64,000 bases of DNA from Sipunculus nudus (lineage: Eukaryota; Annelida; Sipuncula; Golfingiida; Sipunculidae), in contig CM049319.1 in assembly GCA_026874595.1 (NCBI GenBank), forward strand, positions 57,792,917 to 57,856,916, read 5' to 3'. The position numbers and the translations under genes were made by a program. This document shows, in pieces, positions 1 to 64,000 of this stretch. Under the pieces are notes generated by a model. The model ran no database searches, was not told the origin of the DNA, and saw only the letters and a program-made list of their open reading frames with translations. The stretch's first letter is position 1. Each line of letters begins with the position of its first letter.

Positions 1-3000
1 ACAGCAACAAGTTAAAACTGTCTGAAATTCAAAAAGACCCAGAACTGCTATAAAATTCTGAGTGTGATGTCAGCAAACCCTGAAAATATTACAGTAGAAA
101 AGTTAAATTTTCACATGCAGATCGCGCAGATATATATATATTCAATTTCATCAGGACCAGAGAAATATATTTTCATGATTTAAGGGGGGGGGGTCAAAAC
201 AACCGCAATTTGGCCTACATGTGCATATAAAACAAACAGATCTACTATTTTGTTTGGCATTACAAGAAATCCTTGAAATGAAAATGGATATGAAACTTTT
301 AATAATTAAGCTTTCACAATGATAACTGTTAAGGTCAAGCAACCATATTCCAAATCTCATTATATTATCATATAACGTAATTGGTAATGAAAAAAATATA
401 ATATGGATTCTACATAAAATGAGCCCAATTCCTGGAGGAAAAACATTTTTCTATATATTTTTCCACTAAAAACATGAGGTTGTATGATTTGTTCAAAAAC
501 TATTGGCACATCTATGAGCACTGTCAACTCGGCAGTGACGTCACTGTCTGGGAAATCCCCTGTGACTAAAAATTCTTGATCTCAGTAAAAGCACAGTATT
601 TCTGCCAAATTTTCAGGGGAGAATATATACAACATGCATTACTAGATCTGAGTTGTTGATGAAATTCAGTCCATGATGTCACATGTGTACCAGCCAATCA
701 AATCAGGGCAAAGTCTAGGATCTGGATGAAATCCCCATTCACACAAGCGCACATGGAATAGGTTTACTTAACCTTAAACACCATACAGATTATACAAATT
801 AATACTGTATGAGCCTATGCGGTAAATAAGAAGTAAATATATTTAGGCATCCGAAATATTGGTCCATTTGAAAGCAATTTATCTCAATTCTCTAAAGAGC
901 TAGTGTTCTCTGGAAAGCCAAGTGTATTTCATCATACATCCATCAACTGCTTTGATGAGCAACAACCTTACTTTGCACTAACAGTATATTATTTTGGGTC
1001 CATATTAAAAAATTTAATATTAGAGGAACAATATGCTCTGTTTGATAGGTAACCATGAAAACTCAAACTAGGCTAAAACTCAACGAACACACAGTGTCTG
1101 CAATCTTCTCCATCCAATATGGATAAAGCATATATACATGTATACAAGGACATTGCATTAAATTACTTATTTGTGTTGCTACAGTCCTTACTTACATGTG
1201 ACCTCAACTTCACATGCACTTCAGTGACTACACTAAGTTTAAAGTTATGTCATTAAAGGATGAACCTGTAAAAACAGGGTTATGCAGGAGCATGAATTTC
1301 TAAAGTTGAAGCTGCACCAAGTTTTAATATGGTACCCATGATATCAGACTATTTGTGTAACATTCTTCAGGAAACGATAGACTATAAAATTCTATCAACT
1401 CTTTCACATTAACGCAGTTTGCAATACAGCATCACCTATCAAGGCTTTACAAATCAGACCCCAGCAGTTTAATCACTGGACCACATGAAAGGTTAGTGCA
1501 TTCACCTAAGTGACTAGCTGTCCCTGCATACAAGATTCTAAATATTGTTTTTCACTTGTATCTGGAAAGACCTCCAGTTTCTTGATGTATGGTAACCAGA
1601 ATGACCACTAAAAAATTCAAAAAGACATTTTATACAGTAACAGAGCCTTGACAGAATAAATCGATCACAAAAAGTAAGTATTAATAAACTACAAAATAAG
1701 ATCACAATTGTATTTTATACTGAACTGTTACATCAACAATAAGGAAATTTATTGAGCAGATCTGAATTCATTTGGTTTGAAGGTATTTCCCAAATTATCA
1801 AAAAACAAGCTGCCTAATTCTTCATTAATTCACAGTGACTTCTGAAGTGTCACCCCCAGAGCCCCAGTAGAAATGAAATCTGGCACATGTGAGCTCTTCA
1901 AACGTAGGTGAATTAATATAACAAAAGGCTGCACTGAGATAGGTTATGGAGGTGGTGTATTCTTTTTGTTTTGTGCTGTATGCTGAAGATTCCAAGACAA
2001 AAATTAAAATCCTTGGTGTAGTGTTAAACTACTAAAAGGTAGATTTGCCGTGCAAACTTTTGTAAAATAATGAATAATAAATTGCACATTTAAATCATGA
2101 AAACCAGTATATATTGGAATTGTGCAGAATTATTTATTTTCCTTATACTTCAGAAAGCCCACAAACACCAATATATTTATATAGGAAGTCAGGTTTCCCA
2201 CAGATGTTTACACTTGATGCATTTCTTGTTTTATGTAAACACACCTGTGTAATCTGGCCAATTATCTTTACATTTGCTCATGCAATTAAGTGTTTTTTTA
2301 TGTAGTAGATTTTGAATTGATCAGGATTTGGATGATTTTCAAGAAAACCAATTATAGGGCTTTTAATAGAATTTATTCTTTTGTATGTTTTAGAAAACAT
2401 TCACATGTAGCACTAAGATGCAGATATTATGGACATTTCATATGACACTATTTCCTGAATGTGACAGAATGGTGTTCTTAGAAATTAGAGTACCCTGAGT
2501 CACAACGTGGTCATCCACCTCAAAACTCCTTTGTACTAAATATACCAACTGAAAGATCTAGGTTATGGTTAACAGCAGTCTGTTTGGAAGAATAAACAAT
2601 AGAAATTGGCTCATATAGCACTTGTTTTCCAAAACAATATCAGCAGTAATGCAGAGTCTTGCAGACTCATATTTATGATGTAATTCCTTAAGGTCAAGTG
2701 AGGTTCTTCAAAAGTTTACTTCGTGAATTGTGACCATTGCTACAATAATATACTGATGGTTATACTCGAGTAATCCAGGTATTCATCCTGCCTCTGTCTT
2801 AGCTATCCCTCTTTCAGTTTGAGCTACTGATTGAATAAATCAAGGTCAATGGACTGCCTTCACATTTACACTAATCCTGAGTCAGAATCATCTGACCCCC
2901 TATTACTTTCCATCATCTTCACTGCTATCACTTCTTGTTCCTTCATGTGACATCAGGATCCATGATCAAGAAATAAAAAGCAATAAGAGACTGTGTGTAT

Positions 3001-4260
3001 AAAATTCTGCCAATATTTTTGAGCCAGATCAAGTCTGTTTACTAGTACACTGTAGGCAGGACCCTGATCAAACTAAATCAGCACTGTGTACCATTATATG
3101 TATAGCAAATTAATATATATTCTTACATGAAAACTTCTATTATCAAATCCCTGTATATACATATATATATACATGTATTAAACATTTACCATACAATATA
3201 GGATTTCAATGATGTAAATCTCTAAAGCAATCATGGCTAGAAATGGAACAGTCACAGTCATCAGTATCTTAGGTAATCTTGAGTAATTTTCCTATTAACT
3301 TGATATCACTATATATACATTTTTGTCCATGGTTTTGGTTCACAACTATGCCCTTTAGGATAATTTACTGAAATAATTTGCATTCATCAGTAGCTGTATA
3401 TGATCAGGATAGCATTTTGTTTTTCAAGAATAACATTAGGCTATATAAATAATAGAATTATGGCATTAATAGCCTGAAGGTAGGCCTAAATTTCAGTTGA
3501 GAAGAAGTGCACTATATGGTGCAAAATTTTATACATCTAAACTGCCAATTATTTCTATTTCTGCGTATTGGTCAGCAGAGGTCAACAGCTTCTTTGCTGA
3601 TGATCAATCATGATATTACAACTGATTCCCAGTACCTGTGACATTTTGGTAAACAAAGTCTCACAGTCTTAGTTTCAGATTCCTTGGTGTGTCTCTCATA
3701 CCCATGGTCTTTTCATTATGTCAGATTGGAGCAACTGGATGGCATGACTGTTGCAGTTGTTTCATCTAGTATCACTATTAAAAAGATTTGTCTTAATTGT
3801 TAGAGCTTATTCTGTTTGAAAAAATAAACTCCTCCATAAGTAAGGTGGTGAATTATCTGTGGTCAATACAAATGTAAATTATTTCACACCTTTTATATTA
3901 AATGTACTAATAATGAACAGGAATTTGAATTTGTTCAGCGTTCCAATGTATCTTCATCAAAGATACAAATTAAATTTAACTGTGCAGTGTTTTGTGTATA
4001 CTCTGTATAGGTCACTGTATGGTGAAATCTTGAAACCCGTGAGAAACATTGAAAACTAGAAAACTGCATCCCAATGGATTCATGCCTCTGCCATGGGAGC
4101 ACAAGTTTAAAAAATGCTCTGCACACACACTGTCAGTATGTGGTGCTTGTTGCTCAACCATGACCTGGACAGATGGTTGGGCAGCTCATTGGGCTAGACC
4201 TTCTGTGCATTCACTTTTTTTCTCCATAATTGCCAGATTTATTTGTGCATGAGTAACTAC
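1..4260. other. No gene recognised; AT-rich, probably intronic/intergenic
   Basis: I see no gene, RNA or classifiable mobile element here. All open frames are short, about 70 codons or less, and show no family motif. Small items are a 10-G tract at 184-193, a TATA-rich run near 3155-3180, and a perfect 14-bp palindrome around a CRE core at 533-546, which has its own entry. Confidence 0.6.
533..546. promoter_or_regulatory. CRE/ATF-like palindrome (candidate only)
   Basis: The sequence CAGTGACGTCACTG is a perfect 14-bp palindrome centred on TGACGTCA, the full cAMP-response element bound by CREB/ATF bZIP dimers. No promoter or transcript start is visible nearby, so a regulatory role is unproven. 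A second TGACGTCA occurs at 43581-43588. Confidence 0.22.
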
Positions 4261-4261
4261 A

Positions 4262-4490
4262 CATTTGTGACTATTCCTTGATGGCCCTCCAGAATCCAGA
4301 GAATATGCTGAATCCACACCAAAATCTATTCTTCCTTAGCCCATTCCCGAAATGTCCTGTAAATTTCATGAGATTCTGTTCATGATTGTTGAATTATGTT
4401 GGGAACAACACACAGACACACAAACAGACACACACAAACGAATGATCTCATGTACCCTCCTGGCAGAGGCAAAAATAAAAGTTGCAAAAT
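4262..4490 (+). repeat. 3' tail of an RTE-like retroposon
   Basis: The segment reads like the 3' end common to RTE-type LINEs and their SINEs in many animals. It has a 'cttccttagcccattcc' block, then 'cctgtaaatttcatgag', then a CA-rich stretch of ACACAGACACACAAACAGAC type, and it closes with CCTCCTGGCAGAGGCA, where such tails usually close with a CCTCCTTGGCRGAGGTAA-type sequence. Only the tail is present, as expected for a 5'-truncated retroposed copy. The call rests on remembered consensus; a library search would settle it. Confidence 0.5.
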
Positions 4491-4685
4491 TTAAAAGTCA
4501 TAAATATGAAGCCAACCATGGTAAGCAGCTGCTTCTCCTTATATACATATGCATATCATGCAGCAAGGAAATGAACATGTCCATGTTCCCGTAATGCGGT
4601 ATGCTTATTGGGTATTTGGAACATGACTGAGACCCCTTTATATTATATAGCTAAGGATGTAGTACAGTATTGTCTTTACCTTTTT

Positions 4686-5150
4686 AGTCCAGGGTTTGCA
4701 TTTTACCCAGATAAAAACCTGATTTACCCAACCTAGTTGGTAAAAACCTGGGTTAAAAGTATTTTACCAAGGTTTTACCTGTGTGTTACTAAGGGTTTTG
4801 TTGAGTTTAAGGCCCAAGCTTTTTGATTTTCTCATGTTTGTTTGCTTTTATCAAGCAGAACTAAAGCCTAGTTTCTTTCTGAATAGTCAGCAGAAGTTAT
4901 ACAAACATTTATGAACAAAGATAGCAAGCCAAGTGCCTCTTGACTACATCAGCCCTGTCTAGAAGAAGCCATATACCACTGACATTTCAACTCATGTTTA
5001 GCTGTGTAGAGCACAGCACTCTTATCAATTGGAATTGAGGGTAAAACCCTGGAATCAAAGGTAATACCTGGGTAGTTTAAGGCAGCCCAGGTTTCACCTA
5101 GGTACAACCTGGGAAAACCAAGTGTGGGGTAAAACCCAGGGAATCCTGTT
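4686..5150. repeat. Inverted-repeat patch built of AACCTGGGT-type motifs
   Basis: The left part (4686-4800) repeats the motif ACCTGGGTTAAAA/ACCCAG. The right part (5038-5150) carries the same motif inverted (GGTAAAACCC, CCCAGGTTT, AACCTGGG). The two ends roughly match as inverse complements, suggesting a small decayed element with long, internally repetitive termini like the better preserved one at 38364-40074. The termini are not sharply defined and I see no target duplication. Confidence 0.4.
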
Positions 5151-6255
5151 TCTGTCAGAGAAAATGGCTGAACTTTCATCCACTCAGTGTTCATAATTCA
5201 TCTGTAAGTAAATGAAGGTCTGATGTTAATAGACCTATTCCACAAGCGTGCACTACATAAGGGTTTTCAGCTGGGTTTAGGTCCTTGTGAGCCAGCATTG
5301 TGAGTTTTATATATTGAAATCAGGTAGGTGCCAGAGATTCTGCAGGAACCTCACCACTTTAGAAAAGAGTTTTTATTACTTAACATTCGTGATATTACAA
5401 ATATATGCTCTTTTTTTGTCATTATAATTGACCCAAACAATCGGTGCCAGTCATCATTGGCAGGTAGCTCTAGTGAGGTTAGAAAAGGTCTGTTACCCTT
5501 CTGTATTGCAACATAAATTGTCCATTTTTTAAACATGCATATATGAAAGCCACATTTAAACCTTTTGGTTGAGTGCTTCATACACATTTAAATATGTGAT
5601 GCCACTTTTACCCCTTTGGTAAGTTTTCATTGGATGCCTTAGGCCAAATGTTTTGTAGCACTAAGTAGTCCAAATTAAAACCAACACCTGTCCTGAAGAT
5701 TAAAAAAGCATTGGCTGAATTTTATTGAAAAAATCCACACGAGGCAAACCAAATGCTCAGTGTTGGAAGAATTTGTGACCTATGTGAGTAGGGTTCCATG
5801 TTTCAAGTGCACACTTGAGGGATTTCTGGATATTGGGGGGCTCTTATCATGGAGAATTTTGAAGAGCATTAGATAGGGCTAATGAATGAAACAATGCAAT
5901 AATCAATCATTAGTTGTTAATTCAATCAGGCATGCATTAATCTGTTAATTTCAAACTTTGCATTTAGACATTCATACCTTTGTGACTTCTGCCTGTTCAT
6001 ACCCAACGTCAGTCAAGGTTGTATGATCGTCAAACAACCTTGGTTTAATTTAGTGTTAAAATCCATATTAAAATAAATTTAAGCCACAATGATATATATA
6101 GATCTGGAATCCTTTGAATATCCTCTGTTGCATGAGATATATGAACAGTGTGTCAGATTTTGCTTTGAAGATTTTTAACTTATTTATTTTATAATTTTTA
6201 AACATGATATATCTCACATTGAGTAAATGGTATGTACATAAAAATATTATCTATA
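5151..6255. other. No gene or repeat recognised
   Basis: Anonymous AT-rich sequence between two repeats. It contains only short open frames without family motifs. Confidence 0.55.
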
Positions 6256-6663
6256 CTGGCTTTTGTGGCTCAGGGGTAGAGCACAGGACTCAAAGTGGGG
6301 AGATCGTGAGTTCGAATCTCAGCCGAGGTGGTGAGATTTTCTATGAACTTACTTTACCCAGGGCTTTTCCCGATGGCCAAGGTTAACTCACAAACAAGTG
6401 CACTTTTCAGGGGTTTCTCAGTTGTATGACCCAACAGATGGGATGATTACATGCCCAGGACCCACAGGTGCAGTAGTCACCAGGCCTGGTTAACACAAGG
6501 ATATAAAATGAGAGGCAGCATGCATATGTGATACTGCCCTGTCACATAGTCTGTAACTGGAATGGAATTCTGCAGATGTACATATACATAGTTAAGCTAG
6601 CATTATAAAAAGGTGCGGACTTCCCACACAAAACAAATGTATAAAAAGTATAAATAAAATGCT
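6256..6663 (+). mobile_element. tRNA-derived SINE, first half of a dimer
   Basis: The head looks like a tRNA gene with both internal RNA polymerase III promoter boxes: box A TGGCTCAGGGGTAGAGC (6266-6282) and box B GTTCGAATC (6310-6318). The D-to-anticodon part (CAGGACTCAAAG) resembles tRNA-Leu(CAA), but the cloverleaf is not intact. The tRNA-unrelated body follows ('ccagggcttttcccgatggcc', 'tataaaatgagaggcagc') and ends in an A-rich tail near 6650. The body is repeated in diverged form immediately downstream, and the copy at 14588-15017 keeps the same junction, so the dimer is the mobile unit. It is non-autonomous and needs a LINE partner not seen here. Confidence 0.75.
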
Positions 6664-6977
6664 CTTGGTGGAGGTGTGTGCTCTCTGTGGTGCAGAGGTT
6701 ATCACAGTCTTTTCATGGTCGGCCCCTACCCAGGGTGAGCTCTCTGCAGGCTCAATGGGAAGGCCGTGCCCAACGGCCATGTTTCACTCACAAACGAGTA
6801 TGCCTTTTGGGGGCTCCTTGGTGGTATGACCCAGCAATGGGGACAATTACGCACCCAGGGCTGCAGGTGCAGTCCTCACCGGGCCTGGTTGACGCCGTGA
6901 TATAAAATGAGAGGAAGTGTGTGATACTGCCCTGTCCCATAGTCTGAAACAAGAACGGATTTCTGCAGATGTACATA

Positions 6978-9016
6978 CCGTATTCGACGTAATAAGCGCC
7001 CCGGGCGCTCTCAAAATTAAATTTTTCTAAATTTTTTTATACCCTAATAAGCGCCCCCCCCCCCCACATCTGCCAACTTCCAAAGTGCATTACGATCCTC
7101 CAATTTAACACTGCGGTTTGTGTACACGTGTTTGACTTCACAGCACATTCAGGACAATTCAGAAAAAAACAATGATCATTTAACAATGGTTGTGTAATCC
7201 AAGTGATACTGATTTGCAGACGATTTTATTTTGTGTTGCATGAGAGAATTGTCTGAATGACTACAGTTCGAGATTTCCTTTGCAGGTGAAGAGGAAAAAT
7301 AAGGATGGTAATAAATGAGCGATTTTATAAAAGTCAAGGCCTAAAAAGGTAACAGAATGTATAAAATGTTCATATAAAAATATATAAAACAGTATTCATT
7401 TGAATGATGAAAAAAAAAATAATAAGGGACATCGGTACCCCGATTATGTCAGTCACCTTGCACTAATACCTTTGACCACTGAGCCAATTAATGACATGGA
7501 ATGGCATCGACAATAATTGTCTTTTTTGTCTTTCATTGTGCTTGATATTACATGCAAAAGTTTAAAAAAAAACTGAAATACTGGCCCTCAGACTCCTGCG
7601 TATTATATTTACTTCAGTGCGTATACGAACCAAATCCCGGGTTTTGTTTTAAAATTGTTAGGAAATTTGTCATATTTATATCCCGCGGAAACACGGTCCC
7701 TTTCTTGAACTTTGTTGACCCGTTATAATACATTCATTTTCTCGACATAGTCCAATAATACAAGCTTGACAAACATTGTCACCTGAGGAAAGGCCGCTTC
7801 ATATTTATAATTATAATGCGTTATTGGTTGTCTTGTAATTGAAGTGCCATGAGCGAGTCTCCGTGTATGTCAGTGTGCAAGCAAGCTGACAGCGTCCGCA
7901 TTCACTGGACTCGTGAACATTTGACGCAGTAAATACGGCACCATATGAAAAAATCATCCTTGTTTTAACATACATATTACGTGCTACTGGATGGCACTTG
8001 GTTAGGCAAATTCCCAGCATCCCTTGCGCCAGCGCTGTATACACACAGATTAACCCAGGGCACTGGGATCTTGAGAACACGGGTAAGCCCTGCACGCTGT
8101 CAGCGGCATCGACAATTATATTACTGTGTACATGTTTCAAGTGAATTACCAAGATATTTTTTGGCAAAAAATACATTAAAACTTATATATTATCAGGATT
8201 GGGAATTCCGTTTTGGTCCGTCAATTCCGCAATTCCGTCCGCGGTCGCGTAAATTCACTGGCTCTACTGTCAGAAGGGCTTTCATATATTGATTCAGTTA
8301 CAATCCCTGTGTCAATGTGGCAAGGGCAAACCTTTTCTTTCCAATTATTTAACTATGTGCACATGGAAATCTGATGTATAAACGATAAATTCAAATAAAA
8401 ACAAAGCATTGTAATGCTCTTTATTGAGTGTATATTACCACCATACGGACATGATCACTGATATTCACGGCATCAAGTTCGGCCGACGTAATAATTCATA
8501 TTGCCGTAAATTATCCTTGGCGGCCCTGAGGACGCTGAGAAACTTGTACCAGTGTATAAGACGGCCGCCCTTCTTTGCCAATATTTTAGGATAAAATTTA
8601 TCGCCCATCACGAGCAAATACGGTAAGTAATATATATTTCATTGCATAATACATCCACATACGTACCTGAATTCAGGTCACCCAATCAGCATGGCCACCT
8701 GCAGGGTCTGCCTTCACGGACACCGTCATCCAGTGTTATCTATGATACACTTGACCATTGATTCTGTTATGTGTAACTAATATTATTATTATATTAGATG
8801 ATAAAGCTTAACGGAGATTGAATAAAAACTGGTGGTTACTTTTAAGCTTGGCGGGGAGAAATGAAAGCATTACGTTGTCCTGTGTTATATTGGCTAGGGA
8901 GAAAAGTGAGGTTAGGATGGCTCATCCTTTAGTTTCATAAAGTGATCTCCAAAATCCGGTGGGGGGGGGGGGGGGGGCGCTTATTACGGGAGGGGCGCTT
9001 ATTACGTCGAATACGG
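6978..9016. mobile_element. 2.04-kb TIR element with TA target duplication (Tc1/mariner- or pogo-type size class)
   Basis: The ends are inverse complements. The left begins CCGTATTCGACGTAATAAGC followed by GCCCC, and the right ends with the exact inverse, for about 25 bp. Both sides are flanked by TA (6976-6977 and 9017-9018). A second inner 'taataagcgcc' plus a C/G run (C12 at 7054-7065; G17 at 8961-8977) makes each terminus two-tiered. Insertion into the SINE proves the boundaries, since the empty site is present in sister copies. The interior has frames of up to about 120 codons on both strands (minus 7811-8176, plus 7981-8292), but I see no DDE/D transposase signature, so I treat it as non-autonomous. 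Confidence 0.8.
7428..7505 (-). repeat. Possible degenerate tRNA-like (SINE) head
   Basis: Read on the minus strand, 'ttggctcagtggtcaaagg' fits box A. About 40 bases further on, 'ggggtaccgatgtccc' could be a decayed box B (GGTTCGANTCC). The cloverleaf cannot be completed and no SINE body is recognised, so this may be chance similarity. Confidence 0.25.
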
Positions 9017-9075
9017 TATATGTGGTTAAGTTAGCTTTACAAAAATGGAGGCGGTAACCTCCACCAAAAAAATAA

Positions 9076-10378
9076 ATTAAAAAAAAAATATCATCTCAGG
9101 GAAGTGCATAAAAATATCTCCAGGCCTTTTTTATTTATTATATATTTATAATCTTTATTTCCTATTGAATTTAAAATTTTAAAATTTGTATGATACAAAC
9201 GATGCATATTTAATTTAAATGGTTTAAACGGCTGAACTAAAACATTTATAGAAAAAATATAAAAACACCTTTTCAATTTCATATTTACATACCTGTATGC
9301 AAAATTTCTACATTTGGTGTTTTTGAGAAATATCGCTCGGAGGACTATGCAATCTGTTGAATTGTTGTTTTGAGAAAATGGCCAAAAACTTGTTTGTTTT
9401 CAAACAGGAATATCAAAGCCAGTGACAGTTGTGTATTTTCATTACAGGTATATTATCTGATCTGAATTGGTTTCAGTATACAAAATTTAAAATTTAATTG
9501 TTTGTTCTGGTGGGAAAGACAAAATTTTAACATGAAATGACATCTCAAGAATTGTCAGACAGAAGTAGGCGGAGCTCACCCCTTTTTTTTGGGGGGGGGG
9601 GGGAGGACATCGATATTAGGTCAGGGGCTACCGAGCCAGGACATGCATCATTTGTGAAGTGACTGATCAGCAACAATAACTCTTAGGTCTGAACAATCAT
9701 TTGAACTGCCATGCACCCATGTCCAGATAACAGCTTGCATCCCCCACTCACAATCATACATGAACACTGTACACTGTAGACACAAAATAACTAGCTGCAA
9801 CACATGCTATACCGATATCATCCCTGAATGACTAAACCCAGATTACCCAATATTGAATATTAAGCATACCCAATATTGAATATTCAGCATAAAATAAGAT
9901 ATTTCGTTGTTAAACTTTAAAATGACTGACATCTTAATACTAAAAAAACTGTATCAAGACTTCAGTAAAATTTTATAATGTAACAAATGATCATCCATGT
10001 TGATTGTAAGTGTGCCAAAACAAGATCCAAACTGGCTTTTATGTGTTACACAGCACTTGTGCAAAGCAGGCTTGGAACTTGCCTGTCAATCAACGATGTG
10101 CCTTGCATTGCCAGTAAATAGTTAACCAATAAGCAATGGAATAATCTGAATAAAAATGCTATTTTTTTTCCAATTGATACAATACAACCCCAGAAAATGT
10201 TTTTGTGACAAGATAGATATAACAAACAACTGTAAGGTCATGGTTTCTCACAAATTTGACTAACATTAGACCTTTAACAGTATACATAATGTAGTATGCA
10301 ATTGTTATTTGTAGACCTGTCAATATTGAGGTGTGGGTGCTGTTGCTCCAGTTTCCTGCAGACCACCTTCCTTGCTCC
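9076..10378. other. No gene recognised; G tract
   Basis: Anonymous AT-rich sequence with T8 followed directly by G13 (9583-9603). A direct 20-bp repeat 'taccc(a)atattgaatatt' sits near 9845-9890. No coding or RNA feature is supported. Confidence 0.55.
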
Positions 10379-10380
10379 TA

Positions 10381-11869
10381 CCGTATTTATTCTAATTTGG
10401 CTACCACTTAAAAATAATTAATTTTCTCAGAGGTCGAGATAATGGAGGATATTTGAAAATTATCTTCCTGCAGAATTTGCGGTGGTCAAGATTTTAGAGG
10501 CAAGCGCTTTGATAACCTTCCGTAGAGACGCAGAGCCGCTCTGACACTCGAGCGGTCATATGAATTGAGTGATAATTTGGTCGTTTATCAGTTTGTTTTG
10601 TTAGCTTAACAGTATTTCCTACAAATGGGCTTCCAACCATCACATGAATTACTGTGGTTGGCTTCATATTCGCGGGACTGAAATTTCGCGATTTCTCCAT
10701 TTTTAATGTTTCGCGAGGGTTTCATTTCGCGATCTCACCAGAACCTATGTAAAATCTTTGGTAAAGCCATACCTGTTTGTATTAAAAATGAGAATAAGTC
10801 ATGAGTTTGTAATATTCTACTCATATAACGATGGGCCCAGACACACAGCATAGGTAGTTTAGTTCAAATTTAAGGGAATGTTTTCCCGATACCTGCATGG
10901 ATGTAATTTATTATAAAATTTCTCACTGTTCTAACCTATTCACGTACAAGAATTGGTTACACTAAACAAAAGGACATACTCAGTTGGCCAATTATTACCA
11001 AGGGTTTCATTTTCGCGATTATTTAGCATTCACGAATATCGTGAAATCAAAACCCTCGCGAACAAAAAGGCAAACACAGTATACGGAGTCCGCAAATGAT
11101 TAATCAAACTGAGCTCAATCACTTCACAAAATGATCACTACTTGGGGTAAAGGTACAATCACTTAACATAGACTGCAACTCCTGTAACTTCTAGTTGTTT
11201 CAAGTTAACCCTCAAGGCGGCGATATCGGGGGGCCTAAAAGGGACAAGCAGCTGCACGGAAGTTGGAAGAAGACTGCCTATTATCAGATAACTTTTATTT
11301 GCATAATACGTAATAATTATAGGAAAGTAAAGGCGTGTTAAAATATATACGACCGGAAATGGTACTAGCTCACGTGCCCTCGATCGGGCCCAGTTTGCTA
11401 CGCACGGTCACCCATCCAAAAACTAACCGGGGTCGTTTAAACTTAACTAAGGTGACAGATTCATCTGTGTCACAGCTGTTCCACCACACGTGCTTTCCTG
11501 GAAGTTGTAAATATTATTGCTAAAGATCCCATGTGAATTACACACTAGGCATGTGCGTACCAGGAATGGTACACAAGTTTGCTTCGTCACGGACACCCTT
11601 TTGGATCTTGAACATTTTATCATGTTTATATATAAAATGAAAAATGCACCTTTGTATCTTCAAAAATGTTATTGGAAACAAGTTTGATGTGGATGCTCAG
11701 TGTAATAAGAGTCTAGTCAGATACAAACTTTTTTTGCCTGTGAGAGACGGAGGCATTTCACCTTAACATCGTTGGCAGTAGTGAAATTAGTCATTTTAGA
11801 AATTATGCTTTCAAAATATTTTTTGGGGTCAAGAAATAAAGAGGGATCGCCAAATTGAAATAAATACGG
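10381..11869. mobile_element. 1.49-kb TIR element with TA target duplication
   Basis: The left end is CCGTATTTATTCTAATTTGG and the inverse of the right end is CCGTATTTATTTCAATTTGG, each continuing in GC. They are flanked by TA at 10379-10380 and 11870-11871. The start CCGTATT and the TAAT spacing recall the 6978-9016 element, suggesting related families. The interior is interrupted by the MITE at 10652-11079. A plus-strand frame of 62 codons (11335-11523) and short minus frames show no transposase motif. Confidence 0.68.
10652..11079. mobile_element. 428-bp MITE, copy 1 (TA target, CTGTGGTTG/CAAACACAG ends)
   Basis: The element is bounded by TA on both sides (10650-10651 and 11080-11081), with ends CTGTGGTTGGC and GGCAAACACAG. 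Just inside are CpG-rich palindromic words: 'tttcgcga', 'cgcgagggtttcat', and near the right end 'cgaatatcgtgaaatcaaaaccctcgcgaac'. A second copy at 56282-56719 has the same ends and a verifiable empty site, which confirms the boundaries. There is no coding capacity. Confidence 0.85.
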
Positions 11870-11871
11870 TA

Positions 11872-13500
11872 TATTGGGCTGCGTGGTTTGCTGGCTGGCT
11901 CCTTGGTCCATTAACTGGGCATCCACTTGGCTTTCATGGCACCATCAAAAGTATATCTTGTTAAGCAATGACAACTTTCCAATTTCTCTTAACAACTGGG
12001 CCCAGTAATTATAAAAAAAACATGATTGTTGAAGGATCATCCAGGGCTAGGGTGCCAGTCCCTCCCAACTGGAGCGCTGAGCCCCCCTTATTTGAACATT
12101 AGCATGTGTACCACTGGCCATCCAGCAGTTTCAAGCTGCATTGAATGAACTGATTTTGTGTCTTTTGAGGTCTGGGTGTGGTGGGCCATTGTCACATAAT
12201 AAGCTCCCTGGTATCCCAAGTGAGTTGCCCCCACGCCAGAAAATGTCTTGTTAACCAGCTGTCAGCCGGAAGATCAGTGTGAACACACCACCTTTTGATT
12301 ACGGCCAGAAATTTGTATCACAAATGCGTGATCTTTGTATTTTTCAAGGAAAAAGATTTGTTTTGTGCTTCTTATTTGTTATTAACAGATTAATCAGTAT
12401 ATATTACTTCTTTGCAGATTAATTTAGGACCTTAGTTCAGCATGACAGTGTCTTTGCTACTTGACCAAGACCAAGATATTCTTATTATTAGCAGAATAGT
12501 AATGTTTAGTCCAAAAAGTTTTTGGTAATTTGCTAAAATTACAAAGGCTTTATCAGTCAAATTCATCAGCTTTTTATCAAAGCATAAAGTAAACAATTAT
12601 GGAAAGAATAATTCACTACTAATAGAAGTAGATTAAATAAAAAGGAGGACTTTCCAAATAGGCTTGTGGTTGTTAGTGGGGTAAAATCAGGGAATCTGAG
12701 ACTCGTTTGCATATAGTCCCATACAAATTTTTAAGAGTCCTGCCTCAATGTCAAGAGCCCCTCCCTTATAAAGTCTTATAAACAAAACAAATATTTCTTG
12801 ACAGAGTGTGAAAGGATTGAATAAAAGACAGGATTACTTCATTGTTAGTAGAGGAAGTTCATCCTTCTAAGGATATTTCCATGTCGTGAACTTTGTTGAC
12901 CCTTTAGATATATATCAATTTTGTGATGTTGTCATCTGCTGGTGGCACCAGGCATTACTTCTGCAGTAAATTTGGTACATTCATTCACTGTATTATTTGA
13001 AAATTTTACTCAATAAAAAGGCACATGGATCTGTTTTTTTTTTTATATTTGTAAAAGGCACTACCAGTTGACATCCTGCATGTTTTCCAGCTTGGTTTGC
13101 ATGACCTCTGTTCAGAACCATCAGTTAGTGTCCACATTTACTGTAACACTGTACAATTGCACTTTGGGGCAGGGGAATGTTGTGTAAAGTTTGCTCTGAT
13201 TTGATCATTCATGTTCTGCACTAACAGTTGTCTAGCATAATTCCTAACCTGCCATGCACTTGGGCTTGTTTACACTGGCAAGTCAGGCATGTGGTCACTG
13301 GCATTCATTCATGATGAGACCCAGCCCACCAAGAGATCTGATCACAGACATTATAGCTAAAAAATTATAGGAGTCCTCCCTTATCCCATATTTCATACGA
13401 TCCGAGAAAAAATCTGCGTCACCAACCCATACCCACAGATTCCAGGAACTCCTGCTTTCTAGTGCTGTATATTTTTAGATATGTATAATATTTATAACTT
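11872..13500. other. No gene or repeat recognised
   Basis: Anonymous sequence with only short random frames. I see no splice-bounded open segment that I would defend as an exon. Confidence 0.5.
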
Positions 13501-13955
13501 CAGGGTGCAAAATAAAAGCTTGAACCCCCAAAATGGCGGGTAGTTTTCTCAGGGGTCCGGTAAATGTCATCCAGGCACTGGACCCCATTTCTGGCTTTTT
13601 TTTTTTACCGTTCTTGTTACTCTGACGAAAAGACAAGTGACCGTTTTTGGCAGGGGGACTGTTGACAGTTGTAACGTAACCTGTGTGAGGTCAAAATGAG
13701 AATATGCTTTCCATGAGTTTGCTTGCTCTGTAAATATAATATTTCCATATATGGAAATAACACAGGTAAGCTATGATGACGAAGAGTCATTTGCATAGAT
13801 TGTCATAGACTGTTTTCCGCCCGAGAGAAGTAGATTAAAAACTTGGAACAAACAACCAAGCGGAGTCAGGTGGAATTTTGTAGGGTCCAGCAAATTGTTT
13901 TTGGTTGCTGGACCCCATTTCAGGTGGATAAAAAAAGTAAAAATTTTTTGCCCTG
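13501..13955 (-). mobile_element. Non-autonomous element with CAGGG...CCCTG ends, copy 1
   Basis: The left end is CAGGGTGCAAAATAAA and the inverse of the right end is CAGGGCAAAAAATTTTTAC. Inside are repeated phrases 'ctggaccccattt(c)' near both ends and 'ggtggaattttgtagggtccag'. Copy 2 at 63168-63634 is the same element in reverse orientation. The CA...TG ends and short length fit an hAT-like MITE, but I could not find a convincing 8-bp duplication here (flanks TATAACTT and TATACATA), so the superfamily is uncertain. Confidence 0.62.
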
Positions 13956-14587
13956 TATACATATAACAAATATATTATAGATATTTGTGATGTAATTTGG
14001 GAATACCCGGATGTTCAGTAATTCCTGAGTTATTCATAAAAATATTCACCAAGCATATGCAAGGAATTTGTTGGATGTGTATGCTGTGTGACACAATTAA
14101 TGGTCCATGGATGCAATCTGTCCCTGGCTTCAAAAGGTTCATCAGAATCATGTAACCTGTTATGCTGTTTGTTGCTTGCAGTAAATCTGTGGCAAGCATA
14201 TCTGTCAGTTTTATGTTTGTCCGTCTTCACTCCACAGGCATAATTTAGGACCAGTCATTTTGACAAGTTAACTACTTTGAGATATCTATAAACCCTCAAA
14301 GGTTTAACAGCTAAGACAAGGATTGTAACAAAAAAAAAAAAACTGGCAAGCATGTGACCTCTGGCTGTCCATTACGTTTTTCTATGTGGTAGATTTTACC
14401 AAAACAGAATGATTCTAAAAATAAATGTAAACACGAGAGAAAAATTAAGGGCAGGATTGTTTTATATATGCTATTTTTCTGTCTTTGGGCAATATACCTG
14501 AAATTGTAATTACTGGACTACAGTAAAATTTTGGGAAGGTGGATCTTAAGAAAAGTTTTTCTTTTGATCACAAATGAATTTGCCCTT
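13956..14587. other. No gene recognised
   Basis: Anonymous sequence with an A13 tract near 14329-14341. No coding or RNA signal is supported. Confidence 0.5.
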
Positions 14588-15017
14588 ACCAGCATTTCTG
14601 GCTCAGGTATAGAGCACAGGACTCAAAGCTGGGAGGGGGTGAGTTGAATCTCAGCCGAGGTGGTGAGATTTTCTATGAACTTATGAACAAGGTTAACTCA
14701 CAAACAAGTGCACTTTTCAGGGGTTTCTCAGTTGTATGACCCAACAGATGGGATGATTACATGCCCAGGACCCACAGGTGCAGTAGTCACAAGGCCTGGT
14801 TAACACCAGGATATAAAATGAGAGGCAGGATGCATATGTGATACTGCCCTGTCACATAGTCTGTAACTGGAATGGAATTCTGCAGATGTACATATACATA
14901 GTTAAGCTAGCATTTTAAAAAGAAGGCGCTGACTTCCCACACAAAAAATGTAAAAAAAAGTATAAATAAAATGCACTTGGTGGAGGTATGTGCTCTCTGT
15001 GGTGCCCAGGTTATCAC
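14588..15017 (+). mobile_element. SINE dimer, second copy, truncated
   Basis: This has the same tRNA-like head as at 6256 (box A 'ctggctcaggtatagagc', box B decayed to 'gagttgaatctcagcc'), but about 35 bp after the head are missing, so the body restarts at 'aaggttaactcac'. It runs through 'aaaatgcacttggtggaggtatgtgctctctgtggtgc' into the start of the second unit and stops at 'ttatcacaaaaaa'. Preservation of that junction shows the two units travelled together. Confidence 0.75.
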
Positions 15018-15304
15018 AAAAAATGATCTGCAAAGTGACTGCTGTTGCATCCTTTTGTCAGCTTTGCATGTTTAAGGAGATACCTGCTGTTCTGTCTCAT
15101 CTCATTTTTAATGAGACAGTCTTGATAATTGATCAATAAAGCTAATCAAATAGAGTTGGCTGTAAGCAGTGAGGTTTGACCTCTTGGCTTGGTGATTGCT
15201 TCCAAATTCACCTGTAGATTTTATGCTTAATTTAACTCGAGTGCAATATTATAGTTTTGATTTTACTTTTGATTTGCAAAAGTGTTTTATTTTAGCAGCT
15301 TGCA

Positions 15305-15700
15305 CTTTGCACATTACAGGTATGGTTATTTGATCATAATTAAAATTTGCACATTGTAAGCTTGGTTAGGTGATCATTGTTAGAAAATGTGCACTAAGCA
15401 TGGTTAGGTGATCATTATTAAAAAGTACACATTTTTAGCTTGGTTAGGTGATCATAATTAGAAAGAGAACAATGTAAGCTTGGTTAGGTGATCATAATTA
15501 GAAAGTGCAGACTGTAAGCTTGGTTATATGATCATATTTAGGAGAGTGCACCTTGTAAGCTTGGTTATATGATGATAATTAGAAAGTGCACCTTGTAAGC
15601 TTGGTTTGGTGATCATAATTGGAAAGTGCAAATTGTAAGTATGGCTCTAAGCTGATCTTATTCCAAAATGCAATTTTATGTATGGTTAGTTGATCTGAAT
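15305..15700 (+). repeat. Minisatellite, ~41-bp unit, 9-10 copies
   Basis: A tandem array built on 'gtaagcttggttaggtgatcataattagaaagtgcac'. The middle units (15470-15630) are most alike, and the first and last are progressively diverged ('gtatggttatttgatcat', 'gtatggttagttgatctg'). Each unit contains TGATCA, and most contain AAGCTT. No cas-like context or spacer structure exists, so this is not a CRISPR array. Confidence 0.85.
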
Positions 15701-18498
15701 TACAGGTGATATGGGAGGATTTGTTCATTGGTCTAGGTCTCGGATTGATGCAGTACACTAGATGAAAGTTGACTTAAGAACTTTAGATTTTAACAGAAAT
15801 TACATGGACACAACATGATTAGACCAAACCAGAATTCTGTATTTAAGCAACCATTAAATTTCACTTATAAGTCTTTTATTTCAAACTTTTATCTGTGATA
15901 GTTTCTTGAATAAAGCCGGAACATATCCTTTAATAGGAGGCCATAAGTGTATAAAAGAAACTAAATACCTATAAGCAGTTACCATGGGTGATAGACCTTG
16001 TTAAGATTTCCAGGGCATTTTACCCGGGCGTAAAGACCAGCATTGCACTGGTATATAATTGCTTTTTCTCACATGTTGGATACATTGATAAGATAATTAT
16101 GACATGGCCACCCTGTGTATGCCTCTGGCAGTGGTTTTGACACCTGGCTTCTTGTGAAAAACAGGTTGGGAAGGCTGGAACAGGAGCATGATATGGCAGT
16201 TGAACCAGGGTATGTAATCACTTATAACTTATATAAGGGGTATAATATTATGCTATATGTTATTATTATAAGAATCTGAATCTGCAACAGGTTAAAAGGC
16301 CAACAATATTTCGACAGTCTTGGAGGGTTTGTAAGAAATATGAGTTGATTTCTTTCATTGAATTCCATTGTTGCCTTGGCCCATATGCTGGAAAGTTAAA
16401 ATTTTAATCTTCTCAAATAGGCATATAAAATTGATTTGACCATGACCTGTATTTTTTATAAGCCTAGGAAAATAAATATATATTGTATATTTATATGTTA
16501 TGTACTGTTAAACCTTAGAACCTGCTTGAGTAAGGAACCTCGTTGCTGCAAATTAGAACAGTATTCTGAGACTACATGCAAACCTCCACCAGGAACTTTA
16601 TCAAATTTTGAATTATGCTACACAAAAAAGTGTGTATCACAGTTCGCCAACACGACAGTTTGATCACATGCAAGGTTTAAAAAATGGGCAGCCCCATTAC
16701 ATGTGAATAAAGAAATTAATATTTCACAATTATATAGCCTTTAAATTAAAAAAAATTATGGTGAAATAGGTTACCTCCAAAATGTGATGGAAAATTCTTT
16801 TGGTGAAGCCTTAACTCCTGTCCCCCTCCTATGATATGTCAAAGAAAACTCTTACTGCCATCTTAAACCAGGAAGGTAATTAAATAAATTTATAATTTAT
16901 AAAATTTAAAAATATATATACATAATATATATATATATATAAATTTTGGTCGAAAGTGCTTCACTGTTCCTGTGTTGTTTACATATCGGGGGGGGGGGGG
17001 GGGGGTTGCAGTTTTGATAACAAGTGCTTGTTATAGCTTTTGTGACCCAACCGGTGTCCTCAATCAGGATAAAAATGAATAAAGCATATATGTGAAAATG
17101 CAGGCATTGTTTTGAAGTTGAACTGTATGGAATCTCCTTATGTGAATATGTACTTTGTAACCTGTGTTTAGCTGTTTGACATGTACAGCAGGACCAAACA
17201 TTAGGCAGGTCTTAAGCCCCAAATGTATATATAAAGCAAGCGTTCCATCTGCTTATTGAGTGATTTTGCAGTGGAGGTTATGGTACCAGTTATCTTTGTA
17301 AACATAAAACCTGTACCAGTACTGTTTGTGGGTCAGTAGGCAAACTTAACATGTATGTAAGTCAGAGGCAGCTGTTTTTACCAGTAGCTGCTGTCAAAGC
17401 TTGTGTTACAGGAAATTGGTTGTGGCACAGTTTTGGTTGTTTTGGTCAGAGCAACTGCGTAGCTGGCTAAAGCATGGGGTTGGTTTCGTAGTTTGTACAG
17501 GTTTTCACGAGAAAGGATATATTCACCTTTGCCAGCATTATCACCAGGAATCATTTAATTGTTATTGAATAAACTGTGTTAAGTACTCCAATGCCCCTGT
17601 TCACCAAAATTTTCTTGATATTTCTGTGAAATATATTTCATTAGCTACTATAATAACTCTCATCACAGGTAGTGATGTGGCAATTTATAATGATTTAAAC
17701 AGGTATGAATTGAAGATGTTTAATTTGCAACACCTGAGTGGTGTTGACATGTGTGGAAAGATCTGCAGAAGTGCCAAAACAATAACGTCATTTCAGGTGG
17801 CCATATCTGTTTATCCATGTTATCCATGAGAGGCAAGCAATAACAAATGCATTACATACAAATACTGTTGTGACATCACCTCTTTTGTGTCATCAGAAGA
17901 ATTCTATCGGAGATCATCAATGGCTTCCAGGAATGTCATGAAATTTTACCCACATTTTTATTGTGATGGAAGTAGGTCACCAGGTCAAACCCCATAGAAA
18001 AAGGATGAATGAAAGAAATTTGGGACAGGGACATTTTTGACCAGGCCATTCAGGACTGTTGTTTGGTGGCATCCAGGATATTTGGAAAATGAGTCCAAAA
18101 AAGAGCATTAAATAAAAGGTATTCAGGTCCAAAATAGGGGGTCTATGCAGCAAAATATACTTTGAAACCCTTAATAAAAGGTTGCAGTGGCTGAAAAAAG
18201 AAGAAAGTGGGGTGGGGGGGGGGGGGGGGGGAGGTTCAAGGGAGTCCTGACCCCATTGACTCCACTCTGGACATTTCTGACATTAGAGACTGGCCTTATT
18301 CAATTGGTTGATAGTTTGGCAAGGTCAGTATATAGGATCCCGTTAACAGAGATTAATATTTTGTTTTCAAAATATCATCCCCACACCTAGCTATTTATGA
18401 TAAACCACTGACTACCTTAATACTCAAGACAGCATTGACAACACACATCGTTGTTTGAGATCAGTGCATCTGTTGATGTTGAAAAATTTCTTTCTAAT
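15701..18498. other. No gene recognised; low-complexity islands
   Basis: Holds an AT microsatellite (16908-16942), a G18 tract (16988-17005) and a second G18 tract (18214-18231). A 75-codon frame at 16436-16663 is discussed under rejected items. Nothing here is supported as a gene. Confidence 0.5.
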
Positions 18499-19743
18499 TG
18501 TATCCGCCAAAACAGAGTTTTGCGGATACTTTGTTTTCAGCTGGACGCCGCCGTGGCTGCGTGGTGTCCGGAGAACTCCTCCGTAACCGCTGGGCGGAAT
18601 TTTACGAAACCCAGGATTATGTTTGGGTCATATGTGAACTGCTGTGCCCTGATTTTGTTTTGACCTCTGACCTTTCCTCTGCGCTCTGCGTCCATTTGTG
18701 CGTCTGTTTTCACACATAAACCCACATATCTCGGGAACCGTTTGACCGATCAGGAAAATTGACTGATCAGGCTAAAAATTTTACACAAATGTAGCCTTTG
18801 GATAGCTTTATAACATACACTAAAATTGGTGGCGCCACCTGCAACCATTTTTGAACTGTGTCCATCTGTTCATCTGCCTTGGGATAAAATCAGTCATATC
18901 TCTGCATTGGTTGGACTTATCTACCTGAAATTCGGCATGCGTATAAATCCTGGATAGCTTTTTCCATTTTGTGACAGGTGGCGCCACCTATATTCACTTT
19001 TTTGCTGCAGACATCCAAGCTCATATCTTGGGAATCGTTTGACCGATTGGGCCAAAATTTAGCATGTGTATAGATCTCACATTGCTCTTCATCATATGCA
19101 AAACTAGTGGCGCCTCTTGCAACCATTTTTGCACAACGTCCATCTGTTTGTCTGCCTTGGGATAAAATAACTCATATGTCTGTAGTGGTTTGACATAACT
19201 ACCTAAAATCTTGCAGGTTTATACATTCTGGACAGCTTTCTGGATTTTATGATAGGTGGCGCCACCCACATTCTAGTTTACGCTGCAGACATCCAAGCTC
19301 ATATCTCGGGAACTGTTTGACCGATTAAGCCAAAATTTTGCATGTGTATAGATATCACATAGCTCTTTATCATGCACAAAACTGGAGGGGCCACCTGCAA
19401 CCATTTTTGCACAGCCTCTGTCTGTTTGTCTGCTGTGTGCTAAAATCACTCCTATCTCTGTAGTAGTTTGACTTATCTGCCTAAAGATTTTGCATGTTTA
19501 TACATCTTGGATTGCTTTCTCGATTTTTTTTGGCAGGTGGCGCCACCTACATTTATGTGACAGCTTTCTGCATTTGTGGTAGGTGGCGCAACCTACATAT
19601 ACGTTTTGGCTGCAGACATCCATGCTAATATGCAACACACCTTACTCTATTTTCCCTTGCCACTCAATCCATGCCTCACTTCACCCGTTCCACTCTGATT
19701 TCGGCGGATACACGTAGTCGACAAGCACTACCCGTATTCTAGT
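18499..19743 (+). mobile_element. Family-1 Helentron-like element, copy A (complete)
   Basis: The 5' end is a hairpin: GTATCCGCCAAAAC, a 3-base loop, then GTTTTGCGGATAC. The 3' end has GGCGGATAC, the exact inverse of the first nine bases, then a second hairpin region, then CCGTATTCTAGT joined to T. That is the asymmetric-TIR layout of Helentron/Helitron2 non-autonomous elements, which insert between two Ts. The interior is built of ~280-bp repeats with the palindrome GGTGGCGCCACC (exact at 18828, 18977, 19255 and 19536) and the phrase 'atctcgggaaccgtttgaccgat'. No Rep or helicase coding is present. The 3' hairpin is flipped relative to copy D (see findings). Confidence 0.82.
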
Positions 19744-20638
19744 TATATCTTGTCATTTGTATATCCTCAGTATTTACAGACATAACTGGGTGAGTGACAA
19801 TGTATATAAAATATGTCTTTGGATCAGACACATTTATGTTAAATTTGAGGCTGCATAAAAATATCCTTCGTGAAGATACTCGGGATAATCTCTGGTCTAA
19901 TACAGATATGTCTGCAGGATCCAGAAATATATCATGACAAAGCGGTTGCCTAAGTAACTACTCCATTCAGCAACTATGTGGTTAATTTTATTGATTCACC
20001 TGCCATCATAATGTGGTGGAAGCATATATAGCGGCCAGGTAAACTGAAGTTTAGTTCCACAGCTAATGACGTTGACTGTATCATTATATGATTTTATTTA
20101 TCGTTATTAGTTGCAGGGTATGCAGTCGTTGAAAGATTGGCAGAGAATCAAGTAATTTGCATGAAATGATATTTATATAAAATCACACCAAGCCTGTTCA
20201 ACACAGCTGTCATATGATATAATACATCATGCTAAGCTGCAACATAGGATCCTTGTATAGAATTGTAATCTCTTGTCATGTGTTGGTTAATTATCATGCT
20301 AATGTGGGAACCCAACAGGTACATATATATGAGGTGTCATACACCAGTTTTATGTAGAGCACCCTGTTATTATATTATTATTAAGCCATCTTGGTTTCAG
20401 GTTTTTATATGCTGAGGATTAGGAATTATCTTATAAACTGTTAACATCAAAATGAATCTCTCAGGTTCTGTTGAGGTTGTACCATTATGCCTTTGGTGCA
20501 CTAGTTGGATTCATACAGAGGACCAGCTGCTCCATAATCCTTGACCCGTAGGCTGTGTCCTGCACTTCTGTGTACATGTAGTTCGTAAATCAGCTCAGAC
20601 AATCGGGTATATGGGTTCGGGTCCCTATGTCATTATTT
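19744..20638. other. No gene or repeat recognised
   Basis: Anonymous AT-rich spacer between two Helentron-like elements. Confidence 0.5.
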
Positions 20639-22641
20639 TTAGCTCAGCTGACTGAAAGTCATCTGAGCTATAGCGATCACTCTTTGTCCGTCTGTCTGTC
20701 TGTCCGTCCGTTAACCAGGCACAAATCGTAACCGCTGGACCTAGAACCTTGTAACTTGGGATTCTGAGAGGTCCATAAAAAATCTCCTTGGAAACCAGAA
20801 ATTAGGTCTCTGTTACCCATATCCTTCGAGCTATGTGGCCCCAAAGTACCCCCCAGAAAAGTCAAAAATTTCATACAAAAACTTCAATATCTCATTAACA
20901 ACTTGACTGATGGTCATGATTTTTGGCATACATATTGATCATGAAATGTTACATCATTTCCTGCAGACTGGTGGCGCCACCTGTATTTTTCGATTTTTTA
21001 CGAATTTTTTTCTCTATTTTTGAGACCTTTAAAAATGTGAACATCTGTTAACAAGGCACAAATCATAAAGACTGGACTTAGAATCTTAATTCTTGACACA
21101 CTGAGAGGTCCATGAAAAATCTCCTTGGAAACCAGAAATTAGGTCTTTGTTACCCATATCCTTTGAGCTATGGGGCCCCAAAGTACCCCCCAGAATAGTA
21201 AAAAATTTCATACAAAAACTTCAATATCTCAATAACTACATCACTGATGGTCTTCATTTTTGGCATACATATTGATCATGAGATGTTCGATCAGTTCCTG
21301 CAGACTGGTGGCGCCACCTGTACTGTTTGATTTTTTACGATTTTTTCCTCTATTTTTGAGACCTTTGAGGATGCTGTCATCTGTTAGCGTGGCACAAATC
21401 GTAATGACTGGACCTAGAATCTTCATTTTCGACACACTGAGAGACCTATGAAAAGTCTCCATGGAAACCAGAAATTAGGTCTCTGTTACCCATATCCTTC
21501 GAGCTGTGGGGCCCAAAATTACCCCCCAGAATAGTCAAAAATTTCATACAAAAACTTCAATATCTCATTAGTACATCACTGATGGTCATGATTTTCGACA
21601 TACATATTGATCATGAGATGTTTCATCAGTTTGTGCAGACTGGTGGCGCCACCTGTATTTTTCAATGTTCACGAATTGTTTTCTCCATTTTTGAGACCTT
21701 TAAGGATGTAGTTATCTGTCAACAGGGTACAAATCGTAACGACTGGACCTAGAATCTTCATTCTTGACACACAGGGAGACCCATGATAAGTCTCCATGTA
21801 AACCTGAAATTTGGTCTCTGTTACCCATATCCTTTGAGCTATGGCACTCCAAAGTACAGCTCAGAATAATGGAAAATTTGATACAAAAGCTAAAGTATAT
21901 GAACAACTAATGCAGAGATAACCATAATTGTTTGCATGGATATTGATCATGGAGTGTTTCATAAGTTTCTGCAGACTGGTGGCACCACCTGTATTTGTTC
22001 GTTTTTTTTTACGAAATTTTTCTGTATTTTTGAGACCTTTAAAGATATGAACATCTGTTAACAGGGCACAAATCATAAAAACTGGACCAAGAATCTTCAT
22101 TCTTGACTCACAGGGAGACCCATGAAAAGTCTCCATGGAAACTTGAAATTAGGTCTCTGTTACCCATATTCTTTAAGCTGTATGGGTCAAAAATACCCCC
22201 CCCCCCCAGAATAATGGAAAATTTGATACAAAAACTGCAGTATTTCAATAACTACAACACTGATGGTCATGATTTTCGGCATACATATTGATCATGAGCT
22301 GTTCCATCAGTTTCTGCAGACTGGGTGTGCCACCTCTATTTTTTTCCAAATTTTTACGAATTTTTTTCTTTTTTTTGAGACCTTTAAAGATGTGGTTATC
22401 TGTCAACAGGGTACAAATCGCAACAACTGGACCTAGAATCTTCATTCTTGTCATGCAAGGAGGCCCATGAAAGGTGCCTGTGGAAACTTGAAATTAGGTC
22501 TCTGTTACCCATATCCTTCAAGCTATAGGACTCCGAAGTATCCCTCAGAATAATGGACAATTTGATACAAAAACTGAAGTATCTGAACAACTAATGCAGA
22601 GATCACCATGATTTTTTGCATGGATATTGACCATTAAGTGT
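20639..22641 (+). mobile_element. Family-3 variant with ~336-bp tandem units (left part; resumes at ~25161)
   Basis: The 5' hairpin AGCTCAGCTGACTGAAAGTC...CTGAGCT is followed by a CTGTCTGTCCGTCCGTT pyrimidine tract. About six tandem units of ~336 bp follow, each with 'gcacaaatcgtaa..actgg', 'gaaaccagaaattaggtctctgttacccatatcctt' and 'ctgcagactggtggcgccacctgt' (exact palindrome at 20970, 21307 and 21642; mutated at 21977 and 22321). It is broken at 22641 by a family-3 element and resumes as 'agtttctgcagactggtggagccacctgtattttt' (25165-25199). No coding capacity is visible. Confidence 0.72.
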
Positions 22642-25160
22642 TTTTAGCTCAGCTGACTATAAGTCATCTGAGCTATAGTCGTGGTCCATTGTCCGTCGTC
22701 CGTCCGTCTGTCCGTCCGTCCGTCCGTCCATCCGTAGATGTGGCACGTTTTGTAACCGTAAGACCTAGGAATCCAAAATCTGGCATAATGTTAGATGTCC
22801 CCAAGATCTCTTACCAAGCCGAAAACTCGGTCTTTTCGACTTCGTTCCTTTGAGAAATTAAGGAAAAACCTCAATTTTTTATTAAAAACCTATTTTCACA
22901 CTTCAGGACTGCCTAATATCAAAACCACTGATCTGTTTTTCCTCATATTTACCATAAATATTCCTCTATATAGTTCCTATGTACATTCAAGAAATTATGT
23001 CTGTATTATATAATTTAAAAAAGTTATGGACCCAAACATAATGCATTTTGTAAAAAATCAGGAAAGATGTTTGATCACTTAACACAAAACATGTTAAAGC
23101 TATGGACCTTTTTTCCAGTAATATAACTTTAATTAATCAAAATTAAATTGTATACCCAAAATTTGATGAAAATCTTTTAAATTTTTAAAAATATTAATAA
23201 AAATAAAAAATTGGTACCTTAAATTTTGCCCAACTTTGACCATGGCACGTTTTTTTCCTGTGAGTACTGTGGATTTAATTTTCACAGCATGTTTTTGTTA
23301 CCTTTTCAACTGTTAACACCAAAAATTTGAAACCAGTTGATCAAAAAATGTAGATTTTATTCAAGTTTTCAAGCACCATGTAACATTGTTTACATCAAGC
23401 TAGTGTTATGCAGTTTGCAAGAGCTCAGCTCCCCAGCTTCAGCTCTTAGTTCCTTAAATTCGGCATACAGCTAGATGTCTCCAAAATCCCCTACCATGCC
23501 AAGAATTTGGTCACTAGGACTTAATACCTTCAAGATATTAATGAAAAACTTCATTTTTCCATTAAAAACCCATTGTTACACTTCAAGACTGCCTAATATC
23601 AAAACCACTGATCTGACTTTAATCATAAATAATATACATATTTTTCATTCTCTATGCACATGCCAGAATGATGTCAGGATTGCGTAATTGTTTTAAGTTA
23701 TGGGCCCAAACATAATGCACTTTGTAAAAAATCAAGAAATATATTTACTCCCTTAACAAGGGGATTGCTGAAGCTAGAGATTTTTTGTCAGGGATGTAAC
23801 ATTATTTAATCAAGATTCAATTGAATACCCAAAATTAGTTATGAATTTTTCAAATTTTATTAGTTATTAGTATAAATGTAAAATTAATAACTTAAATTTT
23901 GCCCAACTTTGACCATGGCACATTTGTTTCCTGTGAGCACTGTTGATATAATTTTCATATCATGCACACATAAGGATTTCAGCTTTTAAGTTTAGAAAGC
24001 TGAAAGAAATTGGCCAAAAATTGTAGCTTTTATAAATGTTTTTATGAGACCCTGTCAGACTTTGGCTCTCTCCAGCCCCTCTTGAGTCACCTGTATGTTG
24101 ACCTTGTTGAACTTTCAGCAAATTATGCATGCTTGAGGCGAGGCATACAGGGGAATCCAGGCAGCTTATGGCCAGCCACAGTTGATCCAGGTGTCCAACC
24201 CAACTCATCTAGTAGTTTTAACCAACTACATAACAATAAACAATAAATTAATAAATTTTTATTGGTTTTTAATAAAAAATTAAAGAAAAATAGAAAAGGA
24301 ATTTGTTAGTTTATAATAACAGGAAATTAACTTGCAGTTACTGATGATATAAGAATCTTGTATCGATGGATAGAATGTCACGTATTCCAAATAACACCAT
24401 GCAGTCACCTATGGTATTTTTCAGTTCAATTTTAATGATAAAGAAGTAAATCATATCATTCATTACTAATCATTAGGGATCATATGATGGAAATTAATGA
24501 TAGACAAAGATGCAGTTGATAATATTAATCTAGATTCCTACTGTGTCTAGTGTGTACATTGATGTGAAATTAGTCCAAAATGAATTTATTACAGTTATTT
24601 TTTAATATAAATAAAAGCCATAAAACCAGGTACTTATGATCATTATTTAAATGTGTGAATTTTGTATATTCTGGATTCTCAACATCATTGTTTGGTGAAA
24701 ACTGAATAAATACCAGTCATGGTGCGAATACTTTGTAATTGTATTTAAATACGAATATGATTATGTACTCCATTATAAAATTTCTTGCATAAAGAATGGG
24801 AATTCAGGTAAAAATGAAAGTATATGAATACCAGTGCAAATACTCTCAAAATGTATTCATGAATGCATTCATGAATATATTCTTTAATATTATTTTGATA
24901 ATCATTTCAGTTATATTTCATTTTAAAAAAATCATATGATTCTCTTATTATTTTAAAAAAAATAATATTTGGGACAATATTTGTAATTTTTTTAAATTAA
25001 TAGTTAAACCCTTATATTATATATTCTGCTTATAAGTTATATGGCCAAGTCAAAATCTGTGTGACAATAGCACTCCATTTGTTAATAAAATAAATGAAAT
25101 CAATCCTCTTCCCTGTCTCCAAAGGTACTATCAAAATCATACATAAGCTAAACAACAACA
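22642..25160 (+). mobile_element. Family-3 Helentron-like element f, lacking its terminator
   Basis: The 5' hairpin AGCTCAGCTGACTATAAG...TCATCTGAGCT and the CCGTCCGT tract (22690-22740) mark a new start inside the previous element. The body is collinear with element d (48167-50784) over almost its whole length, including an internal half-repeat at ~23425 ('agagctcagctccccagcttcagctct'). It stops at 'aaacaacaaca' (25160), about 115 bp before the terminator seen in d. The host unit then resumes, so this copy lost its 3' end. Confidence 0.75.
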
Positions 25161-25199
25161 TTATTAGTTTCTGCAGACTGGTGGAGCCACCTGTATTTT

Positions 25200-25400
25200 T
25201 GTATCCGCCAAAACGAAGTTTTGCGGATACTATGTTTTTGACCGAGTTCCTCCGCCGCGGCGACGTTCGTTTCCAGAGAGCTCCTTGGAGACTAATGGAC
25301 CGATTTTTCCCAAACTTACACCTATTATCGGGTCACATGTGAACTGGTGCCTAACCAATTTGCATTGACCTCTGACCTTTCCTCTCTATCCAGTGTCCAT
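25200..25400 (+). mobile_element. Family-1 element, copy B (5' fragment only)
   Basis: The 5' hairpin GTATCCGCCAAAAC/GTTTTGCGGATAC directly follows a T-run of the host repeat ('cctgtattttt'). About 200 bp are recognisable ('gggtcacatgtgaactg', 'tgacctctgacctttcctct'), then similarity is lost. This copy is truncated. Confidence 0.7.
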
Positions 25401-26661
25401 TTTGTGGGGCTTTGTGGGTGTCGATGGTGTAGCTTTCTCGGTCACCGGTGCGGGTATATGGTGGCAGTTCTTCGCCGTCCCTTGGCTTGACTTGGCATTT
25501 GTCGGCATCAAAATTATAGTCTAAAGAGACAGACCAGGGCGGTGGTCCCAGACCACCTCAACTGTGTCTGTCTAGTGACTCAAAATAATAGATCTAGTCT
25601 AGACTCCAGTTCTTGTCCAGTGATTTGCCCAGGATGTGCCTATTGTTGAGGCAAGCATGGGCCAGCTGCCACCTTGCTGGTGACCACTGGTGCTAATTAC
25701 ATAAGAGTACTGGACAGAGTAGGTCACAGCCAAATAAGTTACCTGGCACAATCTGACCTTTGATTACTAAACCATGGATAAACAGAGGCATGTTTGATGT
25801 TAAGAGACAGATAAATAGTGTATTATTATTGTGACATGTTCATCTTATTGTACATTAATTAATCCATATGCATATTCTGAAATGTACCTAGATTTGTTTA
25901 GATAGGGAAAATATAATTTGGAACCAGATACAGTGCAGACCCAAAATGTTCATGATAAGCTAATGGTGTTTTCATTATCCATAAATATTGAAACCTACAA
26001 TGCTATAAACTCATACCAGTACTACAATCACTTGGATGAAGTCATACTTCAGGCACATGTATTATCTAGTTAATTTATATACATATTCTTTTAAAACTAT
26101 TCTTTTTAATATTTGTGTTATTTGATAATACCAATTATGCAGACCTTCATTCAGTATATAAAATTATGTTAATTTATATCTCGAAAATTAAATGAACCAT
26201 ATTTTTCACGATATTAATTTATTTGATAATATAATATGAGAATATAAGTAACTGTTATTAATAATTTATTATATTTTTATTTAATAAATGAAATTTTGAT
26301 TTAAAATAATAATATCCTGTTATGTACAAAATTTAAAGTACAAGATTGATTAATACTAAATTTATTATGAAAGTGATTTAAATAATATTTTATTTGTTTT
26401 GTAAATTTGATGTAAGTTTTAATATCTCTCCATATTCCTAAATTATCCTATGCTGGTTTTGCTGCAATGAAGAAGGGCATGCCTGAAGAACTAAGGCCAT
26501 GCATGCTACCAATATTGTAAAGTCTACCACCTCTCTGTTCACTCTTAAGATGTACTATGTAATGGAATAAAACATGGTATCACATCCAAATGAACATATA
26601 CACCCGAGAAGATGGGGTACTTTTGTCTCTAGATAAGTTCTGTCATAATCTTGATGTGAAC
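25401..26661. other. No gene recognised
   Basis: The first 300 bp are relatively GC-rich with no match I can name; the rest is very AT-rich. No feature is supported. Confidence 0.5.
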
Positions 26662-27445
26662 AGTATTTTTAGCGAACCTGTGAGCTTATGCGATAGTGTG
26701 GCGGCGTCTGCCGTCCGTCCGGCGTCCGTCGTCTGTACGTTTACCCATACTATCTTGAAAACAGCAAGAGTTAGCATCACCAAATTTTATGCAAAAAATT
26801 AGTCATCTAAACTCCATCGGATTTTGCTTATTTTTTGGCTAACTGCATTTTCTTGGATTTTATAGGGAAAAAGCTTAAAAACCTTTAAAAATCTTCTTCT
26901 CTGAAACTGTCCAGCCAAATTGTCCAATATTTCACAGAAATGATCCCTGGAACAATCTCTCTCAAGTTTGTTCGAATGGTTCCAGTTAGGAGATTTTTGG
27001 CCGAGTTACAGGAGGTTGAACTTAGTCATCTGTCCAAAAAAGCACACTAAAATTAAAATCTCTCAAACGGCTAGAGATATAATAACCAAATTTTATACCA
27101 ATGTTTGTCACATATGTCATATCTGATTTTGAGGTATTGGTGGCGCCACCTACATTGATGTGTTTTTTACAAGCAAAAATGTAATTTTAAACTCTTCTAG
27201 CTTATACACTGATTTATGATGAAACTGTTCAGCTGATTGGTTTAAACTTTACAAGAATTATTCTATGGTAGGGTTCTGCCAGTTTTATAAGAATAGATTG
27301 GGTAAATACAGTTTTAAAAAAGCATTGTAGCCAATTGAAAAAGGCTTTCTGTATTTGAGTACAGATTTGACTTCATGCAGCCAAGTCAAGAGGTCACTCA
27401 GTACAAACAGGTGGGGTCCAGACATCACCATGGCAACTGACCTGG
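26662..27445 (+). mobile_element. Family-4 repeat (TTTTTAGCGAACCTGTGAGCT type)
   Basis: It starts 'tttttagcgaacctgtgagcttatgcgatagtgtggcgg' and runs into a CCGTCCGTCCGGCGTCCGTC tract, then 'ccatactatcttgaaaacagcaagagttagcatcaccaaattttatgcaaa'. It also carries GGTGGCGCCACC (27139-27150). This layout parallels family 3, and I recall similar repeats from mollusc genomes. I could not define a 3' hairpin end. A collinear copy lies at 32740-34440. Confidence 0.55.
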
Positions 27446-27447
27446 CT

Positions 27448-27516
27448 GGGGGGGGGTGTGTCTAGACAATGTGTCTAGACGTCTAGACACAGCGTCTAGA
27501 CGTCTGGACACAATGT
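27448..27516. repeat. TCTAGA-centred palindrome cluster
   Basis: After a G9 run come five TCTAGA or near-TCTAGA words, including the perfect 20-bp palindrome GTGTCTAGACGTCTAGACAC (27471-27490) and a near copy immediately after. The cluster sits exactly between the family-4 repeat and the damaged left end of the next family-1 element. Confidence 0.7.
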
Positions 27517-27519
27517 TTA

Positions 27520-29213
27520 GATGCAGAATTCCCAGATTATTGGAACTATATCTTTCAACTGTTTGAAAAAACTTGGTTTGCACTTTAAGCGAATCGGGTT
27601 TATCATCAGGTCACATGTGAATTGCTGCCCTTCATTTTTGGTTGACCTCTTACCTTTCCTTGCTGCCCAGTGTCCATTTGTGCGTCTGTTTCCACACATA
27701 AACCCACATATCTCGGGAACCGTTTGACCGATCAGGCTAAACATTTTGCACAAATGTAGCCCTTTGATAGCTATATAACATACACTAAAAATGGTGGCAC
27801 CACCTTCAACCAATTTTGCACAGTGTCCATCTGTTCATCTGCCTTGGGATAATATTACTCATATCTCAGCAGTGGTTTGACTTATCCACCTGAAATTTTG
27901 CAGTTTTATACATCCTGGACAGGTGTTTCGATTTTATGACAGGTGTTGCCACCTACATTCACATTTACTCTGCAGACATCCAAGCTCATATCTTGGGAAC
28001 CGTTTGACTGATTAGGCCAAAATTTTGCTTGTGTATAGATCTCACATAGCTCTTCATCATAGGCAAAACTGGTGGTGCCACCTGCAACCATTTATGCACA
28101 GCGTCCATCTGTTCATCTGCCTTAGGTTAAAATCACTCATATCTCAGCAGTGGTTTGACTTTTCCACTTGAAATTTTGCAGGTATTTTACATCCTTGACA
28201 GCTTTCTCGATTTTATGACAGGTGGCGCTACCTACATTCACGTTTACTCTGCAGACATCCAAGCTCATATCTCGGGAACCGTTTGACCGATTTGGCCAAA
28301 ATTTTGCTTGTGTATAGATCTCACATAGCTCTTTATCATAGGCAAAACTGGTGGCGCCACCTGCAACATCTTATGCACAGCATCCATCTGTTGATCTGCC
28401 TTTGGATAATATCACTCATATCTCAGCAGTGGTTTGACTTATCCACCTGGAATTTTGCAGGTTTATTCATCCTGGACAGCTTTCTCGATTTATGACAGGT
28501 GGCGCCACCTACATTCACGTTTACTCTGCAGACATCCAAGCTCATATCTCAGGAACCGTTTGACCGATTAGGCCAAAATTTTGCATGTGTATAGATCTCA
28601 CATAGCTCTTCATCATAGGCAAAACTGGTGGTGCCACCTGCAACCATTTATGCACAGCATCTATCTGTTCATCTGCCTTAGGTTAAAATCACTCATATCT
28701 CAGCAGTGGTTTGACTTATCCACCTGAAATTTTGCAGGTATTTTACATCATTGACAGCTTTCTCGAATTTATGACCGGTGTCGCCACCTACATTCACATT
28801 TACTCTGCAGACATCCAAGCTCATATCTTGGGAAATGTTTGACCGATTAGGCCAAAATTTTGCATGTGTATTGATCTCACATAGCACTTCATTATAGGCA
28901 AAACTGGTGGCGCCACCTGCAACCACTTATGCACAGCATCCATCTGTTGATCTGCTTTGGGATTAAATCACGCATATCTCGGCAGTGGTTTGACTTATCC
29001 ACCTGAAATTTTGCAGGTTTATACATCCTGGACAATTTTCTCGATTTTATGAAAGGTGGCACCACCTACATTCACGTTTAAGCTGCAGACATCCATGCTA
29101 ATATGCAACACACCACGCTCTATTCCCCTTGCCACTTAATCCATGCCTCACTACACCCGTCCCACTCTGATTTCTGCAGATGCACATAGTGGCTTGTCGA
29201 CTACCCATATTCT
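27520..29213 (+). mobile_element. Family-1 element, copy C (no 5' hairpin, decayed 3' end)
   Basis: The body has alternating 'ggtggcgccacctgcaacc' and 'caggtggcgccacctacattc' modules, with exact palindromes at 28350, 28498 and 28906 and mutated ones elsewhere. About five ~280-bp units make this the longest family-1 array. The 3' end keeps 'tagtggcttgtcgactacccatattctggt', a mutated hairpin and terminus. The GTATCCGCC start is missing; the left edge abuts the TCTAGA palindromes. Confidence 0.75.
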
Positions 29214-29404
29214 GGTTTTAAAATGTCCTAGTCCGAAACTTGCAGGTCAGAAACGTCCATTTTCCTGAAATCATAATGACTAAGGTAGATATACAGGACT
29301 TAGGAGGATCAATATTAAATTTTAAAAATAAACCTCCATTCATACTCCTAAACTTTGCACAGGTTCGCATTAGGCCTGTAGGCCTTGTTATTGGTTATAT
29401 TAAT
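29214..29404. other. Short spacer
   Basis: Unrecognised sequence between a family-1 end and a family-2 start. Confidence 0.5.
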
Positions 29405-30686
29405 TGTATCCCCAGACAAAGTCGGGGGATACTATGTTTTCATACTGGTCCCGCTGCCGCCGCATATAAATCTTGTTGGTGCGATAACTCAAAAAATATT
29501 TCACGGATCTTTACCAAACTTGGTATATTTATAGATATGGGTCAGAGGACAAAGCCTATTTAAAATGAGGTCATGACCTTGACTAGGAGAGTGTCCTTGA
29601 CCTTGAATAGGTCCAATTTTGGGAAAATCACACAAATTCTTAAATATCTCAAGAAATCTTGCATGGATTGTTCAAAATCAAGTTGATGGAAGATCATGGA
29701 TAGGGTTGTCATGTTCCAGAGACTGGTGGTGCCACCTATTATTCGTTACTTGTTTTCGTGCCGTTTAATACTCTAAAATGGCTACTTGACAGTACTGTGA
29801 GCATTATAAGTCAAAAACTAATGGACAGATATCTTTTATATTATGCATATACATAGACATGGGTTATGGGATGATGTTTATTTAAATTAGGGTCATGACC
29901 TTTTCTATGAGACTGGCCTTGACCTTGAATATTGCCATATATGGGAAATTTCACACTAAATCATTAATTTCTCAATAAGGGATGCATGGATTGGTCCAAA
30001 AATCAACTTGACCGAAGATCTTTGATAGTAATGTCATGTACAGGAAACAAGTGGCGCCACCTGTTATTCTTTTACTTGTTTTCGTGCTGTTTAATACCCC
30101 CATCATTGCCACTTAACAGTACTGTGAGCATTTTAAGTCAAAAACTATCAGACAGATTTCTTTCATATTATGCATATACATAGCTATGGGTTTTGGGATG
30201 GTGTTTATTTAAATTTGGGCCATGACCTTTCCTATGAGTGGCCTTGACCTGGAATATGGTGAAAATCACACAAAATCATTATTATCTCAATAAGGGATGC
30301 ATTGATTGGTCCAAAAATCAACTTGACCGAAGATCTTGGATAGTGTTGTCATGTACCGGAAACTGATAGCACCCCCTGTTATTCTTTTACTTGTTTTTGT
30401 GCCGTTAAATACCCCATCATTGCCACTTAATAATACTGTGAGCATTATAAGTCAAAAACTATCAGACAGATTTCTTTCATATTATGCATATACATAGACA
30501 TAGGTTAATGGATGATCATGTATAATGAAATTGGGGTCATGACCTTTTCTATGAGAGTGACCTTTTCTATGAGTGTGGTCTGATATTAATTGTTGCTGAA
30601 GATGGGGGGGCCTATTCTTAAAGGGGGAGTGGGGGATTAATTGTCTGGGGATACTATGGCACCTGCGGTGCCAAGAAATGTCTAGT
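29405..30686 (+). mobile_element. Family-2 Helentron-like element, copy 1 (complete)
   Basis: The 5' terminus GTATCCCCAGACA opens an imperfect hairpin closing with GGGGGATAC. At the 3' side TGTCTGGGGATAC is its exact 13-bp inverse, followed by the hairpin GGCACC-tgc-GGTGCC and 'aagaaatgtCTAGT' joined to T. The interior has ~350-bp repeated modules ('ggggtcatgacctt', 'ccttgaccttgaat', 'caagtggcgccacctgttattc') and a G-rich stretch just before the end. There is no Rep/helicase coding; it is non-autonomous. Confidence 0.82.
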
Positions 30687-30960
30687 TAGGATTGGGAAAC
30701 AGGAGACAGCCCTACATAATTTCCTCTCCTGATACATATGTAAAGGACTGAATTAATTATCTGCTTTGATACTAAATAATAATATGCAATAATCAAGAAT
30801 AATTCCTCTGGAGACAATTTTAAGTTTCACTGTAAATCTTTATTTATTAACTCGAGAAAGAAGATGAAATCTTAACGTAAGTATGTACTATAAAATAAAT
30901 TATGTGAAATATATATGAAGAAAAAATGTACAAGTATGCATATAATTATAAATCAATAAT
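30687..30960. other. Spacer, nothing recognised
   Basis: AT-rich sequence between two family-2 elements. Confidence 0.5.
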
Positions 30961-32170
30961 AGTATCGCCAGACATAGTCTGGAGATACTATGGTTTAGGC
31001 ACGGTTGCGCTGCCGCCGAGATTTCTTTTGGACACAATAACTAAAAAAAATATTTCAAGGATCTTTTTCAAACTTGTCACATTTATAGATATAGGTGAGA
31101 GGACGAAGCCTATTTAAAATGGGGTCATGACCTCAACTAGGAGAGTGACCTTGACCTTGAATAGATCCATTTTTGGGGAAAATCACACAAATTCTTAAAT
31201 ATCTCAAGAAATTTTTCATGGATTTATCCAAAAATCAAGTTGGACAAAGATCTTGGATAGTGATGTCATGTACAGGAAACTGGTGGTGCCACCTAGTATT
31301 CTTTTCTTGTTTTGTGCTGTTTAATACCCCCATCATTGCCACTTGACAGTACTTTTAGCATCACAAGTCAAAAACTGATTGACAGATTTCTTTAATATTA
31401 TGCATGTACATAGGTATGGGTTATGGGATGATGTATATTAAAATTGGGGTCATGACCTTTCCTTTGAGAGTGGCTTTGACCTTGAATATTACCATATATG
31501 GTGAAAATCACATAAAATCATGAATATCTTAAAAAGGGATGCATGGATTGGTCCAAAAATCAAGTTGACGGAAGATCTTGGATAGTTTTGTCTTTTGCAG
31601 AAGATAGGTGGCGCCACCTGTTGTCCTTTTCTTGTTTTTTGCGCCTTTGAATACCCCATCATTGCCACTTGACAGTATATACTGTGAGCATTATAAGTCA
31701 AACAGTAATGGACAGATTTCTTTCATGTTATGCATGTATATAGATATGGTTTATGGAATGAGGTATATTTAATTTTAAATTTAATTTTAAAATTTAATTT
31801 AATTTAAATTATTTTTTTTAAATTTAATTTTTTTTTTTCAAATGTTGGATATTTTGGAATGCAGTTTATTGATTTGGGGTCATGACCGTGACTATGAGAG
31901 TGACCTTGACCTTGAATATTCCCATATTTGGTGAAAAACATAAAATCATGAATATCTTAAAAAGGGCCACTTGACAGCACTGTGAGCATTATAAATCAAA
32001 AACCCTTTGATCTATTGTCCTTCCCAATCCAAAATATTCCTATATTTTGTACAAATGTTTCTCACATTCATTGCTGAAATACAAATACATCACATTATAT
32101 CAACAAAATACCACAAAACCTCATTTGTCTGGCGATACTATGGCACCAGCGGTGCCAAGAAATGTCTAGT
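30961..32170 (+). mobile_element. Family-2 Helentron-like element, copy 2 (complete)
   Basis: The 5' terminus is GTATCGCCAGACA (hairpin closing with AGTCTGGAGATAC). The 3' subterminal TGTCTGGCGATAC is its exact inverse, followed by GGCACC-agc-GGTGCC and 'aagaaatgtCTAGT' joined to T. The body is collinear with copy 1, with exact GGTGGCGCCACC near 31607. A low-complexity TTTAATTTAAA patch sits near 31770-31840. The sixth base of the terminal repeat differs from copy 1 but is matched at both ends (see findings). Confidence 0.82.
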
Positions 32171-32488
32171 TTACATATGCCAGGGCCTTTACAATGGGTT
32201 GCCTTTGATTATATGTATTCAAGAGTTCATACAATTATCTTATAATTTCTACTTGAAACACCCCAATAATGATCATTGGGGTTTTAAAATATAAAAGAAC
32301 AGAATTAAAGAAGCTGAAATAATTTAGATCTCCAGTATCATTAGGCTTTCTGTAAATGACAGACATAGTATAAGAAAATTGTGTAGGTAACTGGACGACA
32401 TACGTGCTTGTAATATTATTTAAACGTGATTGTAGTGCTAGTTTATAGCACTCTTGGCTTGTAAGGTCTAGAACCTCCCATCAGTTTA
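32171..32488. other. Spacer, nothing recognised
   Basis: Unique AT-rich sequence with no supported feature. Confidence 0.5.
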
Positions 32489-32695
32489 AGTAATAGTAAT
32501 AGTAATAGATACCCCAGTAATAGTAATAGTATTAGTAGATAAAATGTGGTAATAGTAACAATAATATCAGAAATTGAAAGTAATAGTAATAGTAATAGTA
32601 ATAGAAGATAAAATGTGGTAATAGTAACAGTAATAATCATATCAGAAATTGAAAGTAATAGTAATAGTAATAGTAATAGAACAACTGTAATAGAC
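32489..32695 (+). repeat. AGTAAT microsatellite with higher-order unit
   Basis: Runs of (AGTAAT)n alternate with 'agataaaatgtggtaatagtaac...atatcagaaattgaa', giving two copies of a roughly 85-90-bp higher-order unit. The array is flanked by 'ataccccagtaat' and 'gtaatagacccc'. The leucine-rich minus-strand frame across it is an artefact of the repeat. Confidence 0.85.
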
Positions 32696-32739
32696 CCCAT
32701 GTCTGAGTTGTATTATGGTATGTACAGCATTCATCTGTC

Positions 32740-34440
32740 CCTTAACTTTTAATGTCGCTCAATAACTTACCAGGAATTTGGTGGAATTTTAGTGAATCTG
32801 TGTCCAGCTTCTGTCATCTGTAGGTTAACCTATACTATCTCGAAAACGGCAGAAGCTAGAATCAGTTTATGATGCAAAAAAAAATAAGTCTGAAATCTAA
32901 AAAAAATTTAGGTTTTGCATATATTTTTGTTCTCTGCATTTACTTATAATTATAGGGGAAAAAGCTAAAAAAGTAGTGGTGGGCCGATCATCGAGTTTTA
33001 TCGAAAGTCAGTCGGTTTGCTGCCACTTTCAAGCGCTCGATTACAAAAGGCAACTATCGATTACATCATAATCATGATAATGAGTCTTTGTTCCCAAATA
33101 ACTTCCGTATGTAACGGAGTTTACCACGGTAGATGCGAGAACGGAGGACGTAATAAAATTAAACCCTCTGTGAACTGGCAGGCAGCTGCAGAATTAGCGG
33201 GAAGTTTTGTAACGAGATTTACATTGCACAATATGGGCTGTATGGCGTTAAAATGCTCCATAAATTATCGGGGTCTATGCAGCAAGTAGATTTCCTGGAT
33301 TTTGGTTTAATTCTTGATTATTATAAATAATTAAAATGAAACTTTTAAAAGCATATTTTACCAATAATAGGAAAATATAAAAAAGGCAATAACTTCTTTT
33401 GTTGCGTTTAGTTAAGAAAGTACAGTTTCCCACATAACGGCAGGTTTCTTTATATTTGCCTGAACCGATTATTAATTGATCATCGATCGGTTTGCTCAAA
33501 CCGATGATCGATTATGAAAAGGGAACCGACTCCCATCACTATAAAAAAGCCCTAAAAATTTTCTTCTCTGAAATTGTCCATCCAAAGTGTTCAATATTTC
33601 ACAGAAATAATCCCTGAGAAACAGTCTCTGTTGGAACAGTTCCAATTTCTTTATGCAAATGTTGGTCACATGAGTCATATTTGAAATTGAGGTATTTGTG
33701 ATGCCACCTGCATTTACCTTTTTTTGTATGGAGATCATCGGTCATCAGTACATTAACCAATAAATTCTCAGTAATTACAGGAGCTAGCATTAGGAGGGAC
33801 TTAGTCATTTGTCTGAAAAAGGATACTTAAATTACAATCTCAGAAACTGCGAGAGCTATCATCTCCAAATTTTATGCAAAAATCTGTCACATATCAATTG
33901 TTGTAGGATTGAGCTTTTTGTGGCCCAGCCTGCATCAACTTACATTTTCTTGGGGAAAAGCTTGAAAATCTTCTGTGAAACCATTCAGCCAAATTGTTCA
34001 ATATTTCAAAGAAAATATCCCAGAGATGAGCTCTCTTCAAGTTTATTAAATGGTTTGGGTTTGATGAATTTGGGCTTGATTTGAACTTAGTCATTTTGGC
34101 CAAGTAAGCATACTAATATAACAATCAGAAAAGACAGGAGCTAGCATAACCATGTTTTATCTGCAAATGTTGGTCATGTGACTGATATTTGAAATTGAGG
34201 TTTTGTGGGGCCACCAACAATGACCTGGTAACTATTTCAGATTTGGCAAGAGGCAAAGTTTCAGTCTGTATCTATTTACAGCTTTGGCAGACTACCAACT
34301 GTATCAGATTAGGCAACAGGACAAAGAGTTCAGGCAGTACAGCCAGGTACAAGTCAAGATTTCACTCAGTGCAGTAGCTGCAGCTGGCAGTTTGTACCTG
34401 ATCACTTGGGGCAGCTGCCTTCCTCACAAAATCTGACAGA
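32740..34440 (+). mobile_element. Family-4 repeat, copy 2, interrupted by an hAT MITE
   Basis: It is collinear with 26720-27440: 'cctatactatctcgaaaacggcagaagctag', 'aattataggggaaaaagct', then after the insertion 'attttcttctctgaaattgtccatccaaa'. It continues through several partial repeats of 'gagctagcat...ttttatgcaaa' to about 34440. The CCGTCC tract and GGTGGCGCCACC are decayed ('gtgatgccacctgc' at ~33700), so this copy is old. Confidence 0.55.
32974..33541. mobile_element. 568-bp hAT-type MITE with perfect 8-bp target duplication
   Basis: The ends are TAGTGGTGGGCCGATC and, inverted from the right, TAGTGATGGGAGTCGG, typical of hAT elements. The flanks are identical 8-mers TAAAAAAG (32966-32973 and 33542-33549). 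The host family-4 sequence is continuous across the gap when compared with 26869-26915. Subterminal ATCGA/TCGAT words occur near both ends. Frames of 90 and 74 codons inside show no transposase motif. Confidence 0.9.
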
Positions 34441-35529
34441 AGCAGTCTCTTATTTAGGACTGAAATTTCTGAACATATATAGACCTATACATAATCTCAG
34501 CTGATATATCAGCCTACATGTTAGCTGATTTCTGTAATAATTCTATAAATAATAACCATTAGTATAAAGTTATTTGGAAACAGGTTAAAGCACACATTTC
34601 CTCATGACAGTGCTTAACTTTTATCCAAACATTTTTAGTCGATCAGCACTGCAAGTTAGATCAATCAATTGGGTCATTTGCATCAATTGACTGATTGATT
34701 ATTGGCTTTTCATTGAACAAATGCACATTAAAATTACCTCATTAATGGAGTCCTATTGAGGTGGCCCACTAAAATTTTATGGATGTCTGTGTGGATGATG
34801 TTGAGACCATGATAATTGAGAGACTTGTGTTTGGATGGCATGGCCTGTCAACCCCCCTAATTACAGAAGCTCAGGGGCCTTTCATAATTTGTCAACCCGC
34901 TGGGGCCTTTTAATAACTGCTGATCAGATTGTCGGAGCTAGCTGACTACCTATTAATAATTGACTTTACAGTCTTGTGATCAGCAGCCATCCATTTATCA
35001 AAAGGAAGGAACCCAGGAATGGATTTAAGATGGTACCCCTGCTTGGTAGATCAGTAATTATGATACTTTTGTTTTTGTATGATTGACTCTGATGATGACT
35101 CTATCTGCTAAACCACAGTGCCCACATTCTTCTGCAGTGCAGTGTTTTAGCAATGATAGAAGAGGGAGGGGAAGATTTTAAGTAAGGTTTCATTGCAAGC
35201 ACTCATTAATTATTGTAACATTCATTCTCTGAAAATAAACATTGTTTCTCCAATAACAGTTAAGTTCATCTGTAAGAATGCACTGTTTAAATACTGGCAT
35301 TTCTTGCTGAAAATGAATGTAACTATATTAAAGATGATTATAAATATTGGTGCAATGGCCCTGTGAATAAACTATCATGCTTCCTGTCCCTGCAGCCAAT
35401 CAGCTGTGTTATGCTTTAGGCACTACTGATTTTAAATACAACTTCATACTGTGACGAGATTGTAATAAAGTCTACCTTTCTACTCACATGGAAAGCCCCT
35501 GTAGCCTGTTTTATAAATGCATGATTTAT
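34441..35529. other. No gene or repeat recognised
   Basis: Unique sequence with no supported feature. Confidence 0.5.
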
Positions 35530-36968
35530 TGTATCCGCCAAAACAGAGTTTTGCGGATACTATGTTTTCAGCTGGTCGCCGCCGCCGCCGCCGCCGCCGC
35601 TGCCGCGTAGGTGTCCGGAGAACTCCTCCGTAACCGCTGGGCGGAATTTTCCGAAACCCGGGATTATGTTCGGGTCACATGTGAACTGCTGCGCCCCGAT
35701 TTTGTTTTGACCTCTGACCTTTCCTCTGCGCTCTGCGTCCGTTTGTGCGTCTGTTTCCACACATAAACCCACATATCTCGGGAACCGTTTGACCGATCAG
35801 GAAAATTTTTTTGCACAAATGTAGCCCTCGGAGAGCTTTATAACATACACCAAAAATGGTGGCGCCACCTGGAACCATGTTTGCACAGTGTCCATCTGTT
35901 CGTCTGCCTTGGGTTAAAATCACTCATATCTCTGCAGTGACTTGACTAATTCACCTGAAATTCGGCATGCGCAAACATCCTGGATAGCTTTTCTGATTTT
36001 ATGACAGGTGGCGCCACCTACATTCACGTTGACGCTGCAGACATCCAAGCTCATATCTCAGGAACCGTTTGACCGATCAGGAAAATTCTTTTGCACAAAT
36101 GTAGCCCTTGGAGAGCTTTATAACATACACCAAAAATGGTGGCGCCACCTGCAACCATGTTTGCACAGTGTCCATCTGTTCGTCTGCCTTGGGTTAAAAT
36201 CACTCATATCTCTGCAGTGACTCGACTAATTCACCTGAAATTTGGCATGCGTATACATCCTGGATAGCTTTTCTGATTTTATGACAGGTGGCGCCACCTA
36301 CATTCATGTTTACGCTGCAGACATCCAAGCTCATATCTCAGGAACCGTTTGATTGATCAGGAAAATTTTTTTGCACAAATGTAGCCCTTGGAGAGCTTTA
36401 TAACATACACAAAAAATGGTGGCGCCACCTGCAACCATGTTTGCACAGTGTCCAGCTGTTCGTCTGCCTTGGGTTAAAATCACTCATATCTCTGCAGTGG
36501 TTTGACTAATTCACCTGAAATTCTGCATGCTTATACATCCTGGATAGCTTTTCTGATTTTATGACAGGTGGCGCCACCTACAATCAAGTTTACGCTGCAG
36601 ACATCCAAGCTCATATCTAGGGAACCGTTTGACCAATTGGGCCAAAATTTTGCATGTGTATAGTTCTCACAAAGCTCTTTATCATACGCTAAACTGGTGG
36701 CGCCACCTGCAACCCTTTTTTGCACAGCGTCCATCTGTTTGTCTGCCAAGGGCAAAAATCACTCATATACAATATAGTGGTTTGACTTATCTGCCTTAAA
36801 TTTTGCATATGTATACAACTTGGACGGCTTTCTGGATTTTTTGGTAGGTAGCGCAACCTACATACACAATTTGGCTGCAGACATCCATGCTGATATGCAA
36901 CACTTCACCCGTTCCACTCTGATTTAGGCGGATACAAGTAGTCGCTTGTCGACTACCCGTATTCTAGT
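35530..36968 (+). mobile_element. Family-1 Helentron-like element, copy D (complete, best reference)
   Basis: Complete 5' hairpin (GTATCCGCCAAAAC...GTTTTGCGGATAC), a GCCGCC trinucleotide run (35578-35600), ~280-bp modules with exact GGTGGCGCCACC at about 35859, 36008, 36140, 36289, 36419, 36569 and 36697, and an intact 3' end. That end has GGCGGATAC, the hairpin GTAGTCG-cttgt-CGACTAC, then CCGTATTCTAGT joined to T. Adjacent modules are nearly identical, implying recent unit amplification or homogenisation. Confidence 0.87.
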
Positions 36969-37994
36969 TTTCTACTGGGTAAGCTAATGTACAATACATC
37001 ATCACCTGATAATGTATTAGATACCATATGAATCACTGCTGTCATAAACATTAATAAATATAGAACCTATCAGTGACTTGGATGCATAACATTTAGTTTT
37101 CGTCATATATCAAGTAAACATGGTTTAAAGCTGTTTGATGACCACACTGATTGGTTTTCGTTGTTTACAAACGGCGAGGCTTCACTGTGTTGAGGTCAAT
37201 GCCCTAGTCCTGATGCTGCAGCCACATGATTATTTTCCTTGTGTCGCTTGTCTGATCAATATTGGCTATCCGTTTTTGACTGTTTAGCAGGTGGCCTTGA
37301 CCTTAGCTGTAAGCGTTGGGATGAATTTTTGGATGATAGAGCATCATGTAACTGGCTTTGATAAACCACTGCACCAAACTTAAACGTGTTTGTAGCTTGA
37401 TTATGAAATACTCAGCTTAGCCATCTGTGTACACAGATTTAAATTAATCTTGCTTGTTTAATAGCTTGTAGTGCAAGTATGAAGTACAAGCTGGTCATTA
37501 TTATGCATCTGCAATATCTTAAACAATCAACTTATTTTACAATAGAGGAAGAAACCACAGGAGAAAGATAGAGAAAAAGAGGTGGGAGGTGTGAGTGGAT
37601 GGCTGTTGGAGAGAGCCACAGGGGTTCGTCTTTTATAGGGAATGTGTGCCATGCACGTGTCTGCACGTGTTGCCATGTGCCTGATTATATTACTCTAAAT
37701 TTCCCCTTTACATAATGAAGAGGTCTTTACAAATGCACATATCTTGTGTTTGAGTGTGTAGATATATTACACTCGAAGTGTTGTTAAAGCCACTAAAGAT
37801 CTGGTACAGGATTGCACATGAAAATGAAGATGAAAGAAAGTGGTAGCTCATTTGTGTCTTTCTCCTTTGTTGGAGCTCAATACATTTTATCAGGCATTAG
37901 AAATTTCAGGAAATTACCTGATTTCAGGAAATTGAGTAATTTCCATTTCACAAATTTTCAGGACTTCCTTATTATTGCATAAATAGTTAAATGT
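36969..37994. other. No gene recognised
   Basis: Unique sequence. It includes a purine-rich patch (37545-37600) and a doubled 'tgcacgtgt' word (37652-37675). No coding feature is supported. Confidence 0.5.
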
Positions 37995-38110
37995 AATACT
38001 TGATATTGTTGTCTGTCCGTCTGTTCATCGGTTTTACTGGCACGTTTTGAAACTGTTGGACCTATGAATACACATACCAGTTCAGAACTGGGAGATCCTA
38101 AATTTTTTCA
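37995..38110 (+). repeat. Family-3 fragment
   Basis: The fragment 'gtctgtccgtctgttcatcgg...ggcacgttttgaaactgttggacctatgaat' matches the CCGTCC tract and following bases of family-3 elements. No 5' hairpin and no 3' end are present. Confidence 0.6.
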
Positions 38111-38363
38111 TGGTGAAAAATTAGCTTTCTGGTTTCTAACCTCGCCAATTATTTTTGTAGGGCTAGTAAACATTCATGTAGGGCAAGTAAAACCTAAGTT
38201 TTACTTGCCAAACTGAGCATGTTCTTTTAAAAGTTGTCAAGCAAACATGCTCTGGGTTGTGGGCATACTGGTGTACATACAATACATACCACCAGTATCT
38301 TTAGTTTCATATTTGTTTGCAACTGTTGCTGTATACAGCAACATTGAAGACATGATACAGGAT

Positions 38364-40074
38364 GTATATGTAGAGGCCCAGTTTGAATCTGGCCCAATTC
38401 AAAACTGGGCCAGCCCAGATCAAAATTTTGATTTGGACCGGCTAGGCTGGTTAAGTTTATTATCCTGTGGTGGACTGACTTTAAACTGGGCTGGCCCAGA
38501 TCAAAATTTTAATCTGGGTTAGTCAAAATTACTATCCTGTGGTGGACTGATTTTAAACTGGGCCTAACCAGATCAGAATCCAAATCTAATCTTAGGCTAG
38601 CTTGATTTTTATCATCTTATATCAGATAATACAGTAAAAAATTATTCCAGATACACCATTTTGAAGGGCACAAAACACATAATGAACAAGATCATTTAAA
38701 ATATTTAAGTGAGGAAAAAGCTAATGAACAAATGTGATTTTCTTCTTTGGTTTCATCTATTCTTCAAGTATACAAGTTCACATTTGAACTTACCTAAACC
38801 AACTACCATAATTAATCACAAATTAGAATATGTGTCAGTTCTGAGACATCTACTTGACTTAATATCAAAATTTTCAACGTCTTCACTGAGATAATATTCC
38901 GTTCTAAATATTAACATTTCATGTGTAATATTAAATATATACATGCATAAATAAATACCAGCTTTACCCATTTATAAGTGAACGAAAGTAATTTATCAAT
39001 CTGGATGCTCATTTGGGTAAGCAGCATGACATTGTGCCCTAACATGGTGCTAGGGAGAGGTTTGTGATACCATTTCTGTAATTTTCAATAGCAGAAAATC
39101 CACAGCTGAGAAAATGATATGATTGTTGTCATTTGTCAGTCTCAAAAAGTTTTCCCTTTGGAGTAAATAACAAAAAAAAAATTAATCTATTAACTGATAA
39201 CTAATGTAAATTGAAGATATTTAAAAGCTGCAATACAAATATTCTCTACCTTCAGTAGTTAAAATGCTGAGTTGGTAAATATTGTTCCCACTGTTCTATC
39301 TAAATAGATGTTTCAGGGCCTTCTTTCCTTAATATGTAGTACGTTATAAGTTCCAGGTCCAATATTACAATAAGTGCAAATTTTTTAATGGGTGATTGGG
39401 GAGTGGGATCACATACAAAAAACCCCAACTTATGATAAACGATAAATAACTTAACATAACAAATAAAATTTTGAATTTACAGGTCTTGGATCACAAGCTC
39501 AACATTGAGTAACATATATATAATATTAATTACTATTGATTAAATTTTGTTTTAGGTTGTTGAATTAATGCACATGTTCTGCAAGCTATATTTGTAGTTT
39601 TTAGCTGTAAAATACCAATGTTTAAAATTGTTATCTTATTTTACTATATTAGACATTTCACAAAATAGGTGAAATTACCAAATAAATATGACAGGATCCA
39701 ACAAATGATATTTTCATAGAATATGAAATAAATTCATTAAATATTAATTATTATTGACTTAAGTCTTACAATGTTTTACAAATTCTTTGAATTGATGAAA
39801 GGCCAGCTAGTTAAATATAGTGTAATGGAAGCCATCCTAGGAGTAGATTTGGAGTTAATGTTTCTGATCTGGGCTGGTCCAGTTTAAAATCAGTCCAACA
39901 CAGGATTGTTAATTTGACCGGCCAAGATCAAAATTCTAATCTGGGCTTTCCCAGTTTCAAAATTTTAATCTGGGCTGGCCCAGTTTAAAACTGGTCTGGC
40001 CCAGATTAGAATTTTGATCTGGGCCGGTCCAGTTTTAAATTGGGCCAGATTCTAATCTGAGCCTCGACATATAC
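38364..40074. mobile_element. 1.7-kb element with ~200-bp terminal inverted repeats of CTGGGCCGGCCCAG type
   Basis: The left arm (38364-38600) and the inverse of the right arm (39840-40074) match over about 200 bp. Both start GTATATGT(A/C)GAGGC and continue 'gaatctggcccaatt(c/t)aaaactgg'. Each arm is itself repetitive, made of palindromic 'aactgggccggcccagatcaaaatt' modules. The core (38600-39840) is plain AT-rich DNA with a 61-codon frame only. I see no clear target duplication, so the superfamily is undetermined. Confidence 0.72.
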
Positions 40075-41190
40075 GTAAAAAAAGCCTTTGGATTTTAAAA
40101 ATTCAAAAGGAAAAACATTTGTAAAAATTTCAAGAAATTCTGCTTGTAAAATGCTGAGAACCGGATGAATGGCAAGGATGTGGTGTGTACCAACTCTAAA
40201 TAATTTCTCTGATGCATCATTATCATGTATATATTCTTTTATGTGTATAGTATATAATGAAATACATACAGTATTGTTAATAGTCAGACATTAACATTCA
40301 GACATTTTGAGCTGGAACTTGCTGTGCTACAATCCTCTTCATTACCATACTTTCTGTGCTGGAGCCAAGTACTGGTCCTCTACCTGGTACATGTCTTTAA
40401 TGACCTGCAGGGCCGTGCATACCTGTCTGATTGAATAAATTTACCCAGCATGCCAAGCTAACAGGTTCACAATGGGTAGCAGCCTGACCCACAATACTTT
40501 GGACTGATATAGTATTGAAACTTATGAAACAGTTCTTTATAAAGGTTTCAGATATTTTAGAAATTACTTATAATCCCATGCCAAGTTAGATATTTATTTA
40601 CATGGGGTAATGATGAAATGGTATTGAGGGTGTACTTGTGTATGTTAATGTGTACTATAATGTATACCTGTGTGTGTGTGTGTGTGTGTGCTTATCTTCA
40701 TCACAGTGCCACACAGTAAATTCATCCTTCACATTCTGATGGCTGTGAAGCTATGTTTCCTTTCACTTAGTTACAGTTGTTTATAAAATAAAACATAAAG
40801 TTCTGAAAGACTAATTAATTTTACTGTGGTTGCAGTGTGGATCTGATGTCTCATTGAGCAGGGAAATGAAGGAACAGGTTTGTCTTACAAACTGATTGGG
40901 TAGGATGAGATCAGATGGGGAACCCCCCCCCCCCCCCACCAATTTGTACATGCAGATTTATAGAAGGGGGTGTCCCATTATTATAACGCACAGTTAGCAA
41001 TATGCTACACATTAAAGCCAGATTCACTTGTCTTGCAGAAACATTAACTGATTGATTTAGTAAATTTTTGAAAACCCAAGAGATTCAGTGGAGATGTCAT
41101 TGCCATCTAAGGTACCATATGTACATACATATTCAGTAATATATACAACCTAAGCAGCCATATTTGGAACTTGAAGTTTATAATTATATA
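40075..41190. repeat. Mostly anonymous; (TG)11 microsatellite at 40669-40690 and C15 at 40923-40937
   Basis: The TG run is uninterrupted. The C15 tract follows 'gatggggaa'. No gene signal is seen in the remaining sequence. Confidence 0.6.
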
Positions 41191-41199
41191 TTCTTTATT

Positions 41200-41400
41200 T
41201 GCCTGCCACCCATGGCCAGTACCCATTCACTCTTAGCTAGAGAAAGCATACCCTTGTGGTAAAAATTTTGGCTAGGAGTCTTAGTGCAGATGGCAGTCAG
41301 ATCAGGACCTAACCTTCAACCTTGCGGTCACAAGTCTAGTGCCCTAAACATTGCCCCACCATGCTCTACATGTCTCTTGGTTGTGACCCAGTGTGAAACA
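41200..41400 (-). mobile_element. Degenerate tRNA-type SINE
   Basis: On the minus strand 'gcatggtggggcaatgtttagggcactagacttgtgaccgcaaggttgaaggttaggtcctg' has the box A - anticodon arm - box B order of a tRNA head. Downstream comes 'gagtgaatgggtactggcc', typical of the body of several invertebrate SINEs. Both promoter boxes are mutated, so the copy is old. Confidence 0.5.
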
Positions 41401-44400
41401 GGTCCTTCTTTTTTCTTATCTCACAGCTGGCAAAAGAGGTCCTGCCACATAAAGGTAAAAGATGTCACACACATGTCTGAATGAGCATTAAGGTGTGTTT
41501 CCATGTGTTTGTATATGCATGAAAAAATAGGTGTGTTTCCAATTTTCCATGTGGGCGTATATACTTGAACTGGCTATTATATTAGTACAGTTGATTGACA
41601 GGCTGTCCACAAAAAAAGATGGTGAAGTGACCTCATTTTACCAGTCATTTTACATAAGCATATTACCTGACGGACACTTAGATAAACCCCCGTAACAAAA
41701 TCATATGAGAAATTTTTCACCCATTTATTCTCACATGGAAACACCCCTTAAAACCCACAATCTCTTGGTAAAAAATCCTAAGCTCTAATTATTTCCCCTT
41801 CACGTTTTATGAATATACATCATCGACAAAAAGCTGAACTAACTTTTGTGTTGGTGACATCTGTATTTTCAAGACACACAGAATCTACAAATTTACATGG
41901 TGGTAACGTTGATCATATGGTCAGCTTTTCATGAATCTAAACTTGAGTACAGTTCAGGGTAAGCCTCCATTCCACAAGGTCACACAGCCTGTAATCTTTG
42001 CATCAGGCTGTGTTTGAAGAATGATCTAATAAGAGTACATATATGATTATACAAACTAAAGCATAATCCTATCTCTGTGGTGATTGCTTTCTGCTCCTTG
42101 AAGAATTTAATCCGTGAATGAAATACCTATTGATCACATGCATTTGTTGTAAGAAATTTTAAAAAATGCAGGGAGATTTATCTATATGCAAGGTAATACT
42201 TGAACCATTTCTCACTTAATAGGTGTTTTATACATATATACCGGTATGAAAAAATGATCTAGTTCAATTGTAAGTGGTAAGGCCTTGTACAGATGATAAA
42301 ATAAAGACAATATGCTACTCCATACAAATTTTCATCACAGTTTTTGACATAGCTCATACTGCCACTCTGACATCTAAGTATACTTCTTGTAAGAGGGGCA
42401 AAGTACCTCTTGGTGGAAGCTAGCAGGGAACTGAGTACAAGTGTGATGTCTTGAATATATAGTGTCTTGTTATTAAAAAAAAAAAATACTAACTCCTATT
42501 GTAGTAAAGGAAGAACACTGGAAAAAAATTTAAAAATAAATTTTAAAATAAATCCAACTCACTACAAGTTATGTAAAGGATGTCACATCAGTACAATGCT
42601 TACAAAAAGAAGATGGTGACACCAGATGTGTGACTGGGAGATGTTGGGTCTATGAAAAAGTGAAAACACAGCAGACCAGCTGCCAGTGGTTTCATGCCAG
42701 TGGAGAGTTTGGTGCAGTAGGGTTATCACAGGGGGCAGGGTGTGGCCATACTGCACTGACCTGTTTAGACCTCTCAGGGTCACTAAGTATATTAAAAATT
42801 GTAGTTAGAAACATTAAGTGTTATGCTGCTCAAGCTTTCCTGCAAGGTTCTGAAGAAGAGCAGCCAGACAAATCTGATCTGTGCTGGTCAGCTCCATTCT
42901 GAACAGGGCATTGTCCAGAATGATGGCATTTTATCAATACTGAACATATGGCTTATATACTGTATATAAATACCACATGTGACACTGAATCCTTTGTTAA
43001 ATTTGCTCCCCTGTAAAATATAAAATTCAAGTGCTGTATTGTGTTAAACTAAATAATTTGCAGTTGTGCTTGTAAAAATAATGAATGTTTATCATAGTTT
43101 TTAAGATATTGTGAAATTCTGCACAACTCACTTGAATATGAGATGAGAAATGGCTGGCATAAAAGAAATTTTAATATTTTTTTTCCTGATAAACAAGTTA
43201 AAAGAATTTCCTGATATGTGTGTCACTGTCAATTTTTCCCACCTGTGGGTATGGTTGGTCTGGGGGAGATATTATGTCCAATTATTGGAGCTTTCTCCCT
43301 GGTAAGGGTGGTATTTTTTGCCTGGCTCTTATTAGTTTAAATTCCAACCCCTGAAGTTAAATAAAGCATAAGCATATAGTCTGTTAAAAATGTAGTACAG
43401 TTGATCTGTCCAATTGACCTATCCATCACAGCCCAAATGCTCCGCCCTTTTAACTTATTATTTTAATGAGCCCCCAAAAACGCTCCTACACCTATGGACT
43501 TTCATGCCCATGGTAGCGAGAGCTGATTATAACATAATAATGACGCCACAAAGGTTGATGGCGCGTGACATTGTATTGACTGACGTCATCAACTGGTATC
43601 ACCTGACCATTGTTTACTATATTGCAGTCATATATGAACTGTGTTGCAATATATATTGGATTATTTGTCCCATACAAATTATGTGCCAGGTAAGACATTA
43701 TTATTCACGTGGTAGTCGGAGGTTAGGCTCCCGCAACCTATAGCCTAAAAACTTTTTATACTGTCTCCTTCGTATAATAAAATATCCCAGAAAACGTGAC
43801 GACATGGGTACTGTTAGTATTTACAGACTACACGTGTTCTGTTTGACAGAGCTCTGTCAAATTATGCAAAATTTTGTTTTTGTCAGATGATTGACGCTTT
43901 ACAATTCTTTAAGATGACCTGATTGGTTGCTCCTTAGTCCCATGCTTATGTTTATTCATTGAATGAATATGCGATTAAGGTCGCATAGAGTTCATGGCGA
44001 GGTCAATTTAGACACCATGGCAGGCAGGACCTTGTTTTGTCCATTATAGGAAGGTGATGACACCCATGAATGTGACTTGTGTATGTGCCTGGAAAATTGT
44101 TTGATTTTTTAACTGTTATATACCCACATCTGTCAACTTATGCAGAAAAATGTCTGCAAGATCTCCATGAATCTTTAAAAGCTAGCTCGATCTGCTCGGC
44201 ATACTTCAGCTGGCTTCTGCAAGTTCACACATACATTTATGTTTTGAATGGAAAGTTCAAAGTAAAGAGTGAAGTGTTTTTTTTTTTACAATACATTTAC
44301 AATTAGTTATTATTTATCGGAGTGGTTTGTGGGAGGGGGGTCTGACTTCCGGTGTAACATAGAAATGCAACCTCCCGGCAGAAACCCGCTACATGCCATT

Positions 44401-44830
44401 ATTAACATGATCTATAATTTAGGTGCTTAGTCATAAGTTATTATCTTTGCACAATCATCCGTTAATATATTGACATAATTAATGTCTTGTTCCATTGATA
44501 TTTGTGTGAATAAAATTGTTTAATCATATCCTAAAACTGGCAAAAATATCTAATGCTAAAAGTTGACAATGAACTTTAAAATGAAGGCATTTTTCCTCCC
44601 TACTTGGACGTTATTATGAACTAAAGAGTTTTTTTTCTGATGATCATGTATGCGCAAATTATACTAGAAGAAATCATCCCCATCAAGTTAAAAAATGAAT
44701 TGTCCGATCACTATCTAATCACTTTGATCTCATTAATACCGGTCTTTTCAAGGCTTTTCCCGTTAATCTTATTAATGACCGCCGTCGGGTTAATCCCTCT
44801 GTCCAAATAACCTGGTTTAATCAGCCACGT
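41401..44830. other. No gene recognised; CRE core at 43581-43588
   Basis: Long unique stretch. The longest open frame (43414-43743, 109 codons) has no family motif. TGACGTCA occurs at 43581-43588. The part from about 43450 to 45060 is somewhat richer in CpG than its surroundings and could be a regulatory or promoter-proximal region, but nothing proves it. Confidence 0.4.
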
Positions 44831-44917
44831 TCCTAGACCCCCGTCGCACGAAGCAAGTCCATTGGTGCGACCGGGTATTGTGGTTGCACTAGTCCAATGA
44901 AGCGTAACTGGTCACGT

Positions 44918-44958
44918 GGGGGGGTCGCAGGAAGAGGCCTTCTTCCTGCGACCCCCCC
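44918..44958. repeat. Perfect 18-bp stem hairpin
   Basis: GGGGGGGTCGCAGGAAGA, a 5-base loop (ggcct), then the exact inverse complement. It sits in a CpG-rich patch that also holds a looser GTCGCAC...GTGCGAC inverted pair (~44844-44873) and two 'gacccccgtcg.a.gaag' direct copies. The function is unknown: a MITE remnant, a cruciform or a small hairpin RNA are all possible. Confidence 0.8.
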
Positions 44959-45381
44959 GTCGTAGGAAGGACGGCCATTATTTATACTAGCGTTCCATTT
45001 GTACCATAGCTTCCTGTGTTTCTTTCCATGAAGGTGCGGTTCCTGCTTCATGTTGGAAATGTGCGAGTATCACAATACAGACAGGTATTAATAGGGCTGT
45101 GCATCACCAGGCAACTCCGGATACAGCATGGTAATATGCAAATCAGTTTGTGAACCTTGTGCCTTGCATAATATACATAGAGCAAGAAATAAACTAGTAA
45201 GCCTACTGCACATTGATTGTGCACACATATTTTGTTTTTAATCTGTTTCAGTGTCAATTTAACTTATTTGCAATAGACCATATACTTTGGGTCCCCTAGA
45301 ATTACCCAGTTCCAATGAGGAGACCAAATATCACTGGATACCAAAATATAGTTCAGTCTAATGAGACATTGTTTTATTCAT
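44959..45381. other. No gene recognised
   Basis: Spacer between the hairpin and the next family-1 element. Confidence 0.5.
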
Positions 45382-46825
45382 TGTATCCGCCAAAACAGAG
45401 TTTTGTGGATACTATGTTTTCAGCCGGACGCCGCCGCGGCGTAGGTGTCCGGAGAACTCCTCTGTAATCGCTGGGTGGAATTTAACGAAACCTGGGATTA
45501 TGTTTGGGTCACATGTGAACTGCTGGGCCCTGATTCTGTTTTGACCTATGACCTTTCCTCTGTGCTCTGCGACCATCTGTGCGTCTGTTATGACAGATTA
45601 ATCCACATATCTCGAGAACCATTTGACCAATCAGGAAAAATTTTTTTGCACAAATGTAGCCCTTGGATAGCTTTATAACATACATAAAAAATGGTGGCGC
45701 CACCTGCAACCATTTTTGCACAGTGTCCGTCTGTTCATCTGCCTTGGGATAAAATCACTCGAATCTCTGCATTGATTGGACTTATCCACCTGAAATTTTG
45801 CATGTGTATACGTCCTGGACAGCTTTCTTGATTTTATGACAGGTGGGGCGACCTACATTCACAATAACGCTGCAGACATCCAAGCTCATATCTCAGGAAC
45901 TGTTTGACCGATTGGGCCAAAATTTTGCATGTGTATAGATCTTGCATAGCTCTTTATCATATGCAAAACTGATGGCCCTACCTGCAACCATTTTTGCACA
46001 GGGTCAGTGTGTTAGTCTGCCGAGGGATAAAATCACTTTTATCTCTGCACCGGTTTGACTTATCTGCCTAAAATTTTTCAGGTTTATACATCTTGGATAG
46101 CTTTCTGGATTTTGTGGCAGGTGGCGCCACCTACATTTATGTTTATGCTGCAGACATCCAGGCTTATATCTCGGGAACCATTTGACCGATTGGGCCAAAA
46201 TTTTGCAGGTGTATAGATCTCACATAGCTCTTTATCATACACAAAACTGGTGGTACCACCTGCAACCATTTTTGCACAGCGTCCGTGTGTTTGTCTGCCG
46301 TGGGATAAAATCACTCATATCTCTGCACTGGTTTGACTTATCTGCCTAAAATTTTGCAGGTTTATACATCTTGGATAGCTTTCTTGATTTTATGACAGGT
46401 GGCGCCACCTACGTTCACATTTATGCTGCAGACATCAATGCTCATATCTCAGGAACCGTTTGGCTGATGGGGCCAAAAGTTTGATTGTGTATAGATCTCA
46501 CATAGCTCTTTATCATACGCAAAACTGGTGGCACCACCTACAACCATTTTTGCACAGGGTCCGTCTGTTTGTCTGCCATGGGATAAAATTACACATATAT
46601 CGGCAGTGGTTTGACTTTTTGCATTTGTATACAACTTTGATAGCCTTCTATATTTTGTGGTAGGTGGCACAACCTACATACACATTTCGACTGCAGACAT
46701 CCATGCTATTATGCAACACACCTCACTCTATTTCCCCTCGTTACTCATTCTATTCCTAACTTCACCAGTCCCACTCTGATTTCAGCGGATACACGTAGTC
46801 GCTTGTCGACTTCCCGTATTCTAGT
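45382..46825 (+). mobile_element. Family-1 Helentron-like element, copy E (complete)
   Basis: The 5' hairpin GTATCCGCCAAAAC...GTTTTGTGGATAC has one stem change. The modules carry GGTGGCGCCACC, exact near 45694, 46121 and 46399. The 3' end has AGCGGATAC, 'gtagtcgcttgtcgactt' (stem damaged at its last bases) and CCGTATTCTAGT joined to T. It ends 16 bp before the start of nest element a. Confidence 0.83.
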
Positions 46826-48166
46826 TCTTTGCTGGTTTTATTAGCTCAGCTGACTATAAGTCATCTGAGCTATAGTCATGGTCAATTGTCCGTCGTCCGT
46901 CTGTCCGTCTGTCGTGCCGTCCGTCCGTCCGTAGATGTGGCACGTTTTGAAACCGTAAGACCTAGGAATCCAAAATTCAGCATAATGTTAGATGTCCCCA
47001 AGATCTCCTACCAAGCCGAAAACTGGGTCTTTGCGACTTCGTTCCTTTGAGAAATTAAGGAAAAACCTCAATTTTTTATTAAAATCCTATTTTCACACTT
47101 CAGGACTGCCTTATATCAAAACCACTCATCTGTTTTTCCTCATATTTACCATAAATATTCCTCTATATAGTTCCTATGTACATGCCAGAAATTAAGTCTG
47201 TAAAGTATAAATTCTTTAAGTTATGGGCCCAAACATAATGGACTTTGTAAAAAATCAGGAAAAACAATAACTCACTTAACATGAAAAATTTTGAAACAAG
47301 AGTCTATTTTCTCAAGTATATAACTATGTTTAATTAAGATTCAATTGTTTACCCAAAATTAGATCTGAATTTTGTAAATTTTTAAAGTTATTAGCATAAA
47401 AAAAATCAGTACCTTAAATTTTGCCCAACTTTGACCATGGCACGTTTTTTTCCTGTAAGCACCATTGATTTAATTTTCACAGCATGTAAACAAAAATATT
47501 TAGTTTGTCTAAATCTGAAATTTGAAAATAAAAGCTTGAAAATTAAGCTAGTTATTGATTTTTTAGCTCAGCTGACTATAAGTCATCTGAGCTATAGTCG
47601 TGGTCCTTTGTCCGTCGTCCGGCCGTCCGTCCGTTAACAGGGCACGTTTTAAAACCGTTGGACCTATGAATCCAAAATTCTGCATACCATTAGATGTCCC
47701 CAAATTCTCCTACCATACCGAAAATTGGGTCATTAGAACTTTGTTCCTTTGAGATATTAAGGAAAAACCTCCATTTTCCATAAAAAAGCAATTTTTACAC
47801 TTCAAGTCTAACTAATATCAAAACCACTGATCTGTTTTTGATCATATTTAGTATTCATATTCTTCCATACATTTTCTGTGCACATACCAAAAATTAGGTC
47901 AGTATTGGGTATTATTTTGAAGTTTATAGGCCCAAATATAATGCAGTTTTTAGCTCAGCTGACTATAAGTCATCTGAGCTATAGTCGTGGTCCATTGTCC
48001 GTCGTCCATCCGTCTGTCCGTAGATGTGGCACGTTTTGAAACCGTAAGACCTAGGAATCCAAAATTCAGCATAATGTTAGATGTCCCCAAGATCTCCTAC
48101 CAAGCTGAAAACTGGGTCTTTGCGACTTCGTTCCTTTGAAAAATTAAGGAAAAACCTCAATTTTTT

Positions 48167-50784
48167 AGCTCAGCTGACTATAAGTCATCTGAGCTATAGT
48201 CGTGGTCCATTGTCCGTCGTCCATCCGTCTGTCCGTAGATGTGGCACGTTTTAAAACCGTAAGACCTAGGAATAAAAAATTCGGCATAGTGTTAGATGTC
48301 CCCAAGATCTCCTACCAAGCCGAAAACTGGGTCTTTGCGACTTTGTTCCTTTGAGAAATTAAGGAAAAACCTCAATTTTTTATTAAAAACCTATTTTTAC
48401 ACTTCAGGGCTGCCTAATATCAAAACCACTCATCTGTTTTTCTTCATATTTACCATAAATATTCCTCTATATAGTTCCTATGTAAATGCCTGAAATTATG
48501 TCTGTATTATATAATTTAAGAAAGTTATGGGCCAGAATATAATGCAGTTTGTAAAAAATCAGGAAAGATATTTGATCACTTAACACAAAACTTGTTAAAG
48601 CTATGGACTTTTTTTCAAGTAATATAACTTTAATTAATCAAAATTAAATTGTATACCCAAAATAAGATCAAAATCTTTTAAATTTTTTAAAATATTAACA
48701 AAAATAAAAAATTGGTACCTTAAATTTTGCCTAACTTTGACCATGGCACGTTTTTTTTCCTGTAAGTACTGTGGATTTAATTTTCTCAGCATGTTTTTGT
48801 TAGCATTTTGTCTGTTAACACCAAAAATGTGAAACCAGTTGATCAAAAACTGTAGATTTTATTCAAGTTTTCAAGCACCATGTAACATATTGTTTACATC
48901 AGGCTAGTGTTATGCAGTTTGCAAGAGCTCAGCTCCCCAGGTTAAGCTCTCAGTTCCTAAAATTTGGCATACAATTAGATGTCTCCAAAATTCCCTTCCA
49001 TGCCAAGAATTTGGTCACTAGGACTTGATACCTTAAAGTAAAAATAAACTTTCATTTTTCAATTAAAAACCCATTGTTACACTTCAATACTGCCTAATAT
49101 CAAAACCACTGATCTGAGTTTAATCATATATAATATACATGTTTTTCTATACATTCTCTGTGCACTTGCCAGAAATGATGTCAGTATTGCGTAGTTGTTT
49201 TAAGTTATGGGCCCAAACATAATGCACTTTGTAAAAAATCAAGAAATATATTTACTCCCTTGACAAGGGGCTTGCTGAAGCTAGAGATTTTTTGTCAGGG
49301 ATGTAACATTATTTAATCAAGATTCAATTGAATACCCAAAATCAGTTCTGAATTTTTTAAATTTTATAAGTTATTAGTATAAATATAAAATTAGTACCTT
49401 AAATTTTGCCCAAATTTGACCATTTTATTTTTGTTTCATGTGAGCTCTGTTTATATAATTTTCATATCATGCACACATAAGGATTTCAGCTTTTTAGTTT
49501 AGAAAGCTGAAAGAAATTGGCCAAAAATTGTAGCTTTTATTAATGTTTTTATGAGACCATGTCAGACCTTGGCTCTCTCCAGCCACTCTTGAGTCACCTG
49601 TATATTGACCTTGTTGAACATTCAGCAAATTATGCACGCTTGAGGCGAGGTATATACTGGGGCAGCAAGGCAGCTTATGGCCAGCCACAGTTGATCCAGG
49701 TGTCCAACCCAACTCATCTAGTAGTTTTAACTAACAACATAACAATAAACAATAAATTAATCAATTTTTATTGTTTTTTAATAACAAATTAAAGAAAAAT
49801 AGAAAAGGAATTTGTTAGTTTATAATAATAGGGAATTAACTTGCAGTTACTGATGATATAAGAATCTTGTATTGATGGATAGAATGTCATATATTCCAAA
49901 TAACACCATGCAGTCACCTATGGCATTTTTCAGTTCAATTTTAAAAATAAAAAAGTAAATCATATTATTCATTACTAATCATTAGGGATCATATGAAGGA
50001 AATTAATGATAGACAAAGATGCAGTTGATAATATTAATCTAGATTCCTACTGTGTCTAGTGTGTACATTGATGTGAAATTAGTCCAAAATAAATATATCA
50101 CATTTATTTTTTTTTAATATAAATAAAAGCCATAAAACAAGGTACTTATGATCATTATTTAAATGTGTGAATTTTGTACATTCTGGATTCTCAACACCAT
50201 TGTTTGGTGAAAACTGAATAAATACCAGACATGGTGGGAATACTTTGCAATTGTATTTAAATACAAATATGAATATGTACTCCATTATAAAATTTCTTGC
50301 ATAAAGAATGGGAATTCAGGTAAAAATGAAAGTATATGAATACCAGTGCAAATACTTTCCATATGTATTCATGAATGCATTCATGAATATATTCTTTAAT
50401 TTTATTTTAATAATCATTTAATTTATATTTCATTTTAAAAATCATACGATTCTCTTATTATTTTTAATAAAAATTATATCTGGGACAATATTTGTAATTT
50501 TTTTAATAAATAGTTAAACTCTTATATTATATGTTCTGCTTATAAGTTATATGGCCAAGTCAAAATCTGTGTGACAATAGTACTCCATTTGTTAATAAAA
50601 TAAATGAAATCAATTCTCTTCTCTGTCTCCAATTGTACTATCAAAATCATACATAAGCTAAACAACAACAACTCATAATACAGCTTATACTTATTACCAC
50701 ACAAAACCAGCATGTGCCTCATTTCTAAATCATATTTTTTTATCATATATAAAAGCTGAGCGCCGTGACCCATAGGTCCCTTGT
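48167..50784 (+). mobile_element. Nest element d, innermost, complete family-3 copy (2.6 kb)
   Basis: The 5' hairpin AGCTCAGCTGACTATAAG/TCATCTGAGCT is followed by the CCATCCGTCTGTCCG tract. The body is collinear with f (22642-25160), and the 3' end is AGCTGAGCgccgtGACCCATAGGTCCCTTGT joined to T (50754-50784). GCTCAGCT at the start pairs with AGCTGAGC at the end as the asymmetric TIR. It is internally two-part: the second half restarts near 48927 with an 'agagctcagctccccagg' relic. It has no coding capacity. Confidence 0.82.
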
Positions 50785-52120
50785 TATTAAAATCCTATTT
50801 TCACACTTCAGGACTGCCTGATATCAAAACCACTCATCTGTTTTTTCTCAAATTTTCCATAAACATTCCTCTTTATAGTTCCTATGTACATGCCAGAAAT
50901 TAAGTCTGTAAAGTATAAATTCTTTAAGTTATGGGCCCAAACATAATGGACTTTGTAAAAAATCAAGAAAAATAATAACTCACTTAACGTGAAAAATTTT
51001 GAAACTAGAGTCTATTTCCTCAAGTACATAACTATGTTTAATTAAAATTCAATTGTTTACCCAAAATTAGATCTGAATTTTGTAAATATTTTAAGTTATT
51101 AGCATAAAAAAAAAATCAGTACCTTAAATTTTGCCCAACTTTGACCATGGCACGTTTTTTTTCCTGTAAGAACCATTGATTTAATTTTCACAGCATGTAA
51201 ACATAAATATTTAGTTTAACTAAATCTGAAATTGGAAAATAAAAGCTTGAAAATTAAGCTGGTTATTGATTTTTTTTCTGTAGTCACTTGCTTTGATTAC
51301 AGATGCAGGGTCCCACTCCAGGTCACTGGAAGTCAGCTATGCCAGGCTTTCTGATTTGTTACAGTCACTGGGGGAGATCCCCTGCTGTGACAGGTGTACA
51401 GTTATTCTTATATCACCACCCCAATCATCCCCCCCCCCCCCCCACAAACCCAACCCACCAAGTGTTATGCAGTAATTGTTATTGTTTTCACTGTATCTAC
51501 TTAATTGTAATGCTGTTTCCACTCCGATATGCAAAAACTTTCCTTGAAAAAATAATTCAAGGTGTAATCTAGAAGATGCAATGTTGTGTAATGTAGCATT
51601 TTTAAAGAAATCAATTTTCTTTTAAATGATTTTAACAAATATAAATGAACCCATCAGTATGCTTAAATTATTATAAAATATGAAGCACATTATAGATAAA
51701 TAAAGACACAATTAAAAATTGTGAAATCTAAATCAAGTGTTATTTTTAGATATTTATTGTTTTGCAGATTTAAAAGAGATATATTTTTGTGGTAAAAAAT
51801 AAATAAACATTTGTATGCATGATGTGGTGTTATCTGACAAGATTGAGATTTATGATGATGCAATCGAGAATTATGAATCAACTTTTATATTCAGATATAT
51901 ATGTTAAATTGGAAATGTATAAAAAATATAAACTTAAATTAGAAAATAATTGATGTGAAAAAAAAAGAGGATTTAATACAAACATTTGTTCATTATTTTC
52001 CTGCCTCAGCAGAATTTGAGATCAGGCTTTGTTTGCCCTGTTTTATGTTGTTAATTAGCTATATTTCAACTGTATACATTTCATAAAAAAAAATATATAT
52101 TTAATAATATATATTATACC

Positions 52121-52393
52121 GCAAAAAAAATAGATTATATTGAACAAATGTGTAAACTACTGAAATGTCAACAGTTAATCGAAAAACCAACTAATGATCA
52201 TGGTAATAGTACAGATCATTTGTTCACAAACTGCTCACATGCTTTAGTTTCAACATTAGGAAACACATGGTCAGGTCACAAAATATTTTTTGCAACAATT
52301 TCTTGCTCATCAATACAAACCAATCATATAAACCAACCATGGCCTTTATTACCTCTTCCTCTTACACTTTATCTCTATTTGATATTATTTTAG
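52121..52393 (+). pseudogene. Decayed APE-type endonuclease C-terminal fragment (Helentron EN or LINE), copy 1
   Basis: The frame reads ...IDYIEQMCKLLKC, QQLIEKPTND, STDHLFTN and SGHKIFFAT. This follows the order of the C-terminal part of the APE-like endonuclease of CR1/L2-type non-LTR retrotransposons, where a QLI..PTR block, a LD..(F/L)TN block and an SDH motif occur in that order. Autonomous Helentrons carry such a domain fused to the C-terminus of Rep-helicase. The fragment lies ~120 bp upstream of a Helentron 3' terminator (52416-52448), the expected place. The SDH Asp is replaced by Gly, and the upstream catalytic part is absent, so it cannot be an active enzyme. The alternative is a captured LINE piece. 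I assigned it by eye only. Confidence 0.55.
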
Positions 52394-52415
52394 ATTTTTA
52401 CCTTCAAGGTTAAAG

Positions 52416-52448
52416 CAGCTGAGCACAGTGACCCATAGGTCCCTTTTT
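52416..52448 (+). mobile_element. Damaged family-3 3' terminator inside c
   Basis: CAGCTGAGC, then 'acagt', then GACCCATAGGTC and CCTTTTT. The ATIR part and stem are present, but the end reads CTTTTT instead of CTTGTT. The copy in a (58306-58338) shares the CTTTTT change. Both elements continue past this point. Confidence 0.75.
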
Positions 52449-54085
52449 CAAGGTCACAGCAGCAATTATGCTAAAATGATATATGTGCAATGTGCAATAA
52501 CTCAAAAACAATTTGTGGTACAGTCACCAAACCTACAGTTTAGATGCATCTTATCAAGGGCTAGGCCAAGTAAGGGATGCATGGATTGATCCAAAAATCA
52601 ACTTGACTGAAGATCTTGGATAGTATTGTCATGTACCGGAAACTGGTGGCACCACCTGTTATTCTTTGACTTGTTTTTGTGCCGTTTAATACCCCCATCA
52701 CTGCCACTTAAAAGTACTGTGAGCATTATAAGTCAAAAACAAATGGACAGATTTCTTTCATATTATGCATATACATAGACATGGGTTATGAGATGATGTT
52801 TATATAAATTGGGGTCATGACCTTTCCTATATGAGTGGCCTTGACCTTGAATATTGCCATATATGATGAAAATTACACAAAATCATTAATATCTCAATAA
52901 GGGATGCATGGATTGGTCCAAAAATCAACTTGACCAAAGATTTGGTTAGTGTTGTCAAGAACCAGAAACTGGTAGCGCCACCTGTTATTCTTTTACTTGT
53001 TTTCCTGCCATTGCATTATAAGTCAAAAACTAATATTATAAACATACTAGCTGATAAACCCGGTATACCGGGCTTTTCACCGCGGTTTGCGAGATATATT
53101 TACTGAGATATTGAATGTTGGCTCATTTTTTATTATAAAAATTAAAAGAAAATATAGATTTTTAGTGGGATACTCTCGGAATACAATATTTACAAATAAT
53201 TTTTTACTGTTATTTTGTGGCGCTGTGCTCGTGGCAAAAATCATATCCTGGTATGTTTTCCTTAAAGACCTGGTCAGTGATGGTTTACATTCCGAACCGG
53301 AATGAGACGCGGAGGCATACAGTGTTTCTTTGATATTTGACTGGTTTCTATCGTTCGACGTTTAAAGAATAGGTTGATGTGTGGAACACATTAGGTTAAT
53401 TAAATGTACGTTGCAAGGAAACTGTTCTTGAAGAAGGAAACAGAAATATACATACATCGTAAGTAGCAGAAGCGGACCCAGCGAGACTCCATGCAGTGGG
53501 TCCGTATCCCATTTTCAGACCCCCGACACCACCCCAGCCCTGTTCCTGAATTCGGGACCTTGAATTAGGTTTTGTCATTTACCCTCCTGGGTTGAACTCT
53601 CCATTTCATAAAGCGAGAAACGTGTGTTTTTCTCTTTTACTGACCACGCACATGGGTCAAATCCCTCATTGAAAGCAAGCGTTATTCATATGAACAATAG
53701 TCCTTAGTGTTAGAGGTTAAGTGAATACGATGCACGCATTCCGGTGATTGCCGAAGGCAGTTCGGCTGTGCTCAGTAAAAAAACGGAAAAATCACTAAAA
53801 ATTATATGTATATTAAAAATTATTTATTTTCATATCGCCTATGTCACTGCGGGGATAATAACCTTTAAAATGATGTATGGCACAATATTGTACACAATTG
53901 TTTTAGAGAACACCACAAACAAACGTGAACTGAATTCCTTTTATAAGTATTAGATTATGCATATAATGGGAGTGGTCCGATATTAATTGTTGCTGAAGAT
54001 GGGGGGGGAGGCCTTTTCTTAAAGGGGGGGGGGGGATTAATTGTCTGGGGATACTATGGCATCTGCGGTGCCAAGAAATATCTAG
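52449..54085 (+). mobile_element. Family-2 element, 3' part, interrupted
   Basis: Family-2 phrases ('gggatgcatggattg', 'tggcaccacctgttattcttt', 'ggggtcatgacctttcct') run to 53039. After the insertion the sequence picks up at 53954 and ends with TGTCTGGGGATAC, GGCATC-tgc-GGTGCC and 'aagaaatatCTAGT' (54042-54085). No 5' GTATC hairpin is present. About 17 bp of the expected body are missing at the insertion point. Confidence 0.7.
53040..53953. mobile_element. 914-bp unclassified insertion (CTAGCTG...CCCGGTATACCGGG)
   Basis: It interrupts the family-2 segment. Possible 5-bp target duplication ATTAT (53035-53039 and 53954-53958). Near the left end lies 'actagctgataaa' and the perfect palindrome CCCGGTATACCGGG (53059-53072); 'ttgccgaaggcagttcggc' occurs toward the right. 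Repeats starting 'actagctg' with a GC-rich palindrome are familiar to me from other invertebrates, but I cannot name the class. A 72-codon plus frame (53087-53305) has no motif. Confidence 0.5.
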
Positions 54086-54604
54086 TTTTCTTTTAAATTC
54101 AGTTTAAACGTTTGTGATTTAAAAATAATAAAATATATGTGTATGCATAATATGACTCAATATGAGCTACACTCTGGATATATAATGATTGCAACTTAGA
54201 ATTCTAATATTTTAACTTATAATTTCAGTTTTTTATTACAAATTTATAAAACTTGTAAATAAAAAAATGAATCAGATAAAAACTATTAATGGAAATAGTA
54301 GTTATGCTAAAAAAATGGGCTTATTTATAAACTTAAATGCATTATTCCCTTGAAAGTGAAATAAAGGTATTAGTCCATTCTGTCCTCTTGCCTGTCCATC
54401 TGTAAATTTTTCATATGCTTCACAGTATCTCAAAACTTTTACTGTTTTCCTTCATGACAGTCTTGTCAGAGTATTAGTTTGCAATCATATATTTAGAACT
54501 TTACTATAACCAAGTAGGAGGGCCCCTTTCCTCTTAGCTTCTCACATGCTTATATAAATGAAAAACATTACAATAGAATATTTTGCATTTGCAATTTCAA
54601 ACTT

Positions 54605-54636
54605 CAGCTGAGCGCCGTGACCCATGGGTCCCTTGT
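54605..54636 (+). mobile_element. Intact family-3 3' terminator closing c
   Basis: CAGCTGAGC (inverse of the family-3 5' GCTCAGCTG), 'gccgt', the palindrome GACCCATGGGTC, then CCTTGT joined to T. The next bases are the resumed body of b, which fixes this as the end of the inserted unit. Confidence 0.8.
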
Positions 54637-56101
54637 TTAAAAATCAGGAAATAGATTTGCTCACTTAACATGAGAATTGCTGAAGCTGAAGACTTTTTTT
54701 CAGGAATATAACTTTATTTAATCAAGATTCAATTTTTTGCCCAAAATTAGATCTGAATTTTGCAAATTTTTCAAGTTATTAGCATAAATAAAAAATTAAT
54801 ACCTTAAATTTTGTCCAACTTTGGCAGTGGCACATTTTTTCCCTGTAAGCACTGTTGATTTAATTTTCACAGCATATACACATAAGGGTTTAATCTTTTA
54901 AAATCTGAAATTTCAAAGAAATTGTTTGAAAAGAGTAGCTTTTATTCAAGTTTTCATACACCATGTCAAGTGTTGTTTATATCTGGCCCACCTAGTAGTA
55001 CAGCCTTCACTTGCATTATGTAACCCACCCCAGGCAGCTTGCCTTGACCCAGCTTGGCCACAACTATCAGGCTTCTCCTCTGCCCTGCACTCAACCCCCC
55101 CCCCCCCAGCTGGTGCATAAACTAGATGAATGTTATAATTTTCTGTATTTTATTTTATTCTTGGACATGCTACATTTTAGATTTTGTATTGTACCACCAG
55201 GGTTACAATGATTAAAGTGCACATTTAATTGTGTCCACAAAGTGATGTATTGCTATGAAAGTATGGATGTTCATCAGATAAGTAATGCTTTACTTCAGAA
55301 GAGTAAAACTTCACCAGGTGTGAAATTGACTATTAATTCCAGTTATTAATTACAGCTGAGATTGTAATTAGCATAATGATATTTTTTGTCCCACATTCAA
55401 CCAACAGTGTGTATACTTTATTTGAAAAGATGTTTTTATTTTATCAAATTTACTGAATCTTTTATTTTATTTCGGTGAATAAAATTAAGCTTGTCCTGAA
55501 AACTCCAATGTGCAAAACTTTTTAATAGGAATTCAAGGAATAATTTTGTAGATGCCATGTTGTGGCATTATTTTCTTTAACATTCAGTTTAAACATTTGA
55601 TTTAAAAATAATAAAATATATGTGTATGCATAATATGACCCAATGTGAGCTACAATCACAATATATAATGATTGCAACTTAGAATTCTAATATTTAAACT
55701 TATATTTTCACTTTTATATTACAAATTTATAACACTTGTAAATAAAAAAAATGAATCAGATAAAAACTATTAATGAAAAAAGTGGATATGCTAAAAAAAT
55801 AAGCTTATATATAAACTTAAATGCATTATTCCTTTGAAAGTGAAATGAAGGTATTAGTCCATTCTGTCCACTTGCTTGTCCATCTGAAAATTTTTCATAT
55901 GCATCCGGTATCTCAAAACTTTTACTGTTTTTCTTCATGACAGTCTTGTCAGAGTATTAGTTTGCAATCATATATTGAGAACTTTACTATAACCAAGTAG
56001 GAGGGCCCTTCCCTTTTAGCTTCTCATATGCTTATATAAATATAAAACATTACAATAGAATATTTTTCATATTTTGCATTTGCAAAAATTTCAAACTTTT
56101 G

Positions 56102-56123
56102 TTGTGACCCATGGGTCCTTTGT
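56102..56123 (+). mobile_element. Damaged family-3 3' terminator inside b
   Basis: 'ttgtGACCCATGGGTCCTTTGT': the stem palindrome is perfect, but the preceding CAGCTGAGC is lost and one C is missing before the terminal TTTGT. Sequence downstream (from 56124) matches the 3' part of d/f (24662 onward) rather than the body of a. Confidence 0.7.
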
Positions 56124-56281
56124 TTATATTCTGGATTCTCAACATCATTGTTTGGCTAAAACTGAATAAATACCAGACATGGTGCAAATATTTTGCAAAT
56201 GTATATGAATATGAATATGAATATGTACTCCATTATAAAATTTCTTGCATTAGAATGGGAATTCAGGTAAAAATGAAAGTA

Positions 56282-56719
56282 CTGTGGTTGGCTTCATATT
56301 GGCGAGGCTGAAATTTCGCGATTTTTCCATTTTTAATGTTTTGCGAGGGTTTCATTTTCGCGATCTCACAAGAACCTACTAGTATATCAAATCTTTGGCA
56401 AAACCATATACCTTTGTGTTTTATAAAATGAGAATAGGTCATGCGTTTGTGACATTTTCTTATATAATGATGGGCCAGTGCACACAGCATAGGTGGTTTA
56501 GTTCAAATTTAAGGTTTAAATTTCCCTATACCTGCAAGGATGTAATTTATTAAAAAAATTCTCTCTGTTCTAACCTATTAACATACAAGTATTGATTACA
56601 CTAAATAAGAAGAACATTCTCAATTGGCCGATTATTCCCGAGGGTTTCATTTTCGCGATTATTTCCAATTCGCGAATATCGCGAAATTAAAACCCTCGCG
56701 AACAAAAAGGCAACCACAG
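56282..56719. mobile_element. 438-bp MITE, copy 2 (TA target) with empty site in window
   Basis: Ends CTGTGGTTGGC and GGCAACCACAG, flanked by TA at 56280-56281 and 56720-56721. The uninterrupted host reads 'aatgaaagtatatgaatacc' at 24817-24836 and 50323-50342. The interrupted one reads 'aatgaaagTA' + element + 'TAtttgaatacc'. This is direct proof of TA duplication. It is the same family as 10652-11079. Confidence 0.93.
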
Positions 56720-57132
56720 TATTTGAATACCAGTGCAAATACTTTCAAAATGTATTCATAAATGCATATATTCTATAATATTATTTTAATAATTAGTTCA
56801 GTTATATTTTATTAAAAAAATCATATGATTCTCTTATTATTTTTAATAAAATTATATTGGCACAATATTTGTTATTAAATTTTAATAAATAGTTCAACTC
56901 TTTTATTATATTTGCTGCATATAAGTTATATGGCCAAGTCAAAATCTGTGTGACAATAGCACTCCATTGGTTAATAAAATAAATGAAATCAATCCTCTTC
57001 CCTGTCTCCAAAAATACTATCAAAATCATACATAAGCTAAACACCAACAACTCATAATAAAGCTTATATTTATTACCACACAAAACCAGCATATGCCTCT
57101 TTCCCAAATCATATTTTTTTTATCATATATAA

Positions 57133-57164
57133 CAGCTGAGCGCCGTGACCCATGGGTCCCTTGT
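57133..57164 (+). mobile_element. Intact family-3 3' terminator closing b
   Basis: CAGCTGAGC, 'gccgt', GACCCATGGGTC, CCTTGT joined to T, followed directly by the resumed body of a ('tttctgtagtcac'). Confidence 0.8.
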
Positions 57165-57166
57165 TT

Positions 57167-58823
57167 TCTGTAGTCACTTGCTTTGATTACAGATGCTGGG
57201 TCCCACTCCAGATCACTGGAAGTCAGCTATGCCAGGCTTTCTGATTTGTTACAGTCACTGGTGGAGATCCCCTGCTGTGACAGGTGTACAGTTATTCTTA
57301 TATCACCACCCCAATCATCCCCCCCCCCCCCACAAACCCAACCCACCAAGTGTTATGCAGTAATTGTTATTGTTATCACTGTATCTCCTTAATTGTAATG
57401 CTGTTTCCACTCCGATATGCAAAAACTTTCCTTGGAAAAAATAATTCAAGGTGTAATCCAGAAGATGCAATGTTGTGTAATGTAGCATTCTTAAAGAAAT
57501 CAATTTTCTTTTAAATGATTTTAACAAATATAAATGAACCCATCAGTATGCTTAAATTATTATAAAATATGAAGCACATTATGGATAAATAAAGACACAA
57601 TTAAAAATTGTGAAACATAAATCAAGTATTATATTTAGATATTTATTGTTTTGCAGATTTAAAAGATATATTTTTGTGGTAAAAAATAAATAAACATTTG
57701 TATGCATGATGTGGTGTTATCTGACAAGATTGAGATTTATGATGATGCAATTGAGAATTATGAATCAACTTTTATATTCAGATATATATGTTAAATTGGA
57801 AATGTATAGAAATATAACCTTAAATTAGAAAATAATTGATGTGATAAAAAAATCAGGATTTAATACAAACATCTGTTCATTATTTTCCTGCCTCAGCAGA
57901 ATTTGAGATCAGGCTTTGTTTGCCCTGTTTTATGTTTTTATTTAGCTATATTTCAACTGTATACATTTCATAAAAAAATACATATATATTTAATAATATA
58001 TATTATACCGCAAAAAAAATAGATTCAATTGAACAAATGTGTAAACTACTGAAATGTCAACAGTTAATCGAAAAACCAACTAATGATCATGGTAATAGTA
58101 CAGATCATTTGTTCACAAACTGCTCACATGCTTTAGTTTCAACATTAGGAAACACATGGTCAGGTCACAAAATATTTTTTGCAACAATTTCTTGCTCATC
58201 AATACAAACCAATCATATAAACCAACCATGGCCTTTATTACCTCATCCTCTTACACTTTATCTCTATTTGATATTATTTTAGATTTTTACCTTCAAGGTT
58301 AACGTCAGCTGAGCACAGTGACCCATTGGTCCCTTTTTCAAGGTCACAGCAGCAATTATGCTAAAATGATATATGTGCAATGTGCAATAACTCAAAAACA
58401 ATTTGTGGTACAGTCACCAAACCTACAGTTTAGATGCATCTTATCAAGGGCTAGGCCAAGTAAGGGATGCATGGATTGATCCAAAAATCAACTTGACTGA
58501 AGATCTTGGATAGTATTGTCATGTACCGGAAACTGGTGGCACCACCTGTTATTCTTTGACTTGTTTTTGTGCCGTTTAATACCCCCATCACTGCCACTTA
58601 AAAGTACTGTGAGCATTATAAGTCAAAAACAAATAGACAGATTTCTTTCATATTATGCATATACATAGACATGGGTTATGAGATGATGTTTATATAAATT
58701 GGGGTCATGACCTTTCCTATATGAGTGGCCTTGACCTTGAATATTGCCATATATGATGAAAATTACACAAAATCATTAATATCTCCGAGTCAATAAGGGA
58801 TGCATGGATTGGTCCAAAAATCA
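57167..58823 (+). repeat. 1.65-kb duplicated segment, copy in a
   Basis: Second copy of 51277-52927; see that entry. Its right edge (58823, 'ccaaaaatca') is abrupt: unique sequence 'gttgagatttagaaataat' follows, whereas the other copy goes on in family-2 sequence. Confidence 0.85.
58010..58282 (+). pseudogene. Decayed APE-type endonuclease fragment, copy 2
   Basis: Same fragment as at 52121-52393, with the same QQLIEKPTND, STDHLFTN and SGHKIFFAT blocks. From its first Met it differs by one residue near the C-terminus (PLPL there, PHPL here). The Gly in place of the motif Asp is shared, so inactivation preceded the duplication. Confidence 0.55.
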
Positions 58824-61056
58824 GTTGAGATTTAGAAATAATCCCTCTACCTAACCTCCTTAGGCTCCAGGTGCTAAACTAGACAAATAATACACTGGTG
58901 TAGTATGTCTGCGTGTCGGACACAAGTTATCAGTTGTTTAATCATGCTACAGCACTTTGTGATAAGCTACGTCATGGCTCATACAAACACAAAAAATAGC
59001 TGTTGAAAATGACGACCTATTATACTGAAGCCCTGTATCATGTTGCCACACCAGGTTTTCAGGTTCAAGGTGAACTGTCATGACTAATAATTCAGATACA
59101 ATGTTTACTAGAGGATATGAACTAAATTAGATGAAAAAACATGCACATTATGGGTACAGCTGATTCTTATGCAACTTGAGAATGCTTCTTTAATTAAGGT
59201 TTCTTATAAGATCTATGATCTATGATATTGCAGAAGGCATATATTTGTGCTCGAATGTCTTGCATAGATTTTCGGACTCCAGAGCTTTCAGATATTTGCT
59301 ACAGCCCCACTTATCAACTATTTGAACTAACTGAACATCATCTGTGTGATCTCACATGACTAGTTCCTGGCTTTATATGCATCATAACCAGGGAAAGGAA
59401 CTGCAGTGTTTTCCAAAGAAACTACCAGAAAACTTGAGAAGGAAATTATTTTTACTTGAATGGGAAAGATCTGAATGTGCTCTTATACCTAAATTCTGAT
59501 ACTGTTTTATATATATCATGTATTATCAGATCTAAGCAAGCGATCAGTGAATGGATTTTAAATGAATGATTGATTTGCCAAAGAGGTCACCATGGTTCCT
59601 GATGAAGACAAGATAACTATATATCCTTTTCCTGTTTTAAGTGACTCTTGTGGTTCGTACTTGTCACATATGACAGCTGATGTGCAGCTTATGTAAACAT
59701 CACCAGATGAACAGGGCAGTCACAGCCAGCCACTGTTTGCAAGTAAACTGCTGTGAAGTCCTGGCCATGTGCAGTATAAAGTCTGGGGTCATCAAGTACA
59801 TTCAGGCACAGGAATCTTGGGAATTTTGTCAGAGAGCCAATTGAGTTCAATGACCTCTTCCTACTCAAGATGGAGTAATGCTTAATGGGACTGTTACAAA
59901 GAATTATTGTCTTAATATCTGTATTAGTTCAAGGTGATTTTGGGTAATTCCCCCCCCCCCCCCCCCCCCAGCATGTCTTTATAGTTCTGTACAGTATGTA
60001 AAATATGTATTCTCGGCTGCACAGCATTTGCCTCAGCATCTACGCCTATTTATAATGGACATGATATAATCGTATAATCTCCAATGATCCATTATTCATA
60101 GATTATTTTTAGTACCGTCAATGTAAGTTATTATCGTGTAATATGCTGTATACATAGAATATTTGTTTTAATACTCTTCACTGTTTTGTGCCTGGTCTTC
60201 CTTATATCTTTGACAGAATAAAAATATTAATTGGGATAATATGACTTCTTTGAATGTGCATACATAATCATTTGTCACTGATATTTTATGCAGAATGCTA
60301 TTCTGTTTAATCAAGTATGAAAGGAAACAACCAATAATCAATATAATTGATTAATTGGCACACCACTGGTATAGTTATCTGACAGCTTTTGGTGAGATCT
60401 CTGAAAGGTTTCTCATTACCAGGTCTTTTTACACTTTATGTTCCGCACCAAAGCTCTCCTCTCTTTGCATTCACAATTTCACATTTGCTCTAGCTATGCA
60501 GTAACTGCCATTAATACCAAGAATTTTATTTCAAAATTTCAATAAGTCTGCTCACATGTGGCTTGAGCTCATTTAGAAAGTTAAACGTTTAATCTGAATT
60601 ATTAGGACCTATGTTTGGTTTTAATCAGCTTTGATGTTCATAATTTCAGAAGCTGGACGCCTTAACTTCAGGGTAGACCTTAAAGTCAGCTATTCACCTA
60701 CCATTTCTGTAGAATTTGATTTTTTTTTATTTCTCTGAGTACATATTAATGAACTCTTATTAATTCCTGTTATGGAAAATTTGTTTATGCTTCTGTGACA
60801 AATCTGTGGACTTGTTTACCAGCAGTTTCTTAGTAAATATATTTAGTAAATAAAGCAGTGTTGACAAGCAGAGAAGCCATGTAGCCTGAGGTGGTTGATT
60901 GCATGCAAAACTCTGGTTCATCGGGCTTGCCAACAGATGTCTTTGTTGAATATACTTTGATCATTTTAGAGGGCCCCTCTCTTCTTAGCATGTGGATATA
61001 AACAATATGAACAGCCTGTGAGTGGTTAGGCCTTTTGAGTGGTTTTCTGGCCTGTT
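58824..61056. other. No gene recognised; C20 tract at 59950-59969
   Basis: Unique sequence without supported features. The 20-base C run is the longest mononucleotide G/C tract in the window. Confidence 0.5.
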
Positions 61057-61262
61057 TTTAGCTCACCTGACTGATAGTCAACTGAGGTAAAGGAATGACA
61101 CTTTGTCTGTCGTCAATTCTGGTGGCCAGTGGTCCATTAGCAAGGCACAAATTGGAACCGCTGAACCTAGAAACTTCCATGTGAACATCCAGGGAGGTCA
61201 ATGAAAAATCTCCTTGGAAACCTGTAATAAGGTCACTGTGACCTATATTTATTAAAAGTTTC
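61057..61262 (+). mobile_element. Family-3 variant, 5' fragment
   Basis: 'tttttagctcacctgactgatagtcaactgaggt' is a mutated 5' hairpin, followed by 'ctttgtctgtcgtc' and 'aaggcacaaattggaaccgctgaacctag', as in the 20.6-kb tandem element. Similarity ends near 61262. The rest is missing. Confidence 0.65.
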
Positions 61263-63167
61263 AGGGATTATCTTTAGTAAATAAACGTCATATAACAGAA
61301 TAGGCCCCTTTAATATTGGTTTTTCTCTCCCAGTAGAGATACAGATGCCAATTGTCAACTGATATATATCATTAAATACAGTTATAAATACAGCCATATT
61401 CCCATGTTACACAGTCGGGTTGCAACTCAAAGGAGCTCACCACTCTCGCAGCATACTAAAGAGAGAGACAGTCCAGCTTTTTGTACTAATGGCCTCGTTA
61501 ACAACACATCCATAGATATTCACTTGATTACTGATATTCAGTTAATATAGACTGCCTGGGAACCTGTTATATCACACATCAGTAGGCTGTCTTTTGATTA
61601 TAAGCATGCTGCATGAGCGAGTGCTGTCAACAGTGAGTGGTGGTTCCTTTGATGAAGCACAAAACAGTCCAGGGACACCAAGTTATTATATGGCTTCATG
61701 TGGTTACCTTAGTGTCCTCCTGCTTGTTGTCTGTGTGACCTAAGAAGAATTTGATGCAGATGTCAATTAAAATTTTCAGCTTCAGTGCTTGTCATGTACT
61801 TGGTTATTGAATATTCTGATTATTTACACGCCAAAACCTTTTATTTTTAAGTCATTTATTTTAAGACTTTTGATGTTAAGAAAATAAAGAGGAATATATA
61901 ACTTAGTGCTCTTTCCTAGAGAATTAATTGATTAAAGAACATCAGGAAATGAGATCCTCACCATGTTAATTATGAATATAAACTTCCATGTTATGCAAAT
62001 GAGAGGTGTTGCCAGGTTATAAACCAGCAGTGCGTGAAGATTAAAAGGCACACCCCAAAACATTCCAGTTCTAATCCAGGTCATATACTTCCAGGAAGTG
62101 ATATTTTTTTATGGCCATTGGTCAATTGGTTTGTTGTGTGTTAGCAGCTCCACTGAAAAAGTTATGAATGGATTCTCCATGGAACTCCATCAGGTGTTTC
62201 CTCTCTGTTTCTTCTTTCATGTTTCTTCTTCTTGTTTGGGAATTATTGTGCATGCACAAGATTGACTTCTGGTCATGCACTCATTCAGGTTAACAGACAG
62301 TTCACACAAGTGGACTGTTTACTAAAATACAGAACCATAGCAACATATAGAACACGTGAACCAGAGATATTAAGCTGGTGTGCCAGAATGGTTTGCTGGG
62401 AAACTTTTGTATGAATAGCAAAAGTGAGCTATTAGTAATATATGAAATAATACACACATTATTGCATATGAATATTCATGAAACTTTCATTATGGGATAT
62501 GTATATAATAATGGGATATATACATATGGACATTACTGGTATATGTGGTTTGGTGCACCTTACCTCAGCCAGGTAACTGAAGCTGTCTGTGAATTCAGGT
62601 ATGGCAAATTCCAGGTACAGTGATGATTTGTTTTCCTACTAGGAATGGAAATTTGGCCAGTGTGTAACATAAACTAGTCAGTCTTGCTGACTTTTAACAG
62701 AAAACACAAGCAAAGGGTCATGTGACTATGAACAAAATACCATTTCGATTAAAATAAACAAAACCAGATGGCAAGATTCATGAAAGGACCAAATTAATAA
62801 AGTTTAAATTTCTTAGGAAAATGTTCAGGTCCTTGTCATTTAGTTGGAGTTCTTAAAGGAAGTTATACCAGTAAACAAATGTTACATAGCCTGTCACTGT
62901 ATAGACTTCGCAAAATGTGCCATGAGTTTTATAATTCTTTTCAGTTTAGTATGATACTGTATTAAGGCTTTGTTTGAAGGTGCCACTTGTAAGCCAAAGG
63001 TATAATAGTGGTGGGAACTGGTAAAATAACCATGTTCCATGATTGAAAGAAAGTAATGACCTGTGTTTGATTATTAATCAATATTTTTCTGAACCGGTGT
63101 TATTTCTATAAAACAATATATATCTATTTTCATGGAAAGACTTGGCAGATTTTGTACTCATAGTAAT
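61263..63167. other. No gene recognised
   Basis: Unique AT-rich sequence. Short frames at 62232-62414 and 62378-62623 have no recognisable motif. Confidence 0.5.
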
Positions 63168-63634
63168 CAAGGTGTAAAATAAACTTTTTTATCTACCTGA
63201 AATGGGGTCTACCACCCAAAAACATTTGCTGGACCCCACAGAACTCCACCTGACCCTGCATTGTTGCTTGTTCCAAGTTCTAAACTTACTTCTCTCAGGC
63301 AAAAAAAAAAGAAATCGGCCAAGAAGAGTGGGAGAGTGCTACCAGTCTTTGATACTGTTTGCAAACGAATTCTCATCATCATAGGTTCCCAGTATTCTAT
63401 TTACAAAGCAAGCTGTCAAACAGGAGGCGTATTCTCTGCAAGGCGTCATACGGGTAACATTACAACTGTCAAAAGACCTTCCGCAGGAAACAGTCACTTG
63501 TCTTTTCATAAGAGTGAAATGAATGGTAAAAAAAAATGCCGGAAAAGAGGTTCAGTGCCTGGATGACTTTTACCAGACCCTTAGAAGTTAAAAAAAAAAC
63601 TACCTACCATTTCCGAGGTTAATTTTTCACCCTG
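63168..63634 (+). mobile_element. Non-autonomous CAGGG-type element, copy 2, inverted relative to copy 1
   Basis: The left end is CAAGGTGTAAAATAAAC and the inverse of the right end is CAGGGTGAAAAATTAACC. 'cctgaaatggggtc', 'tgctggacccca', 'cttgttccaagttctaaacttacttctctc' and 'agtcacttgtcttttc' all match copy 1 (13501-13955) in inverse. Both flanks share GTAAT (63163-63167 and 63635-63639), a possible 5-bp target duplication. If so, an hAT assignment (8 bp) would be wrong. Confidence 0.65.
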
Positions 63635-64000
63635 GTAATTATTCATGTAATGAACTTCATCCATTTTGTATGGTAACAGCAGTATGCTTGAGTTTGATTC
63701 TAAAAGGTGCACTTATTGATGCATCACACATTTCTTCAGTCATGCTTAAAGATCGAAATAACAGCAAAGTTGTTGACACGTCTGGTACATGGAATGAAGT
63801 TTTTATGTGGTTTACTATTTATTTTTTCTCTAGATTTTGTTACTTCATTACATGTACATACAATCATTTGTGATTTTTTGTACAAAAGTGCAACCATTTT
63901 TATCAATTATGAATCAAAAATGACTAATCAGCAATGTAATTGATGTGAGGTTTGACTGAATGTGTGTCAGTTAGTTGAAATTATATCAGGATTCCTCTCT
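63635..64000. other. No gene recognised
   Basis: Short anonymous tail of the window; overlapping frames of 67 and 78 codons show no motif. Confidence 0.5.

What the first reader, a model, noticed from the sequence alone, without database searches (positions are those of the whole stretch)
46842..58823. Four-deep nest of Helentron-like elements whose insertion order is proven by empty sites inside the window
Seen directly: four 5' hairpins open in sequence (46842, 47564, 47951, 48167), and each interrupted body resumes later in reverse order. d closes at 50784 and c resumes with 'tattaaaatcc' (empty site at 47070-47105). c closes at 54636 and b resumes with 'ttaaaaatcagg' (empty site at 47237-47260). 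b closes at 57164 and a resumes with 'tttctgtagtc' (empty site at 51261-51290). All insertions are in T-runs, giving a relative chronology a, then b, then c, then d.
Basis: seen in the sequence. Interest (0 to 1): 0.8.

Follow-up and report, generated by a model that had tools for sequence, protein, structure and literature searches.

The report
Nested Helentron transposons spawning hybrid elements
Four jumping-DNA elements really are nested one inside another here, in an order the sequence shows, and elsewhere in the same genome such nests have fused into hybrid elements that spread on their own.

Summary
The nest is real. Four identical 5' hairpins open in sequence and the interrupted bodies resume in reverse order. 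Each join also exists uninterrupted in independent copies: b-in-a, 40 of 40 scored hits (39 outside c itself); c-in-b, 40 of 41 rows; d-in-c, 11 of 15 loci. The three inner closing points sit at a terminator whose core occurs exactly 7,479 times (d's has one mismatch). Order a, b, c, d holds. The elements have HINE structure (non-autonomous Helentrons) and at least 12,234 exact 5' ends.

Two corrections. The a/c family normally ends at 52446 (c) and 58336 (a), not 54636/58823. Element c runs through that mutated end and a second family's 3' end to a terminator at 54635: a nest-derived chimera. The 487 bp of a past 58336 duplicate c's interior (478/479).

Elsewhere a d-type/a-c fusion at the same site became mobile: three loci, 98.8-99.1% identical over about 4.25 kb, different flanks. 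Maize Helitrons offer a published precedent (PMC3288121).

Unexpected: neighbouring copies 10-60 kb apart share strand, 46 of 50 versus 32 expected.

The parts
46841..47562 (+). Element a, left part: 5' hairpin, GTCC microsatellite, body
   Evidence: exact 5' end; 95% to c 50781-51275
57164..58336 (+). Element a, right part up to the a/c-family 3' end (last G of CCCTTG lost)
   Evidence: 97.4% to c; 14 of 15 family loci end at the equivalent point
58337..58823 (+). Sequence beyond a's 3' end that duplicates c 52447-52927; not part of the a/c family element
   Evidence: 478/479 aligned bases identical, 6 gap columns; only a and c span this junction at 99-100%
47563..47949 (+). Element b, left part
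   Evidence: exact 5' end; 8 of 8 b-type loci continuous across the join
54636..57163 (+). Element b, right part, with terminator at 57163; contains bypassed internal 3' end near 56125 and a d-type tail
47950..48164 (+). Element c, left part
   Evidence: exact 5' end
50784..54635 (+). Element c, right part: a/c body to 52446, family-3 interior and 3' end to about 54085, b-type tail with terminator used at 54635
48165..50783 (+). Element d, innermost, uninterrupted; terminator at 50783
   Evidence: 93.9% to 22644-25163
47070..47105 (+). Empty site in a equivalent to the d insertion site in c
47237..47260 (+). Empty site in a equivalent to the c insertion site in b
51261..51290 (+). Empty site in c equivalent to the b insertion site in a
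56277..56722 (+). Later insertion inside b: short element with CTGTGGTTG/CAACCACAG ends, apparently flanked by TA
   Evidence: 85% to 10647-11082; uninterrupted relatives d and e; ends read
22644..25160 (+). Second copy of the d type outside the nest, lacking its 3' end
29404..30685 (+). Family 3 element (315-bp repeats), source type of c's middle part

Best explanation
This is a same-strand nest of non-autonomous Helentrons (HINEs). Each element starts at a 5' hairpin and normally stops at a 3' end CAGCTGAGCGCCGTGACCCATGGGTCCCTTG, and was placed within a run of T with no duplicated target. Shown: a was entered by b, b by c, c by d, at sites that are uninterrupted in other copies. Shown: c is one insertion unit that carries three consecutive 3' ends and was joined to b only at the last. 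Inferred: because a rolling-circle copy starts at one 5' end and stops at a 3' end, an element nested in the same orientation in another can run past a weak or mutated own end to its host's end; the product is a hybrid with the inner 5' end and the outer 3' end. Shown elsewhere in the genome: such hybrids exist as multi-copy, cleanly inserted elements (d-type fused to a/c at the same site as in this window; b-short fused to a d-type tail). Inferred: nesting followed by end bypass is a recurrent source of new families here.
For: Joins. Terminators: exact core 7,479 times, backwards control 0, 98 of 100 listed followed by TT. 5' ends: 12,234 exact, control 0. a/c family end: 14 of 15 loci end at 52446-52448 equivalent, each with a different right flank; most show CCCTTGTT, while a and c have lost the G. 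c's extension: of the first 40 rows, a and c span the end at 99-100%, six others at 81-93%, 32 stop at or shortly after it. Hybrid 1: L012, L015, L016 each have one 5' end, 2.58 kb of d type (91.6-92.0%), the d terminator partly deleted, then a/c to its 3' end; pairwise 98.8-99.1% over about 4.25 kb, different flanks; L020 shows the same junction but was not extended. Hybrid 2: 6 of 8 b-type loci run past the internal end, 2 of 8 end there, with the end intact in L032 and L033 and degenerate in L031 and L034. Hybrid 3: family 3 with b-type on both sides in 4 of 7 loci. L025, L026, L027 and L030 carry the a/c-family 3 junction and stop at the family-3 3' end. Published: 3' bypass by Helraiser about 11.7% of events, more without the hairpin (PMC4778049, passages).
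Against: The transposition was not observed; end bypass is inferred from anatomy. a and c are not independent: their flank past the 3' end is 99.8% alike while the bodies are 97.2% alike, so a patch by gene conversion or break repair has to be added. L025, L026, L027 and L030 have the a/c end with its G intact where shown (L025, L030) yet are fused, so mutation of that base is not needed for bypass. The 3' palindrome does not fold better than shuffles (z +0.67). The autonomous Helentron examined shares none of the tested termini.
Confidence: 0.85

Rival explanations
1. The repeated 5' ends come from tandem duplication or rolling-circle concatemers, not from sequential insertions.
For: Two 5' ends 215 bp apart look like a tandem repeat, and tandem Helitrons are described (PMC5876387 and PMC5148889, passages). 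Two-headed units exist: L003 443-3266.
Against: Each body resumes exactly at the base where it stopped, behind a terminator, and the joins are uninterrupted in many loci. Concatemers would not give reverse-order resumption.
Confidence: 0.04
2. c was never one insertion: an a/c element entered a pre-existing family 3 inside b-type DNA, and the left parts of those were later deleted.
For: Nests of family 3 in b-type DNA exist (4 of 7 loci), and insertions into such nests happen.
Against: The deletion would have had to stop exactly at c's 5' end and at the c site in b, which is an intact T-run insertion with no loss to b.
Confidence: 0.08
3. a's end at 58823 is a true element end: a is itself a read-through copy that stopped without a terminator, and c descends from it.
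For: a and c alone share the junction at 99-100% and the lost terminal G.
Against: High identity covers about the last 790 bp only; upstream a and c are no closer to each other than to other family members, and no shared derived site was found left of the b site. The last 380 bp are conserved in the whole family, so the boundary is blurred.
Confidence: 0.25

Closest known systems
HINE / DINE-1 (non-autonomous Helentrons), PMC4067079 (passages)
   Same: Sub-terminal inverted repeats, 5' hairpin, microsatellite near the 5' end, palindrome near the 3' end, insertion in T-rich sites with variable T number, boundaries defined by paralogous empty sites.
   Different: Different sequence; here the same family is nested in itself four deep on one strand and forms hybrids with other families.
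Cg_HINE elements of Crassostrea gigas, PMC7492417 (passages)
   Same: Left and right modules with 4-nt microsatellite and central satellite-like repeats in families 2 and 3 of this window; insertion in T-runs without target duplication; modular relationships between families.
   Different: No nesting was mentioned in the passages seen ('nested' occurs 0 times in the main text). Here nesting with end bypass supplies a mechanism for module exchange.
Multi-terminus maize Helitrons, PMC3288121 (passages)
   Same: The authors propose that nested Helitrons transposed from the inner 5' end to an outer 3' end, giving elements with several 3' ends and mutated inner ends. This is the same idea.
   Different: Canonical Helitrons with CTAG ends; the path was hypothetical. 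Here uninterrupted parents and multi-copy hybrids are seen for Helentron-type elements.
Helraiser 3' bypass, PMC4778049 (passages)
   Same: Experimental read-through past the 3' end to a downstream terminator.
   Different: A bat Helitron in human cells; it captures host DNA rather than nested relatives.

Membership tests
HINE (non-autonomous Helentron) | Sub-terminal inverted repeats at both ends | tested here: met
   GCTCAGCTG at the 5' end and CAGCTGAGC at the 3' end, seen in the sequences printed
HINE (non-autonomous Helentron) | 5' inverted repeat able to form a hairpin | tested here: met
   47950-47990 folds at -10.6 kcal/mol, z -5.4, 0 of 200 shuffles as good
[quoted passage not shown]
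   GACCCATGGGTC is present, but folding is no better than shuffles (z +0.67; 148 of 200 as good)
HINE (non-autonomous Helentron) | Microsatellite near the 5' end | tested here: met
   GTCC arrays 46888-46932 and 22691-22735
HINE (non-autonomous Helentron) | Insertion in T-rich sites without target duplication | tested here: met
   Joins; contexts; 98 of 100 listed 3' ends followed by TT. No systematic search for duplications was made.
HINE (non-autonomous Helentron) | Autonomous Helentron (Rep, helicase, endonuclease) present in the genome | tested here: met
   143 matches to PF14214; one 2,235-aa frame, of which 2,063 aa were scanned, has DUF6570, OTU, Helitron_like_N, PIF1 and Exo_endo_phos
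HINE (non-autonomous Helentron) | Autonomous partner shares the same termini | tested here: inconclusive
   Two loci of 13.8-13.9 kb show no end of families 1-3 within 9 mismatches, but their mutual similarity runs to the fetched edges, so element ends may lie outside
Canonical Helitron (Helitron1) | 5' TC, 3' CTRR, insertion between A and T | tested here: not met
   5' TTAGCT, 3' CCCTTG, insertion in T-runs; definition from PMC4067079 passages

The most novel reading that the evidence does not exclude
HINE insertion is strand-coherent over tens of kilobases: neighbouring copies, and to a lesser degree copies of a second HINE family, lie on the same strand, beyond what nesting explains. The boldest reading is that Helentron insertion follows the direction of the replication fork (ssDNA on one template strand), as for bacterial IS200/IS605, so that old insertions map fork polarity along an animal chromosome. 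Evidence: 46 of 50 adjacent pairs 10-60 kb apart on C1 0-6.65 Mb (32.0 expected; 0 of 20,000 permutations reached it), 23 of 27 without the first 1.2 Mb (14.3; p 0.0002), 12 of 15 in the separate stretch 6.7-20.1 Mb (7.4; p 0.016), nothing beyond 60-200 kb. Against: adding family 2 in 6.7-20.1 Mb gives 19 of 29 (14.3; p 0.062); family 2 alone shows no trend beyond 30 kb; the cross-family nearest-neighbour count is 27 of 39 (p 0.024), or 23 of 35 without the first 1.2 Mb (p 0.09). Only the start of one contig could be sampled. Gene direction, selection or local duplication are not excluded.
Probability: 0.2. Interest if true: 0.8.

Novelty: new member of a known kind. Interest (0 to 1): 0.5.

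Why it matters
Nested transposons give a relative clock, but here they also show a route by which new transposon families arise: a nested element on the same strand skips its own stop signal and uses that of its host. In this genome parents, nest and hybrid offspring are all present, so the published read-through idea for Helitrons can be tested quantitatively for Helentrons. If the strand coherence holds genome-wide, it would offer a fossil record of a directional process such as replication.

Tried and rejected
A first whole-genome DNA search with a 60-nt 5' end returned nothing because the tool skips very common words; exact pattern searches replaced it. The idea that all double 5' ends 220-260 bp apart are simple nests was dropped: L003 443-3266 is a two-headed unit with a clean host join, while L001 and L002 show no closing at that site and were not resolved further. 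The exact six-T form of the d-site junction occurs only 21 times, although 3 of the 100 listed 5' contexts show a shorter-T form, so the size of this hot spot was not measured. Target supply as a cause of the one-strand pattern was checked and not supported: outside the HINEs the window has 91 T-runs and 129 A-runs of five or more on the + strand. Self-insertion among 99 usable 3' flanks: 13 matched family-1 bodies (9 sense, 4 antisense), against 5 in a reversed control, so only part is signal. Linking an autonomous Helentron by its ends failed. Species was not identified. Paper searches for print precedents; they cover one open-access library only.
Full report
What was checked. The window lies in a 1.43-Gb animal-like genome (G000, contig C14). 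The species was not identified. Five exact copies of a 37-nt 5' end occur in the window, four of them in the nest, and at least 12,234 in the genome, with 0 for the reversed pattern. The 3' core GTGACCCATGGGTCCCTTG occurs 7,479 times with a non-G base 16 places later, control 0; 98 of the 100 listed are followed by TT.

The nest. Window self-comparison and join alignments show d in c, c in b and b in a. Independent support: the b site in a is uninterrupted in 40 of 40 scored hits of 558 candidates, 95-100% identical, one of them being c in this window. The c site in b is uninterrupted in 40 of 41 rows (40 scored of 2,294 candidates); all 8 fetched loci agree. The d site in c is uninterrupted in 11 of 15 fetched a/c loci. 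Insertions elsewhere have different flanks on both sides and T-runs at the ends. The order a, b, c, d follows.

Correction for a. Of 15 a/c loci, 14 end at the point equivalent to 52446-52448 and one stops earlier at a foreign insertion. So a's family 3' end is at 58336. The next 487 bp match c's interior at 478/479 aligned bases with 6 gap columns, while the a and c bodies are 97.2% identical. Differences are sparse only over about the last 790 bp, and a and c share no derived site left of the b site. The last 380 bp of the element are conserved in all copies, so the left limit of the similar tract is uncertain. A gene-conversion or break-repair patch from c into a is the simplest reading, but a shared read-through origin is not excluded.

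Correction for c. c is bounded by its 5' end and by the terminator at 54635, with b intact on both sides, so it was inserted as a unit. Inside, it carries the a/c end at 52446 (with the terminal G lost), a 3' end of a second repeat-bearing family near 54085 (family 3), and the b-type tail with the end that was used. A search across the a/c end gave two hits spanning it at 99-100%, a and c themselves, six at 81-93%, and 32 of the first 40 rows that stop at or shortly after the end. A search across the family 3/b-type junction gave many spanning hits (40 scored of 1,125); in 4 of 7 fetched loci b-type DNA lies on both sides of family 3. So c's right half has the structure expected if an a/c element sat in family 3 that sat in a b-type element.

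Hybrids as mobile elements. Four of 15 a/c loci carry a d-type tail fused at the d site. Three of these were extended (L012, L015, L016): each has a single d-type 5' end, 2.58 kb of d type, a partly deleted d terminator and then a/c up to its 3' end; they are 98.8-99.1% identical over about 4.25 kb and have different flanks. The fourth (L020) was not extended. Likewise 6 of 8 b-type loci run through an internal 3' end near 56125 into a d-type tail, and 2 of 8 end there; in the two that end there the terminator is canonical or nearly so, in two of the six that run through it is degenerate. L025, L026, L027 and L030 are a/c-family 3 fusions that end at the family 3 terminus. L006 holds an independent cluster: a b-type element closes on the same a-tail T-run as in this window, and a second element sits 81 bp further on, but its left flank is not the a body, so it does not independently show the b-in-a order.

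Mechanism. Shown: nesting, precise ends, hybrids with an inner 5' end and an outer 3' end, in several copies. Inferred: rolling-circle copying that starts at one 5' end and bypasses a 3' end. The bypass itself is experimentally known for Helraiser (PMC4778049, passages), and the nest-to-hybrid path was proposed for maize Helitrons (PMC3288121, passages). I therefore do not call the mechanism new; the Helentron/HINE case with parents and offspring in one genome is a new member of a known kind.

Family. Structure agrees with HINEs as described in PMC4067079 and PMC7492417 (passages). The 3' palindrome is present but does not fold better than shuffles. The genome has Helentron-type proteins with endonuclease, but shared termini with families 1-3 were not found in the two loci examined, whose ends may lie outside what was fetched.

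Strand coherence. Every family-1, -2 and -3 end found in the window lies on the + strand (family 1: 6 and 5 ends; family 2: 4 and 3; family 3: 2 and 3; the single minus hit is a palindromic echo of a plus one), although + strand T-runs are fewer than A-runs outside the elements (91 against 129). On C1, clusters at least 10 kb apart and neighbours within 60 kb agree in strand more often than permutations allow: 46 of 50 (32.0 expected; 4 mixed clusters dropped) in 0-6.65 Mb, and 12 of 15 (7.4) in 6.7-20.1 Mb; there is no excess at 60-200 kb. Weaker or contrary results: 19 of 29 when family 2 is added in 6.7-20.1 Mb (p 0.062), no trend for family 2 alone beyond 30 kb, and cross-family nearest neighbours 27 of 39 (p 0.024), 23 of 35 without the first 1.2 Mb (p 0.09). 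An earlier coarser test, thinned to 30 kb, gave p 0.027. Lists were limited to the first 100 places of one contig. IS200/IS605 are a bacterial precedent for replication-directed orientation (PMC5371812, passages). My searches found no paper on this for Helitrons (one library, listings only, so not proof of absence).

Noticed in passing
G000 contig C1, first 20 Mb: HINE copies 10-60 kb apart tend to share strand (46 of 50; 12 of 15 in a separate stretch), and the first 1.17 Mb is almost all minus strand.
   Followed up: partly
window 58337-58823 and 52447-52927: Nearly identical flanks (478/479) beside element bodies that differ by 2.8%; may be a gene-conversion or break-repair patch.
   Followed up: partly
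L012, L015, L016 (C11, C8, C1): Young 4.25-kb hybrid of d type and a/c type, 98.8-99.1% identical, with different flanks.
   Followed up: yes
L003 443-3266 (reverse complement of C1:448700-456200): Two-headed unit: 238 bp of an outer element followed by an inner element, inserted antisense in a family body.
   Followed up: partly
window 18498, 25199, 35529, 45381 (5' ends): Second HINE family with 278-280-bp repeats, 2,349 exact 5' ends in the genome.
   Followed up: partly
window 56277-56722 and 10647-11082: Short element with inverted ends and apparent TA target duplication, inside b and elsewhere.
   Followed up: no
window 20639-22640 and 25160-25200: Another hairpin-bearing element with 335-bp repeats, interrupted by the d-type copy at 22644, whose 3' end is missing.
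   Followed up: no
L051-L054 (C11 and C7): Autonomous Helentron-type locus, 99.2% identical between two contigs over 10.4 kb, with tandem repeats of about 69 bp upstream.
   Followed up: partly
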